Shown here piece by piece: positions 1 through 64,000 of a stretch of DNA of 64,000 nucleotides (position 1 is its first letter; each line of letters starts with the position of its first letter). Origin of the DNA: Candidatus Saccharimonadota bacterium. GTDB lineage: Bacteria > Patescibacteriota > Saccharimonadia > Saccharimonadales > Saccharimonadaceae. The stretch covers positions 124,001 to 188,000 of the forward strand of contig JAATFU010000007.1 of assembly GCA_015655045.1 (NCBI GenBank), in the 5' to 3' direction. Under the pieces are notes generated by a model. That model did no database searches, was not told the DNA's origin, and was given only the letters and a program-made list of their open reading frames with translations. The position numbers were made by a program, and so were the translations under genes.

Positions 1-25
1 ATGATGCGAAGAGGAAGAAGTAACT

Positions 26-292
26 ATGAGTCGTTCACTGAAAAAAGGACCATTTGTTGATTTCAAGCTCGCTAAGAAAGTGGCGGCTTTAACACCAGAT
101 GATCGTACTATCATTAAAACTTGGGCCCGTGCCAGCACCATTAGCCCTGACATGGTTGGTCGTACTATTGCCGTTCATAACGGTCGTATGCACATTCCAG
201 TCCTCGTCTCGGAAAATATGGTTGGTCATAAGCTCGGTGAGTTTAGCCCAACTCGTAAGTTCCGTAAACACGGTGGAAAGGATAAGAAGTAA
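26..292 (+). CDS. rpsS: 30S ribosomal protein S19
   Basis: [12 protein letters not shown]... conserved S19 sequence; operon context. Confidence 0.98.
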
Positions 293-708
293 TGGCTGAC
301 GTTATAACAACTCCAACTATTGCTCGTTCCTATGCTAAGGAAATCAGCCAACCACCTCGTAAGGTTGCTCTTGTAGCAAGTCTTATCCGTGGCCGTACAG
401 TCGCTGATGCGCTTGTTATCCTTACCCACACACCAAAGCGAGCTGCGCTTCCCGTTGTGAAGGCTATCGAGAGCGCTCGTGCCAATGCCATTAATAGTCT
501 TGGACTCGAGAGCAAGAGCCTAATCATTGCTACTATATCTGTCACTGCCGGTACTCGCTTAAAGCGTTTTAAGCCTGCAAGCCGTGGACGCGCACTGCCT
601 TTTAAAAAGAAGACTGCTAACATCCTGGTTGAGGTAACCGGTGACTTGAAACCTAAGAAGAAACCAGTCGCTGCACCAAAGGCGACCGTGAAAGAAGAGG
701 AGAAATAA
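292..708 (+). CDS. rplV: 50S ribosomal protein L22, basic C-terminal tail
   Basis: L22 motifs; between rpsS and rpsC. Confidence 0.96.
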   Translation: MADVITTPTIARSYAKEISQPPRKVALVASLIRGRTVADALVILTHTPKRAALPVVKAIESARANAINSLGLESKSLIIATISVTAGTRLKRFKPASRGRALPFKKKTANILVEVTGDLKPKKKPVAAPKATVKEEEK

Positions 709-709
709 T

Positions 710-1339
710 ATGGGCCAAAAAGTAAACCCAATTAGCTTCCGCCTTCAAGTTCACAAGAACTGGGAATCACGTTGGTTCGCACCAAAGCGAGACTTCTCAA
801 AAATGCTCATCGAAGACATTCGTATTCGCGAACTGATTGAGAAACGTTTTGAGAGCCGCCCAACGATTAGCCGAATTGAGATTGAACGGTCAGCTAACCT
901 TGTCACAATCACTATTCATACCGCGAAAGCTGGTGTGGTTATTGGTCGCGGTGGAGTTGGAGTGACCGAACTTAAGATGCTGATCGAAAAGTTGACAAGC
1001 CTCCCTGTTCGTTTGAATATTGAAGAGGTAAAGCGACCAGAACTCGCCGCAAAGCTTGTTGCCGAGAATATCGCTCGTCAGCTTGAGCGTCGGGCAAATT
1101 TCCGTCGTGCTATTAAAATGAGTGCGCAAAACACTATGGCAGCTGGTGCAAAGGGTGTTCGTATCCAGGTTGCTGGTCGTTTGAATAACGCCGAGATGGC
1201 GCGTCGCGAGAAGGTTATCGAGGGCTCAGTGCCACTTCATACACTTCGCGCCGACGTTGACTACTATGGCGCCCGGGCCAAGACACCCGCTGGTATTATC
1301 GGCGTGAAAGTCTGGATTTATAAGGGAGAGAGGATTTAA
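710..1339 (+). CDS. rpsC: 30S ribosomal protein S3
   Basis: [12 protein letters not shown]..., KH-domain VIGRGG. Confidence 0.98.
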
Positions 1340-1344
1340 TCGAT

Positions 1345-1758
1345 ATGTTGTTACCAAAGAAAACCAAGTATCGTAAAGTCCGTAAAGGCAAGAATGGCGG
1401 CGTTGCTACTCGTGGTCAATTCATTGCTTTTGGTGATTACGCATTGCAATCACAGGGGAATGAGCGTATCACCAGCCGTCAGATTGAAGCCTCTCGTCAA
1501 GCTATGACTCGTCATATCAAGCGTGGTGGTAAGATCTGGATCCGTATTTTCCCTCACACCCCAGTGACTCGTAAGCCACTCGATGTAAAAATGGGTAGCG
1601 GTAAAGGTAACCCAGAGTTCTTCGTTGCCAAGGTTAAAGCTGGCACTATCCTCTTTGAGATGAAGGGTGTTGATGAGTCAGTTGCACGTGAGGCTATGCG
1701 TCTTGCAGGCCACAAGCTTCCTATCAAGACTAAATTCATCGTAAGGGAGCAAGCATAA
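1345..1758 (+). CDS. rplP: 50S ribosomal protein L16
   Basis: [15 protein letters not shown]... Confidence 0.98.
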
Positions 1759-1991
1759 TGGCTGACAAGAAAGTAGTAAAGACGACAAAGAAAGCTGCTG
1801 AAGTAAAGACAGTTGATCAAATGAAGACTGATCTTATTGCTAAACAAGCTGATTTGTTACAAGCGAAACGTGGTAATGCGCAGGGTGAGTTAACGAACCC
1901 CCACATTATTACCGTAACGCGCAAAGAAATCGCTCGCCTTCACACTGCCATCCGAGCAGAGGTGATCAAGAGCACAAAGGAGATTAAGTAA
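1758..1991 (+). CDS. rpmC: 50S ribosomal protein L29
   Basis: Position between L16 and S17; L29-like C-terminus (KEIARLHTAI). Confidence 0.9.
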   Translation: MADKKVVKTTKKAAEVKTVDQMKTDLIAKQADLLQAKRGNAQGELTNPHIITVTRKEIARLHTAIRAEVIKSTKEIK

Positions 1992-1992
1992 T

Positions 1993-2265
1993 ATGGCCAA
2001 GACATTGACTGGTATCGTGACCTCGGACGCCGCGAATAAGACCATTGCCGTCACTGTAACTAGTCGTGAAACGCATCCTATTTATGGCAAACAGTACACT
2101 GTCAGCCGCAAGTACGCCGCTCATGATGAAAACAATGAAGCAAAGATTGGTGACAAAGTCATCATCGCGGAATCACGTCCTTTTTCAAAGACAAAAGCCT
2201 TCAAGCTTGAGTCTATTGTTGAGAAATCACGTGGATCAATTGAATTGAAAGAAGAGGCGGCATAA
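1993..2265 (+). CDS. rpsQ: 30S ribosomal protein S17
   Basis: [18 protein letters not shown]...HPIYGK. Confidence 0.96.
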
Positions 2266-2633
2266 TGATCCAACAAGAATCACGCCTTAAAGTAACTGAC
2301 AACAGTGGTGCAAAGGAAATCCTTTGTATTCGTGTACTTGGCGGAACGAAGCGTCGTTACGCCCGAGTTGGTGACATCATTGTCGCAACCGTCAAGACCG
2401 CTAATCCAACTGGTGCAGTTAAACGTAAATCTGTCGTTAAGGCAGTTATTGTTCGTACACGCGACCAAATCCAACGCAAAGACGGAAGCACTATTGCCTT
2501 TGACGATAATGCAGCCGTTATTATTGGTGACGATAAGAACCCAAAGGGTACACGTGTGTTTGGTCCTGTACCACGTGAACTACGTGAAATGGGTTATGCA
2601 AAGATCATTAGCCTTGCACCGGAGGTACTCTAA
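2265..2633 (+). CDS. rplN: 50S ribosomal protein L14
   Basis: [27 protein letters not shown]. Confidence 0.98.
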
Positions 2634-2635
2634 TT

Positions 2636-2965
2636 ATGACAACTATCAAAAAGATTACAAAAGGCGATACCGTCAAACTTATCAGTGGTGCTAAAAAAGG
2701 CACGACTGGTAAAGTCGTCAAGGTCCTCACAAAGAAGAACGCTGTTCTGATTGAAGGATTGGGTGAAATGCATCGTGATGTTAAGCCTAGCCAACAAAAC
2801 CCTCGGGGAGGCCACAAGCATATTCACGTGCCAACCCCAATTCATAAAGTAGCTCTTGTGATTGATGAGAAAACTAGCCAAACCAGCCGTGTCGGACTTG
2901 TTCGCACTGTTGAAGGCGGTAAGACACGCGTCGCTCGTCAGAACAAAGATAAGGAGATCAAGTAA
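2636..2965 (+). CDS. rplX: 50S ribosomal protein L24
   Basis: KOW-type N-terminus; operon position. Confidence 0.96.
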   Translation: MTTIKKITKGDTVKLISGAKKGTTGKVVKVLTKKNAVLIEGLGEMHRDVKPSQQNPRGGHKHIHVPTPIHKVALVIDEKTSQTSRVGLVRTVEGGKTRVARQNKDKEIK

Positions 2966-3543
2966 TGGTAAAAGTGACAGCCACGACTCCTCGCCTGAAA
3001 GCCTTGTACAAAGATACGTTTGTCAAGGAACTACAAGCCGAACTCAACCTCACGAATATTCATCAGGTTCCAAAGCTCGAAAAAATTGTAGTCAGCGTCG
3101 GAATCGGTAAGAACAAAGATGACAAGCACTATTACGAAGTTGTTCGTAATACGCTTACAAAGATCACCGGCCAATATCCGATTGATCGTATGGCTAAGAA
3201 GTCAATTGCTGGCTTTAAGGTTCGCGCTAAATTGAACCGCGTAGGTATTAGCGTCACACTTCGTGAAGCTCGTATGTACGAGTTCTTGGATCGCTTAGTT
3301 AACATTGCCTTACCACGTGTGCGCGACTTTCACGGCGTGGGTGCGAAGGGATTTGATAAAGCCGGTAATTATAACCTTGGTATTATCGAACAGTCGATCT
3401 TCCCCGAATTATCGTTTGAGGAAACCCAAGTACTTCATGGCCTTCAGGTGACCTTCGTCATTTCTGGTGGTTCAACTGTCTACAGTCGTGCTTTACTTGA
3501 GAAATTTGGCGTACCATTTGAAAAAATTGGAGGAACTCGTTAA
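2965..3543 (+). CDS. rplE: 50S ribosomal protein L5
   Basis: L5 motifs; operon position. Confidence 0.97.
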
Positions 3544-3812
3544 TGGCTAAAAAATCTGCCGTCGCTCGTGACGAAAAACGAAAGAAAATGATTTTGAAGT
3601 TTGCCGCTAAACGTGCTGAACTCAAAGAAATGGGTGACTTGGAAGGTCTATCTAAACTTCCTCTTAATAGTTCACCAACGAGATGGAAGAACCGTGATGC
3701 GCTTCACGGTCGACCACGAGGCTACATGCGTCGTTTCGGCCTCAACCGTATCAACTTCCGAGAAAAAGCAAGTAAGGGAGAAATCCCCGGTATCACTAAG
3801 AGTAGCTGGTAA
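3543..3812 (+). CDS. rpsN: 30S ribosomal protein S14, cysteine-free form
   Basis: C-terminal [34 protein letters not shown]; no CxxC. Confidence 0.97.
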
Positions 3813-3827
3813 GAAAGGAAAACAATT

Positions 3828-4229
3828 ATGTCATTACAAACAACTGACCCAATCGCCGACCTCCTTACTCGCATTCGAAATGCAGTGATGGTTGGCAAGA
3901 ACGAAATCCGTGTGCCTTCAAGTAAGTTGAAGGTAACGGTTGCAAAAGAACTAAAGAAGGCCAAATACCTGACTGAAGTTAAAGTTGAAGCAACAAAGCC
4001 TCGCGATACATTAGTTATCACGATTAACCCCGCTGGAGAAAACGCCGCCATCACTGAGATTACGCGTATGTCAAAGCCCGGTCGTCGTGTCTATGTAAGC
4101 GCCAGTGACATCCCACGTATCAAGAATGGTCGTGGCATGCTACTGATCAGCACGAGTAAGGGCGTTATGCCTGGTCACGTCGCCTACAAGCAACGCCTTG
4201 GTGGTGAATTGCTACTAAAGGTTTATTAA
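3828..4229 (+). CDS. rpsH: 30S ribosomal protein S8
   Basis: DPIADLLTRIRNAVMVGK... Confidence 0.98.
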   Translation: MSLQTTDPIADLLTRIRNAVMVGKNEIRVPSSKLKVTVAKELKKAKYLTEVKVEATKPRDTLVITINPAGENAAITEITRMSKPGRRVYVSASDIPRIKNGRGMLLISTSKGVMPGHVAYKQRLGGELLLKVY

Positions 4230-4250
4230 TAAGGAACATGGAGAACTAAT

Positions 4251-4784
4251 ATGAGTCGAATCGGAAAACTACCAATTGAACTCCCTACAGGTGTGACAAT
4301 TACGGTTGGCTCAGATGTTATCTCAGTTACGGGCCCTAAGGGCGAACTAACTGTGCCACATCTGAGCGACGTAATGGTCAGCCTTGAGGGAACTCAAGCA
4401 ATTGTTACGCGTAAAGATGATGAGCGCATCGCCAAAGCCCAACACGGCCTACAGCGTGCTCTTCTTAACAATGCCGTCATTGGTGTAACTACAGGATATG
4501 AGAAGAAACTAGAAGTTAACGGGGTTGGATTCCGCGTGAACGGTGGCGGCCACGAGATTGATATGGCCCTTGGCTTCTCTCACCCTGTAAAATATACCGC
4601 TAAAGAGGGTATTACGCTGACTGTCGATAAGATGACAATTACCGTCAGTGGTATTAACAAGCAACAAGTTGGCCAAGCAGCCGCTGAAATCCGATCATTA
4701 AAGAAACCTGAGCCATACAAAGGTAAAGGTATTAAATATGCTGATGAAGTATTGCTTCGTAAAGCTGGAAAGGCTGGTAAGTAA
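4251..4784 (+). CDS. rplF: 50S ribosomal protein L6
   Basis: MSRIGKLPIELPTGV...PEPYKGKGIKY. Confidence 0.98.
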   Translation: MSRIGKLPIELPTGVTITVGSDVISVTGPKGELTVPHLSDVMVSLEGTQAIVTRKDDERIAKAQHGLQRALLNNAVIGVTTGYEKKLEVNGVGFRVNGGGHEIDMALGFSHPVKYTAKEGITLTVDKMTITVSGINKQQVGQAAAEIRSLKKPEPYKGKGIKYADEVLLRKAGKAGK

Positions 4785-4785
4785 C

Positions 4786-5139
4786 ATGGCTAATTTTGCA
4801 AAGAAATTACTAAATAAGACACTTCGTAAGAATCGTGTCCGTGCGAAAGTCACTGGAACTGCTGCCCGACCACGACTGACAGTCACTATTTCAAACAAAC
4901 ACATCAACGCGCAAATTATTGATGATGTCGCTGCTAAAACTCTCGTTGCAAGTACAACTGTCGGTACAAAACAAGATGGTAGTCTGAGTGACCAAGCCGC
5001 CTTTATCGGTAGCGATATTGCGAAGAAGGCTAAGAAAGCAAAAATTAATACTGTTGTGTTTGACCGTAATGGTCGTCAATATGCTGGGCGCTTGCATGCG
5101 CTAGCTGATGCAGCACGCAAGGAAGGTTTGGAGTTCTAA
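4786..5139 (+). CDS. rplR: 50S ribosomal protein L18
   Basis: Start chosen at ATG 4786 (MANFAKKLLNKTLRKNRVRAKVTGTAARPRL); ORF-track start 4738 overlaps rplF. Confidence 0.93.
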   Translation: MANFAKKLLNKTLRKNRVRAKVTGTAARPRLTVTISNKHINAQIIDDVAAKTLVASTTVGTKQDGSLSDQAAFIGSDIAKKAKKAKINTVVFDRNGRQYAGRLHALADAARKEGLEF

Positions 5140-5140
5140 C

Positions 5141-5743
5141 ATGGCTGAGAATACACCTACAAATACTCGTCCAAATACCCGTTCACCACGTCGCGACAAC
5201 CGTGACCAAACACCACAAGAGCCAAAGCAATTTGAAGAGCTCGTCATTAATGTCGACCGTGTTTCGCGTGTTGTCAAAGGTGGACGACGCTTCCGATTCA
5301 AAGCACTTGTCGTTGTCGGTGACCGCAAAGCCAAGGTTGGCGTTGGTGTGGCCAAGGGTGCAGATGTTCAAGCGGCAATCGCCAAAGCAACCGATGTTGC
5401 CAAAAAGCATTTAATCATTATCCCTATCGTTAATGATACGTTGCCACATGATGCTGAAGTACGCTTCTCTGGTGCTCAAGTACTGATTAAACCAGCCGCA
5501 CCAGGTACCGGTATTATTGCCGGCGGTGTTGTGCGATCAATCATTGGGGTAACCGGGATTCGAAATATGCTTTCAAAGTCACTTGGTTCAACAAACAAGG
5601 TTAACATCGCCTATGCGACTATCGAAGCACTTCGTACCTTAGTGCCTCGTGATGAATGGGTGAATGCACCTGTCAAACAGGCTGCTCTAGCTAAAAAAGT
5701 AGCGAAGCCTATCGTGGCGTCTGCAGCTGAAGGAGAAAAATAA
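5141..5743 (+). CDS. rpsE: 30S ribosomal protein S5
   Basis: Start ATG 5141; VVKGGRRFRFKALVVVGD. Confidence 0.95.
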   Translation: MAENTPTNTRPNTRSPRRDNRDQTPQEPKQFEELVINVDRVSRVVKGGRRFRFKALVVVGDRKAKVGVGVAKGADVQAAIAKATDVAKKHLIIIPIVNDTLPHDAEVRFSGAQVLIKPAAPGTGIIAGGVVRSIIGVTGIRNMLSKSLGSTNKVNIAYATIEALRTLVPRDEWVNAPVKQAALAKKVAKPIVASAAEGEK

Positions 5744-6228
5744 TGACTAAGTATAACGAACTACAAATTAGTGCCAACAAAGATCGTAAACGTGTTGGTC
5801 GTGGTATCTCGGGTGGCCAAGGTAAGACCGCTGGTCGTGGTACTAAAGGGCAGGGCGCCCGTACAGGTAAAAAGCTTAATGCCATGTTCCAGGGTGGCCA
5901 ACGAGCACTTGTGAAGGCTGTACCAAAAGCTCGAGGCTTCAAGTCGCTCCGAGCACCCGCTCAAGTTGTCTATCTTGATCACTTGAATGCCTTTAAGGGT
6001 AAGGTAGTTGATAATGGTAGTTTGTTTGAGGCTGGCCTCATTACTTCACCATTTCAGGCGGTAAAAGTTATCCTTCGCGGTGAGTTAACTGAGAAGATCA
6101 CACTCAATGTCACGGGCGCAAGTAAAAGTGTCCAAGCGGCTGTCATCAAAGCTGGCGGTACATTTACAAAGACTGCAGTGCCTCTTAAGAAGAGTACTAA
6201 AGAAGCTGAAACTACCGACAAGAAATAG
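5743..6228 (+). CDS. rplO: 50S ribosomal protein L15
   Basis: KRVGRGISGGQGKTAGRGTKGQGAR. Confidence 0.97.
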   Translation: MTKYNELQISANKDRKRVGRGISGGQGKTAGRGTKGQGARTGKKLNAMFQGGQRALVKAVPKARGFKSLRAPAQVVYLDHLNAFKGKVVDNGSLFEAGLITSPFQAVKVILRGELTEKITLNVTGASKSVQAAVIKAGGTFTKTAVPLKKSTKEAETTDKK

Positions 6229-6248
6229 CGATACTTATTGCTCTTTTA

Positions 6249-6278
6249 AGACTCCTTGATTTTCAAGGAGTCTTTTGT
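6249..6278 (+). terminator. Intrinsic terminator after rplO
   Basis: AGACTCCTTGATTTTCAAGGAGTCTTTTG hairpin plus T run. Confidence 0.85.
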
Positions 6279-6391
6279 TGTACGCATCTTTATCAACACC
6301 AAAAACTCATTGGTTGTTTTTTGTGTGTCGAAAACTTCTATAGTATAATAGACAGTAATTGACTTAAAACCGAACGGGGCAGACTTTACTC

Positions 6392-7804
6392 ATGAACTGG
6401 AAAACCATCTTAAGATCGTTAAAGAATCGGGATATGCAGAAGCGTATCGGGATCGTCCTTGGTATCATTATTACCTATCGCTTTCTCGCGCATGTGCCTG
6501 TGCCCCTTGCCCAACCAACCCAATTAAAAGAGGTGATTAATAGTGTCGTCAATAGCACCGACTTTGGTGGTTTCCTAAACCTCCTTTCTGGTGGAGCACT
6601 AGCTAGCTTTTCTATTGTCCTCGTAGGTATGAGCCCATTCATTACTGCCTCAATTATTTCTCAACTACTGACAAAAGCGATTCCAAAGCTCGAGGAGCTT
6701 CATAAAGATGGCGAGTCTGGTCGTCGTAAGATCAATCAATGGACGCGTGTTATTGCCGTGCCTCTTGCGGTTGTCCAGTCAATTGCATTTATTTATATTC
6801 TACGTCAGACAGTACTGGCTGGTAATACTACGGTACTCGCCAGCTCCACACCAATTGATTGGATTGTTGCCGTGACAGCCATGGCAGCAGGTTCTATCTT
6901 CCTCATGTGGCTAGGAGAACTGATGACCGAGCAGGGGATTGGCAATGGTATTAGCCTTATTATCTTTGCTGGTATTATTAGCCAACTTCCAAGTACGCTG
7001 GCAACGCTCGGAACGTCCCTATTTGATACTTCCAATGGATCCCTGAGTGTCTTTGGTTGGTTTAATCTCCCAGTAAACCCGCTGTCATTCTGGGTTAGCC
7101 TCGGGCTCGCGCTAGTGTCACTACTCGTGTTATACATTCTTGTAAAAGTCAATGAAGCCCAACGGGTCATTACTATTAATTATGCCAAGCGAGTTCAAGG
7201 TAATAGCAGCTACGGTGGTGTGAAGAGTATCTTACCAGTCAAACTGATTGCGGCTGGGGTGATTCCGGTTATCTTTGCTGTAGCGTTTCTGTCGCTACCT
7301 GCTTTCCTTGGACAGGTTCTTAAGGCAACTGGCAATGCTTCATATCTTGATCTTGCGAATAATCTAATCCTTTGGTTCCAGGCACCAAGCCCTGGGGCCT
7401 TCACGGGATCAACACTTGAAGCTTTCATTTATCCAACTGCGTATTTCGCCCTTGTGATCGTCTTTACCTACTTCTATACAGGTATCGTGTTCAACTCAAA
7501 TGAAATTGCCGAGAATCTCCAAAAGCAGGGTGGCTTTATTGAGGGGGTACGCCCGGGTCTACAGACCGAGAAATACTTGAACCAGACAGTGAATCGTTTA
7601 ATTTTATTCGGATCAATCGTCCTCGGGCTGATCGCTATTATGCCATTTGCAGGTGAGTATATCCTTTATAACGTTGCGGGAGTATCAAATACCAATCTCT
7701 CAATTGGTGGTACGGGACTCTTGATTGTTGTCTCAGTCGGTCTTGAATCACTGCGTCAGATCAACTCACGCGCTCTGATGGTTACATACGACGACTATAA
7801 ATAG
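6392..7804 (+). CDS. secY: Preprotein translocase subunit SecY
   Basis: SecY family sequence, multi-TM, spc-operon position. Confidence 0.98.
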   Translation: MNWKTILRSLKNRDMQKRIGIVLGIIITYRFLAHVPVPLAQPTQLKEVINSVVNSTDFGGFLNLLSGGALASFSIVLVGMSPFITASIISQLLTKAIPKLEELHKDGESGRRKINQWTRVIAVPLAVVQSIAFIYILRQTVLAGNTTVLASSTPIDWIVAVTAMAAGSIFLMWLGELMTEQGIGNGISLIIFAGIISQLPSTLATLGTSLFDTSNGSLSVFGWFNLPVNPLSFWVSLGLALVSLLVLYILVKVNEAQRVITINYAKRVQGNSSYGGVKSILPVKLIAAGVIPVIFAVAFLSLPAFLGQVLKATGNASYLDLANNLILWFQAPSPGAFTGSTLEAFIYPTAYFALVIVFTYFYTGIVFNSNEIAENLQKQGGFIEGVRPGLQTEKYLNQTVNRLILFGSIVLGLIAIMPFAGEYILYNVAGVSNTNLSIGGTGLLIVVSVGLESLRQINSRALMVTYDDYK

Positions 7805-7907
7805 ACCCACCGTGAGTACTGCTCGTGTTTTTGTTCTAGCTCGCTTCCTGTTATAACTAAATGTGTATTCGTGAGAGTCACAAATACACTGACAGACGGG
7901 AAAGTTT

Positions 7908-8210
7908 ATGTCAAAACTAGAAGACCTTCTACTACAGCAGTATCATCGCCTCGAGGATATATTAGCGCAGGGAATGGCGGAAGGTGCCGTTGTACGCTCG
8001 ACTATCCTTCAGGAGTGGGCCGACGGACGTATACTGATTGATGCCACAACTACCGCATCACTCTATCCGGAAACGCAGCGGCCTAACCCTCGCGACCTAT
8101 ATGAGCTTCAGCTGATTCTGCGATCATTGGGTGAGGTTCGATTACGCCCAGCGATTGGCATTACTACAGACTCGGAGCCGTGCATCATTCTCTATCTTTC
8201 TAAAGATTAA
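7908..8210 (+). CDS. Hypothetical protein (100 aa)
   Basis: ORF between secY and infA. Confidence 0.6.
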   Translation: MSKLEDLLLQQYHRLEDILAQGMAEGAVVRSTILQEWADGRILIDATTTASLYPETQRPNPRDLYELQLILRSLGEVRLRPAIGITTDSEPCIILYLSKD

Positions 8211-8370
8211 TGATGTGGGTGAGGCTGACCCCCGTCTGTCCTCATCTCATATACTGTACTGTTAGAGTGTATGCGATGGGTCAATATTGACGAATGAGCA
8301 TAATCCGCTACAATAGGACTATAAATTTGTCTTCACGGTTGTCATGGACGTGAAATCTTTTCCCAAGTGG

Positions 8371-8399
8371 TTGCCTGTATAGCGAAGATGGTGTATAAT
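8371..8399 (+). promoter_or_regulatory. Predicted sigma70-type promoter of infA-rpmJ-rpsM operon
   Basis: TTGCCT-17 nt-TATAAT upstream of infA. Confidence 0.7.
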
Positions 8400-8414
8400 C
8401 TACTACTGTAACTT

Positions 8415-8639
8415 ATGGCTAGTCAAAAGGAAGTAATTAAATTGCAGGGAAAGGTAGTGGAATCACTGCCTAATACTCAATTTAAGGTCGAACTGGAGAA
8501 TGGTCATAGTATTATCGCCCACATTTCAGGTAAAATGCGCAAGCATTATATCCGACTTGTACCAGGTGATAAGGTAGAAGTTGAGTTGACCCCTTACGAT
8601 CTTAGTAAGGGAAGAATCACCTTCCGCCTCAAGGATTAA
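8415..8639 (+). CDS. infA: Translation initiation factor IF-1
   Basis: [64 protein letters not shown]. Confidence 0.98.
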
Positions 8640-8669
8640 ATTAAGGGAAACGGGAGTTTTTGAACGCTT

Positions 8670-8786
8670 ATGAAAGTTCGTGCAAGTGTCAAAAAAATCA
8701 GTCCAGATGATCAGTTAGTTCGCCGTAAAGGCATTCTTCGCATCATCAATAAGAAAAAACCTAAGAACAAGCAAAGGCAGGGTTAA
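8670..8786 (+). CDS. rpmJ: 50S ribosomal protein L36, zinc-ligand-free form
   Basis: Manual translation [38 protein letters not shown]; between infA and rpsM; absent from ORF track because short. Confidence 0.95.
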
Positions 8787-8788
8787 GC

Positions 8789-9175
8789 ATGGCTCGAATC
8801 GCTGGAATTGTTATTCCAACTGAAAAGCAAGTGCAGATTGCATTGACGTATATTTACGGCATTGGTCCACACTTCGCATCGACCATCCTTGCGGCGGCCA
8901 ACATTGAGCCGACCACTCGGGTGAAAGATCTCACCGAGGCTGAAGAACAACGCTTGCGAGAGTTAATCGATACCGATTACACTGTCGAAGGTGATTTGCA
9001 GCGTCAGGTAACAAATAATATCAAACGCTTGAAGGATGTAGGCACCTATCGTGGTCTTCGTCACAAAGCTGGACTTCCAGTCCACGGACAACGTACTCGT
9101 ACGAACGCACGAACTCGTAAGGGTAGAGCTATTGCCGTTGGTGGAACACAAAAGAAGGCAGCGTCTAAGACGTAG
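8789..9175 (+). CDS. rpsM: 30S ribosomal protein S13
   Basis: [26 protein letters not shown]. Confidence 0.98.
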
Positions 9176-9190
9176 AAAGGAATCTAGATT

Positions 9191-9583
9191 ATGGCAGATG
9201 CAAAAACGACAACTCGTAAGAAACAACGCCGATCAGTTCCTGCTGGTCAGCTCCACATTCAGGCAACGTTTAACAATACTATTGTGACGTTCACTGATAA
9301 AAAAGGAAACGTACTCGCCGCTTCAAGCGCTGGTGCAACAGGTTTTCGTGGAAGTAAAAAGGGTACCGCCTACGCTGCACAAGTTGCTGCAGAGAAGGCT
9401 GCCGAGACAGTCAAAAGTCTTCATGGCATGAACGCCGTTGATGTATACGTTAAAGGCGTTGGCCTTGGACGTGATTCAGCAATTCGCGCAATGAGTAATT
9501 TTGAAATTACTGTCGATAGTATTAAAGATGTGACCGGCGTACCTCATGGTGGCGTCCGTCCTCGAAAGGCAAGAAGGGCTTAG
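9191..9583 (+). CDS. rpsK: 30S ribosomal protein S11
   Basis: HIQATFNNTIVTFTDKKGNVLAASSAGATGFRGSKKGT. Confidence 0.98.
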   Translation: MADAKTTTRKKQRRSVPAGQLHIQATFNNTIVTFTDKKGNVLAASSAGATGFRGSKKGTAYAAQVAAEKAAETVKSLHGMNAVDVYVKGVGLGRDSAIRAMSNFEITVDSIKDVTGVPHGGVRPRKARRA

Positions 9584-9586
9584 GTT

Positions 9587-10204
9587 ATGGCACGAGATAC
9601 TTCCCCTATTGTTAAGCAAAGTCGCCGTGAAGGGTATGCATTACACCCTAAGGCGCTTAAAGTTATGGCAAAGAAGACCGGTATTCCTGGTCAACACGCC
9701 AATGGTCGTCCTGGTAAGGCTAGCCTTTACCTCACTCAACTTCGCGAGAAGCAAAAGGTACGCCGTGTATATGGTTTACTTGAGAAACAATTTGCCCGCC
9801 TTATGAACGAAGCGACTCGTCGTGACGGTCTGGCTGGTGAAAACCTCCTTCAGCTACTTGAACTACGTATGGATAACGCGGTGTATCGCGCAGGTTTTGC
9901 GGTAAGTCGTCGAGCTGCTCGTCAACTCGTTGGTCATGGTCACTTTATCCTAAATGGTCGCCGTGTCGATATTCCATCTATCCGCTTAAAGCCTGGTGAT
10001 GAACTTGCTGTTCGTCCAAAAAGCGTTAAGTCTGGATACTTTAGTCAACTTGATGATGTATTAAAGAACTCCATTCAACAGCCACTAAGCTGGTTGAAGA
10101 GTGATCACAAGAAGATGACAGTTACCATTACTGGATTACCGCAGCGTACTGAAGCAGAACCAGATATCAACGAACAGCTAATCGTCGAGTATTACTCACG
10201 TTAA
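9587..10204 (+). CDS. rpsD: 30S ribosomal protein S4
   Basis: S4 domain; LELRMDNAVYRAGFAVSRRAARQLVGHGHF. Confidence 0.98.
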   Translation: MARDTSPIVKQSRREGYALHPKALKVMAKKTGIPGQHANGRPGKASLYLTQLREKQKVRRVYGLLEKQFARLMNEATRRDGLAGENLLQLLELRMDNAVYRAGFAVSRRAARQLVGHGHFILNGRRVDIPSIRLKPGDELAVRPKSVKSGYFSQLDDVLKNSIQQPLSWLKSDHKKMTVTITGLPQRTEAEPDINEQLIVEYYSR

Positions 10205-10223
10205 GGGTAAGGAGCCTACTAAT

Positions 10224-11147
10224 ATGACAAAAGTTATTCACAATCCAGCACTTGCAAACATTGATGAGCACAGCGCCACCAGTGCCACGTTTGACATCGA
10301 ACCTCTGCACGCCGGTTACGGCAACACACTCGGTAATAGTCTTCGTCGCGTTCTTCTTTCGAGCATTGAAGGTGGTGCCATCGTTGCCTTCCGGATTGAA
10401 GGTGCAAGCCACGAGTTCACTACTGTAAAAGGGATTAAAGAAGATGTCGTTGATATCATGCTTAATCTCAAGAATGTCCGCCTCCGTGTTCACTCTGACG
10501 AGCCTGTTGAGCTTCGCCTAGAGAAAAAGGGAGCTGGCGTTGTTACAGCTGGAGACATCAAAACTACGGCTGACGTTGAAGTTATCAATCCTGAGCAAAT
10601 TATTGCCACGATCGATGACGCCAAAGCCTCAGTCCTTATTGACCTTGTGGCTGAATCTGGCCGTGGGTATCGAACTATTGAAGATTCGAGCGTTCAACGT
10701 ATTCATAGTGATATGATCGCGATTGACGCCATCTTTAGCCCGGTACTGCGTGTCCGTTATAAGGTTGATAGTACTCGCGTTGGACAAGAGACTAACCTCG
10801 ATAAGTTGCTGCTAAGCATCGAAACCGACGGCTCATTAACCCCACGCGAAGCATTTGAACAAGCCGCTGCCGTTCTGGTGAACCAATACACTGCGCTTGC
10901 CGGTTCTACATCTGTCGAATCTGCACCAGCTCTTGGCCAGGACGTTGACGATGAATCAAATGAGCTCAATACACCAATTGAAGAGCTTAATCTCACTGCT
11001 CGTACGGCCAATGCGCTTGTCAACAATGACATTCGTACTGTCCATGACCTTGTGACATTAAGTGAACAAGATTTGCGTGAACTCAAAGGGTTTGGTTCAA
11101 AAGCGTTAGATGAAGTTAAAGATAAACTAGCAGAACTGGAACTCTAA
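10224..11147 (+). CDS. rpoA: DNA-directed RNA polymerase subunit alpha
   Basis: EPLHAGYGNTLGNSLRRVLLSSIEGGA; C-terminal alpha-CTD. Confidence 0.98.
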   Translation: MTKVIHNPALANIDEHSATSATFDIEPLHAGYGNTLGNSLRRVLLSSIEGGAIVAFRIEGASHEFTTVKGIKEDVVDIMLNLKNVRLRVHSDEPVELRLEKKGAGVVTAGDIKTTADVEVINPEQIIATIDDAKASVLIDLVAESGRGYRTIEDSSVQRIHSDMIAIDAIFSPVLRVRYKVDSTRVGQETNLDKLLLSIETDGSLTPREAFEQAAAVLVNQYTALAGSTSVESAPALGQDVDDESNELNTPIEELNLTARTANALVNNDIRTVHDLVTLSEQDLRELKGFGSKALDEVKDKLAELEL

Positions 11148-11148
11148 T

Positions 11149-11538
11149 ATGCACAGGCACGGATATGTAGGACGCAAATTCAGTCGCAAGCGCGACCAGC
11201 GTCGAGCACTGCTCAAAGGCTTAGCAACAAGTCTTGTTGAGCACGGTAAAATTGAAACAACTTTGCCAAAAGCCAAAGAGCTTGTGCGTTATATTGAAAA
11301 GTTAATTACTAAGGCTAAGAAGGGTGATCTTCACAATCGTCGTCAGGTGATTGCAGGACTCTCAACTCAAGCCGCTGCCTTTAAGTTGGTTGATGAGATT
11401 GCACCACAACTAACCGGTCGTACAAGTGGGCATGTCCGCGTGACACGAACTCGTGTTCGTGTGGGCGATGGCACTCAACTTGCTACTATTGGCTTTGTTG
11501 ACGAGCTGAAGGCTGCACCAAAAGAGGAGACCGTCTAA
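11149..11538 (+). CDS. rplQ: 50S ribosomal protein L17
   Basis: RKFSRKRDQRRALLKGLATSLVEHGKIETTLPKAKE. Confidence 0.98.
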   Translation: MHRHGYVGRKFSRKRDQRRALLKGLATSLVEHGKIETTLPKAKELVRYIEKLITKAKKGDLHNRRQVIAGLSTQAAAFKLVDEIAPQLTGRTSGHVRVTRTRVRVGDGTQLATIGFVDELKAAPKEETV

Positions 11539-11981
11539 TGGCTGTTAATGCAAAGACCTACTCACAAAAACCAAGCGAAGTAACCCGTCGCTGGATCCTA
11601 ATTGATGCCTCAAGCGCACCTCTTGGACGTGTTTCGACGGTTATCGCTAAATATCTTATTGGTAAATACAAACCAACCTACACAGCACATATTGATGGTG
11701 GTGACTATGTAGTCGTGATCAACGCCGCTCAGGCAGTTGTCACGGGTGCAAAAGAGACTGACAAGAAATATTATCGTCACAGTGGTTTCCCTGGTGGAAT
11801 TAGTGACGAGAGTCTATCAGAAGTTCGCACCAAGTACCCTGAACGTATCATTGAAGCTGCGGTCAAGGGGATGATCCCTCGTAACAAACTTGCTGCTGAG
11901 CGCTTGAAGCGTCTCCGGGTTTTCCCGGGTGAGGCTCACACGCACACCGCACAGACTCCAGAGAAAGTAGAGGTTAAATAA
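11538..11981 (+). CDS. rplM: 50S ribosomal protein L13
   Basis: RRWILIDASSAPLGRVSTVIAKYLIGK. Confidence 0.98.
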   Translation: MAVNAKTYSQKPSEVTRRWILIDASSAPLGRVSTVIAKYLIGKYKPTYTAHIDGGDYVVVINAAQAVVTGAKETDKKYYRHSGFPGGISDESLSEVRTKYPERIIEAAVKGMIPRNKLAAERLKRLRVFPGEAHTHTAQTPEKVEVK

Positions 11982-11982
11982 C

Positions 11983-12381
11983 ATGGCTGAAGGAAAGTAT
12001 TTTTACGGCCTTGGACGACGCAAGAGCGCTACAGCTTCTGCACGTCTGTACGCAGGCAAAGGCAATGTCACGATCAACGATAAAACAGCAACTGAGTACT
12101 TTAGCGAGAACAAGACCCATGTTGCTGAGATTACTGATCCGCTTGCACTCGTCAACAAACAAAAAGATTTTGATGTCACTATCCTTGTAAAGGGTGGTGG
12201 TATCGCTGGTCAAGTTGATGCGATTAAGCTAGCAATTGCCAAAGCAATTACAGCTGGCAACGCCGATCTTCGTAGTATCTTAAAGAAGAATGACTTCTTG
12301 AAGCGTGATTCTCGAGAAAAAGAACGCAAGAAGTACGGTCTTCGTTCCGCTCGAAAGCGCGAACAATTCTCCAAGCGTTAG
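11983..12381 (+). CDS. rpsI: 30S ribosomal protein S9
   Basis: YGLGRRKSATASARLYAGKG...KKYGLRSARKREQFSKR. Confidence 0.98.
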   Translation: MAEGKYFYGLGRRKSATASARLYAGKGNVTINDKTATEYFSENKTHVAEITDPLALVNKQKDFDVTILVKGGGIAGQVDAIKLAIAKAITAGNADLRSILKKNDFLKRDSREKERKKYGLRSARKREQFSKR

Positions 12382-12400
12382 GAGAAATCCGCGTTTTACC

Positions 12401-12433
12401 CATAATACTCCCTCATTCGTGAGGGAGTATTTG
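12401..12433 (+). terminator. Intrinsic terminator after rpsI
   Basis: AATACTCCCTCATTCGTGAGGGAGTATTTGG. Confidence 0.8.
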
Positions 12434-12454
12434 GTATAGTATAGAAAGATACCT

Positions 12455-13270
12455 ATGTGGGACAAAATACTTCATAAATGGCTCCATCTTCCGTATATTC
12501 TCAACGTACGGACTAATCAATATGTCAAGAAGCCCCGTGCAACCCTTCTCTTTATCCATGGTATTGGCGACAATGGTTCTGCCTGGGATACAAGTATTGC
12601 ACGACTACCGAGCGATCTCCATATCATTACGATTGATCTACTCGGTTTTGGCGATTCACCAAAACCAATCTGGGCAAAATATAATGCCTCAACACAAGCT
12701 CGCTCTGTCTTTGCAACTCTTCTCAAGCTACGGTTACAGCGTGGGCCTCTCATGGTCATTGGACACTCTCTCGGCTCACTAGTGGCCGTCGAGCTAGCGA
12801 AGAAGCACCCTCGTCGAATCGACAGCCTCATCCTCTGCAGCCCACCCTTTTATCGAGATACACCACTCACCAAACCAAGTTTACCAACTATTGACCAACT
12901 TCTTAAAAACGCCTATGAATCTATTCAAAAACAACCTTCTCGTTTCCTACGTTTTGCGCGCTTAGCGATGAAATATAAACTCATCAATACCAGTTTTAGC
13001 GTCACAGATGACAATATCCATTCCTATATGGGAGCTCTCGAGGCGAGTATTGTAAACCAAACAGCACTCCGAGATGCGCTCAAGCTTCATCTGCCCACAA
13101 CTATTCTCCATGGTACCCTCGACCCCGTCGTGGTATATAGTAACCTACGATATGTTGCAAAGCATAACCCTTCGATGAAGCTCGTAAATGTTATCGCCTC
13201 ACATGAAGTCGTCGGTCTGTTTGTACCTGCCCTAGTCAAAACAATCACAAAGCAACTCGAGAGGGGATGA
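12455..13270 (+). CDS. Alpha/beta hydrolase
   Basis: FIHGIGDNGSAW, GHSLGSLVAVELA nucleophile elbow. Confidence 0.85.
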   Translation: MWDKILHKWLHLPYILNVRTNQYVKKPRATLLFIHGIGDNGSAWDTSIARLPSDLHIITIDLLGFGDSPKPIWAKYNASTQARSVFATLLKLRLQRGPLMVIGHSLGSLVAVELAKKHPRRIDSLILCSPPFYRDTPLTKPSLPTIDQLLKNAYESIQKQPSRFLRFARLAMKYKLINTSFSVTDDNIHSYMGALEASIVNQTALRDALKLHLPTTILHGTLDPVVVYSNLRYVAKHNPSMKLVNVIASHEVVGLFVPALVKTITKQLERG

Positions 13271-13322
13271 GGCATAGGTTTGACCAGCGACGGATTGGCT
13301 GAAATAAGGTATAATAACAGCA

Positions 13323-14360
13323 ATGAGTAAACCAGTTATCCTAACCGGCATCCGATCCAATGAAGAACCAACTCTTGGCAACTACTTAGGGGCTTTTGTG
13401 CCTATGGTCAAGATGCAAAAAAAGTATGCCGGTGAATACCAAATTAATATGTTCGTGCCCGATCTTCATAGCTTTACGACGCCAGTTGATTACAGCCATC
13501 TGTACAGTAATACGTTGCATAATCTTAAATATTTTGTTGCCGCCGGGCTTGATCTTGAGAACGCCGATACCTACCTCTATCGCCAAAGTTTTATTCCGGC
13601 CCACAGTGAATTGACCTGGATACTCGATTGCTTTACCTATGTAGGTGAGATGAGCCGGATGACACAGTTTAAGGAGAAATCAAGTGAGCACAGCGAAAGC
13701 GTTTCGGTGGGACTCTTTAACTATCCCGTGCTCATGGCAGCCGATATTCTTCTCTACGGGGCAAAATACGTGCCTGTTGGCGAGGATCAATTTCAACACC
13801 TTGAAATTACCAGAGATATTGCCACTCGATTTAATAATAAGTTCGGCGATATCTTTACGATTCCTGAGGCGACTAAACTCCAAACACAATTTATCGAACG
13901 CGACACAGGACTACGCATCCGCAGCCTCACCGAACCTACCAAAAAAATGAGCAAGAGTTCACTTGATGAAAAGTCAAAAATCCTCCTCATTGATACTCCC
14001 GAAGCTGCTGCACAGAAGATCATGGGCGCTACCACAGATAGTATTGGTGAAATCCATTTTAACTGGGATAGACAACCGGGTATTAGTAGTCTCCTTCAAA
14101 TTCTTGCTTTATTAACAGGACGAGAACAACTCGAGGTCACTCAAGAGTGGGAAGGAAAGACGAGTTATGGCGACTTTAAGCGAGCCGTGGCCGACGCCGT
14201 TCGTGATTTTCTGACCACATTCCAAGCTCGCTATCAAAGCATCACTGACGAAGCGCTTGTAGCCAAGCTAGAGCAATCCGAGCGACTACTGACGCCAGTT
14301 GCCAATGCAACTCTATTACGGGCCCAACAGGCCGTTGGATTGCGTCAGAAGGCCCTCTAA
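13323..14360 (+). CDS. trpS: Tryptophanyl-tRNA synthetase
   Basis: PTLGNYLGAF; TKKMSKSSLDEKSKI (KMSKS); class I fold. Confidence 0.95.
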   Translation: MSKPVILTGIRSNEEPTLGNYLGAFVPMVKMQKKYAGEYQINMFVPDLHSFTTPVDYSHLYSNTLHNLKYFVAAGLDLENADTYLYRQSFIPAHSELTWILDCFTYVGEMSRMTQFKEKSSEHSESVSVGLFNYPVLMAADILLYGAKYVPVGEDQFQHLEITRDIATRFNNKFGDIFTIPEATKLQTQFIERDTGLRIRSLTEPTKKMSKSSLDEKSKILLIDTPEAAAQKIMGATTDSIGEIHFNWDRQPGISSLLQILALLTGREQLEVTQEWEGKTSYGDFKRAVADAVRDFLTTFQARYQSITDEALVAKLEQSERLLTPVANATLLRAQQAVGLRQKAL

Positions 14361-15523
14361 TGGTCAAATTATCTAGTGGTGATATTATCGCCGTCCTGCG
14401 GCGATACGGCGTAGCAGGCGAGGAGAACGTCCCTCGTCATGTCTCAATGGTAACAATTACCAATCCACGACCCTCAAATACATTAGCCCAATTTCGTTTT
14501 AATAAGAAGCAATACTATATCCTCGTTGACGAAAATGGTGACGATGACGTGGCGTATGTCATAAGTCAAATTCAAGACGAGAGCCAAACCATTCATGGTG
14601 ATTTACTTGTTAATCCTCATGACCCCGTGAAGACATATGCTTTGCCCTTTAAAGGTAAAGAGGTCTATCTCTACGTTCAAAAATCAGAGAAAAAGCGACT
14701 TGATATTGAGTTGGTGGCTCGCTATCCAGAATTCTCTCGTAGCACATGGCAAAAATATGTTAAAGCCGGCTACGTGACGGTAAACGGTGAACCCGCTATA
14801 TCAAGTAAACAAGAGATTTTAGTGACCGACTTACTTGCCGTCACTATTCCGGACGCAGCCGACTTTAGTGCCGATACCCTCCCTATTCTTTATATTGATG
14901 ATAATGTTGTGGTGATTAATAAGCCCGTTGGTGTATTGTCTCACAGTAAAGGTGCGATGAACGACGAGTTTACTGTAGCCGAATTCTTTCGTCGCTATAC
15001 AAGCTATAACCTCGATACTAATCGTCCAGGTATTATTCATCGGCTTGATCGAGATACGAGCGGCGTCATGATTGGCGTACGCAATAGTCAAACCGCTGAG
15101 CTTTTACAAAAACAATTCGCCGACCGAAAGACAAAAAAAACATATCTGGCGATCGTGGAAGGTATACCAAAACTACCAAAAGCCCAAATTGATCTTCCTA
15201 TTGGGAGAAACCCGACAGCACCGAGTACTTTTAAAGTAGATGTGAAAGGGAAGTCGGCAATTACTACCTATGAGATACTTGCCACCCACGATAAGGAAGC
15301 TCTCGTTCGGCTTCAACCCAAGACAGGACGTACCCACCAACTTCGTGTCCATATGAAGTACATCGGTACCCCTATTAAGGGCGATAAGGTATATGGCAAA
15401 GCAGCCGATCGACTTTACCTCCATGCGGCAAGCCTTGAGATCACCATCCCCGAAAGTGATCGCCATACTTTCGAAGCCCCTATTCCGCAAAGCTTTATCG
15501 ATATTTTTCCTGAGGCAAAATAG
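14360..15523 (+). CDS. RluA-family pseudouridine synthase with S4 domain and ~110 aa N-terminal extension
   Basis: S4-like region then IIHRLDRDTSGVMIGVRN and QPKTGRTHQLRVHMKYIGTPIKGD. Confidence 0.9.
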   Translation: MVKLSSGDIIAVLRRYGVAGEENVPRHVSMVTITNPRPSNTLAQFRFNKKQYYILVDENGDDDVAYVISQIQDESQTIHGDLLVNPHDPVKTYALPFKGKEVYLYVQKSEKKRLDIELVARYPEFSRSTWQKYVKAGYVTVNGEPAISSKQEILVTDLLAVTIPDAADFSADTLPILYIDDNVVVINKPVGVLSHSKGAMNDEFTVAEFFRRYTSYNLDTNRPGIIHRLDRDTSGVMIGVRNSQTAELLQKQFADRKTKKTYLAIVEGIPKLPKAQIDLPIGRNPTAPSTFKVDVKGKSAITTYEILATHDKEALVRLQPKTGRTHQLRVHMKYIGTPIKGDKVYGKAADRLYLHAASLEITIPESDRHTFEAPIPQSFIDIFPEAK

Positions 15524-15525
15524 GT

Positions 15526-16359
15526 ATGCCGGCGCCTCTCATTCATCCCTCGACTCTCGCTCTTCTTCAGTCGACCAGTCTTGAGTTGCCGCAATCACTC
15601 CTTATCACAGGGCCTGAGGGTATTGGGTTAACAACCATAGCCACCTTTCTTGCCGCACAGCTTGTCGGCGTAAAGCCCGTACTAGTCTTACCGGAAAAGG
15701 ATGAAAAAGTAGATATCGAAAAGGGAGTGATTAGCGTTGGTAGTATTCGTCGCCTCTATAATCAAACCCGAACCATTCATACCCAAAAGCAGATTATAAT
15801 CATTGATTATGCTGAGCGTATGGGTAGCCAAGCACAAAATGCCTTCCTGAAGCTCCTCGAGGAGCCTGGACGCTCAGTTTACTTCATTCTCGCTACTCAT
15901 ACGCCGAGTAGGTTATTGTCGACTATAACGTCACGTACGCAACTTGTTGAACTCCGTCCCATTACTACAAGCCAATCCCAACAGCTCCTCAAGAGCCTCG
16001 CTGTTGGAGACACTCAACAACGGAGTCAACTCTTGTTTATGGCGGAGGGACTCCCGGCGGAACTAACACGTCTTGTGGCAGATCCAATCTATTTTGAGAA
16101 GAGAAGTGGAATTGTCCGAGATGCTCGTCAGCTGCTTCAGGCATCTGTATATGATCGTCTCAAGCTTGCTCAACGCTATAAAGATACTCGCAGCGATAGC
16201 TTACTCTTACTTCGGGATGCCGCTCACATTATTCGACTGAGCCTTATGAGTCCCTCCCAGGAACGGTTAGTTACGCAAGTTGAAAAGATTCTTCAGGCAT
16301 ATGACAAAATTGAGGCCAATGGCAACATCCGCCTCTGTCTTGCTCGGCTTATGCTATAA
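15526..16359 (+). CDS. DNA polymerase III delta'-like subunit (HolB type)
   Basis: LLITGPEGIGLTT degenerate P-loop; MGSQAQNAFLKLLEEPGRSVYFILATHTPSRLLSTITSRTQ. Confidence 0.8.
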   Translation: MPAPLIHPSTLALLQSTSLELPQSLLITGPEGIGLTTIATFLAAQLVGVKPVLVLPEKDEKVDIEKGVISVGSIRRLYNQTRTIHTQKQIIIIDYAERMGSQAQNAFLKLLEEPGRSVYFILATHTPSRLLSTITSRTQLVELRPITTSQSQQLLKSLAVGDTQQRSQLLFMAEGLPAELTRLVADPIYFEKRSGIVRDARQLLQASVYDRLKLAQRYKDTRSDSLLLLRDAAHIIRLSLMSPSQERLVTQVEKILQAYDKIEANGNIRLCLARLML

Positions 16360-16368
16360 TTAATCAGT

Positions 16369-17022
16369 ATGTTAGGTTTACTTGTTATTGCATTACTCGG
16401 TACTTGGGCAATTCTTCAACGTCAAACAATCAACGAGATTGCCGTTGACCTGCCGCTCAAGCTCTCTGAAAAACTTGATCAATTGTGGAGTATTGCGCAA
16501 CAGTCCCTCCAAGACCGGAAATACTTACGAGCCGAGAAAGCGCTACTCACGATTTTGCGTGTTGACGAGCGAAATGCGAGTGCCTACAACCGCCTTGGTA
16601 TCCTCTATGCCAAACAACAAGCTTTTAAGGACGCAATCGAGTGTTTTGAGATTGCCCAATCGCTTGAGCCAAGTGCGAGTAGCCTACACAATGTTGGACT
16701 TATCTATTATGAAACTCATAACTACGAGAAAGCCGCTCTGGCCTTCGAACAAGCCTTATCATTAGATAATGAGCTTGCCTCCCGCCACATTGCCTACGCA
16801 AAAGTCCAAGAGAAGTTAGGCCACGACAAGAAAATGATCGAAGCACTCGAAAAAGCCGTTGAACTCGACCCTATTCCACAGACACTCAATATCCTCGCCG
16901 ATGCATATGATCGAACTGGTCAAACCGAACTCGCGCTCAACTTGCGTGAGAAATCAGCTAAAATGATTATTCCTCAAGTCACTGCACGCCGCGTCCGCCA
17001 ACCTCGTCGGGTGGTTATGTAG
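16369..17022 (+). CDS. TPR-repeat protein with N-terminal TM segment
   Basis: Repeated TPR helical motifs; hydrophobic N-terminus. Confidence 0.8.
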   Translation: MLGLLVIALLGTWAILQRQTINEIAVDLPLKLSEKLDQLWSIAQQSLQDRKYLRAEKALLTILRVDERNASAYNRLGILYAKQQAFKDAIECFEIAQSLEPSASSLHNVGLIYYETHNYEKAALAFEQALSLDNELASRHIAYAKVQEKLGHDKKMIEALEKAVELDPIPQTLNILADAYDRTGQTELALNLREKSAKMIIPQVTARRVRQPRRVVM

Positions 17023-17026
17023 CCCC

Positions 17027-17275
17027 ATGGGCTCCGAAAATTCTCATCCATCTCTTGAGGCAATGCTCAGTCGACCTTTTGATCCATCAGACGACCAAAC
17101 ACATCAATTAGTTGATGAGATAAGTTCGCGACTCACCGAAGAAGGTATCATGTCTGTTGAACAGGGACTAACGCTCGTACAAGATACAATTCATACGTAC
17201 TACGTCAATCATCGTATTACCCTTGATCAGGCCGTGCATATTTTTCATACAATCGGCGTATTCAAACTGCAATAA
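17027..17275 (+). CDS. Hypothetical protein (82 aa)
   Basis: ORF closely following the TPR gene. Confidence 0.5.
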   Translation: MGSENSHPSLEAMLSRPFDPSDDQTHQLVDEISSRLTEEGIMSVEQGLTLVQDTIHTYYVNHRITLDQAVHIFHTIGVFKLQ

Positions 17276-17290
17276 TGTCATGTTCTCCTC

Positions 17291-17328
17291 AACGTAAAAT
17301 GCCTGTCATACGGCAGGCATTTTACGTT
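17291..17328. terminator. Bidirectional hairpin terminator
   Basis: AACGTAAAATGCCTG...CAGGCATTTTACGTT, 15-bp perfect stem. Confidence 0.75.
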
Positions 17329-17412
17329 GGTGCTGGAGGTAGGACTCGAACCTACGGAGCCTTACGGCGGGAGATTTACAGTCTCCTGTGATTGCCACTA
17401 CACGACTCCAGC
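17328..17412 (-). tRNA. tRNA-Tyr (GTA), CCA encoded
   Basis: Reverse complement folds as a long-variable-arm tRNA with GTA anticodon; 3' CCA in genome. Confidence 0.93.
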
Positions 17413-17427
17413 ATAGATCTATCTATA

Positions 17428-17504
17428 TGGAGCCGCCTCTCGGATTCGAACCGAGGACCCCCACTTTACAAAAGTGGTGCTCTAACCAGCTGAGCTAAGG
17501 CGGC
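17428..17504 (-). tRNA. tRNA-Thr (TGT), CCA encoded
   Basis: GCCGCCTTAGCTCAGCTGGTTAGAGCACCACTTTTGTAAAGTGG...GGTTCGAATCCGAGAGGCGGCTCCA. Confidence 0.94.
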
Positions 17505-17647
17505 ATGTACGTAAGATACTCAACTATTCTATCTGAGAAAGAGCCTCTTTTCAAGGCTTCGCATGATAACTGGCTAGATTATAACGTCTCCTCAATGCCA
17601 GACCACTACCACCGCAGACATTTACATGCTATATTAGTTGAGTTATT

Positions 17648-17723
17648 GCCGCGATAGCTCAGTCGGTAGAGCGCAGCAATGGTAATGCTGAGGTCAGGAG
17701 TTCGAATCTCCTTCGTGGCTCCA
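17648..17723 (+). tRNA. tRNA-Thr (GGT), CCA encoded
   Basis: GCCGCGATAGCTCAGTCGGTAGAGCGCAGCAATGGTAATGCTG...TTCGAATCTCCTTCGTGGCTCCA. Confidence 0.92.
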
Positions 17724-17772
17724 AATTGATTCAAGACTGCCTCTAATGGGCAGTCTTTGCTATACTAAGACC

Positions 17773-18267
17773 ATGCCTACATTTAGTTTTGATATAGTAT
17801 CCGAGTACGATAAAGCTGAAATGAATAACGTCTTTGCTATGACCCAAAAGGAGATTACAGGACGCTACGACTTCAAAAACACCCCAGCCGAAATTGATTG
17901 GCTAGAGGATAAGAAGGGATTCAAAGTTATCGGTGCGAACAATTGGCAAATAGAAAGCATCATCGACATTATCCGCAAAAAACTCGCAAGTCGAGAACTA
18001 AGCAGTAAAGTGCTCGATCTATCAAAGACTATCGTTACCAGTAATCTCAAGGCGACCCAAGAGGTACCATTTATTGCCGGACTTGATCAAGAGAAAGCGA
18101 AGCGTATCACTAAGCTCCTTCGCGATGAGCTCCCAAAGGTGAAACCCCAAATTCAAGGTGAGGCCGTCCGGGTAGTAAGCAGTAGCAAAGACGAGCTTCA
18201 GACAGCTATGCACTTAGTTCAATCAGCCGACTTTGACTTTCCTGTTGCCTTTACTAACTATCGCTAA
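17773..18267 (+). CDS. yajQ: YajQ-family nucleotide-binding protein
   Basis: MPTFSFDIVSEYDKAEMNNVFAMTQKEITGRYDFKN; start chosen after TATACT-N6-ATG. Confidence 0.92.
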   Translation: MPTFSFDIVSEYDKAEMNNVFAMTQKEITGRYDFKNTPAEIDWLEDKKGFKVIGANNWQIESIIDIIRKKLASRELSSKVLDLSKTIVTSNLKATQEVPFIAGLDQEKAKRITKLLRDELPKVKPQIQGEAVRVVSSSKDELQTAMHLVQSADFDFPVAFTNYR

Positions 18268-18341
18268 GAGCTCCCTTGTATAATGAGCTAATCTTTGCTA
18301 TAATTTACCCCTGATAGACGAGACAAAATATAAGGAATCTT

Positions 18342-18548
18342 ATGGCAAAGAAGAATACAAAGCGTAAATTAGTTGGATTAGTCAGTGAGCTTACTGGTCA
18401 CCGTACATACTACACAACCAAGAACGTTCAAAACACAACTGAAAAGATCTCACTGAAGAAGTATGATCCTATTGCGCGTACCCACGCAACCTACACCGAA
18501 ACCAAGAAAAACCTTGGTCGTAACGAAATTAAGCCCCGTAAAGGCTAA
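18342..18548 (+). CDS. rpmG: 50S ribosomal protein L33, cysteine-free form with C-terminal extension
   Basis: HRTYYTTKNVQNTTEKISLKKYDPIARTH matches L33 core (YxTxKNxxNTxxxxxLKKYxP). Confidence 0.88.
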   Translation: MAKKNTKRKLVGLVSELTGHRTYYTTKNVQNTTEKISLKKYDPIARTHATYTETKKNLGRNEIKPRKG

Positions 18549-18573
18549 TAAAGCTAAGGCTCCTGCTTTAATA

Positions 18574-18600
18574 CCCCCTCCTATGAGGGGGTATTATTTA
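18574..18600 (+). terminator. Intrinsic terminator after rpmG
   Basis: ATACCCCCTCCTATGAGGGGGTATT. Confidence 0.75.
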
Positions 18601-18606
18601 TCTCAT

Positions 18607-19305
18607 CTATACTTGTTCGGCAATTATATCGAGGTGATGGGCAAGCCAGATACCATCATTGACAAGCATATCCAGTAGTGAGCTACTGATGCTCTGATTA
18701 GCCGCGTAGAGATAGATGGCTCCTTCGTAGATCTCAGCTGAGAGAGGCCAAAAATGAGCACCGATAGTTCGTGCTACTGCCGCAGGAAATAACCGTTCAA
18801 CTTCAATAGCATGGGTGGGTGTAGCAAAAAGACCATAGCGTGAAGTAAATTCGGGGCTATAGTTCTCGAAGGTACCAAGCTGAATAGGTTGCAACGCGCC
18901 AAAAGTTGTAGTCAGTGCTGCATAGGTGGTTGACATATCGTCATGTTTACCGAGGAAGATATGAGGGATGTCCTTTTTGGTGTGGAGCATAACTTCTAAA
19001 ATAAGCCAGTTATGCTGCTTCGTTGTACCATCGGGCTGTTGAAGAGTATCTAAACGATCAACAAGAGTAATATCATATCCCTCATAGGTGCCAACGGTAT
19101 AGCTCTCGTCTTGATGGGTGGCGGATACAGTTAAGCCTCGGACAACATGATGCTCGTCTGAATGTTGATCCACCAGGCCAAAATAGAGAAGACCCATCTT
19201 ATCGGCAAAATGTTTAATTGTTCGTCTACGATTGTGGGCGCGGGGGCCATTACGCCACACACTATTACGGAGAGTCCGCATAGGTACAGCTAATATATGT
19301 GCCAT
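18607..19305 (-). CDS. Hypothetical protein (232 aa)
   Basis: ORF abutting the GH15 gene. Confidence 0.6.
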   Translation of the reverse strand: MAHILAVPMRTLRNSVWRNGPRAHNRRRTIKHFADKMGLLYFGLVDQHSDEHHVVRGLTVSATHQDESYTVGTYEGYDITLVDRLDTLQQPDGTTKQHNWLILEVMLHTKKDIPHIFLGKHDDMSTTYAALTTTFGALQPIQLGTFENYSPEFTSRYGLFATPTHAIEVERLFPAAVARTIGAHFWPLSAEIYEGAIYLYAANQSISSSLLDMLVNDGIWLAHHLDIIAEQV

Positions 19306-21246
19306 TAGTCTATCTCCGTAATTGTATCAAGTAGAGTCGAAAGATACTCCGCTTGTGTCCACGCGAGCGGTGCTGGTGAAATAACCTCACTCGTGACAGG
19401 ATCAAATTGTTCCGCCATCATACCGGTGCTTAGCGCGTGGGATTGTGCCCAATCTATAATAGCCATTGCCGCGTCTGTGTGGCCCGCTTCAAGGTCATAT
19501 TGGGCTAGCCAAAGTGAGGTAATGAACCATAGATTACCCGTTATCTCTGAATGAGTTCGGCGGTAATCGTCATTTTCGTAGCGAGGAAGACCCAGCGCAC
19601 CAGCCTCTATACCAAACGTTGCCTTCAAGGTTGCAATAGAAGAGGTGAGCTCATCACTAGTGGGCTCAAACAGTCCAAAGAGAAAAGCACCAAAGATACT
19701 TGAAGTATCGATTGTGGCATCTTTTTGTACTTCACCATTTTTGACAATAAGACCTTTATAAAAGACTTTTCGGTCGTGATTATAAAGGTGCTTGTGAGCA
19801 GCCCGGAGAATATCCTCTGCACTGGCTCGCCAACTGACCGCATTCTTTGAGTCATGCGCTTCAGCCGCAAGATCTGAGGCCGCTAGAAGGGCCGCATACA
19901 CAACAGCGGTAGTATACGTCGTCGTCAGAAAGACCTGTTCCCATAAATCGTAACTTGGCTTTGGTAATCCCGTAAATTCGTCAACGTAGCCTGCCAGAAA
20001 GTCTGCCATAGGCTTAACAAATGGTTCGTAGAAATCCTTGAGTAACTTATCATCTGGATGCATCTGATAGAACTGGGTAAAAACGAAGAGGACAAGAGCA
20101 GTTTCATCTTCTTGAATTGGGGGAGCAACGACACCATCTTGAATGTAGGGATGCCAGCTACTACCAAGTGCTCCATCGGCTCGGTACTTATGCATAAGGT
20201 AGCCGCCAGCATGTAAGCCTCGCTTACAAAAATCAAAAAATCGATATGCTTCATCTTTATAGCCCATGCGAATTAATGGCCACAGTACGTAGGCGCCATC
20301 GCGAGGCCACGCATAAGCGTAAGCATCCCGGGAGTAATTCAACATTGTTGTATCGGTACTCGCAATAACGGCACCGTGTTTATCTATCTGCGACTTAATG
20401 ATCATGACGCTCTGAAGAAAGCTCGTTTGATGACTATGTGCAATCCGAGCAGCAATTTCTTTAGCCGGTGTGAGCCAATCCTGCCACCATGTAGCCGTTC
20501 GTCGAAGGAAAAACTGGACACCATTATCTTGAATTTGTTTATGTACGTAGAGCGCCTCCCGCAAGGAAGTACCTGCGGCAATCCAATAGTGAACCCGTTC
20601 CGAACTATGAGCTGGGATTTGAAGCTTGAAGCGGAACGTAGAGTCAACTCGCCCATGTTCAACGTTCCCAAAGCTTAGCTCCCCGTCGTCAGCATCGCGG
20701 TAGGTGCCCTCATGACCTTCAATACCAAACAAACCAACCGTATATTGATCGAATGGTTCATCGCCGTGCGTGCCAGAGATAATAAATGCTCGTCGACCAC
20801 GATAATGGAGAACCGCCTTACTGTCAGGAAGGTATTGGGCAGTATCGGTATTACTTCGAGAATCGCCAATGACAAAGGCTTGATGCATAAAGAGACGAAT
20901 ATCCCGCTCCTGATCCCACATGTTAATAACATGGATGTTACGCATAAAGGCGCTCATTGATGAATCGACAAAGTCATCAAATTCAATCATGACGCCAAGT
21001 GTTTCGTTCTTTACGAGTGTGTGCCCAATCAAGGCACCATGTGGATAGTGAAAACTCTGTGTCCAACTGCCATCATCAAGCCAGCTTACTCGATTATCAA
21101 CCCATACACCCACCAAGTGACGTAGATTCTGGCCAGCAGCGTGATTCTCAAGTCCTACGTATGGAAAATAAAAATCATGTACAAGTCCAAACTTATTCAG
21201 TCCGACATGAAGCTCTCCGTTACCAAGCACGATGGGCCTAGCCATT
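19305..21246 (-). CDS. Glycoside hydrolase family 15 (glucoamylase-like)
   Basis: MARPIVLGNGELHVGLNKFGLVHDFYFPYVG..., YAYAWPRDGAYV; start placed at 21246. Confidence 0.88.
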
Positions 21247-22467
21247 GAGCCCTCCCGTCTGGTGATCAACGTGTAACCTAAACCGTAGATCACGAATAGT
21301 ATTCATCACAAAGAGGAAGGCATCATACGGGGACTCATACGGACTAAAGTATGCGTGTACGTCCCCATCGGTGAACCACTTCGTACACATGTAATACAGG
21401 TGATCAGATGTCTGGAGTTTACGCCAATCGGCGATTAGACTTAGATCATTCGTTCGCAAGATATCATCCTCAAGCGAGTAAAGATATTTAACGATTTCTG
21501 TTTGCATCGTGTTACCCAACCAGGCCGTAAGATCACGTTCATTATCGGCCCACGTTATAGTGTTGGGCATCGAGATCTCACCTTGGGGCAAAAAGGCATC
21601 GATTGCGCCAGAGACAGTATAAAAGGTGTGGTCGGGGTGAGTGAGCCAACTAGTTATAAAGTTCTCGAAAAAGCTAAAGATACCCGTTTCAACCCATTGG
21701 TGTTCACCAAATGTCTCATAATCCATAAAAAGATTGACGAGAGGCTGGTCGCCCATGGACGCATTGAGCCATTCGCTATATTTCTCGACGGTGAGAGGAT
21801 ACTGGTTCCAGTCTTTATTACTAAAACGAAAGGCGAGGTCGTCACTCAGACGATAGTTCTTAAGGAGTAAAGCAATCGACTGCGTGCCAGCGGGACGATA
21901 GACATAATTGGGGCTGCGCCATTGCAAGATAGGATCCCAGCCTTCGGCGAGGATACCCTTATAACCATTTGCATCGGCCCATCGGGCGAGCTCGTCATTA
22001 TAGGCGAGCTCCGTATTTCGAAAGACCCGCATGTCAACCCCGAAGACTTCGCGAATCTTATTGCGATGTGCCTCGACTTGACGTTCAAACTCTGATCGAC
22101 TATAGAAAAAGGCAAGTGAGTGATAATAGGTTTCGGCCACAATCTCAACTCGTCCCGTCGCAACTAGCCGTTTAAAACTCTCGAGCACATCCGGTGCCCA
22201 TTGCTCAGCCTGCTCAATAAAGGTTCCCGTTATACTGAGGGATAATTTAAAGTCGGGGTGTTCGGCTAACAGCTTTTCAAGCAGCGCGTTCATAGGTCGA
22301 TAGGACTTATCGGCAACCTTTAAAAAGACACGTTGATTATTGCGATCCGTATCCGTCGCTGTCTCATCAAAGTAATCATGCGCTACCGCTGTATCAAACA
22401 CGCTATATTGACGCACCCGAAATGGCTGATGAACGTGGAGATACAGAGTAATGCCATGTGTGCTCAT
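21238..22467 (-). CDS. Glycoside hydrolase family 57 (alpha-amylase-like)
   Basis: ITLYLHVHQPFRVRQYSVFD...; GH57 layout; start at MSTHG. Confidence 0.9.
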   Translation of the reverse strand: MSTHGITLYLHVHQPFRVRQYSVFDTAVAHDYFDETATDTDRNNQRVFLKVADKSYRPMNALLEKLLAEHPDFKLSLSITGTFIEQAEQWAPDVLESFKRLVATGRVEIVAETYYHSLAFFYSRSEFERQVEAHRNKIREVFGVDMRVFRNTELAYNDELARWADANGYKGILAEGWDPILQWRSPNYVYRPAGTQSIALLLKNYRLSDDLAFRFSNKDWNQYPLTVEKYSEWLNASMGDQPLVNLFMDYETFGEHQWVETGIFSFFENFITSWLTHPDHTFYTVSGAIDAFLPQGEISMPNTITWADNERDLTAWLGNTMQTEIVKYLYSLEDDILRTNDLSLIADWRKLQTSDHLYYMCTKWFTDGDVHAYFSPYESPYDAFLFVMNTIRDLRFRLHVDHQTGGLNG

Positions 22468-23687
22468 ACTAAGACCCCCTGTTTGAGGTGGGCATAGATT
22501 CGCAAACAATCTCGGGCAACATCTGTCCAGGAGAGTCGAGTGTATTCATGTTTTACATCTTGTTTGAGTGCATCACCTAAACTTGACGAGGCGGCGATAC
22601 CTACCATCTGATCTGCTAGGCGATCGATATCCCAAAAGTCATACCGGAAGATACTATGGAGTACTTCACCAACACCAGACTGACGAGAGATAATAAGTGC
22701 ATTATCATGATGGGCCGCTTCAAGTGCCGTCAGACCAAATGGTTCGCTTACAGAACTCATTACAAAGACGTCTGAGACACTATAGGCATCTCGCCATTGC
22801 TTGCCCCTGACAAAGCCAGTAAAGAATACTTTGTCGGCAATACCAAGCTCGGCTACAAGCGCAATCAACTCGTCACGCTGCTCACCATCACCCGCCAGCA
22901 GAAATGCAAGCTTATCATACTTCTCGCTCGCTCTCGCTGCGGCTCGGATAAAGTGGGTGAGTCCTTTTTGGATAGTAAAACGAGTAATGGTACTAACAAT
23001 CGTGTATCCTTCTTGTTTGAGTGCTTCGAGATAGCGATATGTGCGGCTGTCGTATTGATAGCCGTCGTTCAGAGCAGCTACATCAATTGCGTTATAGATA
23101 ACTTCAACTTTATCGGCCGGAATATGGTACTTGCGTACAATAATGTTCTTCGTGATATTACTGACTGCGATGATTCGGTCGGCCATGAGTAAGCCAGCCT
23201 GTTCGATTTCATGCACCAGAGGATTACCGTTCTCAGTTCCCGAACGATCAAATTCCGTTGCGTGGACATGCACAATAAGAGGTGAGCCGGTGAGCTCTTT
23301 GGCACGCATGCCCGCCTCCATGGTTAGCCAGTCATGGGCATGAATAGCATCAGGAGTAGTGTGTTCGACAAAGGCTTCGACAAAGGCGATATAGCGCTTC
23401 TGAACGCCTCGCATGTCGGTAAGATCCTCGGCATCAGCCTCAGTTAGCGACCGACCGAGAAATGTCTTACTGTCATAGGCCCCTAAACCATATCGCTCAA
23501 GGGGCGTTAAGGGAGTGGCGCCGTGTATGCGCATAAAGTTAATACCAGGATGGGTTGCCTGATAGGGTACTACAAAGTCAATATCGGCCCCTTGTTGGGC
23601 TAAAGCCTTTGACATCTGGTAGCACGCGACCCCTAGACCACCGCTGTTGTGAGGAGGGAGCTCCCACCCAAGCATTAATATGTTCAT
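22464..23687 (-). CDS. Glycosyltransferase family 4 / glycogen synthase-like
   Basis: MNILMLGWELPPHNSGGLGVACYQMSKAL...; SEPFGLTALEA. Confidence 0.9.
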   Translation of the reverse strand: MNILMLGWELPPHNSGGLGVACYQMSKALAQQGADIDFVVPYQATHPGINFMRIHGATPLTPLERYGLGAYDSKTFLGRSLTEADAEDLTDMRGVQKRYIAFVEAFVEHTTPDAIHAHDWLTMEAGMRAKELTGSPLIVHVHATEFDRSGTENGNPLVHEIEQAGLLMADRIIAVSNITKNIIVRKYHIPADKVEVIYNAIDVAALNDGYQYDSRTYRYLEALKQEGYTIVSTITRFTIQKGLTHFIRAAARASEKYDKLAFLLAGDGEQRDELIALVAELGIADKVFFTGFVRGKQWRDAYSVSDVFVMSSVSEPFGLTALEAAHHDNALIISRQSGVGEVLHSIFRYDFWDIDRLADQMVGIAASSSLGDALKQDVKHEYTRLSWTDVARDCLRIYAHLKQGVLV

Positions 23688-23898
23688 ACAACCTTGTTAA
23701 CGAATAACCAAGTGTCAGTGGTTAAACGGCCCCTCCTTTTAATGATTCGCGCGTAATTTCACCCATAATTATAGGCGGACGCTTATGCTTTTACAAGAGA
23801 TAAACCTAGTTCTACGTAACAGGTCTGTCGTAAACTGTGAACAACTTTGTCCAGACGCCCTCATCTGTTACAATATGCAGGTACCTACTGATAAATAT

Positions 23899-23973
23899 AG
23901 GGGCATAGTACAACGGTTAGTACATAGGTCTCCAAAACCTAGGATCGTGGTTCGATTCCACGTGCCCCTGCCA
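23899..23973 (+). tRNA. tRNA-Trp (CCA), 3' CCA encoded
   Basis: AGGGGCATAGTACAACGGTTAGTACATAGGTCTCCAAAACCTAGGATCGTGGTTCGATTCCACGTGCCCCTGCCA. Confidence 0.95.
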
Positions 23974-24130
23974 AACTGGAAATTATGAAATCAGAACTGT
24001 TAATCGGTTCTGATTTTTTATGCCAGCGTGACACATTTGAAACTTCATCTGTTATTTGGTTCTAACCTAAATTGTTTATGTTTGATAATACCTACGCATA
24101 ATCTTATACTGAAATAAACAAGGAGGTTAG

Positions 24131-24406
24131 ATGACAGAAATCATTACCATTAGTTACATTGAAGACGACCCTAAAGAAATAGAGCTTGTTGAAACAATCG
24201 GCGGTCGTATTCGCTCCTTAGGAGGTTTGGCTATTTTAACTCCTCTACGATTTGACGAAGATGGCCATGGCGGCGGAGAGACCCCAACAATTGATTTTCC
24301 TAATGGGAAAATACTTAGCGGAATGTCTAGCCTGAATCAACTGCTTGATAGCCAATATATTGAAGAGTACATACAGCCTGGTGTCGATATCGATATTCAA
24401 AATTAG
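24131..24406 (+). CDS. Hypothetical protein (91 aa), first ORF of accessory array
   Basis: ORF with upstream aaggagg. Confidence 0.6.
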   Translation: MTEIITISYIEDDPKEIELVETIGGRIRSLGGLAILTPLRFDEDGHGGGETPTIDFPNGKILSGMSSLNQLLDSQYIEEYIQPGVDIDIQN

Positions 24407-24462
24407 TACACTATTCATATATGGGAAACCTATCGATAGGTTATCCGGCTGCATCCTAAATC

Positions 24463-24541
24463 AACTTAGTTCTAATTTCGTACACGATGCTCTGCCAAGC
24501 ATAAGCACGATTATAAAAGTCTCCGAAATGGAGACTTTTTT
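24463..24541 (+). repeat. Array spacer R1 (class B left half, GCC junction 24494-24496, AAGCATAAGC right half and terminator)
   Basis: agttctaatttcgtacacgatgctctGCCAAGCATAAGCACGAttataaAAGTCTCCgaaatGGAGACTTTTTT. Confidence 0.8.
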
Positions 24542-24555
24542 GCTATGATTAATCT

Positions 24556-24924
24556 ATGACAAAAGAACGAATGAATAGAAAAAACTTTATATTCGTATTT
24601 ATTACAGGTTTCGTTGTAGCGAATCTCTTACTAGTTATATCTTATTTTATTGATCAGATTAATACTCCACTGGGATCAGTAGTAGTCAGTCTGATAGGTA
24701 TAGTATTAATTTTATTAGCAGTCTATCTTGCGGTAGTCTGGATATTAGCAACCATCAAGAGGCTGCATGACTTCGATGTTACGGGTTGGCTTGCAATTAT
24801 ATTCTTCGTTACACCGGCACTTATCATCCTTGCTTTCATACCAGGAACGAAAGGTCCTAATCAATTTGGTGAGAAACCCAGTCGCGGGTTAGATCTTCGT
24901 TCTGTTTTTCTGTGGCGTAGATAG
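24556..24924 (+). CDS. DUF805-like membrane protein
   Basis: Several TM segments, IKRLHDFDVTGWLAI and IPGTKGPNQFG. Confidence 0.8.
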   Translation: MTKERMNRKNFIFVFITGFVVANLLLVISYFIDQINTPLGSVVVSLIGIVLILLAVYLAVVWILATIKRLHDFDVTGWLAIIFFVTPALIILAFIPGTKGPNQFGEKPSRGLDLRSVFLWRR

Positions 24925-25038
24925 AATCTATCTCATCCATGTTGAAGTTTAATTCATCCCCAAAAGTTTGGTTCACGTACTCTTCGCCCTGCCAAGCATA
25001 AGCGCAATGAAGATAGTCTCCTTTTTGGAGGCTTTTTG
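24919..25038 (+). repeat. Array spacer R2 (class A left half)
   Basis: agatagaatctatctcatccatgttgaagtttaattcatccccaaaagtttggttcacgtactcttcgccctGCCAAGCATAAGCGCAATGA...AGTCTCCtttttGGAGGCTTTTTG. Confidence 0.85.
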
Positions 25039-25081
25039 TTTATGCTTGCTAAAGAATATACTTCTTAACATAATAGTCATC

Positions 25082-26011
25082 ATGATTTCACCAGACACGC
25101 CAACTCCATTTGAGGGCTTAAGCAAAGCAGGAAAAGTTTGGGCGCAAGAGAATGCGCTTGGAGAGTTAAAGGATGACATAAATAAGGATCTAAAGGGACT
25201 TTATCTTGCCGGAACTTTACTATGGCAAGCGCATAGGCGCCAAATGCTCGCAGAGATCCAAAGAAACGGTGGTGTTAAGAACCTAAGAAGGCCGTCATTT
25301 AGCGGAGGACTCAATATCGTTGAACTACAAAACGGACATTCTATACTTGCTGACAAGTTCTTAAAAACACCAAAACTTCTCGTAAGCAGTGAAGTGCTTT
25401 CAGCGCAACCCGCCAGCACCACTTTTACCCAAACACACGAGCTACGTGTTGCCTTTGGTGGATCTCTCCTGGGCGGTAGCATGCAACGATCTGATTATGA
25501 CATTAACGGGCAGATGTTTGCTTCAGTTGGCCTTGATCAAATCATCAATGATGACAGTTTCTTTCCCGAAGAAATAGGGATAACAGAAAGCATTACAACA
25601 GCGATGGAGCCTAATGAGAGTGAATCTCACTCAAGAGATCACGTAAATCGAGCTCACTACTCAATCGCTACATTAATCTGGGGGTCTAGTGCGGACGCAC
25701 ACTCTTCACCTATGCCGGATCCTTATACAGACTACTCGGCTTACCGCAAGTGGGCGTTACGTGGCAACCCGCAAATGGACATCACGTTTCAGGCACCAGT
25801 ATTTCAAAAAGACTATGAGCAGCCAACAAAAGCGACTGTCATTGATAAGTATGGTAAGTTTCAGCCGAATGCGGAGGTGGCAATTACATCACTAACAAGG
25901 TTCCGCTCTTTATTGGCATATTATGCAACAAAACAATGTCCTGACCTTTTTCCAGCAAATGAAGAAGAAAAGTTTGGTTACCTTGCAGAACCAATGCTTG
26001 AACTTGAATAG
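25082..26011 (+). CDS. Hypothetical protein (~309 aa), array cargo
   Basis: ORF start placed at 25082 (MISPDTPTPFEGL), past the spacer, instead of ORF-track 24968. Confidence 0.6.
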   Translation: MISPDTPTPFEGLSKAGKVWAQENALGELKDDINKDLKGLYLAGTLLWQAHRRQMLAEIQRNGGVKNLRRPSFSGGLNIVELQNGHSILADKFLKTPKLLVSSEVLSAQPASTTFTQTHELRVAFGGSLLGGSMQRSDYDINGQMFASVGLDQIINDDSFFPEEIGITESITTAMEPNESESHSRDHVNRAHYSIATLIWGSSADAHSSPMPDPYTDYSAYRKWALRGNPQMDITFQAPVFQKDYEQPTKATVIDKYGKFQPNAEVAITSLTRFRSLLAYYATKQCPDLFPANEEEKFGYLAEPMLELE

Positions 26012-26083
26012 GTTCTAAGCTCATCCACTAGCGGCCGCCAAGCATAAGGATGATGATGAAAGTCTCCATTTTGGAGGTTTTTT
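26011..26083 (+). repeat. Array spacer R3 (class C left half with AAGCATAAG right half)
   Basis: ggttctaagctcatccactagcggccGCCAAGCATAAGgatgatgatgaAAGTCTCCattttGGAGGTTTTTTG. Confidence 0.8.
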
Positions 26084-26128
26084 GTTTACGCTTGTCAGTA
26101 TTCACCTAGGGGTATAAAGTGATTATTA

Positions 26129-26542
26129 ATGGAACAAATCAAAAATAATTCAGTTCTAGTATATGAATCACCTAAAGATATGGATGATTTTGAGCGCAGT
26201 GAAGCCCAGCTAGAAGCCGCAAGAAATCGCGCAAAAAGTCTTATAGCCGATAATCGAGTGATGATAGAAGCACTTAAATCATATGGTCTCGGTCTTACAG
26301 AAGAACTAGACTTATCGACATTTATCGGACCCGTCGCCGTATATTTACAAGAAACCGAGGCTACAAATTTGAGAGATAGGCTTTTTCGCTGGTCTACTTA
26401 TTTCACACAGAATATCGATGATATCACCGTGTTTAGCGATTCGATTGAGAATGGAATATTAACTGATCCGAGTACTATGTTTGACGTAGTGGCAATGACG
26501 GAGACTCTATTAAGAGCTGCTGCAGGTGTTATCAAGAAGTAG
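26129..26542 (+). CDS. Hypothetical protein (137 aa), array cargo
   Basis: ORF between spacers R3 and R4. Confidence 0.6.
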   Translation: MEQIKNNSVLVYESPKDMDDFERSEAQLEAARNRAKSLIADNRVMIEALKSYGLGLTEELDLSTFIGPVAVYLQETEATNLRDRLFRWSTYFTQNIDDITVFSDSIENGILTDPSTMFDVVAMTETLLRAAAGVIKK

Positions 26543-26546
26543 TAAA

Positions 26547-26575
26547 AGTTCGAAGCTCATCCACTAGGGGCTGCC
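26547..26575 (+). repeat. Array spacer R4 (class C left half only)
   Basis: agttcgaagctcatccactaggggctGCC, then unrelated sequence. Confidence 0.8.
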
Positions 26576-26657
26576 AAAAAATCACAAAAGAAAAAGATGC
26601 GATTGATTCAATACAGTATCTTTCGCATCCTTATCTACTTACAATTATAGCTAAATG

Positions 26658-27038
26658 CTACAAAATATCAATAACCTTTAGAGATTTCGTCACGATCTTA
26701 AGATGCGTGATGCTATGGTTTTGTGTTTTAAGATATGCATTAATCCGAGCAACTGCTTTGTAATAATTCATGGGCGTTCGGTTAAGATCAATGACTATGT
26801 TTGACGACTGCTTACGTGCAGAACGTAAATTATTCTCCATTGTTTTCTTGCCATTACCGAGTGGACTCTTAATTTCCCATCGGACTCCGCCAATATCCAA
26901 ATCTGGAGTCTTTTGATGCCCTGGACGAAGAAAAATTACGTCCATCTTAAAGTGTTCCGCAAGTAGTAGTGCGACAGACATTTCATGATCCTTGGGATGA
27001 TCTTTCTGAGTGGTTTCGACTATTACTTTATATTTCAT
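26658..27038 (-). CDS. CdiA-C / PD-(D/E)XK-like nuclease domain protein (copy 1)
   Basis: TPDLDIGGVRWEIKSPLGNGKKTMENNLRSARKQSSNIVIDLNR. Confidence 0.65.
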   Translation of the reverse strand: MKYKVIVETTQKDHPKDHEMSVALLLAEHFKMDVIFLRPGHQKTPDLDIGGVRWEIKSPLGNGKKTMENNLRSARKQSSNIVIDLNRTPMNYYKAVARINAYLKTQNHSITHLKIVTKSLKVIDIL

Positions 27039-27069
27039 CTCTAGTTTATTATACTTTCTTGGGCCTTTC

Positions 27070-27192
27070 GCAGATAGAGTCTATCTCCTCTATATCGAAG
27101 TTTAACTCATCCCCAAAAGTTTGATTGACGTACGCTTCGCCCTGCCAAGCATAAGCACGATGACTGAAGTCTCCGAAATGGAGGCTTTTTGT
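27070..27192 (+). repeat. Array spacer R5 (class A left half)
   Basis: agatagagtctatctcctctatatcgaagtttaactcatccccaaaagtttgattgacgtacgcttcgccctGCCAAGCATAAGCACGATGA...AGTCTCCgaaatGGAGGCTTTTTG. Confidence 0.85.
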
Positions 27193-27204
27193 TATACTCA
27201 AGCT

Positions 27205-27708
27205 ATGAATTTAGAGTATCCATATCAATTAACAACCTTCATAGATATCGAACCAAAGATAGGTGAATCTGTTTATTATGGTGAACGAGGGTGGTTTCCG
27301 CAGATTGCGCTCAAACGGAGGTTTAAAGCAATGGGCATTTCAGAAGCAGAATTAATTGAAATGATATCCCATTACTGTAAATCGAGAACATCTTTTATTA
27401 TTCAAACTGGAAAGCTAGTGAAACCAGAACGTATGCCCGTGAGGGTATTGGAAGTAGACGACCTACACGGTTACTTGATTGATTTTCATAAAGATTTTAT
27501 ATCGTACATGGAGAAATCCATGTCATCAAGATATCCAGATCGCGATGGAGTAAATTACCAGCCGCATGTCACTGCAGAATTTAATGGACAAATGGTGATT
27601 GATGATAAGAAGTTTACCGACAAACTGTACGAAATAAATCGAGTATTTTTGCTTAAGGACGTAGATAACGAAAACTCTGTAGCATGCGAGAGCTTTGATC
27701 TTAATTAG
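27205..27708 (+). CDS. 2H phosphoesterase / 2'-5' RNA ligase-like protein, array cargo
   Basis: One recognisable HxT motif (YQPHVTAEFNG); start after TATACT-N6-ATG. Confidence 0.45.
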   Translation: MNLEYPYQLTTFIDIEPKIGESVYYGERGWFPQIALKRRFKAMGISEAELIEMISHYCKSRTSFIIQTGKLVKPERMPVRVLEVDDLHGYLIDFHKDFISYMEKSMSSRYPDRDGVNYQPHVTAEFNGQMVIDDKKFTDKLYEINRVFLLKDVDNENSVACESFDLN

Positions 27709-27715
27709 AATGAAA

Positions 27716-27744
27716 AGTTCTAAGCTCGTCCACTAGGGGCTGCC
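27716..27744 (+). repeat. Array spacer R6 (class C left half only)
   Basis: agttctaagctcgtccactaggggctGCC, then an unrelated terminator hairpin. Confidence 0.8.
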
Positions 27745-27753
27745 GAATAAAAT

Positions 27754-27779
27754 CGATCAGCTTCTGCTGGTCGTTTTTA
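27754..27779 (+). terminator. Intrinsic terminator in R6 right half
   Basis: CGATCAGCTTCTGCTGGTCGTTTTTA. Confidence 0.75.
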
Positions 27780-27830
27780 TTTGATTGGAGAATGTCGAGT
27801 TGAAGCAGGATCTGCGAGCGCAGCGAGTAA

Positions 27831-28012
27831 GATCGTGGTTCGAGCACGAGGAGCAACGAAAATGTGTTTACATATTTTCGTGTGACGATGTTGCTATCTT
27901 TAGATATTCCACGTGCCCCTGCCAAATCAGAAATCATTAAATTAGGACTGTTAATTGATTCTAACTTTTTATGGCAACGTGACACATTTTAATTTGTATC
28001 TGTTATTTTTGT
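27831..28012 (+). pseudogene. Decayed, interrupted duplicate of tRNA-Trp 3' end plus its downstream region (att-like)
   Basis: ATCGTGGTTCGA, ~65 nt insert, TTCCACGTGCCCCTGCCA, then sequence homologous to 23974-24060 (aactgttaat..., gcgtgacacatttt..., tctgttattt...). Confidence 0.8.
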
Positions 28013-28069
28013 TCTAGCTTAAAATAAAAGTGGCCGCCCCTTTCAGGGCGGACACTCTCGCTTGAAGTT

Positions 28070-28420
28070 TCAGGACGCTGGCTCCAGCTCTGACTCTTTC
28101 ACCGTCTGAGCTTCCTCGTTCTTCTGGTCTCGCTTGTAGTTCTTGTACACGAGATACACAGCCATCAGCGCGATGAGCACGAAGGCGAAGATGAGCATCG
28201 CTGTCAGAGAGTCGACAGATCGTTGCAGGTTGTCGATTGAACTCCGTTGGTTCAAGATGTAGTTCGGGTAATCCTTCGGGTTGATGCCGCAGATGCCGTC
28301 GTCTTGCGTGGCTCCAGGAGAGCTGTTGCAGACGGCAGCACTTGCACTCGCTGCGGGAATGAGAACCGCAGTAAAGGCGAGCGTGAGCGTTCCGAGCAGA
28401 ACTGCGATGATGCGTCGCAT
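28070..28420 (-). CDS. Predicted secreted/membrane hypothetical protein (116 aa), GC-rich
   Basis: Signal peptide MRRIIAVLLGTLTLAFTAVLIPAASASA, one TM; upstream SD-like GGAAGGAAAG. Confidence 0.65.
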   Translation of the reverse strand: MRRIIAVLLGTLTLAFTAVLIPAASASAAVCNSSPGATQDDGICGINPKDYPNYILNQRSSIDNLQRSVDSLTAMLIFAFVLIALMAVYLVYKNYKRDQKNEEAQTVKESELEPAS

Positions 28421-28570
28421 CGTCTTTCCTTCCAGTAGTGAGAGTTACGAAACTGAGAACGACAAGATGAGGCATCTTATCACACTCAATCTCGCACTTG
28501 CTCTATCAATTTGTAATACTTATTATAACACCAGAAGTTATGTTTGTATATTAAGTAGTTTACGGTCACT

Positions 28571-28654
28571 AAATTAATTTGGTTCTAACTTCGTTTATAA
28601 TGCCCTGCCACGCATAAGCGCAATAAAATTAGTCTCCGATTCGGAGGCTTCTTG
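28571..28654 (+). repeat. Array spacer R7 (class B left half)
   Basis: aaattaatttggttctaacttcgtttataatgccctGCCACGCATAAGCGCAATaaaattAGTCTCCgattcGGAGGCTTCTTG. Confidence 0.8.
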
Positions 28655-28668
28655 TTATAATTGACTGA

Positions 28669-29079
28669 ATGACTAAAGTGGTAATTGAAAAAGAACTTGG
28701 TGCGACACCTACAATCATCGAAAGTGAGGTTGTTGATATTCTTGTACAAAACGGCATTGTAAGGGAACATGTTTTATTTTTAAAGCCAAACCGTGTAATT
28801 GGCTCAAAAACACCAGATATACAGATAGATCACGATGTAAAATGGGAAATAAAGTCTATCACTGTCGATGGAAAATATACCCTTGCACATGCGCTTCGGC
28901 AAGGTCTACTGCAATCTAAAAACCTCATTATCGATATACGTCGCTTAAGGCCAGGTATGCAAGATAAGTATAGGCAAAAAATCAATAAAGAATTCCTTAT
29001 GACTAAATCATGGCAGTCTGCAGTGATAGTATTAAAGGCCCATAAAGGTAATGTTTCATTATTGACTCTGGAGAAATAA
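28669..29079 (+). CDS. CdiA-C / PD-(D/E)XK-like nuclease domain protein (copy 2)
   Basis: TPDIQIDHDVKWEIKSITVDGKYTLAHALRQGLLQSKNLIIDIRR; leaderless TATAAT-N7-ATG. Confidence 0.65.
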   Translation: MTKVVIEKELGATPTIIESEVVDILVQNGIVREHVLFLKPNRVIGSKTPDIQIDHDVKWEIKSITVDGKYTLAHALRQGLLQSKNLIIDIRRLRPGMQDKYRQKINKEFLMTKSWQSAVIVLKAHKGNVSLLTLEK

Positions 29080-29203
29080 TTTGCTACTATAAATTGTAAA
29101 GAGACGTCGCTCCTGCTGGATAGCTCGAGCCGCGTCTCTTTTTTTGAGCATATCTGTTATTTTAAAGACTATTCATAAATGACACCTAACTCCACTACCT
29201 TGA

Positions 29204-29260
29204 GGGTTAATCATTCCCAAAAGTTTGGTTCACGTACTCTACGCCATGCCAAACAGAACG
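29204..29260 (+). repeat. Array spacer R8 (class A core, inside minus-strand small ORF)
   Basis: ttcccaaaagtttggttcacgtactctacgccatGCCA. Confidence 0.75.
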
Positions 29261-29335
29261 AAGAGCAATTTCAAGCTCTTTTTTTGTTTTACGACCTCTG
29301 TTATTTTCTTCGTCATTTACGGTTTGGTTATTCAT
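29207..29335 (-). CDS. Small protein (42 aa) related to the reverse translation of class A spacers
   Basis: MNNQTVNDEENNRGRKTKKELEIALRSVWHGVEYVNQTFGND*; SD AGGAGG 7 nt upstream. Confidence 0.6.
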   Translation of the reverse strand: MNNQTVNDEENNRGRKTKKELEIALRSVWHGVEYVNQTFGND

Positions 29336-29400
29336 TTTCTATCCTCCTATTATTTCCTTAGTTTTTAATGTTTTCTGAGCCACCACTGCAGCAAATTTTA

Positions 29401-29422
29401 TCTTATCATCTTGATGATAAGA
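29401..29422. promoter_or_regulatory. Perfect palindrome, likely toxin-antitoxin operator
   Basis: TCTTATCATCTTGATGATAAGA, just upstream of -10 TATTAT and the antitoxin start. Confidence 0.75.
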
Positions 29423-29458
29423 TGCACTTGTGCTATTATGAACATAAGGAGAAATAAT

Positions 29459-29677
29459 ATGCGTACCACAATCACACTTAATGACAAATTGTTCCGTGCC
29501 CTAAAGATCCGCGCTGCCGAAACTGACGAAACTATCAGCAGTATCGTGGAAGACGCCGTTAAGTATCAGCTACTCGAAGATTTAGAGGATATCGAAATAG
29601 CTAAAAAGCGTCAAAATGAGCCTACTCTTTCTTTCGAATCACTCGTCACAACGTTAAAGGCCGAGGGACTCTTGTAA
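29459..29677 (+). CDS. Antitoxin (ribbon-helix-helix/RelB-like)
   Basis: MRTTITLNDKLFRALKIRAAETDETISSIVEDAVKYQL; next to a RelE-like ORF. Confidence 0.8.
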   Translation: MRTTITLNDKLFRALKIRAAETDETISSIVEDAVKYQLLEDLEDIEIAKKRQNEPTLSFESLVTTLKAEGLL

Positions 29678-29699
29678 GAGTTCTTCGATTAGGCCAGAT

Positions 29700-29960
29700 A
29701 TGTATCAAATCATATACGTTAAGCCCGTCGAGAAAGAACTACGTAAACTCGACGCCTCCATTCGTAAAGCAATCGTAAAAAAGATTCTAGCACTTGCCGA
29801 AACACCTAGGCCACAAGGAGTGACTCAACTCCATGGATCGAATAACCTTTACCGTATTCGTCATGCTGACTACCGGGTAGTGTACGAAATTCGTGATAGT
29901 AATCTAATTGTGCTTGTTATTAAAGTTGCTCATCGACGCGAAGTGTATCGAGATTTCTAA
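29700..29960 (+). CDS. RelE/ParE-family toxin
   Basis: KELRKLDASIRKAIVKKI...YRIRHADYRVVYEIRDSNLIVLVIKVAHRREVYRDF. Confidence 0.88.
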   Translation: MYQIIYVKPVEKELRKLDASIRKAIVKKILALAETPRPQGVTQLHGSNNLYRIRHADYRVVYEIRDSNLIVLVIKVAHRREVYRDF

Positions 29961-29981
29961 ACTTTACGATCATTCATCTAT

Positions 29982-30075
29982 CTCGAAGCTCATAGATAGA
30001 ATTTATTTCCTCTATATCGAAATTTTAACTCATCTCCAAAGTTTGATTCTAGAACTCTTTGCCCTGCTAGAGCTT
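29982..30075 (+). repeat. Array spacer R9 (degenerate class A left half)
   Basis: tcgaagctcatagatagaatttatttcctctatatcgaaattttaactcatctccaaagtttgattctagaactctttgccctgc. Confidence 0.7.
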
Positions 30076-30183
30076 AATAGATTAGATAACATGGCTAAAT
30101 ACAAAAGATGGCATAGTGCCTCGCGCAAGCGTCTCTTAAAAAAGAAAGTAACAAGCCTCGAGTTCAAACTCGGTCACTAAACA

Positions 30184-30211
30184 AGAAGTCTCCACGATGG
30201 AGACTTCTTGT
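30184..30211 (+). terminator. Hairpin terminator running into extended -10 promoter
   Basis: CAAGAAGTCTCCacgatGGAGACTTCTTG then TTATACT. Confidence 0.75.
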
Positions 30212-30223
30212 TATACTGAGCGG

Positions 30224-31138
30224 ATGAGAAGTGATCTAATCGACAAAAGACTGAAAGAAATTAATGCTATTATTCCTTTTTCTAAGATTCTCGACCGTAA
30301 CGCTAATAATATGAACAATATCGCTAACTATTACAGGCTAAATAGGCTTGCGTATCGCTTAATCAATAGTAGAGAAGGTTTTGTACATATGGGTATCAGT
30401 AGGGATGGAGTATTTAAGGATACCGACTTTCTTGAACATGCAAATCTTATATCTAGATTTATGAATAATGTGAATACACTAGACGTGCTCGAGCTCGCTG
30501 CAGGAAAAGCGGCGACAACCAAATATCTCGCTAAAAAATATCCGACTATCTCCTTTACCGGCTTAGACCTACCGAATGGGCAACTTAATATTTCATCGAG
30601 TAAAAATACTAATTTGAGATTAGTTGAAGGTGACTATCACGATTTAACTCAATTTGATAACAATAGCTTCGACGTCGTATATATAATTGAAGCATTATGC
30701 CATGCTATCAATAAGAAACAAGTTATAAAAGAAACGAATAGGATATTGAAACCAGGGGGTGTATTTGTAATATTCGATGGCTATGCATCAAAAGAGCGAG
30801 GCTCCATGTCAGCAATAGAGACCCTTGTGTCTGATCTTACGTATAGCAGTATGATGGTGACTAAAGACGATCATTCATATGCTGAATTGCGTAGTAATCT
30901 CATCTCTTCTGGTTTTAATATTATCGAGGAAGAAAATCTTTCGAAATACGTTCTTCCTACTATGGAACGATTTGAGAAGAAAGCTATTAAATATTTCCAG
31001 AAACCCTTATATGCAAAAGTTTTAAATACAATCCTCCCAATTGAGGTAACGGGCAATGCCGTGGCCGCTTATCTTATGCCCTTATCTATTAAAGCCGGGC
31101 TACACCAGTACTGGGTTACTGTTTCGAAGAAAGAATAG
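30224..31138 (+). CDS. SAM-dependent methyltransferase (class I)
   Basis: VLELAAGKAATTKYLAKKYPTISFTGLDLP; start after TATACT-N6-ATG. Confidence 0.85.
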   Translation: MRSDLIDKRLKEINAIIPFSKILDRNANNMNNIANYYRLNRLAYRLINSREGFVHMGISRDGVFKDTDFLEHANLISRFMNNVNTLDVLELAAGKAATTKYLAKKYPTISFTGLDLPNGQLNISSSKNTNLRLVEGDYHDLTQFDNNSFDVVYIIEALCHAINKKQVIKETNRILKPGGVFVIFDGYASKERGSMSAIETLVSDLTYSSMMVTKDDHSYAELRSNLISSGFNIIEEENLSKYVLPTMERFEKKAIKYFQKPLYAKVLNTILPIEVTGNAVAAYLMPLSIKAGLHQYWVTVSKKE

Positions 31139-31327
31139 TTCGAGGCTCGTATGTCAGAAATTGCCGAATTATAAATCATGCATTTAGAGTCGTCAGTCGG
31201 TTCAAAGTTTCTATATTGATATGGCTCATATTAGATAGAACAAACTATCGAGTTAAATAGTTTAGTGTCGACTCTAATGCCAAGAGATAATCTGTCGTAT
31301 TATACTAATGGGGCTATACTAAGAGAT

Positions 31328-31669
31328 ATGAAACTCGTAAATAGTTGGCCTAAAATGGGATATGTCGATGTTGTGTCGGGACCAGAAGCCTCAACGCAGC
31401 TCAATATAACATATCGCGCTAATGAGATTGTTGCCATTCTTGAAGTAATGCCAAACATTCCTTTGTATGTGGGATTTAAGTCTCAGGAGGACATGGTCTT
31501 CTTAAGCAATAAAATCACTCCAGCGAATGGTCAATTCGGCATGAAGCTTGGCGATGGCGCCGTGGGCTTTTTTGTCTTCGCAGCCGATATGCAAACAAGT
31601 CTTGAGCTACACCTGGTTGGCTATGCGAGTACAACTGATCCACATTATAACGATCTCGTGGTGTACTAG
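31328..31669 (+). CDS. Hypothetical protein (~113 aa)
   Basis: Start placed after TATACT-N7-ATG. Confidence 0.6.
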   Translation: MKLVNSWPKMGYVDVVSGPEASTQLNITYRANEIVAILEVMPNIPLYVGFKSQEDMVFLSNKITPANGQFGMKLGDGAVGFFVFAADMQTSLELHLVGYASTTDPHYNDLVVY

Positions 31670-31678
31670 GAAATTTCA

Positions 31679-32200
31679 ATGAAAACAGTAGACCACGAGG
31701 AATTTAATCGTCTTATACAGGTAGCTAACCTGAAACCTCGTTTGAAAAAAGAACTCAAATTCGAAAATAGTACCATTGAGCTTCCCGACGATTGGTCCGA
31801 GTTCGAACTCATCTCGATCGCTGATCGCACAGGTGATAAAGGTATTTTACTGTTACAACCCAAGGAGACGCTTTTTATAGCACCCTATGAGCTAACGCGT
31901 CGCATTATTGATTCGAGTACGGGACGTGATCGAGCTATTATCTGTGACTTTTGTTATACCTGGCAGCCCGGCTCCAATGCTGCATCTATTACCTTCTTAG
32001 ATACAGCTACGAAACATAGCGTAGGATTCTTATGTTGCAGTGATCTTGCCTGTAGCCAACACGTCCGAACGGCAACGAAGGCCTCACTTCGCTCTCGGGC
32101 TCATCTACGCGAGAATCTCTCGAATGACGAGCGCGTCTCACGGCTTAAATCACGGCTGTTAAAGAAAATTGAGCAGCTGCACCTGCAACCTATTACGTAG
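31679..32200 (+). CDS. FBP (EF-G-binding/FusB-like) treble-clef zinc-finger protein
   Basis: CDFCYTWQPGSNAASITFLDTATKHSVGFLCCSDLACSQHVR. Confidence 0.75.
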   Translation: MKTVDHEEFNRLIQVANLKPRLKKELKFENSTIELPDDWSEFELISIADRTGDKGILLLQPKETLFIAPYELTRRIIDSSTGRDRAIICDFCYTWQPGSNAASITFLDTATKHSVGFLCCSDLACSQHVRTATKASLRSRAHLRENLSNDERVSRLKSRLLKKIEQLHLQPIT

Positions 32201-32226
32201 TCCTGTAGTCCCTCTTATCCTACGGC

Positions 32227-32991
32227 TTATTGATCAAGCAGAATAGCATTCTCTGGCATATAGGCCGCCTCAACAGCAACCGACTGCAGATAATCAAAAT
32301 CTATGGGGGTAGGCGAAGCAACCAGCATAAGGTTCTGCTCGGCTTTTGAAGGAAAGAGATGATCTGCTTGATATAGTGCAACTGCGTTAAACTGTTCGCC
32401 AAATGTTGCGATAAGCTCGTGGGTTAGTCGTTGACGAAACGTTCGATACTCTGAAATGAAGTTTATTGTCATAAAGCCATTGATCGTTAGGTGCTGCTTA
32501 TATAAACTGACGGCTTCACGTGTCAAAAGCGAGTAGGGGATATCGTAACCAGAGAAGGCGTCAAGGATAATCATGTCATACGTGTCAGTGCTGTTCGTCA
32601 CATAGTCTCGCCCGTCGGCAATAATAATCTTCAACCGTGGATCGTCTTCAAGCTTAAAATACTGCCGGGCAAGCTCGGGTAGTAAGCTATCAATCTCCAC
32701 TACGTCGATACGAATATCATTAAATCGCTCAAGGACTGCCTTTGGCAACATAAAGACTCCACCGCCAATGAGGAGAATATGTTTTGGCCGACGACTCTCA
32801 ATCATCTCAAGGAATCGCTGATTATAATTAAAGAGTAGTTCTGGATCGTCATCCGTGGCCATGCCGGACTGTGGCGACTGCCGGTTTCCATACAAAATAC
32901 GAGCCGGCCGACCATCGTAGATTGTATCGACAACTTTATACGTGCCGAGCTCACTTGAGCCTTCAAAAAGAGTTGTGTGATGAAATGTCAT
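32227..32991 (-). CDS. Spermidine synthase-like methyltransferase-fold protein
   Basis: ILLIGGGVFMLPKAVLERF...VDVVEIDSLLPELARQYF...IIADGRDYV...YDMIILDAF. Confidence 0.85.
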   Translation of the reverse strand: MTFHHTTLFEGSSELGTYKVVDTIYDGRPARILYGNRQSPQSGMATDDDPELLFNYNQRFLEMIESRRPKHILLIGGGVFMLPKAVLERFNDIRIDVVEIDSLLPELARQYFKLEDDPRLKIIIADGRDYVTNSTDTYDMIILDAFSGYDIPYSLLTREAVSLYKQHLTINGFMTINFISEYRTFRQRLTHELIATFGEQFNAVALYQADHLFPSKAEQNLMLVASPTPIDFDYLQSVAVEAAYMPENAILLDQ

Positions 32992-33046
32992 ACCTTAAGT
33001 ATACAGTTCCTGGACGCATGATAGTCTTTGTGTTATAACATGAGAT

Positions 33047-33559
33047 ATGTTTTTACCTGGCGATATAGAAACCGAGATGACAGGGCTTTCCATTCGGAAG
33101 CTAACGGCCGACGACGCACCTACCTATTTTGAGGCAGTCGATAGAAACCGTGCTCACCTTAGTCAGTTTAGTGATCAGACTTCCAGCACGTATCCAAACC
33201 TTGAAAGTGTCCAGGCTTCAATCAAGGAATATCCGTATATTACCCGTACGGAACTTGGCGACGTGAGAACGCGTCTGGGTATATGGTCTCACGATACCTT
33301 TGTGGGCTCAATTAATGTGACAACTGGTAACGTTGGCGCAGAGATTGGATATTGGCTCGACGAAGCCTACACCGGAATGGGATACGCAACCTGTGCGGTT
33401 CGCGCCCTGACCGAATTTGCAAAACGGCACTACGAGACTGTTTTCGCTACCGTCTACGAGGGCAACCAGGCAAGTCGAGCGGTCTTAGAGCGCGCAGACT
33501 ATTCCCTTACAAATGTCTTTACGGTGGACGGCCATGACGTTCACCTGTTCAACGCGTAA
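33047..33559 (+). CDS. GNAT-family N-acetyltransferase (RimJ/RimL-like)
   Basis: IGYWLDEAYTGMGYATCAVRALTEFA. Confidence 0.88.
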   Translation: MFLPGDIETEMTGLSIRKLTADDAPTYFEAVDRNRAHLSQFSDQTSSTYPNLESVQASIKEYPYITRTELGDVRTRLGIWSHDTFVGSINVTTGNVGAEIGYWLDEAYTGMGYATCAVRALTEFAKRHYETVFATVYEGNQASRAVLERADYSLTNVFTVDGHDVHLFNA

Positions 33560-33698
33560 GGAGAGCATCGTAGGGGGGGCATACGCCTGAGTGCAGCTAT
33601 GCTCGGCAAGTAGGCCATTGCGTACGCTCATAATAAACTCTTAATAAATCGAGGTTTGAAATAAAGCAGGTTGAACCTTCGTATAATGAACATGAAAG

Positions 33699-34217
33699 CT
33701 GCAAGACGAAACACATCTCATTCAGCAAATCATCAAAGGGAAACGTAATGCCTACGAGAAATTAGTCGAACGCTATCATGTGGGGCTTATTATCCACTGC
33801 GAGCGATTACTCGGGAATCGACAAGACGCCGAAGATATCGCCCAAGAAGCTTTTATGAAAGCATACGAAAAACTCACTGATTTTGATTCGAGCAAGGCAC
33901 GATTTTCGACCTGGCTCTACCGAATCGCAACCAATAAAGCCCTCGATGTATTACGTCAAACGAAACATACGACCAATATTGAAGACGTCGAGACATTACT
34001 TGACGACATTGCACCAACGCTCGATTTTGATGAACGCGACAGTATTCGTCGAGCAGTCGCTGACTTGATGCCACCTGAATATAGCCAGGTCATTAAGGCT
34101 TACTACTGGCAGGGGCAAAGCTACGATCAGATTGCCCAAGGCCTTCACGTTCCCCGCGCAACCATTGGTACATGGATTCGACGAGCCAAGCAACAATTAC
34201 TGGAGGTACTCTCATGA
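33699..34217 (+). CDS. ECF-type RNA polymerase sigma factor; N-terminus extends upstream of the ORF-track start
   Basis: LIQQIIKGKRNAYEKLVERYHVGLIIHCERLLGNRQDAEDIAQEAFMKAYEKL...; no ATG/GTG/TTG between in-frame TGA 33693 and GTG 33780, so start is uncertain. Confidence 0.85.
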   Translation: MQDETHLIQQIIKGKRNAYEKLVERYHVGLIIHCERLLGNRQDAEDIAQEAFMKAYEKLTDFDSSKARFSTWLYRIATNKALDVLRQTKHTTNIEDVETLLDDIAPTLDFDERDSIRRAVADLMPPEYSQVIKAYYWQGQSYDQIAQGLHVPRATIGTWIRRAKQQLLEVLS

Positions 34218-35476
34218 ACTATACCCAACTCGATCACTACCTAACAGCTGCCCGCAAAGGACATGGTAATAGGGGGTTTGTCACGAAAACGATGAGCCAA
34301 ATTAACCAATCTGAAACTTTTTTCCGCGTTCTCCGTACAACAAAGGACAAGCAATTAAACGGAGCACACACTATGAACAAACGACACCTTTCAGCATTCG
34401 CACTCATGGCAATTATTGCCGGTGTAGTCCTTGTACTTTCTGGTAGTACCTACGCCGCCTATAAACTCTTATGGCCAAAGCCAGACGTCCACATCTCCCA
34501 ACCGACCACTTCTGTGAGTGGGCGACAAGAAGTCGCGATTTCCTTTGCCCAATGCGGAGACGAGAATATTGCCTCTCGCTATGAACTCAAGAAGAGTGCC
34601 ACCATCACCATTGATGAAGTACCGCAGGTCGTCAAGGCTCACTGTGAACTTGATGCCATCACAACCTGGGCAAATAGCGCCTTTCCTCACGATAACGAGC
34701 TATCTTCTCCGCTGAGCACCACCGAACATGATAGTACGCGACTTTCGACTTCTATGGCGACACATATTAAATCCCAGGACAATTCAAGTATGACCTTTGT
34801 GGGCCTGACAAAGTATAACCAAACCGACACCACATTTCCCCTCACCTCAGCCACCCGCTTTATTGCCGATGGACGAGACGTCTCGGCCAGTACCCTCACC
34901 TCAGCTGATCCCGTTATGTATATTACCAGCGATACAATCCATACTGTTCCAATAGGTGACTGTACGCCCGAGCACTGTAATACATCCGGGACAATCACCG
35001 CGAGCAAGCTAGTTGCCGTTGTCAAGCTAAGCTTACCTTTTCAGTACTACGATCAGTATGCATGGCAATCACTAGCCGAACGCACCACGTGTCAAGGTAA
35101 TTCAAACGATAGCTGTTTAAGCGGCTTTGTAGGCTCGATTGACCTATATGTGGGAAACGCCAGGATTAGTGATAATAGCCTCCAAATGAAAGAAATCCAA
35201 GGTGTCGTCACTCAGCTGAGCGGGACAACTACTACCATTCGCTCATCGTCAGGGACACTCTTCACCATCTCAACCCCGACTGACGTCGTCGCGACGTATA
35301 ATACCAAGAAGGCATCTCTATATAATAACCAGCTCGTCAAGCTCGGCAGTAGCCTTATGGTTCGCTATATCGAGAAGACCGATCAACACAGTAAGGCTCT
35401 CGTCGCCAGCAGTCTCCTTTCGGTGGAACTACAGATTGAAATGGTAGGAAAAAGTGATCCAACGACCGCGTATTAG
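34214..35476 (+). CDS. Putative anti-sigma-like single-TM protein
   Basis: ATGA overlap with sigma gene; one TM near residue 60; long extracytoplasmic region. Confidence 0.6.
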   Translation: MNYTQLDHYLTAARKGHGNRGFVTKTMSQINQSETFFRVLRTTKDKQLNGAHTMNKRHLSAFALMAIIAGVVLVLSGSTYAAYKLLWPKPDVHISQPTTSVSGRQEVAISFAQCGDENIASRYELKKSATITIDEVPQVVKAHCELDAITTWANSAFPHDNELSSPLSTTEHDSTRLSTSMATHIKSQDNSSMTFVGLTKYNQTDTTFPLTSATRFIADGRDVSASTLTSADPVMYITSDTIHTVPIGDCTPEHCNTSGTITASKLVAVVKLSLPFQYYDQYAWQSLAERTTCQGNSNDSCLSGFVGSIDLYVGNARISDNSLQMKEIQGVVTQLSGTTTTIRSSSGTLFTISTPTDVVATYNTKKASLYNNQLVKLGSSLMVRYIEKTDQHSKALVASSLLSVELQIEMVGKSDPTTAY

Positions 35477-35507
35477 AATAGGCCACTTGATATAACTAAA
35501 GGAATAT

Positions 35508-35551
35508 AACAATACAGGGTTAGCTTATCGGCTAACTCTGTATTGTTTTGG
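35508..35551. terminator. Bidirectional terminator
   Basis: ACAATACAGGGTTAGCttatcgGCTAACTCTGTATTGTTTT. Confidence 0.8.
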
Positions 35552-36212
35552 GTTGTTCTGGCACAGAATAATCCGGCGCCCATCCGGTATCTAGTCGGGA
35601 TGAATACGAGCCATCATTTGTATCAGCATACGGAACCTGTCTATCGCGAATAGTATCGACAAGCATTTCCGCCGCTGCTGCATCAAGTGGTGATTTAGCA
35701 CGCTTCTGCTGAGGGCGATAATCTGCAAAGGGCAATATCCGTAAACTGCCCCCCAGATGTCCAGCTCGAGTTATCTGTTGAGTACGTGCAAAGGCAGTCT
35801 CGTGACCGTCAACATATGGCGCACTATCAACACTCATATAATCGAATACTTCAAAACCTGCATGTACAAAACTTGGTGTTCCAAAGTCAGATCCAAGTGT
35901 TCGTGTCACGTGTGCGTGAATCGGTACGGAGGCCTGGTCAACTGTATCAAATCGCCAATCGACAGAATCAAGCGGAGAACTAATATGACGTTCAGGCGGT
36001 AATGATACGAGAACAATTTTACCCATGAGGCGTTTTGCAATGTCTTTATTCTTTGCTAGCTTTTCAGCCTTTTCGCGAAGGCGATCAATATCGATTTGAA
36101 GCAGAGAGTCGGCGACGCGTTGCGTCTCAGCTATAAATGGCGAGAGCGTCGGGGTCTCTTCACTCTTTTGGAACTGTCTATGTTCTCCGTCACTACTTTC
36201 AATCGGTCGCAT
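35532..36212 (-). CDS. Hypothetical protein (226 aa)
   Basis: Long ORF. Confidence 0.55.
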   Translation of the reverse strand: MRPIESSDGEHRQFQKSEETPTLSPFIAETQRVADSLLQIDIDRLREKAEKLAKNKDIAKRLMGKIVLVSLPPERHISSPLDSVDWRFDTVDQASVPIHAHVTRTLGSDFGTPSFVHAGFEVFDYMSVDSAPYVDGHETAFARTQQITRAGHLGGSLRILPFADYRPQQKRAKSPLDAAAAEMLVDTIRDRQVPYADTNDGSYSSRLDTGWAPDYSVPEQPKTIQS

Positions 36213-36307
36213 GATGTATTTAATTATAACATCTTGAATAGATATGTCAAGATGGCAACCCTGACCAATATTCTGCCACTCTCATTAAGAGCACGTATAC
36301 TAGTACT

Positions 36308-36670
36308 ATGCATTTTGGTTCTAGATTACAGCACAGCTACGATGAGTTGAAGGATATATTCACCGACAAAGAGGCGTGGTTCCTGTTCCGTATGTCAGCC
36401 TTCCTCGAGACCTTTGGCTGGACAGTGTTGATTGTAGGGATTCTCTTTAGCGCTTTTTCGTGGCCCGGTCACGACTTTGTATTGCCGCTGGCTGGTTCTA
36501 TTCATGGGATTTTCTATTTGGTATATTTATTTATTGTGCTATTTGCTCATCGGAGTATGAGTTGGAGTATCTGGCGCTGTATCTTTGCCGAATTCATTAG
36601 TGTCGTACCCTACGGTGCACTCGTATTTGAGATGTGGGTAGCGTATCGTCGTCATCACCAGCTAACATAG
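36308..36670 (+). CDS. DUF3817-like integral membrane protein
   Basis: FRMSAFLETFGWTVL...GSIHGIFYLVYLFIVLFAH; leaderless TATACT-N6-ATG. Confidence 0.75.
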   Translation: MHFGSRLQHSYDELKDIFTDKEAWFLFRMSAFLETFGWTVLIVGILFSAFSWPGHDFVLPLAGSIHGIFYLVYLFIVLFAHRSMSWSIWRCIFAEFISVVPYGALVFEMWVAYRRHHQLT

Positions 36671-36777
36671 AAAAGTTGTTGCCTATATAGATGTCGTCGG
36701 CGATAGCCATAGGAGAAATCGCCACGACGACCTCATGTGCTATATACTACATAGAGTAAAGAGGGGAGACATACGTA

Positions 36778-37346
36778 TGAAAGATTCACTAACTATTGCC
36801 GTACTTGCCGGTACAACGCGCGAACAGAGACAATCAATTCGCGCTGCTCGTTACATCGCGCAATTCGGTAGCCAGTTGACGGGCATTGATATTATCTTTG
36901 TTGACCCTATGGAGTTTCACTTTGCCGGAGATGGTAATGACCCCGAAGGCAAAGACTCCCGCTATACCGATATTACATCTCGGGCGGATGCTTTCTTTAT
37001 CGTCTCGCCCGAATATAACCATAGCTTCCCCGGAAGCTTGAAGCGCATGCTCGATAGTGAACTTGAGAACTATATCCACAAACCGGTCGCTCTGGCTGGA
37101 GCAAGTAATGGCAATTGGGGTGGTGTCCGAGCTGTCGAAGCACTCGTAACAACTGTTCGTGAAATGGGGCTCGTCGCTACCTTCACAAGCCCGTACTTTC
37201 CGCGCGTCCAAGATAGCTTTGATGACCATGATCAGCCTCGTACCGAGCAAAAAGAACGCATTGATCGGAGTATTCAATCAGCCTACGATGAATTAATTTG
37301 GATGGCCAAAGCCCTCAAAGCTGCCCGAATGGATACAGCAAGTTGA
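36778..37346 (+). CDS. NAD(P)H-dependent FMN reductase/flavodoxin-like oxidoreductase
   Basis: FIVSPEYNHSFPGSLKRMLDSE. Confidence 0.9.
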
Positions 37347-37506
37347 ACGTGAAGCATGTCTCAGATTAATATAAGAAAGTTAAGAATCTTTTCATTGTCA
37401 AACTTTTAGCAAGATGCTACAGTAAATAAAAATACAAAAGTGAGAGTTGTATATCTATTATTATTGAAGTCGACTGGTGGTGGTCGAAAAGAGGAAGTCC
37501 ACGCAC

Positions 37507-39780
37507 ATGAAGACAATTGGGAAGAAATTATACCAACGAACAAGCAATGTTGCATTAGCATTTATTTTAACCGTAAGTAGTTTAAGTACAGTTGCACCGA
37601 CTTTCTTCTCCCAGGTGGCTCACGCAGACACGACCTCCTCATCCATCGTCACCACCGCGGCGACACCAAATGGCTGGAGCTCAACCGGCGCCACTGGTGC
37701 AGAGACCCGTAATGGCTCAACGGTAAGTTACGTCACCGACGCCACTGAACATACTCTTGGAAACGGTGCGCTCCACATCACAACAAGCGCCGACACAACT
37801 ACAAAGGCCCAGTTTATGAAACTAGGCAACTCTCTCCCACTCGCAAGTATTACCGGTTCCCTCGGTTACTCAACCAAACAAAATTCGGCTTCGTTTGTTG
37901 GTGGGGACGCCTCATATCAGATTCAGGTCTACCTTAATCCAGATGGCGCCAATACGAATAGTGGCTATGCTACTCTCGGTTATGAGCCTTACGTCAACGC
38001 AGGTACCGATGCAATCCACCAAGGCGTGTGGCAGAACTGGTCGATGAGTGACACAACTGGACAATTCTATTCAAGCAAGACTATTGTAGGAAATAACGGT
38101 GGCGTAAGTGCAAGCCAAGGTTCAAGCACGTATACGCTTGGTCAAATAAAGACTATGTTTCCGCATGCAGTCGTCATTGCCTACGGTCTCAACGTTGGTG
38201 GTAATAATCCAAACTACGATGTCGAGGTAGATAATTTTACCTTTAATGGCACGGCATACAACTTCGAACCAGTACTTATTTCTACTCCTACGAATTTGGC
38301 ACCCACAACGAATACATATACAAACAATGTCAACTTTAATAACACCTGGTCGGCCGTAAGTGGTGCCGTCGCGTATGAATACCAAACATCCAATGTACTT
38401 GCAAATAGCAGTACGCTCGGATCTATCATTTATCACGATTCATCGGACTTGAATGCAAACAACTACGACCTAACCTCGTCAACGGTTGTCGTACGCCACA
38501 ATAACCAAACCCCCCAGGGGACATACTATTGGCAAGTACGCGCCATTGACAGTAATGGAGTAGGGAGTAATTGGAGTAGCATTCGCAAAGTAACGGTCGA
38601 TACGACCGCACCAGCTCCCCAGATAGTTAGTTCTGCACTAGTATCAGGCGTGACTCCCATTAAGGTTCAGACAAATGATACAAACATTAATTATAGCTAC
38701 ATTGAAATCAACAAAAACGGTGCATGGAAGGCCGCAACAACTGTAAACGGCGCCAACCCGGTGTGGAACTTTGATACCACCACTCTTCCCGATGGGCTCT
38801 ATACAATTAAAGTTGATTCAGTCGACCTTGCTGGAAATGGCAAAGAAGTAACGTATAACTTTACAATCGATAATCACGCGCCCATCCTGCATCCCAACAT
38901 TACAAATGGCACAGTCAGTGGCACACAGACAATCACACTACTAATCGATGAGCCGCACCTCAAAGCTTCAAATATTCGTATCCTTGATATGCAAGGCGCT
39001 ATTGTGAGCGTCAATGGAGTTAATCAAGGTGCCTATAACGGAGTTGGCACAGGTAATCCATTGACCTACACCTGGAATACAAAGACTATTCCAGATGGAA
39101 CATATAAAATATCTTATAGTGCAATAGACACTACCGATCACAGCGCTAGTGCACTATATAGTGTCGTAGTGGATAACACACCCCCTGCGCTTACAATTAA
39201 TTCGCCAACTCAGCAGACCATTAGCGGAACAACCAGTAGTTTAACTGATCGTATTACAATTACTGATGCAGCCGGCCGGCTAGTAGGTACCGCAACGGTG
39301 GAGCCTACACAAAATGCAAATGGCTCATTTAATTGGACTTTTACCCTTCCGACCCAAATTACAGCAGCCTCGACTACTTTTAGCGTCACGAGTGTGGATA
39401 CTGCAAATAACCCCGCTACCCAGCAGGTGACTATAACCACTCCAGCTCCTGATCTCACCCAGCCGCCTGCCGGAGGCCCTAAGGTCCCACAGGGCGCAGC
39501 ACCAAAAACCGCTCCAGCTACACCTAGTACCGCTACTGGCACCGCAGACACAGACACGACAGATGCAGCCGTTTTAGGCGAGACAACTACCACGCCAAAT
39601 TCAGCTCCAGCTACACAAGATACTGGTTCTTCAGATAATCCAGCCGCAATCCTTGGTGATGCCACCACAAAGAATACCGGCATCGCCTGGTACTGGTGGA
39701 TTATCATTGCCGCCGCCGTTATTGCAATTCTCTGGTGTATTATTGCCGCCGCACGACGTCACGGACAAGAAAAAGTCTAA
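37507..39780 (+). CDS. Large surface protein with signal peptide, Ig/Fn3-like domains and C-terminal TM
   Basis: Signal peptide MKTIGKKLYQRTSNVALAFILTVSSLSTVAPTFFSQVAHAD; repeated VDNTxPxL modules; C-terminal WYWWIIIAAAVIAILWCIIAAARRHGQEKV. Confidence 0.8.
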   Translation: MKTIGKKLYQRTSNVALAFILTVSSLSTVAPTFFSQVAHADTTSSSIVTTAATPNGWSSTGATGAETRNGSTVSYVTDATEHTLGNGALHITTSADTTTKAQFMKLGNSLPLASITGSLGYSTKQNSASFVGGDASYQIQVYLNPDGANTNSGYATLGYEPYVNAGTDAIHQGVWQNWSMSDTTGQFYSSKTIVGNNGGVSASQGSSTYTLGQIKTMFPHAVVIAYGLNVGGNNPNYDVEVDNFTFNGTAYNFEPVLISTPTNLAPTTNTYTNNVNFNNTWSAVSGAVAYEYQTSNVLANSSTLGSIIYHDSSDLNANNYDLTSSTVVVRHNNQTPQGTYYWQVRAIDSNGVGSNWSSIRKVTVDTTAPAPQIVSSALVSGVTPIKVQTNDTNINYSYIEINKNGAWKAATTVNGANPVWNFDTTTLPDGLYTIKVDSVDLAGNGKEVTYNFTIDNHAPILHPNITNGTVSGTQTITLLIDEPHLKASNIRILDMQGAIVSVNGVNQGAYNGVGTGNPLTYTWNTKTIPDGTYKISYSAIDTTDHSASALYSVVVDNTPPALTINSPTQQTISGTTSSLTDRITITDAAGRLVGTATVEPTQNANGSFNWTFTLPTQITAASTTFSVTSVDTANNPATQQVTITTPAPDLTQPPAGGPKVPQGAAPKTAPATPSTATGTADTDTTDAAVLGETTTTPNSAPATQDTGSSDNPAAILGDATTKNTGIAWYWWIIIAAAVIAILWCIIAAARRHGQEKV

Positions 39781-39807
39781 GTTCATACATATGACCTAAG
39801 GGCACCC

Positions 39808-39833
39808 ATAGGCTTCATGCGTGAAGCCTATGT
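39808..39833 (+). terminator. Hairpin terminator
   Basis: CATAGGCTTCatgcGTGAAGCCTATG. Confidence 0.65.
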
Positions 39834-39865
39834 TTATTGCCAGAAGATGCTATACTTTAGATATT

Positions 39866-40777
39866 GTGACGACAAAAACCAAAAGAATCACTAAAAAGAC
39901 CGTTAGCCAACACGCAAAACATCTCTTGGTTCCCCATAAAGGCAACCAATACCATCCGCATCTTATTCGGGGTAAAGGGATTAGTATTATGGTTGCGGCC
40001 ATTATTATTAGCCAACTTGGCTATAATATGCTCGTTCACGGGAACATGTCAGTACTAGGTCGAACCACTACAACAACGGTAGATGGTCTGTTAGCGCAAA
40101 CAAATGAAGCGCGTCAGGCAGCCTCTCTACCACCCTTAACGCTTAACCCGAAGCTTGATCAAGCGGCATACGAAAAGGCACACGACATGCTCCAGAACAA
40201 TTACTGGGCACACGTTTCACCCACCGGCGTCCAACCATGGTCCTGGATTACGTCGGTAGGCTATAACTATAGTGCGGCTGGCGAAAATCTCGCAAAAAAT
40301 TATGACTCATCAAAAGATACGCTTGACGCATGGCTTGCATCGCCTAGCCACCGTGCAAACATCCTCAACACTCACTATACAGAGGTTGGCTTCGCGGTCG
40401 TCGATGGTAATCTCGACGGAAAAGACACCTCACTGGTTGTGGCATATTACGCCCAGCCAGCTCAGCCCTCGGTCCTTGGCGCAAACACCCCATCCACATC
40501 TGCAGCTAACTTCAGTCAACCTGCAGTTCATAGTAATAATCCTTTAACTTACCTCGGCACAATTGTTCAATCGCTTAATCCAGCAACGGTCGGAAGCCTC
40601 GCCCTTCTTACTATTGCGTTTGGGGTTGCACTCGTCACTTATCACTATCGTCGTATGTTACCAAAGAAGCTTCGCTACACCTGGAAGGCCCACCATGCAG
40701 CCTACAAAGCAGGTGGCTTTGCGGTACTCGCTATAATGATAGTATCTCTCGGTGTAATATCAACTGGTCAGATTTAA
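39866..40777 (+). CDS. CAP/SCP-domain membrane protein
   Basis: NEARQAASLPPLTLNPKLDQAAYEKAHDML..YWAHVSPTGVQPWSWITSVGYNYSAAGENLAKNY; GTG start after TATACT-N9. Confidence 0.88.
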   Translation: MTTKTKRITKKTVSQHAKHLLVPHKGNQYHPHLIRGKGISIMVAAIIISQLGYNMLVHGNMSVLGRTTTTTVDGLLAQTNEARQAASLPPLTLNPKLDQAAYEKAHDMLQNNYWAHVSPTGVQPWSWITSVGYNYSAAGENLAKNYDSSKDTLDAWLASPSHRANILNTHYTEVGFAVVDGNLDGKDTSLVVAYYAQPAQPSVLGANTPSTSAANFSQPAVHSNNPLTYLGTIVQSLNPATVGSLALLTIAFGVALVTYHYRRMLPKKLRYTWKAHHAAYKAGGFAVLAIMIVSLGVISTGQI

Positions 40778-40915
40778 CCTCCAGCTATTGCATATTTTAA
40801 AAGAAAATGTCATACTAATCGTGTCTTAGATCCACTGAGTTTGTCGAAAGACGAATGTACGTGTTGATCAGAAGTACATATTCAGATACGCACAACCGAC
40901 AGAGAGCAGAACGAA

Positions 40916-41278
40916 ATGTCAACGCTACACAATCCTTTAGCTATTGAGGATGATGGTATGAAAGTTTTAATCCAAAGCGGGGTCATCGGACGACCGGCGC
41001 GGTTTCGCTTTCGTGAAGCAAGCGGGCTGCTCCACAACCTCACCGTTGCTTACAAAGGCAACGACGTATCCGCCGTGAAACCGCAAAAGGGTACCCATGC
41101 ATACGTCATTCTCAAAGATGACTCCCTGTTCTACGTCGCAAGTCCTCAGGCATGGACACGCTTTATAAACACCAAGCCACTTGAGGATGTAAGAAGCATT
41201 AAGCATCTTACTGACGACGAGCACAGGCAAGTCATGTCCAGCATTCATCGAACACCTGTACCAGAATCTCGGTGGTAG
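40916..41278 (+). CDS. Hypothetical protein (120 aa), GC-rich
   Basis: ORF followed by GC-rich hairpin. Confidence 0.55.
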   Translation: MSTLHNPLAIEDDGMKVLIQSGVIGRPARFRFREASGLLHNLTVAYKGNDVSAVKPQKGTHAYVILKDDSLFYVASPQAWTRFINTKPLEDVRSIKHLTDDEHRQVMSSIHRTPVPESRW

Positions 41279-41423
41279 TAACCGCGGGGAGGTAGGGATG
41301 CATCTATTCGCACCCCGCCTCCCCAAAGCTACTCTCTTTTGGAATAGGTATCTCTATCGCCACTGCCTTCGGGCAGTGGTTTTCCAATTCTCCGTGTTAT
41401 ACTAAGCGGGAACATTAAACAAT

Positions 41424-41526
41424 TCGTATCAAGAGTGCAGCGAGAGAACTAGCTCAATGACCTGCCGGCAACCAGCATTCTTTGTAATGGTGCCTCCTCT
41501 AGCCCCGCGCGGGGAAAGATAAGTCA
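41424..41526 (+). promoter_or_regulatory. SAM-clan riboswitch (SAM-I / SAM-I/IV type)
   Basis: TATCAAGAG...GAGAGAACTAGCTCAATGACCTGCCGGCAACC...GGTGC..TCC...GATAAG upstream of metK. Confidence 0.88.
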
Positions 41527-41581
41527 TCTTATTCACTTCTGTATGCGTCGAGGCATGATACGCAGTAAAGGAGTTATTTTT

Positions 41582-42547
41582 ATGTCAATCTATAAAACAG
41601 CCGAGAGTGTCTCGCCGCGACATCCCGATAAAATATGTGATCAAATATCCGACGCACTCCTTGATGCGCACCTGGCTCAAGACCCTGAGGCTCGCGTCGC
41701 GATTGACGTCGCCGGAGGTCACGGTATTGTCTTTATCACCGGGGAGGTAACCTCACAGGCAACTGCCATTGATATTAAGGCCATCGTAACCCGCCTGGCG
41801 GGAGAAGTAGAGATCATTGAACATATCGCTTTGCAAAGTCCCGAGATTGCAAACGGAGTGGATACGGGCGGTGCAGGGGATCAAGGCATTATGGTTGGCT
41901 ACGCGACCGACGAGACACCAGAGTTACTACCTCGGGAAACTGTTCTCGCCCGTCAACTGAATCAATACCTCTACGACATATGGCCTTACGACGGAAAAAC
42001 TCAAGTGACACTAAGAGGTGCCGATATTGTATCTGTAGTGGCAAGCTTTCAGCACGCCCCCCATGATGAGCTATACCAAGCCGTGAGAACATGGCTTGGT
42101 CAAGTCGATGCTACCTCAAAGGCTGAACTTCATATTAACCCAGCGGGCGATTGGCAAGTTGGTGGCTTTGCAGCTGATGCGGGTCTAACTGGTCGTAAGC
42201 TCATCGTCGATAGCTATGGCCCACGTATCCCTATTGGCGGAGGCGCCTTTAGCGGTAAAGATTCAAGCAAAGTAGATCGATCAGCTGCCTACATGGCCCG
42301 CAAGATTGCCATCGAATATCTCCATAATCGACAGGCACACGAAGTGTTTGTGTATTTAGCCTATGCAATTGGCTACGACCAACCACTCCAAGCAACCGTT
42401 GTGCTTGATGGCAAAGAAGAGCAAGTGATAGGCTACGATTTATCACCAAAAGGAATCAGTACATTCCTTAATCTCAAGCAGCCGATCTATGAGCAAACAG
42501 CCCGATATGGGCACTTTGGGCATCAGACATTTAGCTGGGAAAAGTAA
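41582..42547 (+). CDS. metK: S-adenosylmethionine synthetase, compact (~321 aa)
   Basis: ESVSPRHPDKICDQISDALLDA..., GAGDQGIMVGYA, GGGAFSGKDSSKVDRSAAY; SD aaggag. Confidence 0.95.
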   Translation: MSIYKTAESVSPRHPDKICDQISDALLDAHLAQDPEARVAIDVAGGHGIVFITGEVTSQATAIDIKAIVTRLAGEVEIIEHIALQSPEIANGVDTGGAGDQGIMVGYATDETPELLPRETVLARQLNQYLYDIWPYDGKTQVTLRGADIVSVVASFQHAPHDELYQAVRTWLGQVDATSKAELHINPAGDWQVGGFAADAGLTGRKLIVDSYGPRIPIGGGAFSGKDSSKVDRSAAYMARKIAIEYLHNRQAHEVFVYLAYAIGYDQPLQATVVLDGKEEQVIGYDLSPKGISTFLNLKQPIYEQTARYGHFGHQTFSWEK

Positions 42548-42568
42548 CGCATTTTGAAGGTTAGTCGG

Positions 42569-42994
42569 CTACTCTTGAATAGGTGTTCGCACTGTATGAA
42601 CATCATCATCTTCGATGACGTTGCGGCTTAGCGTGTCAGATGTACATAAGGTAACGAGGTATTGTACGCCGGCTCGTCCCGCTTGCATTCGAAGGGGACG
42701 ATGGCAGGTCGTGGTCAGCTCTTCGAGTGCGTCCATACTGTCTGTAATAACTTCATCAAGTACATTGAGATCTCGCGCAGCAGTCTTACGCATCAGTGCG
42801 GCTGCATCTTCTGAACTATACCCCTCGGGGAGTACTCCTCTCAGTTTAAGTACAACGGCACATGCATCAAAGCCATTTTGAATTGCACCCTGTTCTATTG
42901 CAGCCTTAGCGATGGTTGCTCTCTCAATAGTAGCTTTCTCGTGCATCACCCGTGGGCAATTTTCGCATACGTTTAGTTTGGGTGCGTCGATCAT
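42569..42994 (-). CDS. Hypothetical protein (141 aa)
   Basis: ORF, convergent with metK. Confidence 0.5.
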   Translation of the reverse strand: MIDAPKLNVCENCPRVMHEKATIERATIAKAAIEQGAIQNGFDACAVVLKLRGVLPEGYSSEDAAALMRKTAARDLNVLDEVITDSMDALEELTTTCHRPLRMQAGRAGVQYLVTLCTSDTLSRNVIEDDDVHTVRTPIQE

Positions 42995-43181
42995 AATTTA
43001 CCTACTATAACATATACTGGTACATATTGGACACTTTTTTTCAAATTTCCATACCGGATGAGATAATGCTTGAGCACTACTTAATACCACGCCAATAGAT
43101 ATCCAACAGGTGCTATAAAAAGTGTATTTGACAGGCTATACCCCGCGCCGTATGCTAGGGCTATATACATAAGGAGTTTCT

Positions 43182-43418
43182 ATGAAAAAAACATTACTGT
43201 TCCTCTCGAAGCACAAGAATACGGTTGTCCGTGGCGAACTTGCCCGTGCACATATAATGATCGGCTTGCTTGCTCTTGTCGTCGTTACCTTACTCGCCCT
43301 CGGTAATGTTGATAATTTAGTGTTTGATCCCGTTCTTAGTAGTATTGCGGCTGCCCTTCTTGTTATTGTGGCAATTATCTCGTTTGGCGTAGCATGCGCC
43401 CTGTTGCGTCGTAAGTAG
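43182..43418 (+). CDS. Small two-TM hypothetical protein
   Basis: Two hydrophobic segments; SD aaggag. Confidence 0.6.
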   Translation: MKKTLLFLSKHKNTVVRGELARAHIMIGLLALVVVTLLALGNVDNLVFDPVLSSIAAALLVIVAIISFGVACALLRRK

Positions 43419-43463
43419 TGCGGAGTTAGAGCCATCACGATCGACCCCCAGCTCCAAACAACA

Positions 43464-44033
43464 TTGGCTGTCAGTGCTGCCGACGCCGCTCAACGTCTCT
43501 TGGGCTGCATCCTTGAACGTACCATGCATGATGGACGCGTGGTCCGAGTTAAGATAGTCGAAACAGAAGCATATGATCAAACGGACGCGGCAAGCCATAG
43601 CTACACCGGCCGAACTCCCCGAACAGATGTCATGTTCAGTAAGCCAGGGCACTTATACGTTTATTTTACCTATGGCATGCACTATTGTTGCAACATTGTT
43701 GTCGGTCCACCCGGTTACGGCGCCGCTGTGCTGATTCGCGCCGTTGAACCACTCGATGGAGTAGAGATACTTGAATCGTATCGTCCCCGTCGTGGTATTG
43801 AACTCACAAATGGCCCCGCAAAGCTGTGTCAGGCACTCGCCATTACCACAGCCCTCAATGGCCATGACGTACGCCAACCACCCCTGCGTCTTGTGTTACA
43901 GCCAGTCTATGCCCCCGCGGAGATTACGCAAACTACTCGTGTTGGTATTAAGAAAGCTCCCTTAACTCCGTGGCGTTTTTACATTACCTCAAGTCCGTAT
44001 GTCTCTCGAAAGGACGAATCTTCTACGGTATAA
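43464..44033 (+). CDS. 3-methyladenine DNA glycosylase (AAG/MPG family)
   Basis: AAQRLLGCIL..., IVETEAYDQTDAASHSYTGRTPRTDVMFSKPGHLYVYFTYGMHYCCNIV. Confidence 0.92.
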   Translation: MAVSAADAAQRLLGCILERTMHDGRVVRVKIVETEAYDQTDAASHSYTGRTPRTDVMFSKPGHLYVYFTYGMHYCCNIVVGPPGYGAAVLIRAVEPLDGVEILESYRPRRGIELTNGPAKLCQALAITTALNGHDVRQPPLRLVLQPVYAPAEITQTTRVGIKKAPLTPWRFYITSSPYVSRKDESSTV

Positions 44034-44075
44034 TGATATATAGATACTAGCTGATAATGCCACAAGGAGAAGTAT

Positions 44076-44396
44076 ATGAATATTTCACAACTACAGGCGA
44101 CTATCCAAGACTTACGAAATCAAGTTAACGCAAAACATCAAGAGGCGAGTGACGCACGGCAAAGTGCTTCGGATGCAGCGGGCGAGGGGGATACACAAAA
44201 AGCTTCTCAAGAAACCGCTCGGGCTGCAACCATCGAGCAAACTGCTCTCAGCTTAGAGCGACAAGCAACTAAATATGAAAGTCAGGCAGCCGATCTCGAA
44301 CAGCGAGCCCAAACAATCGAATCCGAACAAGCTAACATTCAAGCTCGTCTCAATACGCTCGAGCAACAGAAACAGGCGCTTCGGGGAGACTCCTAG
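44076..44396 (+). CDS. Coiled-coil hypothetical protein
   Basis: Heptad-like Q/E/A-rich sequence; SD aaggag. Confidence 0.6.
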   Translation: MNISQLQATIQDLRNQVNAKHQEASDARQSASDAAGEGDTQKASQETARAATIEQTALSLERQATKYESQAADLEQRAQTIESEQANIQARLNTLEQQKQALRGDS

Positions 44397-44457
44397 CAAG
44401 GGAGCGTAGCAGAGATTAATATAGGTATTTCATCATCGTTTTGCTATACTGTCATAT

Positions 44458-45072
44458 ATGAGAACGCTTAGTCTTAACAAGCCACATCTTATTATTATGG
44501 CTGGTATCCCGGGTTCGGGGAAAAGCTTTTTTGCCGAGAATTTTTCCGACACCTTTAATGCTCCTATTATTAGCTTTTCAAACCTTCAAGCCGATTTATT
44601 TAACACTCCTAGTTTTAGTCGAGAAGAGACCGCTATTATTAGCAGAGTGGCTCGTCGTTTCCTCGGTGAGCTTTTAAAAACAAAACAAACTATTATCTAC
44701 GACGGGGAAGCGGCACAACGAACTGACCGTACGATGCTTGCCAAACAGGCCCATGCAGCCGGGTATGAGACCTTGCTTGTGTGGGTACAGACCGACCCCA
44801 CAACCGCTCGACTTCGTTCAACCAAGCCTTCAAAACGAGTCAGTACACCACGCTTAACTCGGGAACAGTTCGAAGCTGGCCTGAAGCGTTTTAGTGCGCC
44901 ACACCCCACTGAGTCTCCGGTTGTCATTAGCGGCAAACATACCTATGCAAGTCAGCTTAAGACGGTTCTCCATCATTTGGTCGAACCTCGGGTTGCGTCC
45001 GAGGCCTCCCAGCCTCCTGTCTTGCCAGCGCGCCCCACTACCCCTCCGGGTAGATCGATACTAATCCGTTAG
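44458..45072 (+). CDS. P-loop kinase-like ATPase
   Basis: LIIMAGIPGSGKSFFAENF Walker A. Confidence 0.8.
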   Translation: MRTLSLNKPHLIIMAGIPGSGKSFFAENFSDTFNAPIISFSNLQADLFNTPSFSREETAIISRVARRFLGELLKTKQTIIYDGEAAQRTDRTMLAKQAHAAGYETLLVWVQTDPTTARLRSTKPSKRVSTPRLTREQFEAGLKRFSAPHPTESPVVISGKHTYASQLKTVLHHLVEPRVASEASQPPVLPARPTTPPGRSILIR

Positions 45073-45080
45073 GAGATCTC

Positions 45081-45776
45081 ATGCCAATAATTCACGATGA
45101 CGAGTTTGGCAAGATCACCATCCGTCGCAGTCCACGTGCTTCGCAAGTTCGAGTTCGCGTGGCACCCGATGGCACATTACGGGCTTCACTGCCTCTCTAT
45201 GCTCCCACCTTTCTTGTGAAACGATTGCTAAAAACCTCAAGAGAGGAATTACGAGCAATTCTAGCCCAAGCTCAACCAACCGAACAATATAGCGATGGTA
45301 TGCGCATTGGGAAGAGTCATAGTCTCATTGTCCGCCCCTCTAGCCTTAATCAGGTACGCGTCTCACGACACGGCCAACAGCTGATAGTTGAGCTACCGAC
45401 TCATTACCAGTTAAATGATCCGCTGGTCGCTCGTACTATTCGTGACCAGGTGATTAGTGCCCTCCGGCTTGAGGCCAAGAGCTACTTGCCAAAACGGCTT
45501 GATTTTCTTGCTCAGAAGCTCGGCTTTACCTACGAGAGAGTGCGCTTTTCTCATGCGAGTGGCCGGTGGGGGAGCTGCAGTAGTAGCGGTACCATTAGCC
45601 TCAACATAGCTCTAATGAAGTTGCCATTTGAGTTAATTGATTATGTCATTATTCACGAACTCAGCCACACTCAGCATATGAACCATAGCACTAGCTTTTG
45701 GGAGCTTGTGCAACAAGGTGATCCTGACTATCGACTCCATCGTCGTATGCTGAAAGCTGAAAATCCTTCTATATAA
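45081..45776 (+). CDS. YgjP/DUF45-type metallopeptidase
   Basis: VIIHELSHTQHMNHSTSFW (HExxH-like HELSH), RWGSCSSSGTISLN. Confidence 0.88.
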   Translation: MPIIHDDEFGKITIRRSPRASQVRVRVAPDGTLRASLPLYAPTFLVKRLLKTSREELRAILAQAQPTEQYSDGMRIGKSHSLIVRPSSLNQVRVSRHGQQLIVELPTHYQLNDPLVARTIRDQVISALRLEAKSYLPKRLDFLAQKLGFTYERVRFSHASGRWGSCSSSGTISLNIALMKLPFELIDYVIIHELSHTQHMNHSTSFWELVQQGDPDYRLHRRMLKAENPSI

Positions 45777-45808
45777 TTAACGCCGTAAGCTGTATACTTA
45801 AGCATAAG

Positions 45809-47449
45809 ATGTATAAGGGTGGATCGAGTTACGTAGCCAGCTCAGCAAAAATCATACGCTATGCGGGATTATTTATCCCGCTCATCCTGGTCGCCTACGG
45901 GAGTCTTATGCAGGTCGGTATTATCAGTACCAACCACATGGTAAATGCTACCAGCTTCTTTGCAATTTGTTTTTGGTGGGTATATGTCAGCATTGTACAA
46001 TTTTGCCTACCCAGTAAAACCGCCCTTGCCTCGGCTCTTCGTCTCATTGCCTACCATCTCTTAGCCGCCGCCTACCTCTTATTCGTTTCGGGGCTTGACT
46101 CACCACTTGTAAGTTGCTGGATCTTACTGATTCTAGCATCACAGATATATTTTTCGAAGCGCGGACTTCGTCTCAGCATCCTCGCGTTTATTCTTGTCGT
46201 CATTGCCGATCTGCTCCTCTGGCCAGAGCTCGGTATAAATCATGTCATTACAGATGTCATCGCCCTGATTGCCATTGTCAGTACCGCCTACGTAACTCTG
46301 CGCATTACTCATTCCCAAGATATTGCCCATAGCGCCCTCACTCGAAGTAAACAACAAGAGGCACTCCAACGTGACCGTATCTTAACCCTTATTAACAACT
46401 TAACAGTTGGCGTTATTAGTACTGACCGAAATGGAATTATTCGGGTCTATAATGCAGCCAGCCTTGACTTACTTGATACCAACGATAGCTTGAATGGGCA
46501 ACATATCAATAGCATCCTACCTGTCGTAGATCAATTAGATAAGTCGATTAATCTTTTTGACGAGCTTCAAAAAGTGAAAACGGTTGTGAAACGTGACGAC
46601 CTCAACTATGCCTTTAGCGACGGCGAGGAGATTCGTCTTGAGCTAACCTATTCGGCTATTCGCAGCAACTATAGCCGCCAAACAAAAGGCGAGAGTAATG
46701 ATGGTTACATTATTATTTTGCGCGACGTCACTAAAGCAAAGAGTCTTGAAGAAGAGCGTGATGAGTTCGTCAGCGTCGTGAGTCATGAACTGCGAACGCC
46801 ACTCACCATTGCCGAAGGGAGTCTTTCAAATGTCCAGCTCATGATGAGTCATCCTGACATTACCCAGAAGATGCTTGGCGATGCAGTCGATATGGCCCAC
46901 GAGCAAATTGTCTTCTTATCGCACATGGTCAATGACCTCAGCACCCTCTCGCGGGCTGAGCGGGGAGTGGCCGATACAAGTGAACTGATTGATATTCGAG
47001 AACTGGCGCATAAACTCCATGATGAGTATAGCGACGAGGCAACAAAGAAGAACCTCCAACTCAACCTTGACCTGAGTGCCACCCTTGGCTTTGTGAATGC
47101 TAGCCGACTCTATCTTGAAGAGCTCCTGCAAAACTTCGTAACAAACTCCATAAAATACACGAAAGAAGGGACTATTACTCTGCGCGTTAAGCAAAAGGCG
47201 GGCATTGTTACGTTTGCAGTCAAAGACACCGGCATTGGTATTAGTAAGTCAGATCAAAACAAAATCTTTCAGAAATTCTATCGGAGCGAAGACTACCGTA
47301 CTCGCGAGACGGGTGGGACGGGTCTGGGCTTATATGTGGCTGCAAAACTTGCCCATAAGCTTGGTATTACTATTAAGGTCATCAGCCGACTTAATCATGG
47401 CTCAACCTTTAGTATTGATCTGCCCGTTGTGTCAAAAAAGTCGGCCTAA
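45809..47449 (+). CDS. Membrane sensor histidine kinase with PAS-like region
   Basis: FVSVVSHELRTPLTIAEG (H box), NSIKYTKEG, DTGIGIS, GGTGLGLYVA. Confidence 0.93.
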   Translation: MYKGGSSYVASSAKIIRYAGLFIPLILVAYGSLMQVGIISTNHMVNATSFFAICFWWVYVSIVQFCLPSKTALASALRLIAYHLLAAAYLLFVSGLDSPLVSCWILLILASQIYFSKRGLRLSILAFILVVIADLLLWPELGINHVITDVIALIAIVSTAYVTLRITHSQDIAHSALTRSKQQEALQRDRILTLINNLTVGVISTDRNGIIRVYNAASLDLLDTNDSLNGQHINSILPVVDQLDKSINLFDELQKVKTVVKRDDLNYAFSDGEEIRLELTYSAIRSNYSRQTKGESNDGYIIILRDVTKAKSLEEERDEFVSVVSHELRTPLTIAEGSLSNVQLMMSHPDITQKMLGDAVDMAHEQIVFLSHMVNDLSTLSRAERGVADTSELIDIRELAHKLHDEYSDEATKKNLQLNLDLSATLGFVNASRLYLEELLQNFVTNSIKYTKEGTITLRVKQKAGIVTFAVKDTGIGISKSDQNKIFQKFYRSEDYRTRETGGTGLGLYVAAKLAHKLGITIKVISRLNHGSTFSIDLPVVSKKSA

Positions 47450-47500
47450 ACTCTCTTGAAGAGCTTTGACCTCTTTATCCATATAGCTTATACTTTACCC

Positions 47501-48022
47501 ATGCACGTTCGTCATACTACCCGCCCAGGTTTTACTATTGTCGAGCTCCTCGTCGTTATTGTCGTTATTGCCATCTTAGCGGCTATTACTATCGTGGCTT
47601 ATACCGGTATTCAGGCAAAGGCATATGATTCAACCGTGAAAAGCGACCTCAAGAACCTCGCTAAGCAGTTTGAGCTCTATCGAATTGATCATGGAGTTTA
47701 CCCGGCGGGCTCAACCCAGTTAAATGCTATAGGTACCAAGGTAACTAAATCAGCCTATGGCAATGGATTTAATAACGGCGTCAATAATATCCTTTATTGC
47801 CGCGTGGCTGCTGATGGTCCAAATAAATTTGCTCTTATCGCTTCGAGTAAATCGGGTACCGTCTTTACGTATACTTCCGATTCTGGTGCATTTACAACCT
47901 CAGCCGCATGGATAGATTCTAATTCAATAAATATCTGTAATAATGTAGGCATTAATCAAACCGACAGTAGCGATCGTGACATTTTTTATCTCAATGGCGC
48001 CTGGCAATCTATCGCCGAGTAG
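47501..48022 (+). CDS. Type IV pilin-like protein
   Basis: RPGFTIVELLVVIVVIAILAAITIVAYTGIQ prepilin motif; TATACT-N6-ATG. Confidence 0.88.
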   Translation: MHVRHTTRPGFTIVELLVVIVVIAILAAITIVAYTGIQAKAYDSTVKSDLKNLAKQFELYRIDHGVYPAGSTQLNAIGTKVTKSAYGNGFNNGVNNILYCRVAADGPNKFALIASSKSGTVFTYTSDSGAFTTSAAWIDSNSINICNNVGINQTDSSDRDIFYLNGAWQSIAE

Positions 48023-48041
48023 TCATGACATCTCATAAGAA

Positions 48042-49235
48042 TTAGTGCTGGATCGTGGGAGACGTAGTTGATCGGGCAAGAATAGGCCGCCCTTTCCAGG
48101 TAACTGTCCGGCGCGCATAGTGAATAAAGCTCATGATCAAAACGATACCTTCTTGCACGATAATAACCGGCCATAACATAGCACCAAGAATCCATCCATG
48201 GCGCCATACATGGTGAAGATAACTACCGTAGATCATCATATATACAATAAGACTACCGATGCCAAGTAGCGGTAGTCTCGTCCACCCAACAAAGCCAGCC
48301 GACATAACAAGAACCAGCGGTATGAGCTGCATAAGAAGCCCAAGACTGACACCTATGACTCGTAACGGACTGACGCCTACGAGTGGGGCAAGGAGTCGTA
48401 TACTGGTATCAATTTGAGAACGCCACTTCTTTTCATATGTCACACCCAATTGTGGTGTACCAATCAGGAAGCGGTATGCATGCTGGGCATTCAACGAAGC
48501 TGCAAAATGAGTTTCGGGTTGAATATCTTGTTGATGTTTCGAGAAGCCACCTAGTTGCTCTTGGAGTACTTGGCGTCGAATCATCCAAGCACCACTCGCC
48601 ACAGCTGGTGCCTGAGGACGATGGAACAGGAGTGTCCAATAATATCTAAGGGGCGAGAATAACACGCTTACTCGTGGCCCATCTGCCCGTTGCGGTAAGA
48701 CTGATATCATGTGGGCTTTTTCTTGTTCGGCGTAGGCCACAAGCTGTTCAATACTATCAGGCGCCAGTAATGTGTCGACGTCCATATATAAAACATAGCT
48801 TCCGCTTGCCTCATCGAGTAAGCCCTGAAGGGCATAATTCTTACCAAGCCAGCCGGGAGGCAGCGCAGAGCCCTCAACAAAACGAACACCCGCGTGAGCA
48901 AACGACTTAATGAGGTAGGACGTATTATCGACTGAGCTATCATCAAGGACGATAATCTCCAACTTCGGATAAGTACTTGCAATCACCCGTTCCAGGCATT
49001 GAGCCATGGCATGCGTTTCGTTTCGGGCTGGTATACAGACACTCACGCTGGGCAGTTGATTTAACATAGTCGGCGCACTTATAAGCTGTTTCATTTTGAA
49101 ATGACGAAAAGCAAAGTGTAATTGATACGAAGCAAAGAGAGCCATGCCAAGGAGGCTGAGGAGAAACACGAGAAATAGGGTGTTGCTACCAATAAAGAGG
49201 TCCGTAAAAGTTAGTACGCCAAGTCCTTTGAACAT
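48042..49235 (-). CDS. Glycosyltransferase family 2
   Basis: VSVCIPARNETHAMAQCLERVIASTYPKLEIIVLDDSS, VLYMDVDTLL. Confidence 0.9.
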   Translation of the reverse strand: MFKGLGVLTFTDLFIGSNTLFLVFLLSLLGMALFASYQLHFAFRHFKMKQLISAPTMLNQLPSVSVCIPARNETHAMAQCLERVIASTYPKLEIIVLDDSSVDNTSYLIKSFAHAGVRFVEGSALPPGWLGKNYALQGLLDEASGSYVLYMDVDTLLAPDSIEQLVAYAEQEKAHMISVLPQRADGPRVSVLFSPLRYYWTLLFHRPQAPAVASGAWMIRRQVLQEQLGGFSKHQQDIQPETHFAASLNAQHAYRFLIGTPQLGVTYEKKWRSQIDTSIRLLAPLVGVSPLRVIGVSLGLLMQLIPLVLVMSAGFVGWTRLPLLGIGSLIVYMMIYGSYLHHVWRHGWILGAMLWPVIIVQEGIVLIMSFIHYARRTVTWKGRPILARSTTSPTIQH

Positions 49236-49354
49236 CTATATCTATCATATCATGGCATTTATAGCAAAAGCATAATCATTGACATTTTATACATACAGTA
49301 GTATAATATTGTTTAACTTGTCAAATTGGCAAGCGACCAGAACTTAAGGATAAC

Positions 49355-49726
49355 ATGGCCCAGAACACGCTGTATGCAACAACAGCTCCCACGTATTCCC
49401 GAAAGGGGACTACCATGGGAGCGTATCTCACGCAGGGATGTATCGTTGGTGATGGTGTATTCATTGGCTCCGGTGCCACTGTGTATGCCGCCTCCATTGG
49501 CGACAACTCGATAATCGGTGCCGATGTCACAATTGGTATCGACACCACCATCGGTAACAATGTCGTCATCGAAGAGCGTGCACACATCGGCGCCAATTGC
49601 ATCATCCATGATGGCGCACACATCGGCGCAGATGCGCAGCTCAAGAAGGGGAATATCGTTGAGCCAGACGAGGTGGTGCCCACAAGCACCACCCGCAAGG
49701 CCGTCATCGAACCGAGTCGCCATTAG
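49355..49726 (+). CDS. Left-handed beta-helix (hexapeptide repeat) protein
   Basis: IGDNSIIGADVTIGIDTTIGNNVVIEERAHIGANCIIHDGAHIGADA. Confidence 0.8.
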   Translation: MAQNTLYATTAPTYSRKGTTMGAYLTQGCIVGDGVFIGSGATVYAASIGDNSIIGADVTIGIDTTIGNNVVIEERAHIGANCIIHDGAHIGADAQLKKGNIVEPDEVVPTSTTRKAVIEPSRH

Positions 49727-49747
49727 TTTGGCTTATCCTCTGGAGGG

Positions 49748-49786
49748 GTGATCGAGCAATGCCACATGGCAGCTCGATCACCCCAG
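49748..49786 (+). terminator. Long-stem GC-rich hairpin
   Basis: GGGGTGATCGAGC...GCTCGATCACCCC. Confidence 0.6.
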
Positions 49787-49870
49787 ATCAACTTGACTTT
49801 GTACGCCCCACCCGTTACACTTTTACTTGACAGTCTGCTAAGCAGGCTTTTTAATTTGGGAGTAGAAAAC

Positions 49871-50236
49871 GTGGCCACAAAGAACAAAAAAAGCGCCCCA
49901 TCAAAAGTAGCCGAGAGTGAGACACCTCACGTTACTCGTGTCACGGCTATTGATACTGCTCCAAAGCTAAAAGCGGCTAAGCAGTCAAACGCAGATGATA
50001 CCACGACAAAGTCAGCCAAAGCGCCCCTGAGCTTTAAAAAGTTTATATACCCACTTGTGGCACTGGGTCGGTATTTTAAGGGTTCGTGGTATGAGCTTCG
50101 TCAAGTTCGTTGGCCTGATCGCAAGGCCACCTGGAGTCTTACTGCAGCTGTATTATTATTTACCGCGTTCTTTATAGTGCTGATTGTGCTACTCGACGCC
50201 GGTTTTAAGTTTTTATTTGAACAAATTTTAGGATAA
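49871..50236 (+). CDS. secE: Preprotein translocase subunit SecE
   Basis: WYELRQVRWPDRKATWSLTAAVLLFTAFFIVLIVLLDAGFKFL; GTG start chosen; upstream of nusG. Confidence 0.9.
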   Translation: MATKNKKSAPSKVAESETPHVTRVTAIDTAPKLKAAKQSNADDTTTKSAKAPLSFKKFIYPLVALGRYFKGSWYELRQVRWPDRKATWSLTAAVLLFTAFFIVLIVLLDAGFKFLFEQILG

Positions 50237-50244
50237 AGGATACT

Positions 50245-50790
50245 ATGTCAAACAACCGATATGATTCAACTCGTCAATGGTACGCCATTCACACTTACAG
50301 TGGTTACGAAGAAAAAGTAGCCGACAGTATTCGTCAGCGTATTAACGCCGTCGATATGGCCGATAAGATCTTTGATGTGATGGTGCCAAAGGAAAAGCAG
50401 ATTGAAATTAAAAACGGCAAACGTAAAGTAGTTGAGAAGAAAATCTTCCAAGGCTATGCGCTTGTTGAAATGAAGCTTACCGATGAAACCTGGTATATTG
50501 TCCGTAATACTCCAGGAGTCACTGGCTTCGTCGGCACCGGCACCGAACCGACTCCAGTCTCTGATAGTGAAATTTCAAAGATCAAGAAGCGCATGGGCGT
50601 TGAAGATCCTAAGCACCAAATTGACTTCAAAGAAGGCGAAGTGGTCAGCATTACCGACGGTCCTTTCAAGGGCTTCGATGGCGCAATTAGCGAAATCGAT
50701 ACACAAAAGGGTAAGATTAAGGTCATGGTCAGCATGTTTGGCCGTGATACACCAGTTGAACTGGACGCCTTACAGGTAACGAAAGTTTAA
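50245..50790 (+). CDS. nusG: Transcription termination/antitermination protein NusG
   Basis: WYAIHTYSGYEEKVADSIRQR; KOW EGEVVSITDGPFKGFDGAI. Confidence 0.97.
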   Translation: MSNNRYDSTRQWYAIHTYSGYEEKVADSIRQRINAVDMADKIFDVMVPKEKQIEIKNGKRKVVEKKIFQGYALVEMKLTDETWYIVRNTPGVTGFVGTGTEPTPVSDSEISKIKKRMGVEDPKHQIDFKEGEVVSITDGPFKGFDGAISEIDTQKGKIKVMVSMFGRDTPVELDALQVTKV

Positions 50791-50801
50791 TTGAATCTAT
50801 A

Positions 50802-50828
50802 AGCCCGAATCAATCGGGCTTATTTTTT
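50802..50828 (+). terminator. Intrinsic terminator after nusG
   Basis: AAGCCCGAatcaaTCGGGCTTATTTTTT. Confidence 0.85.
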
Positions 50829-50831
50829 ACT

Positions 50832-51311
50832 ATGACAAATCACGAACATATACCATCCACCGAACTTCGCATCGCTGTCTTTGCACCAGACAGTGGTCAT
50901 CTAATTACACCCCTCGTCACCCATGAGAAAAAGATCGAACTGTTTCGAACACGCCCTGACAACCCTTTTCAATCTCATGAACACATTGCCCATAAACTAC
51001 TTGGGAATCTTGCTACCTATAACCTCCACACCAGTAGCCTCATGGATCTCGGCCGTATCGAGCTTGCCACGGACGATGAACCCGTCGCACCCGACAACGA
51101 TCCGGCATTAGCTGTGTATGGCTATGCCTTACGCGTACCAAAAGATGTGACAATTAATCCGCGACTCCTACGTGTCCAGCAACTTGAGCTTCAACCGCTG
51201 GTTGAATCAGTCGAACAGAATCCGGCTATCTTGACGCCCTATGACCTTGAGGTACTGAAGCGATGTCTACAAATACCCATGATTGCTGCCCGCTTACATA
51301 AAGACGAGTAG
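50832..51311 (+). CDS. Hypothetical protein (159 aa)
   Basis: ORF between nusG and rplK. Confidence 0.6.
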   Translation: MTNHEHIPSTELRIAVFAPDSGHLITPLVTHEKKIELFRTRPDNPFQSHEHIAHKLLGNLATYNLHTSSLMDLGRIELATDDEPVAPDNDPALAVYGYALRVPKDVTINPRLLRVQQLELQPLVESVEQNPAILTPYDLEVLKRCLQIPMIAARLHKDE

Positions 51312-51400
51312 CGGCTCCACTTGATATATCAAGCCCAATTTGCTATGCTATATCAGTTACGCACTCGTTAATTCGAGTACAAGAAAGAGAAGAAGTTACT

Positions 51401-51826
51401 ATGGCAAAGAAAATTATTGGAAATCTGAAGCTCCGCATTCCAGCTGGGCGAGCAACTGCAGGACCTCCCGTGGGTTCAACCCTCGGTCAATGGGGCCTCA
51501 ACATGATGGATTTTATCAATCCATTTAATGAAGGTACCAAAGACCTCATGGGTAAAGACGTTATTGTTCACCTGCAGGTATACGAAGACCGCAGCTTTAC
51601 CTGGAATTCACTCGGGCAACCCGTTGATGACCTGATCCGCGAGAAGGCAGGCATTAAAAAGGGAAGTGGTAAGCCACACAGTGAAAAAGTCGGGAAGATT
51701 ACTCGAGCCCAACTTGAGGAAATTGCCGAACTCAAAAAAGACCAGCTGAATGCGATCGACATGGATGGTCGCGTGAAAGTAATCGCTGGAACCGCCCGTT
51801 CAATGGGCGTCGAAGTCGAAGGCTAA
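51401..51826 (+). CDS. rplK: 50S ribosomal protein L11
   Basis: IIGNLKLRIPAGRATAGPPVGSTLGQWGLNMMDFINPFN. Confidence 0.97.
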   Translation: MAKKIIGNLKLRIPAGRATAGPPVGSTLGQWGLNMMDFINPFNEGTKDLMGKDVIVHLQVYEDRSFTWNSLGQPVDDLIREKAGIKKGSGKPHSEKVGKITRAQLEEIAELKKDQLNAIDMDGRVKVIAGTARSMGVEVEG

Positions 51827-51844
51827 CTATCTAGTCCACACATA

Positions 51845-51873
51845 AAAAGTCACCACTGCTGGTGACTTTTTAC
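51845..51873. terminator. Intrinsic terminator
   Basis: AAAAAGTCACCACTGCTGGTGACTTTTT. Confidence 0.85.
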
Positions 51874-52158
51874 TTAGAAATCTTCATCTGGATTATCACT
51901 TGGTTTTGCACCCCAACGCCAATGTGGACGCGGACTTTTAAGACCAATGATCACAAATAGTAGTATTACTATAGCCAAGACAGCGGCCAGAAAAGTCGTA
52001 TACTGGCTCGAACTAGGATTGGTGGGGAGCTGAAAAGCTGCTAGCACGATAAGAATAAACCAGACAATGAGCGTTGCCCATCCCTGCCATGTAACGGGCG
52101 TCCACCCCCAACCAAAGCGACGACGTTTAAACCAGTAGCGTGGTGTATTTTTTTGCAT
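51874..52158 (-). CDS. Small membrane hypothetical protein
   Basis: MQKNTPRYWFKRRRFGWGW... two TM segments. Confidence 0.6.
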   Translation of the reverse strand: MQKNTPRYWFKRRRFGWGWTPVTWQGWATLIVWFILIVLAAFQLPTNPSSSQYTTFLAAVLAIVILLFVIIGLKSPRPHWRWGAKPSDNPDEDF

Positions 52159-52174
52159 AGTTACAGTATAACAT

Positions 52175-53845
52175 CTAGAAATGTTCACGAATATGAGAGT
52201 AGCTATAATCCCAGTCGGCGTTAGCTTTCTTGTGTGGATTAAAGATAGCCTGTGGATCAAAGATAGTCTTCGTTTGTTTGAATAGATCGACTATATCCTT
52301 GCCATACATCTGCGTGAGCCATGGCCCACGCACCAGCCCATCGTTATGCTCACCACTGAGACTTCCTTTATACTTTAAGACTAGCTCATTGACCTCTTTC
52401 ATTGCTGGGAGGAGTTTCTCTCGGTCTTTCGGATCCTCGAGCTTCATGAGTGGAATAATATGAAAGTTACCATCGCCCATATGCCCCGCAATGGTAGCAA
52501 AAAGTTTATACTTTTTAATGATTGCCCTGATTTGGGGAAGGAATTCAGCCAGGTACTCGGGATTAACGATCAGATCGTCAATAAAGGGAGCGGTGTGTTT
52601 ATCCTTAACTTTACTGCGTAGTAATTGAAAACTATAGCGACGCATGAGCCAGAACTTTTCACTCGCGCCTTCGGTTGGGTCCTCTTCAAAACCATTAATC
52701 TCATAGCGAGCTCGCATCGGGCCAAGATCACGGTGAAGTGCCTTAATCTTATTCCGCACTTCGTCTTCAGTCGAGCCAGTAAATTCAATCATGAGAATTA
52801 GTTTTGGGATGCCCTTAATCAAGAGGATACCATCGGGAATCAGAGTGATAAGTAAGTGAATAAACTTAATTGGGCCCAGCATCTTGAGGAAGCTTGGCAT
52901 AAATCGAATACTGAGCCAGAAAGTGGCATCATCAAAACCTTCAAATGTGGCTGGATGATGTGACATAACTTTTGGAATCAGTTCCCCAAGATCATCAATA
53001 TCTCGCAGAAATAACACGAGCAGACCCGAGTGGGTCGTACGTGGCACAAGTTTTAGGGTGCCCTCGGTGATAAAGCCGAGCGTGCCCTGTGCCCCCACGA
53101 TCACCTGTGTCAAATCAAAAATACCTATTTCCCGGTCCCAGACGTCCCAGAGTCGATAGCCAGTCGAGTTCTTACTGACGTGAGGCTTGGCGGCTTTGAT
53201 TTGGTCATAATTTGCCTCAATTAGTTCAAACAGGTCCTTATAGACCATACCTTCAAAATCACTTTGATTCATCTTGGCATTGAGCTCGCTACGCGTCAGT
53301 GGTTTGACGAGCCGTTCAATACCGTCGGCAAAGACGAACTTCATCGCCGGGACGTATTTCTCAGTCTTCCCAAACTCCAGTGACTTCTCGCCACCTGAGT
53401 TATTACTCATCATACCGCCAACTGTACAAAGATCCCGACTGGCAGGAAAAGAGGGGAGTAGGCCATTATACTTGGCTGTTTCCGTGTCAAAGTCACGGAA
53501 GAAAGCACCAGGCTGAGTCACCGCTTGGTGACTATCAACGGAAATAATCTTTGTTAAGTAGCGGTTAAAGTCAACGATAATAGAGTCATTGATAGCTGCA
53601 CCACTCATATCGGTGCCTGCGCTACGAGCCGTGAGTGAGAGCTGAGGGTGAGCTTTTTTCTCTTCGGCAATAAGCGTAACGACTCGTTCCACATCTTTGG
53701 CTGATTTTGGTGCAACGACTAACTGAGGTTTAATTTCGAACATTGAAGCATCATGAGAGTAAAATTCAAGTGTCTTATCGGCATCTTCGATATCACCACT
53801 AAAGCCTTGTTGGGTCAGTTTTTGTTTTATAGGTTCCATATGCAT
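52175..53845 (-). CDS. FAD-binding oxidase (GlcD / D-lactate dehydrogenase-like)
   Basis: LSLTARSAGTDMSGAAINDSIIVDFNRYL; FATIAGHMGDGNFHIIPLM. Confidence 0.9.
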   Translation of the reverse strand: MHMEPIKQKLTQQGFSGDIEDADKTLEFYSHDASMFEIKPQLVVAPKSAKDVERVVTLIAEEKKAHPQLSLTARSAGTDMSGAAINDSIIVDFNRYLTKIISVDSHQAVTQPGAFFRDFDTETAKYNGLLPSFPASRDLCTVGGMMSNNSGGEKSLEFGKTEKYVPAMKFVFADGIERLVKPLTRSELNAKMNQSDFEGMVYKDLFELIEANYDQIKAAKPHVSKNSTGYRLWDVWDREIGIFDLTQVIVGAQGTLGFITEGTLKLVPRTTHSGLLVLFLRDIDDLGELIPKVMSHHPATFEGFDDATFWLSIRFMPSFLKMLGPIKFIHLLITLIPDGILLIKGIPKLILMIEFTGSTEDEVRNKIKALHRDLGPMRARYEINGFEEDPTEGASEKFWLMRRYSFQLLRSKVKDKHTAPFIDDLIVNPEYLAEFLPQIRAIIKKYKLFATIAGHMGDGNFHIIPLMKLEDPKDREKLLPAMKEVNELVLKYKGSLSGEHNDGLVRGPWLTQMYGKDIVDLFKQTKTIFDPQAIFNPHKKANADWDYSYSHIREHF

Positions 53846-53965
53846 TAATCATAACCACTATAGAAGATGGACGCAAGTAGTTAGGGTATGGACTTGATCT
53901 CCCCTTGCGAAAGCAGCCTTCCATATTCTCATTTATCATGCTATAATAACGGCATAAACAATCAA

Positions 53966-54008
53966 TGTTGGGAGGCCTAAAAAGCCGTTTGCACCACAGA
54001 AAGGGTTA
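53966..54008 (+). promoter_or_regulatory. Possible L1-binding leader
   Basis: tgttGGGAGGcctaaaaaGCCGTTTgcACCACAgaaagg upstream of rplA. Confidence 0.45.
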
Positions 54009-54016
54009 CTAACCTT

Positions 54017-55033
54017 ATGGCTAAAAAAGCCGAATTACTCGAACAAGCGAAAACACTTGGTCTTGAACTAACAGATAAAAGTACTATTGCCCAACTTGAA
54101 GCTGCTATTGCTGGCGTTACTGCCACTGAAGCACACGAAGGAGACACTCCATCAACAGAGGCAGTTGCCGAAGCTCCCAAAGAAGTAAAAGTTGCCAAAG
54201 CTGGTAAGCGAAGCGTTAAAGCCCTCACCGAAGCTGAAGAGAAAGCCGAAAAAGAAGCTCGCAAGGCAGCTGGCGATACTACGCCACAGTCTGAAGATGC
54301 CGAAACTCACGTTAAGGGTCCTCGTCCCGTAACTCGTCCACTCCTCGAACGACGCGGCAAAGCGTACCGTAAAGTTAATGAGCTTATTAATAAAGAAACT
54401 ATCTACAGCTTGGCCGATGCGCTTGCCCTTGCGACCAAAACAAGTCCTAGCAAGTTTGACGCGAGCGTTGAAGTTCACGTCAAGCTTGGTGTTGACCCCC
54501 GTCAAGCTGATCAGAATATTCGTGCAACAGTGTCGCTTCCCAACGGAACCGGCAAAACGATCCGCGTAGCTGTGTTTGCCCCAGAATCTGACCATGCTGC
54601 CGCTAAAAAAGCCGGTGCAGATATTATTGGCGATGAGGACTTCTTGAAGCAACTAGATAAAGAAGATATTAACTTTGATATCCTTGTCGCAACTCCTCAG
54701 TATATGCCTCGTCTTGGTAAATATGCTCGGCTGCTTGGCCCTCGTGGCTTGATGCCAAACCCAAAGAGTGGTTCGGTTGCTACCGATGTTGCCAAGGCAG
54801 TACAAGAAGCTAAAGCCGGTAAGGTTGAGTACCGCGTCGATAAACAGGCGATCGTCCACCTTGCTATTGGTAAAGTAAGCTTTGGTGTCGAGAAACTAGC
54901 GGGTAATGCAAAGGCCTTCTTTGATAGCCTGCAAAGCCAAAAGCCATCAAGCTTGAAGTCTTCATATGTTAAATCAACTCACATCAGTACCACGCAGGGT
55001 CCTGGTATCAAGGTTGAAAACGTTATCAACTAG
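54017..55033 (+). CDS. rplA: 50S ribosomal protein L1 with ~105 aa N-terminal extension
   Basis: [68 protein letters not shown]. Confidence 0.95.
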
Positions 55034-55049
55034 GTTATAGTTTAAACAA

Positions 55050-55082
55050 AAATACCTCGCTCCACCGGGCGAGGTATTTTAA
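55050..55082 (+). terminator. Intrinsic terminator after rplA
   Basis: AAAATACCTCGCtccaccgGGCGAGGTATTTT. Confidence 0.85.
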
Positions 55083-55097
55083 TAGTTGAACTCCACT

Positions 55098-55457
55098 TTA
55101 AGCGGCCTTGGTGTGTAGCGATGGGGGTAATTCTTCAGGGTCACTCAGGGCACGTAGCTGTTGTGGAGTACAAGCAATCTGGTCAATTGGTAAAGATGAA
55201 AGTATTCCCTCAATTCTATCTTGAGCGAGAGTGGTTGCCACTTCATCCGGAAGACCAGTGACGGCTTTGACGCCATCAATATAGTGATCATACACGGCAG
55301 CCTTATCGACACCGGAAAGATTGTTATCGTTTTTATTTAAGAAAACTTCGACGCAACTGTTCGTCATTGCATCAACCAACGCATTCGCATCGGGATTGAG
55401 GGTCTCTTCGGGTGTAGGGATCTGATTTTCAATGAATTGGGCCGATTCCATGTTCAT
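55098..55457 (-). CDS. Hypothetical protein (119 aa)
   Basis: ORF. Confidence 0.55.
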   Translation of the reverse strand: MNMESAQFIENQIPTPEETLNPDANALVDAMTNSCVEVFLNKNDNNLSGVDKAAVYDHYIDGVKAVTGLPDEVATTLAQDRIEGILSSLPIDQIACTPQQLRALSDPEELPPSLHTKAA

Positions 55458-55626
55458 ACTTTCTGTTTACTTATATATCTCTTATATGTTTGTGATGATA
55501 ATGTCGCTTACTCACAGTGTAGCATAAGTAGTACAAAATAGAATCGCTTAAAAGCGAAAGATAGGTTAAAATACCAGAAGGTGGGTGAACCTTTATAGTT
55601 TACTCTTGATCAACGTTAGGATAACA

Positions 55627-56337
55627 GTGACTACACTAGTTAATTTTCGCTCAGACGTGACGGTTGAATACCGCGACCACATGGGCGATGACAAGCGAGT
55701 GGTGGAAGCGATGCTTGTTTCTACCAATACAACCGATGCTGCCGACGACCTGAAAAGGGAGCCTGGCCGTATCAACTACCTGATGAGAGATCGTCATGGA
55801 AGCCCCTTCGAACACACGGCCCTACAGTTTGTGGTCGAAGCACCAATCTTCGTGTTTCGAGAATGGCATCGTCATCGAATCGGCTTCTCATACAATGAGA
55901 TGAGTGGGCGGTATTCGATTCTGCCCGCGACGTACTACATCCCCAGTAGTGATCGGCATTCAGTCCAGGTGGGAAAACAAGGTGCCTATACCTATGAGCC
56001 TGCCGAGACCGAAGACCAAGCCTGGTTGATTGCCGACATGAAGGCAGAGGCCATCGAGAACTATTCACGCTATGAGCGGCGCCTTGAAAAAGGTTTCGCT
56101 CGGGAGGTTGCACGGATGAGCCTAGGCGTGAACATCTTCACCAAGATGTACGTCACGCTCAACGCGCGGTCATGTATGTCATTTCTCAGCCTGAGGACAA
56201 AGCGAGAGACCTCACGGTTCCCGTCATTTCCTCAACGAGAAATCGAGATGTGTGCCGAAAAGGTCGAAGAGCACTTTGCTCGGCTTTTTCCCCTTACACA
56301 TGCGGCTTTCGAAAAAAACGGTCGTGTCGCCCCCTAA
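55627..56337 (+). CDS. thyX: Flavin-dependent thymidylate synthase
   Basis: FREWHRHRIGFSYNEMSGRY (ThyX motif RHRxxSxNxxSxRY-like); GTG start chosen. Confidence 0.95.
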   Translation: MTTLVNFRSDVTVEYRDHMGDDKRVVEAMLVSTNTTDAADDLKREPGRINYLMRDRHGSPFEHTALQFVVEAPIFVFREWHRHRIGFSYNEMSGRYSILPATYYIPSSDRHSVQVGKQGAYTYEPAETEDQAWLIADMKAEAIENYSRYERRLEKGFAREVARMSLGVNIFTKMYVTLNARSCMSFLSLRTKRETSRFPSFPQREIEMCAEKVEEHFARLFPLTHAAFEKNGRVAP

Positions 56338-56447
56338 GAGAAAGGTAAACAAATCGATGAGTTGGCTTGATGAACGAAGGTTCGTCGCTAGCTCATCGAG
56401 CTAACTCATTTGATTAATTACATTTATTTGATACAGTAAGGAAAGTT

Positions 56448-57167
56448 ATGGGAGTATATAGCAATACAGAGATTACTGCCGCCATTGCCGATGGCACCAT
56501 TGTCAGCGTGCCCTTTAATCCAAAACATATCGCCCAAGCCAGCCTCGACTTTACCCTCGGGCATTATTTTTATAAGCAAGAAGTATCTGAAGATGCACGG
56601 GTCTATAATCCATTTGATCAAACCGATGTTGACCGTTACTTCAAAGGCCCACTCGAGGCGATGCCCCACAAACAGTGGTGCGAAGAAAATGGCTATAAAC
56701 TCTTTGACAATATCCCCGAAGACCATCCAATCATCGTGCTTCGCCCTGGTGAACGTATTTTAGCCCATACCCATGAGTTTGTCGGTATTCGAGCCCACGG
56801 TGGCGCGTGTGAGGTTAAATCACGGAGCAGTTGGGGTCGCAATGGTGTAGCGGTTTGTTTTGATGCTGGCTGGGTAGATCCGGGCTACATTAATCGAATT
56901 ACTCTTGAAATTTATAATCTCAATCAACATGAATCTGTTGTACTGCCTGTTGGCGAACGGATTGGTCAACTCATCTTCCATCACACCGGGCCGGTCGAAG
57001 GGGAGTATAGCGATGGCCGCGGGGGAGTGAGTGGGAAATACCAACACACCTCAGATCTTGATGAACTCATTCGGACCTGGTCACCCGAACAAATGCTACC
57101 ACGCGCCTACAAAGACCAGCGTAAAGCCGCTCCAGTTATTGACGGACTCTCCCAGGGGATAAAGTAA
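56448..57167 (+). CDS. dcd: dCTP deaminase / dUTPase-fold protein
   Basis: LRPGERILAHTHEFVGI; CEVKSRSSWGRNGVAVCFDAGWVDPGYINRITLEIYN. Confidence 0.9.
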   Translation: MGVYSNTEITAAIADGTIVSVPFNPKHIAQASLDFTLGHYFYKQEVSEDARVYNPFDQTDVDRYFKGPLEAMPHKQWCEENGYKLFDNIPEDHPIIVLRPGERILAHTHEFVGIRAHGGACEVKSRSSWGRNGVAVCFDAGWVDPGYINRITLEIYNLNQHESVVLPVGERIGQLIFHHTGPVEGEYSDGRGGVSGKYQHTSDLDELIRTWSPEQMLPRAYKDQRKAAPVIDGLSQGIK

Positions 57168-57175
57168 TCGCTGGT

Positions 57176-57865
57176 TTGTTTATCGCCATTGAAGGCGGGG
57201 ATGGCTCGGGGAAAGGTACCCAAACAGCGCTTCTATTTAAGTACCTCTCGAAGCAACAACGTAAAGACGTCTATCAATTAAGCTTTCCCCGTTATGGTGA
57301 ACCGTCAGCCTACTACGCTGGGAAATACCTCGATGGCGCATATGGCGCAGCCGATGATGTCTCGGCTGACCTGGCGAGCCTTGCCTATGCGCTTGATCGG
57401 TACGCTGCGAGCTCGACAATTGCAGCCCAGCTTCAAAAACCAAATGGTATAGTCATCGCCGATCGATATGTTGCTTCAAACCTGGCACATCAGGGAACCA
57501 AGTTTGCCGATACTGCGGAACGTCATGCATTCTATGCACGCACCCAAGAGACTGAGTATGATATTTTAGGTATTCCTCGACCAGACCTTAACATCGTTCT
57601 GCTAATGCCAACTGAGCTTGCCCAGGCCAACGTTGATAAGAAAGATGCTCGCTCCTATACGACAAAGAAGCGCGATATTCACGAAGCAAATAGTTCACAT
57701 CTTGAGCGAGCAAAGGCAAACTATGAAGAGTTATGTCAACTGTATCCAGATCAATTTATTGCCATCCAATGTGTTGATACACGCGGACAGATGCGCTCAA
57801 TTAACGAGATTCAGGCAGAGATTCTCTCTATCGTCAAAAGATCAACTAGTCCTATACCTATATAA
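57176..57865 (+). CDS. tmk: Thymidylate kinase
   Basis: FIAIEGGDGSGKGTQTALL; IVIADRYVASNLAHQGTKF; TTG start. Confidence 0.93.
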   Translation: MFIAIEGGDGSGKGTQTALLFKYLSKQQRKDVYQLSFPRYGEPSAYYAGKYLDGAYGAADDVSADLASLAYALDRYAASSTIAAQLQKPNGIVIADRYVASNLAHQGTKFADTAERHAFYARTQETEYDILGIPRPDLNIVLLMPTELAQANVDKKDARSYTTKKRDIHEANSSHLERAKANYEELCQLYPDQFIAIQCVDTRGQMRSINEIQAEILSIVKRSTSPIPI

Positions 57866-58814
57866 GCGAAACCGTATTTAATAGAGCCCGTTGGACAAGC
57901 GCTATTTGTCTTCGATCCAAATTTTCTTCAGTCAAATAAAGTTCTTCCATGGATCTGTTACGTGAAATCGTTGTGGTAGAGCTTGGGATTGCAATCTGAT
58001 ACTCATTAGCATCAAGGAGACTCGGAACAATCGTATCAAGCTTCGCAGCCCCTCGTACAAGGTCAGCCCAGTCTTCGCCAAACTTAATACCACGCACTAC
58101 TTCCGCCACGTGAGAGTCAAGCCTTTCGAGGTCAAGTGCGAAGGTAGACCGCTCAATAATCTCCGTATCTTTATACGTTCGTGCAAGGTCAATTTCACGC
58201 GACATAAATAAGAATCTTGTTTCTTGCGGGCGAGGTAAGCTATCGCTTGTTAAGACCTCATACCGGGCACGTTTTCTTAAGAAGGTACCCCCATGCATGC
58301 CTATTGCTTCGTTAATAGATGCTCGTTGATTGTTAAGCAACTGCATCCTTTCTGGATCACCCCAAGGGTGTGTCAAACTTCCTAGCGCAACCGTCGGTAT
58401 ACCGAGTCGGGCCTGAATATGCATTAGTTCGGCAGGCGACGCGTGGCCTGTTTCACCTCGATGAATCATACCAAGCTCAATAACGTTAATGTCGTCAAGA
58501 TCGGTTTTTGCTCGACAAAGATAGTTCACTTGATTGAGCTCATTTCGTCGCACACGACGCGCGTTATATGTATCAAACATAAATGATCGTAACTCTGGTG
58601 AAGCCCACCGCGGTGCATGCCTCTTGCTAAAATACTTTGGTAGGACTACATCAACTTCGTGCTGTTGTTCGCTTATTTCGGCTTGAAATTTGAGAGGGGA
58701 AGGTGCCCAAGTAAGAGGTTCTCCAACCGGATTAGATAAAAAGACTTCAAGTTGAGCATCCCTGATTAGATCAATTCGAGGAATAAATTGTGGTTCTTGA
58801 TCTCCAGTAGACAT
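57858..58814 (-). CDS. Hypothetical protein (318 aa)
   Basis: Long ORF. Confidence 0.6.
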   Translation of the reverse strand: MSTGDQEPQFIPRIDLIRDAQLEVFLSNPVGEPLTWAPSPLKFQAEISEQQHEVDVVLPKYFSKRHAPRWASPELRSFMFDTYNARRVRRNELNQVNYLCRAKTDLDDINVIELGMIHRGETGHASPAELMHIQARLGIPTVALGSLTHPWGDPERMQLLNNQRASINEAIGMHGGTFLRKRARYEVLTSDSLPRPQETRFLFMSREIDLARTYKDTEIIERSTFALDLERLDSHVAEVVRGIKFGEDWADLVRGAAKLDTIVPSLLDANEYQIAIPSSTTTISRNRSMEELYLTEENLDRRQIALVQRALLNTVSLI

Positions 58815-58929
58815 AATAAACTAATTATATCACTCTACTTAGATTCTGTCTATAGCCCCACAGGGGTGAAAAGAGCCCGCCATGACGGCGAGCTCAGCGG
58901 GTGAGATGAGAGTTAAAAAATGGCGTGCG

Positions 58930-58960
58930 CCGGGGCAATGGCTGGCTGCCATTGCCCCGG
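58930..58960. terminator. Long-stem GC-rich hairpin
   Basis: CCGGGGCAATGGCtggctGCCATTGCCCCGG. Confidence 0.7.
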
Positions 58961-58978
58961 CTTTGTTCTCGGTTGACG

Positions 58979-59134
58979 TTACGACGTCGTTGTCGTCTCG
59001 CGCTCCGAGTCCTTGGCCCCTGCCTCAACGGGCGAGGGCGATGCCGGTACCTCATGATCGGAGAGTTTTGCGTCTCCAATCCCGGTGAAGCTCTCCTTCT
59101 CCGGGTGATTGTTGATCAGTCTGAGACCGTCCAT
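58979..59134 (-). CDS. Small GC-rich hypothetical ORF (51 aa)
   Basis: MDGLRLINNHPEKESFTGIGDAKLSDHEVPASPSPVEAGAKDSERETTTTS*; upstream gagagaggataatta SD; hairpin downstream. Confidence 0.45.
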   Translation of the reverse strand: MDGLRLINNHPEKESFTGIGDAKLSDHEVPASPSPVEAGAKDSERETTTTS

Positions 59135-59357
59135 TAATTATCCTCTCTCGCTTCATCGACCATCGACAAAACGACCCTTTATCAACCAACAACCATGCAC
59201 AGCGCATAGGTGATCAATAAGTATCTTATTATATATATCACGACATCATTTGTCAATCTGTGCTAGATGTAGCACCAGGGGTGCTTCTTACTCGCTAGAG
59301 GCAGGGAGTCGTGCATTATTGACAACAGCCACCTCCCTTTGGTATACTCCTGCTAGA

Positions 59358-59470
59358 CATCACCAAAGACAGTAGCCGTGGAAACACTTAATTTGCTACC
59401 GAGGATCATGTAACACATACATTTTTCGATAGAGTCTTTGGCAGTGCGAGGTCCAAAGACTTTTTCTTTT
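59358..59470 (+). promoter_or_regulatory. L10 leader with attenuator terminator
   Basis: ACCAAAGACAGTAG...TTAATTTGCTACCGAGGAT (L10-leader-like), then GTCTTTGGcagtgcgaggtCCAAAGACTTTTTCTTTT. Confidence 0.8.
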
Positions 59471-59540
59471 GTCCACGCGTGCCGTCTGGTTCTTTCACAA
59501 TTTGGTCGGATATACCTAACTACAACTAAAGGAGATTTTT

Positions 59541-60068
59541 ATGGCAATTACCCGCGATAAAAAGAACACTTTGGTTGCAGAATTAGCTGAGTTATTTGCC
59601 ACCGCAAAGTCAACCGTGGGCGCCGCCTACGATGGACTAAGCGTTGCTAATATGCAAGTCCTACGTGCTGCAGCTCGTGAGAACAACGTCGTGATTAAAG
59701 TGGTTAAAAACCGCCTCGTCCGAGTTGCCCTTGCCGCTGACGGTAAGTTTGATACGGCCGACACAAGTCTTTTAACGGGTCAGCTCGTCTACGCTTTTTC
59801 AAGTGAAGATGAAGTGGCACCTGCTCAAGTACTTGCTAAGTTTGCAAAGACCCACCCAGAGCTTCGTTTGATTACCGGCTTTAATAGTGATGGAACATCA
59901 CTTGATACTGCCTCGGTCAAAGCCCTGGCCGAACTTCCAACTAAGGATCAATTACGAGGCCAGGTTGTCAGCGTTATCGCGGCACCTCTCACTCAGTTCC
60001 TGGGAGTCGCCAATGGTGCTCAACGTGGTTTTGCGCAAGTCTTATCACAACGTGCGGAAGCACTCTAA
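59541..60068 (+). CDS. rplJ: 50S ribosomal protein L10
   Basis: AITRDKKNTLVAELAELFATAKSTVGAAYDGLSVANMQVLRAAARENN. Confidence 0.96.
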   Translation: MAITRDKKNTLVAELAELFATAKSTVGAAYDGLSVANMQVLRAAARENNVVIKVVKNRLVRVALAADGKFDTADTSLLTGQLVYAFSSEDEVAPAQVLAKFAKTHPELRLITGFNSDGTSLDTASVKALAELPTKDQLRGQVVSVIAAPLTQFLGVANGAQRGFAQVLSQRAEAL

Positions 60069-60104
60069 TTCTGTAACCAATTATTATTACTAAGGAGAAC
60101 TATT

Positions 60105-60506
60105 ATGGCTGATACTGAAATCACCCTGACTGCTGGTCAGAAAAAAATCGTTGATGAACTCAACAAACTCTCAGCTCTTGAGCTGAGCCAAATCGTGAAA
60201 CACCTCGAAGAGGAATGGGGCGTAAGCGCTGCTGCACCTGCAGCTGCTGCGGTCGCTGCACCAACTGAAGCTGGCGCTGATGCCGCTGATGAGAAAACTG
60301 AATTCACCGTTACGCTCAAAGAAGCTGGTGTTCAGAAAGTCGCCGTTATTAAGGCTGTTAAGGAATTAACTGGTCTTGGTCTTGGTGAAGCAAAAGCAAT
60401 CGTTGATGGCGCACCTGCTCCTGTAAAAGAGAAGGTTGGCAAAGACGAAGCTGATGCTGCAAAGAAACTGCTTGAAGAAGCAGGCGCAACTGTCGAACTA
60501 AGCTAA
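60105..60506 (+). CDS. rplL: 50S ribosomal protein L7/L12
   Basis: [47 protein letters not shown]. Confidence 0.98.
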
Positions 60507-60546
60507 TTTGACTAATGAATATCCGATCAATCTATGGTTGAACCCT

Positions 60547-60575
60547 AAATACCGCTTCGAAAGAGGCGGTATTTT
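60547..60575 (+). terminator. Intrinsic terminator after rplL
   Basis: AATACCGCttcgaaagaGGCGGTATTTTG. Confidence 0.8.
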
Positions 60576-60774
60576 GTAGGCACAAAAAATACAACGCTTT
60601 GGCTGCGACCTCATACAATCATGTGGAAAAACTTACTTCATGGTGCTTTGGTACGAAACCATGGTTTTTAGTATCCATAGGGTACATGGGCGGGTGATTG
60701 ACAAAAGGATACTTGGTTGGTATATATAGGGGTGATACTACACAAAAATAGACAAAAGGAAATTGCGAGTTACC

Positions 60775-61293
60775 ATGTCTGAATTACCTGAAAAACAAGT
60801 CAAGCGTCTCCATGCGCTCATTCAAGAGGCCGAAACCAATCTAGCTGCCGCTAAAGAACTACTCATTAGCATTATCGGTGAGGACGGCACTGTCCTGACC
60901 CCAAAATCAAGTAACGCTGAAGATGTCGGCGGAAAAGTCGTTGAAGGTGTTTTTGATGGCCAGAAGATGGCCGGCCCTGATGGCAAAGAATATCCCGTAC
61001 CAGCAAACTATGCCAGTAAATCAAAGCTAGTTGAAGGCGACATCCTGAAACTCACCATTGCTGATGATGGCAGCTTTATCTATAAGCAAATTGGGCCAAT
61101 TGAGCGCCGTCAGATTATCGGTACGCTCGTGACTCATGATGGCGCGTACTACGTTGAAGCTAATGGCCATGAATACCGGATTTTGCTTGCCAGTGTAACC
61201 TACTTCCGAATTAACGTGGGTGATCAGGTCACGATTATTATCCCGGCCGATAATCCCGATGCCGAGTGGGCCGCCGTTGAAGCTGCGCTGTAG
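60775..61293 (+). CDS. Hypothetical protein (~172 aa)
   Basis: Start placed at ATG 60775 (MSELPEKQVKRLHALIQEAE). Confidence 0.7.
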   Translation: MSELPEKQVKRLHALIQEAETNLAAAKELLISIIGEDGTVLTPKSSNAEDVGGKVVEGVFDGQKMAGPDGKEYPVPANYASKSKLVEGDILKLTIADDGSFIYKQIGPIERRQIIGTLVTHDGAYYVEANGHEYRILLASVTYFRINVGDQVTIIIPADNPDAEWAAVEAAL

Positions 61294-61401
61294 ACCTCTC
61301 GTCTTTTACAAGTACTCATTTTATATGCCGCTTCCGATGATACCGCACTATGTTGGTGAGCTATTGTCCTTGAGTTTATGAGGTAGTTAGAAAAGAAAAA
61401 G

Positions 61402-61481
61402 CCCGATCAACTTTTTCAAGTCAATCGGGCATGGGCTCCGGGAGGACCAAGGGGAAAAGCCACAAGGTCCTCCCGGACACC
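61402..61481 (-). terminator. Tandem hairpin terminators for the minus-strand gene
   Basis: GCCCGAT...ATCGGGC and TCCGGGAGGACC...GGTCCTCCCGGA. Confidence 0.75.
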
Positions 61482-61499
61482 CAGGAACCGAGATTCGAG

Positions 61500-62291
61500 T
61501 TACTTATTCTCCCTGAAGATCATTACAGCATCCGCGAGCCGGGGGGCATCAGCCCAGAGGACGCCGACATAGGCGCCCGAGTCATACGCGAAGTACGACA
61601 CGAAGACGGAATCGACGACCAGCCCAGCCGCAATGAAACCAGGAATGGTTTTGTAGTCGATGGCCAGGTACACCTGCGGATTGAGCGCCAGCAGCCAAGC
61701 CACTTCAAGGCCGGGCAGTCGCTTCTTGATCTTCCGAATCTCGCTAGGAACCACCCCACTAGTGGTACCCACGTAGGTCTGGATATCGAGCAGGGCGACG
61801 TCGAGCCTGGGTTTACCACTCTGCTCGCTCCCGGGAAAGAACGAGAGTCGATCCGACTCGATGTACAGCCCGAACTTCTTACCCAGTGCTTCGACTTCGA
61901 GCTTTAGACAGGCCGTTACTTCCTCCCAGTTAAAGGAGAGGTCACGACCGAGCCACAGGCTGATGCCGGTTGGGTGCAGTAGGTCAAGGTGATCGACGAG
62001 GGTGTTAGCAAACGTGTCGATTTGGCCCCTTGTGAGACCCCAACCGCGCAGCTTGTTCCACTCGCTGATTTTCGTCGCGTAGCCGCTTACAGGGTTCCAC
62101 GCGATGGGCGCGAGAGCCGAAGTGAGTGACCTGGTGAAGGCATCGAAGTCAATTCTCGAGAAGTCGGCGTGAGCCAACTTCTTGAAGAACTTACTGTTGG
62201 CAAGCAAATACTGCATCTGGTCACCGTCGGGGTCACCGAGAGCATCCACGACGAACTTCGTTGCTTGTTTCTGTGAGACGGGTGTCGACAT
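61500..62291 (-). CDS. Hypothetical protein (263 aa), GC-rich
   Basis: Long ORF with own terminators. Confidence 0.65.
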   Translation of the reverse strand: MSTPVSQKQATKFVVDALGDPDGDQMQYLLANSKFFKKLAHADFSRIDFDAFTRSLTSALAPIAWNPVSGYATKISEWNKLRGWGLTRGQIDTFANTLVDHLDLLHPTGISLWLGRDLSFNWEEVTACLKLEVEALGKKFGLYIESDRLSFFPGSEQSGKPRLDVALLDIQTYVGTTSGVVPSEIRKIKKRLPGLEVAWLLALNPQVYLAIDYKTIPGFIAAGLVVDSVFVSYFAYDSGAYVGVLWADAPRLADAVMIFRENK

Positions 62292-62364
62292 GACAGTCCG
62301 CCTTTCTGCCGTAGTAATAAACTAGTCATGCACGGTGCATGGTAGCCTCACCAGGGTGAGAATT

Positions 62365-62415
62365 GAGAACGGCGTACTATATTCATCTGAAATATAAATA
62401 CACGACGCCGTTCTC
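62365..62415. other. Large hairpin upstream of dnaX
   Basis: GAGAACGGCGT...ACGCCGTTCTC, 11-bp perfect arms. Confidence 0.6.
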
Positions 62416-62615
62416 AAAGGAGTAACCGAATTATTAAGGTTCTAGTGCAATGTATAACATAAGGCTGCATATTCTGCAACGATTGCATCAACAAACCAAA
62501 AGCAGTATGATACGTATATCACATGAGGTGAAAACAAAAAGTGTAAAAATGACGGCAGTATGAAGCGCGCGAAACGCGTATAATCAGCTGCAAGACAACG
62601 TGAGGGGAATTATTC

Positions 62616-64000
62616 GTGGCTCAGGCTTTATACCGCAAGTATCGTAGTAAAACGCTGGATGAGATTATTGGCCAGAACCATGTCACAGACATTTTGTCTC
62701 GTGCTATTGCCCAAGGCAAGATCTCTCACGCCTATCTTTTGACTGGCCCGCGTGGCGTCGGGAAGACTTCGATTGCGCGAATCTTAGCTCACGAAATTAA
62801 TGGCTTGCCCTATGACGATGATAGCCAGCATCTTGATATCATCGAGATTGATGCAGCCAGCAATAACAGTGTTGAGGATATCCGAGATTTACGTGAGAAA
62901 GTCCAGATCGCTCCTGTCTCAGCTCAGAAAAAAATCTATATTATTGACGAAGTACACATGCTCAGTAAGTCAGCTTTTAACGCGCTCTTAAAGACACTTG
63001 AGGAGCCGCCCGAGCACGTTGTCTTTATCCTAGCTACAACCGATATTGAAAAGTTACCCGCTACCATTATTAGCCGTACTCAACGGTTTAGCTTTCGTTC
63101 GATTGGCGTGGCCGATGCAACCAAACACTTAAAGGAGATTGCCAAAAAGGAGAAGATCACGATTAGCGATGACGCTCTGCAACTCATCGCCGAACGCGGC
63201 GACGGTAGTTTCCGTGATAGCATTAGTCTGCTTGACCAACTTTCAAGCCTCGCCGACGACAAAGAGGGTATCACTACTGCACTGATTGAAACCTCACTCG
63301 GTCTTGCCCCGCACACCGTAGTTGAAGCTATCTTACAAGCCGTTCAAGATCGTTCAGTGACACACGTAGTCGAACTGCTTGATGCCGCCAAGGAAGAGGG
63401 AATTAATAGTACCGTCCTGGCGGCTCAGCTAACCTATACTCTGCGCCAACGGGTCGCCGACCAACCCCAGCTACTTCCTTTACTCGATGGCCTATTAGAC
63501 GTCGCTCGCAGTAGTCAACCAGATTTAAAGCTTCTAAGCATCCTAGGGAGTGCAGCTATTCCAAAGGGTGCAGCTCGATCGGCCGCTCTTGCAGCTCCCG
63601 TCCTTGAAATTACGGCCACGATTGCGGAGCTAGAAAAACAAGCTACTCGTTCAAAACCAAAAGATAGCGTCCAGCCCCACCCAACCCCCTCGAAAGAAGA
63701 ACCTCTCGTGACAGTTGCTACTCCAAAACCCATCCAGGAAGCACCGCTTGAAGCCGTCACTCCAGCTACATTCGAGTGGGCTAAGCTGATCGATTATACC
63801 CGTGAACACTACGTCGCAATTTATAGCGTACTGAGTAAATGCCATTTTGAGCTTGCGGGTACGACCCTTACCCTCTATACCGCCAATAAGTTTTATAAGA
63901 AAAAACTCGATGATATGAAATACAGCAGCCTCCTCTATAAAAGCCTCGAAGGTATCGGGGTTTATGGACTGGAAATCCACACGATACCCACAGCGCCACC
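62616..64000 (+). CDS. dnaX: DNA polymerase III subunit gamma/tau (partial, runs off window)
   Basis: GTG start; AQALYRKYRSKTLDEIIGQNHVTDILSRAI...HAYLLTGPRGVGKTSIARILA...IEIDAASNNSVEDIRDLREKVQIAP...YIIDEVHMLSKSAFNALLKTLEEPP. Confidence 0.95.
   Translation, partial: MAQALYRKYRSKTLDEIIGQNHVTDILSRAIAQGKISHAYLLTGPRGVGKTSIARILAHEINGLPYDDDSQHLDIIEIDAASNNSVEDIRDLREKVQIAPVSAQKKIYIIDEVHMLSKSAFNALLKTLEEPPEHVVFILATTDIEKLPATIISRTQRFSFRSIGVADATKHLKEIAKKEKITISDDALQLIAERGDGSFRDSISLLDQLSSLADDKEGITTALIETSLGLAPHTVVEAILQAVQDRSVTHVVELLDAAKEEGINSTVLAAQLTYTLRQRVADQPQLLPLLDGLLDVARSSQPDLKLLSILGSAAIPKGAARSAALAAPVLEITATIAELEKQATRSKPKDSVQPHPTPSKEEPLVTVATPKPIQEAPLEAVTPATFEWAKLIDYTREHYVAIYSVLSKCHFELAGTTLTLYTANKFYKKKLDDMKYSSLLYKSLEGIGVYGLEIHTIPTAP

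Follow-up and report, generated by a model that had tools for sequence, protein, structure and literature searches.

Integron arrays consist of one-gene cassettes, mostly in one orientation, with a site right after the stop codon, a fixed anchor site and accessory cargo. A locus with these same properties lies beside the tRNA-Trp gene of a Candidatus Saccharimonadota bacterium, in the 64,000-nucleotide stretch of DNA analysed here (the window). Unlike integrons, however, it is anchored at a tRNA, its cassettes are equipped with promoters and terminators of their own, and the geometry of its sites is serine-integrase-like. Accretion of CIMEs at tRNA genes is comparable in that att sites are kept, recombination genes are lacking and elements are stacked in tandem. 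To our knowledge, the CIMEs described so far are large ICE or IME derivatives, none of which is a single-gene cassette. The pdif modules of Acinetobacter plasmids are small gene modules with 28-bp XerC/XerD sites and a recombinase encoded outside the module; the sites studied here differ in having no XerC/XerD arms.

The ssrA islands of Dehalococcoides (DsiB) are similar in several respects: their serine recombinase is large (about 540 aa), they insert in the 3' part of a tRNA-like gene, a single region contains many of them in tandem, the integrase gene adjoins attL, and integrase-less islands have been proposed to be cis-mobilizable (PMC3146451). Those islands exceed our units in size, and an integration module is present in sixteen of them (PMC3146451), whereas our units mostly contain one gene (median length 727 bp), have a built-in terminator and promoter and no recombinase cargo, and are anchored at several tRNAs with matching dinucleotides. 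The SCC composite islands of staphylococci (CcrAB/CcrC) likewise involve serine recombinases, and several elements lie one after another at a single chromosomal end site with direct repeats between them; these elements differ in being large, in carrying ccr and in inserting into rlmH (PMC7029136), unlike the single-gene units found here at tRNA 3' ends. Our arrays share the direct repeats and the stacking at a single end site; the recombinase module carried by a large share of the units in both island types is absent from the cassettes.

The array at tRNA-Trp

The start of the array (23970) coincides with the tRNA-Trp 3' end, and its far end lies at about 31165. The original prediction correctly recognized an array, although its bounds (24400–30230) were too narrow. 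There are about 11 units, most with a single gene; each is closed by a 29-nt site right behind the stop codon, and a terminator and promoter open the next. As anticipated, these are one-gene units mostly on the + strand, with a − strand gene in two of them (cassettes 5 and 8). Ten cassette-end sites (eight clear ones on the + strand at 24.47–29.25 kb and a decayed pair at 30.04 and 31.14 kb) were found, along with a single tRNA-like junction (27923); no further site lies elsewhere in the window. Rfam detected in the array region nothing besides tRNA-Trp and a weak chance match. The features are as follows (site scores are PWM bits):

23899–23973, +: tRNA-Trp (cca), the anchor (ARAGORN, Rfam)
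23949–23957, +: outer motif GGTTCGATT of the attB-like half-site at the tRNA-Trp 3' end (half-site comparison)
23968–23969, +: putative crossover dinucleotide CT of tRNA-Trp, followed by GCCA (half-site comparison)
23970–24491, +: cassette 1, 91-aa gene 24131–24406, no Pfam match, then S1
about 23988–24024, +: terminator in the right half of cassette 1
24468–24497, +: site S1, attP-type left half AGTTCTAAT..., CT, GCCA; 44.2 bits, offset 5
24494–24988, +: cassette 2, terminator and TATGAT box, DUF805 gene 24556–24924
24965–24994, +: site S2, 33.2 bits
24991–26034, +: cassette 3, 309-aa gene 25082–26011, no Pfam match
26011–26040, +: site S3, 51.1 bits
26037–26570, +: cassette 4, 137-aa gene 26129–26542, no Pfam match
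26547–26576, +: site S4, 51.3 bits
26573–27141, +: cassette 5, CdiA_C-domain gene 26658–27038 on the − strand (Pfam PF18451, E 2e-16)
27118–27147, +: site S5, 32.9 bits
27144–27739, +: cassette 6, gene 27205–27708
27716–27745, +: site S6, exact consensus with 0 mismatches, 53.9 bits
27742–27923, +: unit 7, about 180 bp, no gene, interrupted tRNA-Trp 3' half, tRNA-like junction at its end
27921–28604, +: cassette 8, 116-aa membrane-protein-like gene 28070–28420 on the − strand
28581–28610, +: site S7, 35.3 bits
28607–29245, +: cassette 9, CdiA_C-domain gene 28669–29079 (Pfam, E 3.5e-8)
29222–29251, +: site S8, 27.6 bits
29248–30063, +: cassette 10, RHH-type antitoxin 29459–29677 and ParE toxin 29700–29960 (Pfam)
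30040–30068, +: site S9, decayed, 74–81% to the S2/S5 modules
30066–31160, +: cassette 11, methyltransferase gene 30224–31138 (Pfam Methyltransf_11)
31137–31166, +: site S10, decayed, right behind the methyltransferase stop codon; 9.3 bits, rank 9 in the window

The toxin–antitoxin and methyltransferase cargo had been predicted and is borne out by Pfam. The genes first described as 'WEIKS nuclease-like' proved to encode CdiA_C domains, and the supposed 2H-phosphoesterase has no Pfam support at E 0.01. Copies of unit 7 (90–92%) adjoin tRNA-Trp in two other genomes, G034 and G251, and the right half of cassette 8 shares 83% identity with the DNA that follows tRNA-Trp.

Repeat search and self-BLAST recovered every spacer named in the original prediction and showed that the spacers are modular, several left-half types being joined with several right-half types at a single point, between CTGCC and A. 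Conservation resides in the 29-nt left half (consensus AGTTCKAARNTCGTCCACKAGGGG-CT-GCCA) rather than in the terminator, and the column profile describes a one-sided site. S2, S5 and S8 depart from the consensus; at internal sites GCCA varies and CT is constant. The right half is weakly conserved (AAGCATAAG); no clear zinc-ribbon motif was found in it, nor in the R families having AAGCATAAGC or its reverse. With a PWM trained on all arrays, these window sites among them, eight matches of 27.6–53.9 bits were obtained in the window; they are restricted to the + strand and to 24496–29250. The next + strand score is that of S10, at 31165, and all − strand scores are below 8 bits. The loci examined together contain 152 sites, versus none in shuffled sequence.

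Half-site geometry and integrase-bearing elements

In the LI integrase system, the attP motif is located at positions 24–16 and the attB motif at 19–11 (PMC3783163). The end of tRNA-Trp is an attB-type half-site with its outer motif at 19–11, and the cassette ends are attP-type half-sites with theirs at 24–16, so that the outer zinc-ribbon-type motif is shifted by exactly 5 bp. Offset 5 was the best in 11 of 12 pairs, three complete integrase elements included, and tied in the remaining one; S2 does not discriminate between offsets. Other tRNAs also anchor similar arrays. The two bases preceding GCCA correspond to tRNA bases 71–72 and vary with the anchor: CT for Trp, CA or TA for Gln, GA for Asn. 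Dinucleotide and anchor tRNA agree at 69 of 79 sites (permutation, 0/10,000), some CT-type sites being located away from tRNA-Trp.

Complete elements encoding Resolvase, Recombinase and zinc-ribbon domains are present at tRNA-Trp in G007, G016 and G026. Complete integrase elements measure 8–11 kb and use the same kind of site, which was found as predicted at the ends of the G026 and G004 elements. S1 is identical at 20 of 27 positions to the end of a G004 serine-integrase element, and the left half of S7 at 23 of 27 to the distal end of a complete one in G004. No far end was found in about 57 kb scanned for the tRNA-Trp integrase element of G016, and the tRNA-Asn element of G018 has only a shifted, doubtful one. 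The genome studied here, which the original prediction had proposed to search for a tyrosine or serine recombinase, encodes two serine integrases, located at tRNA-Gly and in ychF, together with one Xer-like tyrosine recombinase. The tRNA-Gly element is complete and obeys the same 24/29 rule. At present the genome encodes no integrase of the tRNA-Trp type, and in G010, which has an array, no serine recombinase was found at all.

Several points go beyond the original prediction: the tRNA 3' end itself is the anchor site, the left half-site bears the 5-bp attP/attB signature of serine integrases, further tRNAs anchor arrays of this sort, and relatives as well as this genome contain complete elements that bear an integrase and have matching ends.

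Cassettes in related genomes

Among members of the genus, the DNA diverges completely and at once after the CCA of tRNA-Trp, and the downstream units differ from relative to relative; upstream, glycosyltransferase/glycoside hydrolase genes are kept in about 20 of them. Neither of the two observations named beforehand as speaking against a cassette array was made: relatives do not keep the order of the genes, and the spacers are not scattered over the genome like ordinary terminators, the near-exact core (0–1 mismatch) being confined to the tRNA-Trp locus within the 848-kb genome.

One cassette is 98.3–98.5% identical in two species, G018 and G022, as against 82–89% for backbone genes. The identical block starts 29 nt ahead of one junction and ends 2 nt beyond the next, and the two copies have different neighbours. 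As judged from these alignments, this cassette moved recently as a unit. Cassette 6 is homologous from junction to junction (69%, 595 bp) with an array cassette of another genus (G336) that has the same ends.

In a set of 91 cassettes, the main ORF is on the + strand in 75 and the distance from stop codon to junction is most often 27–31 nt. Many cassettes start with an intrinsic terminator; right halves are terminator-like in 46 of the 91, versus 13 of 91 when shuffled. The cargo resembles that of integrons (NUDIX, GNAT, pilin-like, HAD, CdiA_C), and the Pfam families shown for 86 cargo proteins include no recombinase; the units of the window have none either. Phage cargo was considered and rejected: PHROGs matches are for the most part to morons and genes of metabolism, and IMG/VR, searched for exact matches, returned 0. 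PADLOC gave few defence matches, only weak ones in the window.

A proposed mechanism and its alternatives

The locus is best read as a cassette array that is integron-like in its behaviour, yet is not an integron. It probably consists of non-autonomous, mostly single-gene cassettes inserted serially at the tRNA-Trp 3' end by a site-specific, large-serine-integrase type of recombination in which the enzyme acts in trans. We infer the activity of the cassettes from their sequence and distribution. Elements that carry an integrase and share this tRNA as their target would supply the recombinase. If the two bases before GCCA are the crossover dinucleotide, each cassette would arrive with a GCCA of its own and thereby restore the tRNA 3' end. 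Its terminator would keep tRNA transcription closed after each insertion, and the promoter beside it would then drive the cassette gene. New cassettes would enter beside the tRNA, older ones being displaced outwards while their sites decay. An attL is normally no substrate for serine integrases; repeated insertion beside the tRNA would therefore call for a less strict rule or for a right half of B-like character. Also speaking against this reading are the weak conservation of the right half, the lack of a tRNA-Trp-type integrase in this genome, the G010 array in a genome where no serine recombinase was found, the departures of S2, S5 and S8 from the consensus, and the CT-type sites away from tRNA-Trp.

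The array could instead consist of the remains of ordinary serine-integrase elements (phage or IME) that entered at tRNA-Trp in succession and were shortened by deletions to small pieces, with no cassette system involved. The 8–11 kb elements at the same kind of site and the decay of the two distal window sites would fit such a history, and Dehalococcoides provides a known example of such tandem islands (PMC3146451). The history nevertheless seems unlikely, as the units are compact, one-gene stretches in which terminator, promoter, ORF and site are all in place, arrays of 8–11 units occur in several genera, the cargo is accessory and mostly non-phage, and the G018/G022 cassette moved as a unit. 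An autonomous serine-integrase element (IME or phage) does not describe the units themselves, for which the Pfam families shown include no recombinase.

Were the enzyme a tyrosine recombinase (the host Xer protein, or an integron-type integrase that escaped notice), it would use the 6-bp CTGCCA as overlap, as in dif modules or integrons. The identity block at the junctions (NNGCCA) spans about six bases, which is the length of an Xer overlap; this genome has one Xer-like recombinase, and tyrosine recombinases are found in 27 of 28 genus genomes. We regard this as improbable: the block has no inverted arms, there being no 11-bp pair around a 6-bp centre as in Xer dif/pdif modules; GCCA varies internally while CT stays, and NN alone tracks the anchor; and both the 5-bp offset and the same-site ends of complete serine-integrase elements are left unexplained. 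The original prediction had offered an integron or tandem att insertions. The latter stands, as a cassette array at tRNA-Trp, but a canonical integron is rejected: there is no intI, the genus search found no integron integrase, and the sole tyrosine recombinase of the genome is Xer-like, most genus members likewise having just one. Nor are these attC sites, as GTTRRRY/RYYYAAC boxes are absent and the consensus is AGTTCKAARNTCGTCCACKAGGGGCTGCCA; the suspicion of a non-canonical mechanism is supported.

Shuffling of units by homologous recombination or natural transformation at the repeated spacers, with no site-specific recombinase, might explain why the G018/G022 block ends in or beside a spacer, but is very improbable given that conserved identity extends over only about 30–40 bp, short for RecA, and that anchoring at several tRNAs with matching dinucleotides and the attP/attB spacing would have no explanation. 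That the spacers are immobile intergenic terminator–promoter repeats can practically be dismissed: right halves do hold terminators and −10 boxes just before start codons, but within the genome the spacers are confined to the array, gene content varies among genomes, it is the left half that is conserved, and the mobility of the G018/G022 cassette contradicts it.

On balance we lean towards a serine-integrase analogue of integrons in Patescibacteria. The 3' ends of G73 tRNAs (Trp, Gln, Asn) would be reusable entry sites, cassettes would combine an attP-type left half with a terminator–promoter right half, trans-acting integrases would exchange the pool between species, and the two crossover bases would choose the target tRNA. 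In the literature covered, which excluded preprints and most subscription journals, we found no such system for Saccharibacteria or the candidate phyla radiation. The 29-nt site provides a handle for mining cassettes phylum-wide, and the integrases could serve as genome-insertion tools targeting tRNA 3' ends. A cassette system built on a recombinase family other than that of integrons would, if confirmed, exemplify convergent evolution. The genomes of Patescibacteria are very small, and few ways in which these bacteria acquire genes are known; if our reading is true, tRNA-anchored cassettes would give them an adaptive pool of accessory genes comparable to integrons.

The array behind tRNA-Trp

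The source genome, a member of the Saccharibacteria (848 kb in 8 contigs, 99% complete), carries about 11 units of 0.2-1.1 kb each in a row immediately 3' of tRNA-Trp (23899-23973). The original prediction described the locus as a cassette-like array with recurring modular spacers, and all of these spacers are indeed present. They are mosaics, in which several types of conserved left half (about 30 nt) are combined with several types of right half (a terminator and a -10 box) at one common joining point, CTGCC|A; the same sequence forms the final part of tRNA-Trp.

A weight matrix built from 71 sites, the window sites among them, gave eight matches in the window (27.6-53.9 bits; 24496-29250), all on the + strand, where the ninth-best score, 9.3 bits, belongs to the last cassette, at its decayed end; no match above 8 bits was found on the - strand of the window. 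As the window sites belong to the training set, the informative test is the lack of matches elsewhere or on shuffled DNA: the left part of the matrix alone detected 152 sites in retrieved loci totalling about 0.96 Mb versus none in shuffled sequence.

Across arrays, 91 units delimited by sites have a median length of 727 bp; 75 have their longest ORF on the + strand and 15 on the - strand. The most common position of the stop codon is 27-31 nt ahead of the junction, which places the start of the site directly after the gene. Of the 91 right halves, 46 contain terminator-like structures, versus 13 of 91 shuffled ones, and several window units have a TATAAT-like box a few bases 5' of the ATG.

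Two units deserve separate mention. The GC content of 52% at 28000-28500, inside an array of about 35-44%, suggests a foreign source for this cassette. A unit of about 180 bp without a gene (27742-27923) contains a 3' half of tRNA-Trp whose T-loop is interrupted by about 70 bp that include a hairpin; copies of it (90-92%) stand first behind tRNA-Trp in relatives G034 and G251 (loci L078, L227 and L074, G010 included), as does a partial copy in G010.

Half-sites and serine integrases

The outer block of the cassette left half-site, AGTTCKAAR, has a counterpart in tRNA-Trp, GGTTCGATT, five bases closer to the junction. Taking CT, tRNA bases 71-72, as the crossover dinucleotide places the cassette block at half-site positions 24-16 and the tRNA block at 19-11; the attP and attB motifs of LI integrase are reported at 24-16 and 19-11, respectively (PMC3783163). 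Of 12 half-site pairs, 11 fitted an offset of 5 best and the other gave a tie; the pairs involve tRNAs for Trp, Gln, Asn and Gly as well as one with an intron, and include three complete integrase elements. Conservation of the right half-site is weak.

The dinucleotide preceding GCC varies with the anchor: CT for Trp, GA for Asn, and for Gln either CA or TA, depending on how that tRNA itself ends. It equals that of the anchor in 69 of 79 undecayed sites, a count reached in none of 10,000 permutations of anchors among loci; for four of the ten mismatches, the tRNA in front of the site is probably not the anchor.

The 3' ends of tRNA genes in members of the genus harbour diverse large serine recombinases (Resolvase, Recombinase and zinc ribbon domains), whose reading frames cross the tRNA in antisense. 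Those at tRNA-Trp form two unrelated lineages, G007 and G026 (92% identical) versus G016 (22-23% identity to them), both terminating in tRNA-encoded residues. The unrelated G007 and G016 enzymes share the C-terminus WQGYTESNHDPRFWKPIY (L094, L095, L097 and other such loci) because their genes run antisense through the target tRNA.

The distal end of the G026 element, 8 kb away and excluded from matrix construction, is a site scoring 21.4 bits; the next CTG(C/T)C position there scores 2.8. The G004 integrase (60% identity to the G007 enzyme) targets a tRNA-like gene split by a group I intron (L278:8725-8990; Rfam RF00028, 73.6 bits), and the end half-site of its element is identical at 23 of 27 positions to S7, the end of cassette 8 (28581-28610). 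The tRNA-Gly element of the source genome also follows the 24/29-nt rule. The second serine recombinase of that genome (L173, G000:C5:51710) is inserted 5'-terminally in a gene for a YchF-like GTPase, into which its frame continues.

Distribution and variation between relatives

Pattern searches found sites in 23 of 393 genomes (13 of 156 genera) of the order and in 16 of 380 genomes sampled across the phylum; the reversed control pattern gave none in any of these genomes. An exact search of 84,980 species genomes returned ten matching stretches, all from Saccharibacteria (some catalogued only as 'bacterium UBA6025'); viral contigs gave no match. Public records list the relatives sharing the site as Candidatus Saccharibacteria. 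Sites whose centre is of the Trp type or close to it also occur remote from any tRNA-Trp, adjoining other tRNAs or none (L222, L223, L224 (G022), L226 (G418) and L276 (G010)). Contig C8 of the source genome holds a smaller tRNA-Asn array (L099), in which the DNA behind the tRNA recurs, following a GAGCC site, about 2.6 kb further downstream.

In about 20 members of the genus, the glycosyltransferase and glycoside hydrolase genes upstream of tRNA-Trp are kept (67-80% protein identity) and the downstream content diverges straight after the CCA, at which the assembly breaks exactly in two draft genomes. G018 and G022 share a 331-bp cassette, 98.5% identical from 29 nt before the left junction to 2 nt after the right one, versus 82-89% for reference DNA (tRNA flank, Xer locus); its position and neighbours differ between the two arrays. 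A second block (2.7 kb, 98.8%) likewise begins at a site. The array of G336, from another genus, contains a full-length homologue of the window cassette at 27144-27739.

Proposed mobilization, and cargo

The array functionally resembles integrons and follows the site logic of serine integrases; Dehalococcoides ssrA islands (PMC3146451) and SCC composite islands (PMC7029136) are precedents for stacking. No description of single-gene serine-type cassette arrays was found in the literature searched, of which coverage was incomplete.

No tRNA-Trp-type integrase is at present in the source genome and mobilization would therefore occur in trans, with the enzyme presumably supplied by incoming elements; the order of cassette insertion is likewise one that we infer. 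No excision or circular form was seen. The classical serine-integrase rule gives no account of how the tRNA-plus-cassette, formally attL, remains a substrate. A candidate answer is that cassette right halves act as attB-type halves, so that each reaction would regenerate attB at the tRNA.

Cargo families among 86 proteins include NUDIX (5), GNAT (4), pilin-like N_methyl (4), HAD (2), HD (2) and CdiA_C (2), with single cases of ZIP, GDPD, methyltransferase and DUF805; no recombinase appears among the families shown. The pilin-like proteins and NUDIX hydrolases encoded by several cassettes are possibly linked to variation in the cell surface and in host interaction.

Follow-up and report, generated by a model that had tools for sequence, protein, structure and literature searches.

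GCC seams behind a tRNA-Trp gene in Saccharimonadaceae as joints of single-gene cassettes, most likely docked by large serine recombinases

In a 64,000-nucleotide stretch of a Candidatus Saccharimonadota genome (hereafter the window; GCA_015655045.1, contig JAATFU010000007.1, positions 124,001 to 188,000), the trinucleotide GCC recurs where differing left and right sequences meet, which raises the question of what is joined there and by which enzyme. A first-pass annotation of positions 24463-29260 had described eight such junctions and read them as spacer halves shuffled around a crossover site. All eight are present, with GCC at 24494, 24991, 26037, 26573, 27144, 27742, 28607, and 29248, and the left classes are as described there (A at R2, R5, and R8; B at R1 and R7; C at R3, R4, and R6). 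The right side likewise reads A(A/C)GCATAAG at R1, R2, R3, R5, and R7 and is unrelated at R4, R6, and R8, and the hairpins noted after the junctions exist. The left halves, said to run into (T)GCC, do reach GCC at all eight sites, but the T is missing at R3, which reads CCGCC. A further junction, a degenerate class A site ending at 30068, had been missed. What had been overlooked is that GCC is the discriminator base plus the CC of a tRNA CCA end and that each left half is the 3′ attachment half-site of a cassette; the supposed spacers are cassette ends. The window thus holds nine junctions in the same orientation, in an array that starts at the 3′ CCA end of tRNA-Trp (end at 23973), outside the interval first described, and the seam between left and right halves is NCC(A), i.e., the ending of tRNA-Trp itself. 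The features are as follows, half-sites R1 to R5, R7, and R9 having been located with a site matrix.

23899..23973, + strand: tRNA-Trp, the array anchor (ARAGORN, Rfam)
23950-23972, + strand: tRNA-Trp 3′ end GTTCGATTCCACGTGCCCCTGCC, a B-type half-site by spacing, with GTTC 23 bp from the last C
23974..24496, + strand: cassette 1, 91-aa ORF of no known function at 24131-24406
24469..24496, + strand: R1, P-type half-site, class B, ending in GCC; the next cassette begins one base later
24497..24993, + strand: cassette 2, DUF805 membrane protein at 24556-24924
24966..24993, + strand: R2, P-type half-site, class A
24994..26039, + strand: cassette 3, 309-aa uncharacterised protein at 25082-26011
26012..26039, + strand: R3, P-type half-site, class C
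26040..26575, + strand: cassette 4, 137-aa uncharacterised protein at 26129-26542
26548..26575, + strand: R4, P-type half-site, class C, right side AAAAAATCAC
26576..27146, + strand: cassette 5, CdiA_C-domain protein in reverse orientation at 26658-27038 (minus strand)
27119..27146, + strand: R5, P-type half-site, class A
27147..27744, + strand: cassette 6, 167-aa protein at 27205-27708
27717..27744, + strand: R6, P-type half-site, class C, distal end of array 1 (from the unoccupied site in G034)
27745..27923, + strand: native downstream module of tRNA-Trp with terminator
27906-27923, + strand: second copy of the tRNA 3′ end, closing the native module and apparently used as a second docking site
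27924..28609, + strand: cassette 7, opening array 2, 116-aa ORF on the minus strand at 28070-28420
28582..28609, + strand: R7, P-type half-site, class B
28610..29250, + strand: cassette 8, CdiA_C-domain protein at 28669-29079
29223..29250, + strand: R8, P-type half-site, class A, right side AAACAGAACG (matrix and comparison)
29251..30068, + strand: cassette 9, pair of an RHH antitoxin-like protein (29459-29677) and a ParE-family toxin (29700-29960)
30041..30068, + strand: R9, degenerate class A half-site ending in GCT, 22.6 bits

The left classes A, B, and C align without gaps as one half-site, GTTY...CGTnCAnTAnGCnCTGCC. The classes are therefore not independent sequences. Left and right class, compared at junctions of neighbouring cassettes, do prove independent as far as the test can resolve (permutation p = 0.14). 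Right and left halves within one cassette likewise showed no significant correlation. In most cassette half-sites GTTY lies 28 bp from the last C, whereas GTTC lies 23 bp from it in 151/151 tRNA genes ending in CCA. This 5-bp offset, observed for the left half only, agrees with the attP/attB rule of large serine recombinases (LSRs), for which attP and attB are published to differ in a zinc-domain motif shifted by 5 bp (PMC3783163). The count of 28 among matrix-found half-sites arises partly by construction, because the matrix was seeded with 28-bp sites; in an unbiased test, sites picked by their right half alone displayed the same offset. When LSR elements on many tRNAs were compared without the matrix, GTTY stood 28 bp behind acceptor-matching ends 20 times, compared with 3.3 times on average for the other distances (p about 4e-10), a test that is unbiased but includes some matches at Trp or near-duplicate loci. 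A reading of class A as a B-type site was dropped because every intact class A site has AAAAGTTTG at 28 bp, while GTTC at 23 bp is not conserved.

The P-half ends follow their tRNA (Trp CTGCC, Met CCCCACC, Gly GCACC, and Arg TACY), and no pair at the seam is better conserved than CC, on which the breakpoints fall. To the right of this core conservation is weak, and no clear outer motif was found in the right half. Chance repeats were ruled out: in 573 kb of DNA the half-site matrix returned 106 distinct sites scoring above 14 bits, but shuffled DNA gave none, and a 29-base pattern matched 33/388 genomes of the same family (about 110 matches in total; reversed control, 1). With roughly 30 bp of high identity the repeats could recombine, and the half-site might be a mere dispersed repeat at which unequal exchange shuffles genes. 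Homologous recombination of this kind is nevertheless highly improbable, given that breakpoints fall at NCC rather than anywhere within the repeat, that tRNA anchoring and strand are strict, and that half-sites differ strongly between tRNA types while the same ends are used by LSR elements. Read on the minus strand (WQPLVDELR, WQGILDEVR), the left halves are most conserved at second codon positions, a pattern that fits an origin in the 3′ coding ends of LSR genes; translation is not claimed.

In relatives, LSR genes adjoin tRNA 3′ ends, and the half-site that closes the LSR-bearing element also closes the cassettes behind it. Specifically, in genomes G007 and G026 an LSR (PF00239+PF07508+PF13408) adjoins tRNA-Trp, takes its last codons from the tRNA antisense strand, and lies in an element ending in the cassettes' P half, which places attP at the integrase gene. 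In G210, tRNA-Trp is followed by an LSR with a REP_ORF2-G2P replication gene, a class C half, and 11 more cassettes, nearly all of class C. LSRs with resolvase, recombinase, and zinc-ribbon domains occur within elements in G007, G026, G210, and G004, the zinc-ribbon match of the G210 protein being slightly under the cut-off. The window's own genome has no tRNA-Trp LSR; it encodes two LSRs, both of other kinds, and the G210 LSR used as query found no match in it. The common AAGCATAAG arm could not be matched to any LSR. Viral contigs yielded no LSR relative; two DNA matches were seen in them.

Such elements also suit a reading of the arrays as tandem genomic islands, i.e., complete LSR elements that entered serially at the tRNA and were later reduced to scars by internal deletions, without any cassette mobilisation. 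LSR elements do stand at the tRNA end of several arrays, and some right halves are LSR arms without a gene (R8; L103 9501 compared with the G210 LSR arm); the right side of R8, AAACAGAACG, resembles an arm of the tRNA-Trp LSRs of the L107/L104 group. We nevertheless consider this reading unlikely. Most cassette starts carry no LSR remnant, and the cassettes are compact, with one ORF (median 679 bp, ORF coverage 74%), often a terminator, and sometimes a −10 box beside the junction. Moreover, one single-gene cassette is intact in two species with different neighbours: a 363-bp cassette, 98% identical, is common to G022 and G018, with unrelated sequence on both sides, and its similarity ends at GCC(A). 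The tRNA end as target, with the gene left intact, is shared with tRNA-targeting islands of the Islander type, which use tyrosine integrases; here, by contrast, LSR genes end within many tRNA genes, which contradicts the statement in PMC4383910 that tRNA genes are not a known target of serine-family integrases.

The integration site itself was recovered in unoccupied form. In G034, tRNA-Trp is directly followed by the stretch that lies behind R6 in the window (157/179 positions identical), so that the right side of R6 is native sequence formerly adjoining the tRNA. Comparison of the occupied with the unoccupied site shows that the target tRNA gene is rebuilt on integration, as expected of an LSR element. 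Together with the breakpoints of the shared cassette, which map to GCC(A) between unrelated neighbours, this supports the proposed crossover at a shared trinucleotide; pairwise shuffling, by contrast, is better replaced by cassette accretion.

In all, 137 cassettes were mapped, mostly with one ORF each, the longest being forward in 110, reverse in 22, and absent in 5. Every site of the mapped arrays lies on the tRNA strand. Relatives of the cassette 6 protein with 57-60% identity occur in the arrays of G210 and G117. Terminator-like hairpins are present in 98/137 cassettes (41 in shuffled sequence), many cassettes beginning with one, and a T-run plus GTTATRAT, often 6 bp from ATG, occurs in 21/137 (2.7 in shuffled sequence); a subset clearly carries a promoter-like start. 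LIFO decay along the arrays was set aside, as the greater decay of distal (older) sites was a weak trend (mean rho −0.17, p = 0.10).

Integron arrays consist of compact cassettes that share one orientation, mostly hold a single gene, have their recombination site at the 3′ end, and carry diverse cargo, and the mapped arrays have this layout too; as there, a recombinase is linked to some arrays and not to others. A true integron or CALIN, in which an IntI-type tyrosine recombinase moves cassettes via folded single-stranded attC, is still the most improbable of the alternatives. The sole tyrosine recombinase of the genome (its only PF00589 protein) is XerC/XerD-like and scores 136 bits with the integron-integrase model TIGR02249 against a cut-off of 265; the attC box GTTRRRY occurs in 4/137 cassettes, below the shuffled count of 7.6, with paired boxes (R′/R″) in 1; half-sites fold no better than shuffled sequence; and the sites follow tRNA ends. 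The arrays also differ from integron arrays in that the linked recombinases are serine rather than tyrosine enzymes, that double-strand P/B half-sites take the place of folded attC and a tRNA that of attI, and that cassettes bring their own terminator and partly a −10 box.

That tyrosine recombinase might instead shuffle modules with dif-like flanks. Known dif modules carry toxin-antitoxin cargo, and the cargo here is similar; like pdif (XerC/XerD) modules, the units are small, often toxin-antitoxin, and shuffled at short sites. Xer recombination is nonetheless a very remote prospect: the sites are asymmetric, lack paired (dif-like) inverted arms, and are conserved on one side, ending at NCC; they are copies of tRNA ends that follow the local acceptor; and Xer shows no linkage to the arrays, whereas LSR genes lie inside them.

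The junctions are thus quite probably attachment sites in a cassette array that LSRs assembled by docking DNA on tRNA CCA ends, and the best reading of the sequences is that the arrays are LSR-driven, tRNA-anchored, and integron-like in working, but without IntI and attC. A cassette would circulate as a putative circle whose attP is its own 3′ P half (GTTY, 28 bp, ending in NCC) joined to its own start. An LSR, presumably acting in trans, would recombine this circle with the B half at the end of the tRNA (NCC, with GTTC at 23 bp), and CC would be the likely crossover core. The tRNA would be rebuilt, the cassette start would follow the CCA, and the P half would join whatever previously stood behind the tRNA. 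Repeated docking would produce tRNA-cassette-cassette-..., growing at the tRNA-proximal end with every seam at NCC. The mixture of left and right halves follows from this layout, as a seam always couples one cassette's end with the beginning of its successor. Since many cassettes open with a terminator hairpin and some with a −10 box, transcription of the tRNA can stop there and the genes can be expressed individually. Textbook LSRs refuse attP × attL, so repeated docking at a tRNA-attL would need relaxed recognition of the right half, which the weak conservation right of the core may hint at.

SCC/SCCmec composite islands offer a close parallel: their Ccr large serine recombinases insert at the 3′ end of the conserved, rebuilt rlmH, with tandem accretion and an attachment repeat at each seam. 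The present arrays share the LSR, the 3′-end insertion with a rebuilt gene, the tandem accretion, and the repeat at each seam, but differ in that the target is a tRNA CCA end, the units are mostly single-gene and without recombinase, and arrays reach up to a dozen units. The LSRs match the Ccr models (CcrA/B/C) weakly (57-79 bits; cut-offs, 700-900) and do not qualify as SCC enzymes. Our search of open-access text found no paper on LSR cassette arrays or on integrons of Saccharibacteria.

Overall, the repeated GCC seams appear to be joints of swappable single-gene cassettes, most likely docked by LSRs. A broader proposal, for which we see slightly better than even chances, is a serine-recombinase counterpart of the integron, in which trans-acting, right-half-relaxed LSRs would again and again insert self-expressing one-gene cassettes at the universally conserved T-loop/CCA end, so that any tRNA gene could serve as a platform throughout a whole bacterial family. 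The system would also supply new LSRs with a natural target motif common to nearly all tRNA genes, and direct tests come within reach, namely of attP versus attB discrimination by these enzymes and of the productivity of attP × attL. Integrons, with one tyrosine recombinase and folded DNA, are the standard gene-capture platform; if our reading is true, gene-capture arrays arose more than once, with a serine recombinase and a tRNA anchor following the same logic, and bacteria with tiny genomes would practise integron-like gene collection by a different enzyme. Small genomes with little room for islands would then gain genes singly, among them toxins, antitoxins, NUDIX hydrolases, transporters, and possible defence genes.

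The eight GCC junctions that the first-pass annotation had described are present as written, and a weight matrix built from 23 half-sites added a ninth, which is degenerate and ends at 30068. The array does not start at 24463, where it had been placed, but at a tRNA-Trp gene, and at each junction GCC is the counterpart of a tRNA's discriminator base followed by the CC of its CCA end. The elements of the array are as follows:

23899-23973, tRNA-Trp, 3' end GGTTCGATTCCACGTGCCCCTGCCA, first element of the array
Between junctions, gene units encoding a 91-aa unknown protein, a DUF805 protein, further unknowns, two CdiA_C-domain proteins, and an RHH/ParE pair

At the eighth junction (R8), a minus-strand ORF of 42 codons (29223-29360; MNNQTVNDEENNRGRK...SVWHGVEYVNQTFGND), with AGGAGG upstream, starts in the right half and ends in the left half; it is similar to the C termini of large serine recombinases (LSRs) of the L107/L168 group. 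Rfam places a SAM riboswitch (41423-41525) and an L10 leader (59345-59475) in the window, both ordinary.

The left-half sequences formerly sorted into classes A, B, and C hold, but the separation into classes does not, as ungapped alignment yields a single half-site, AAAGTTYKAA..nnCGTnCAnTAnGCnCTGCC(A). With the weight matrix, the 573 kb of retrieved DNA gave 106 distinct sites and shuffled DNA none, and the half-site pattern was matched in 33 of 388 family genomes (control, one match). Left of the seam, 31 bp are highly conserved, with a steep drop between NCC and A; conservation to the right is weak (AAGCATAAGC), and the unrelated right sides noted at R4, R6, and R8 recur as a diversity of right halves across sites.

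All sites of the 137 unique cassettes (median, 679 bp) are on the same strand as the tRNA, and the longest ORF is forward in 110, reverse in 22, and absent in 5. A terminator-like hairpin is found at the start of 98 cassettes (41 in shuffles), and a T-run followed by GTTATRAT in 21 (2.7 in shuffles). Where the distance could be measured (36 cases), the -10 element ends 6 to 7 bp upstream of ATG in about 14, a spacing suggesting leaderless mRNAs. NUDIX proteins are the commonest cargo (8 of 150 proteins), followed by ABC, CdiA_C, AAA/OLD-like, GNAT, HAD, and others.

LSRs with PF07508 occur in 70 of 100 relatives, and in many the LSR frame extends antisense into a tRNA gene, so that the protein ends W(CCA)...[DE]SN(T-loop). 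In G007 and G026, the LSR lies immediately 3' of tRNA-Trp, and the element terminus is the attP-type half-site (P half) of the cassettes. In G210, tRNA-Trp is followed by an LSR, a REP_ORF2-G2P replication protein (L274:1710-2513), a class C P half, and 11 more cassettes; the replication protein suggests that the autonomous partner is a rolling-circle replicon or resembles a filamentous phage. P-half ends match their own tRNA (Trp, ..CTGCC; Met, ..CCCCACC; Gly, ..GCACC; Arg, ..TACY). The window's genome carries further small arrays behind tRNA-Gly and tRNA-Arg (L018, contig C8, minus strand, 5600-8300), with half-sites fitting their own acceptor ends. No cognate tRNA-Trp LSR was found in this genome, and the window's array is thus an orphan; the sole tyrosine recombinase is Xer-like.

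Among 151 distinct CCA-ending tRNA genes in the fetched loci, the distance from GTTC to the last C is invariably 23 bp, whereas cassettes carry GTTY at 28 bp. Since 28-bp sites had gone into the matrix as seeds, two other tests of this offset are the unbiased ones. Picks made by the right half only gave the same 5-bp difference (26 versus 21, with the first C of CCA as the end point). At LSR elements on many different tRNAs, candidate sites chosen by acceptor-end similarity only have GTTY at 28 bp 20 times, against an average of 3.3 for the other distances. In LSRs, attP and attB half-sites differ structurally in that the zinc-domain motif is displaced by 5 bp (PMC3783163).

G022 and G018 share a 363-bp cassette (98% identity) with different neighbors on both sides, similarity ending at GCC(A). 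The main rival explanation, tandem islands decayed to scars, accounts for some right halves (R8 and a G210-type arm in G022) but leaves such compact shared cassettes unexplained. A decay gradient along arrays was not significant. In G034, the sequence following R6 in the window (27745-27923) stands directly behind tRNA-Trp (157 of 179 positions identical); the 3.8 kb from the tRNA to R6 are therefore an insertion relative to that arrangement. This native module terminates in a second tRNA 3'-end copy, behind which the window's second array stands and, in G034 and G010, cassette-type starts. A stretch upstream of it has GATCGTGGTTCGA again, and the would-be T-loop position holds an inserted hairpin, AACGAAAATGTGTTTACATATTTTCGT; the features of the copy are kept in G034 and G010. 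An LSR element in G004 (L277:2930-2990) lies behind a partial tRNA-Met-like 3' half that is not recognized as a tRNA gene and is another displaced copy serving as target.

The array works like an integron but, lacking IntI and attC, is not classed as one; SCC composite islands are nearest in logic. According to Islander (PMC4383910), tRNA genes are not known as targets of serine integrases, and no later reports of LSR cassette arrays were found in the open-access text searched. The system has the testable features of LSR integrative elements. Architecture, offset, tRNA matching, LSR linkage, and breakpoints are all evident at the sequence level. The simplest model would be repeated docking on the tRNA end, the LSR acting in trans on putative cassette circles. 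The tRNA-cassette junction, by name an attL, would then have to serve again as target, which is forbidden for classical LSRs; the weakly conserved right half is no more than a hint at how such reuse might be allowed.
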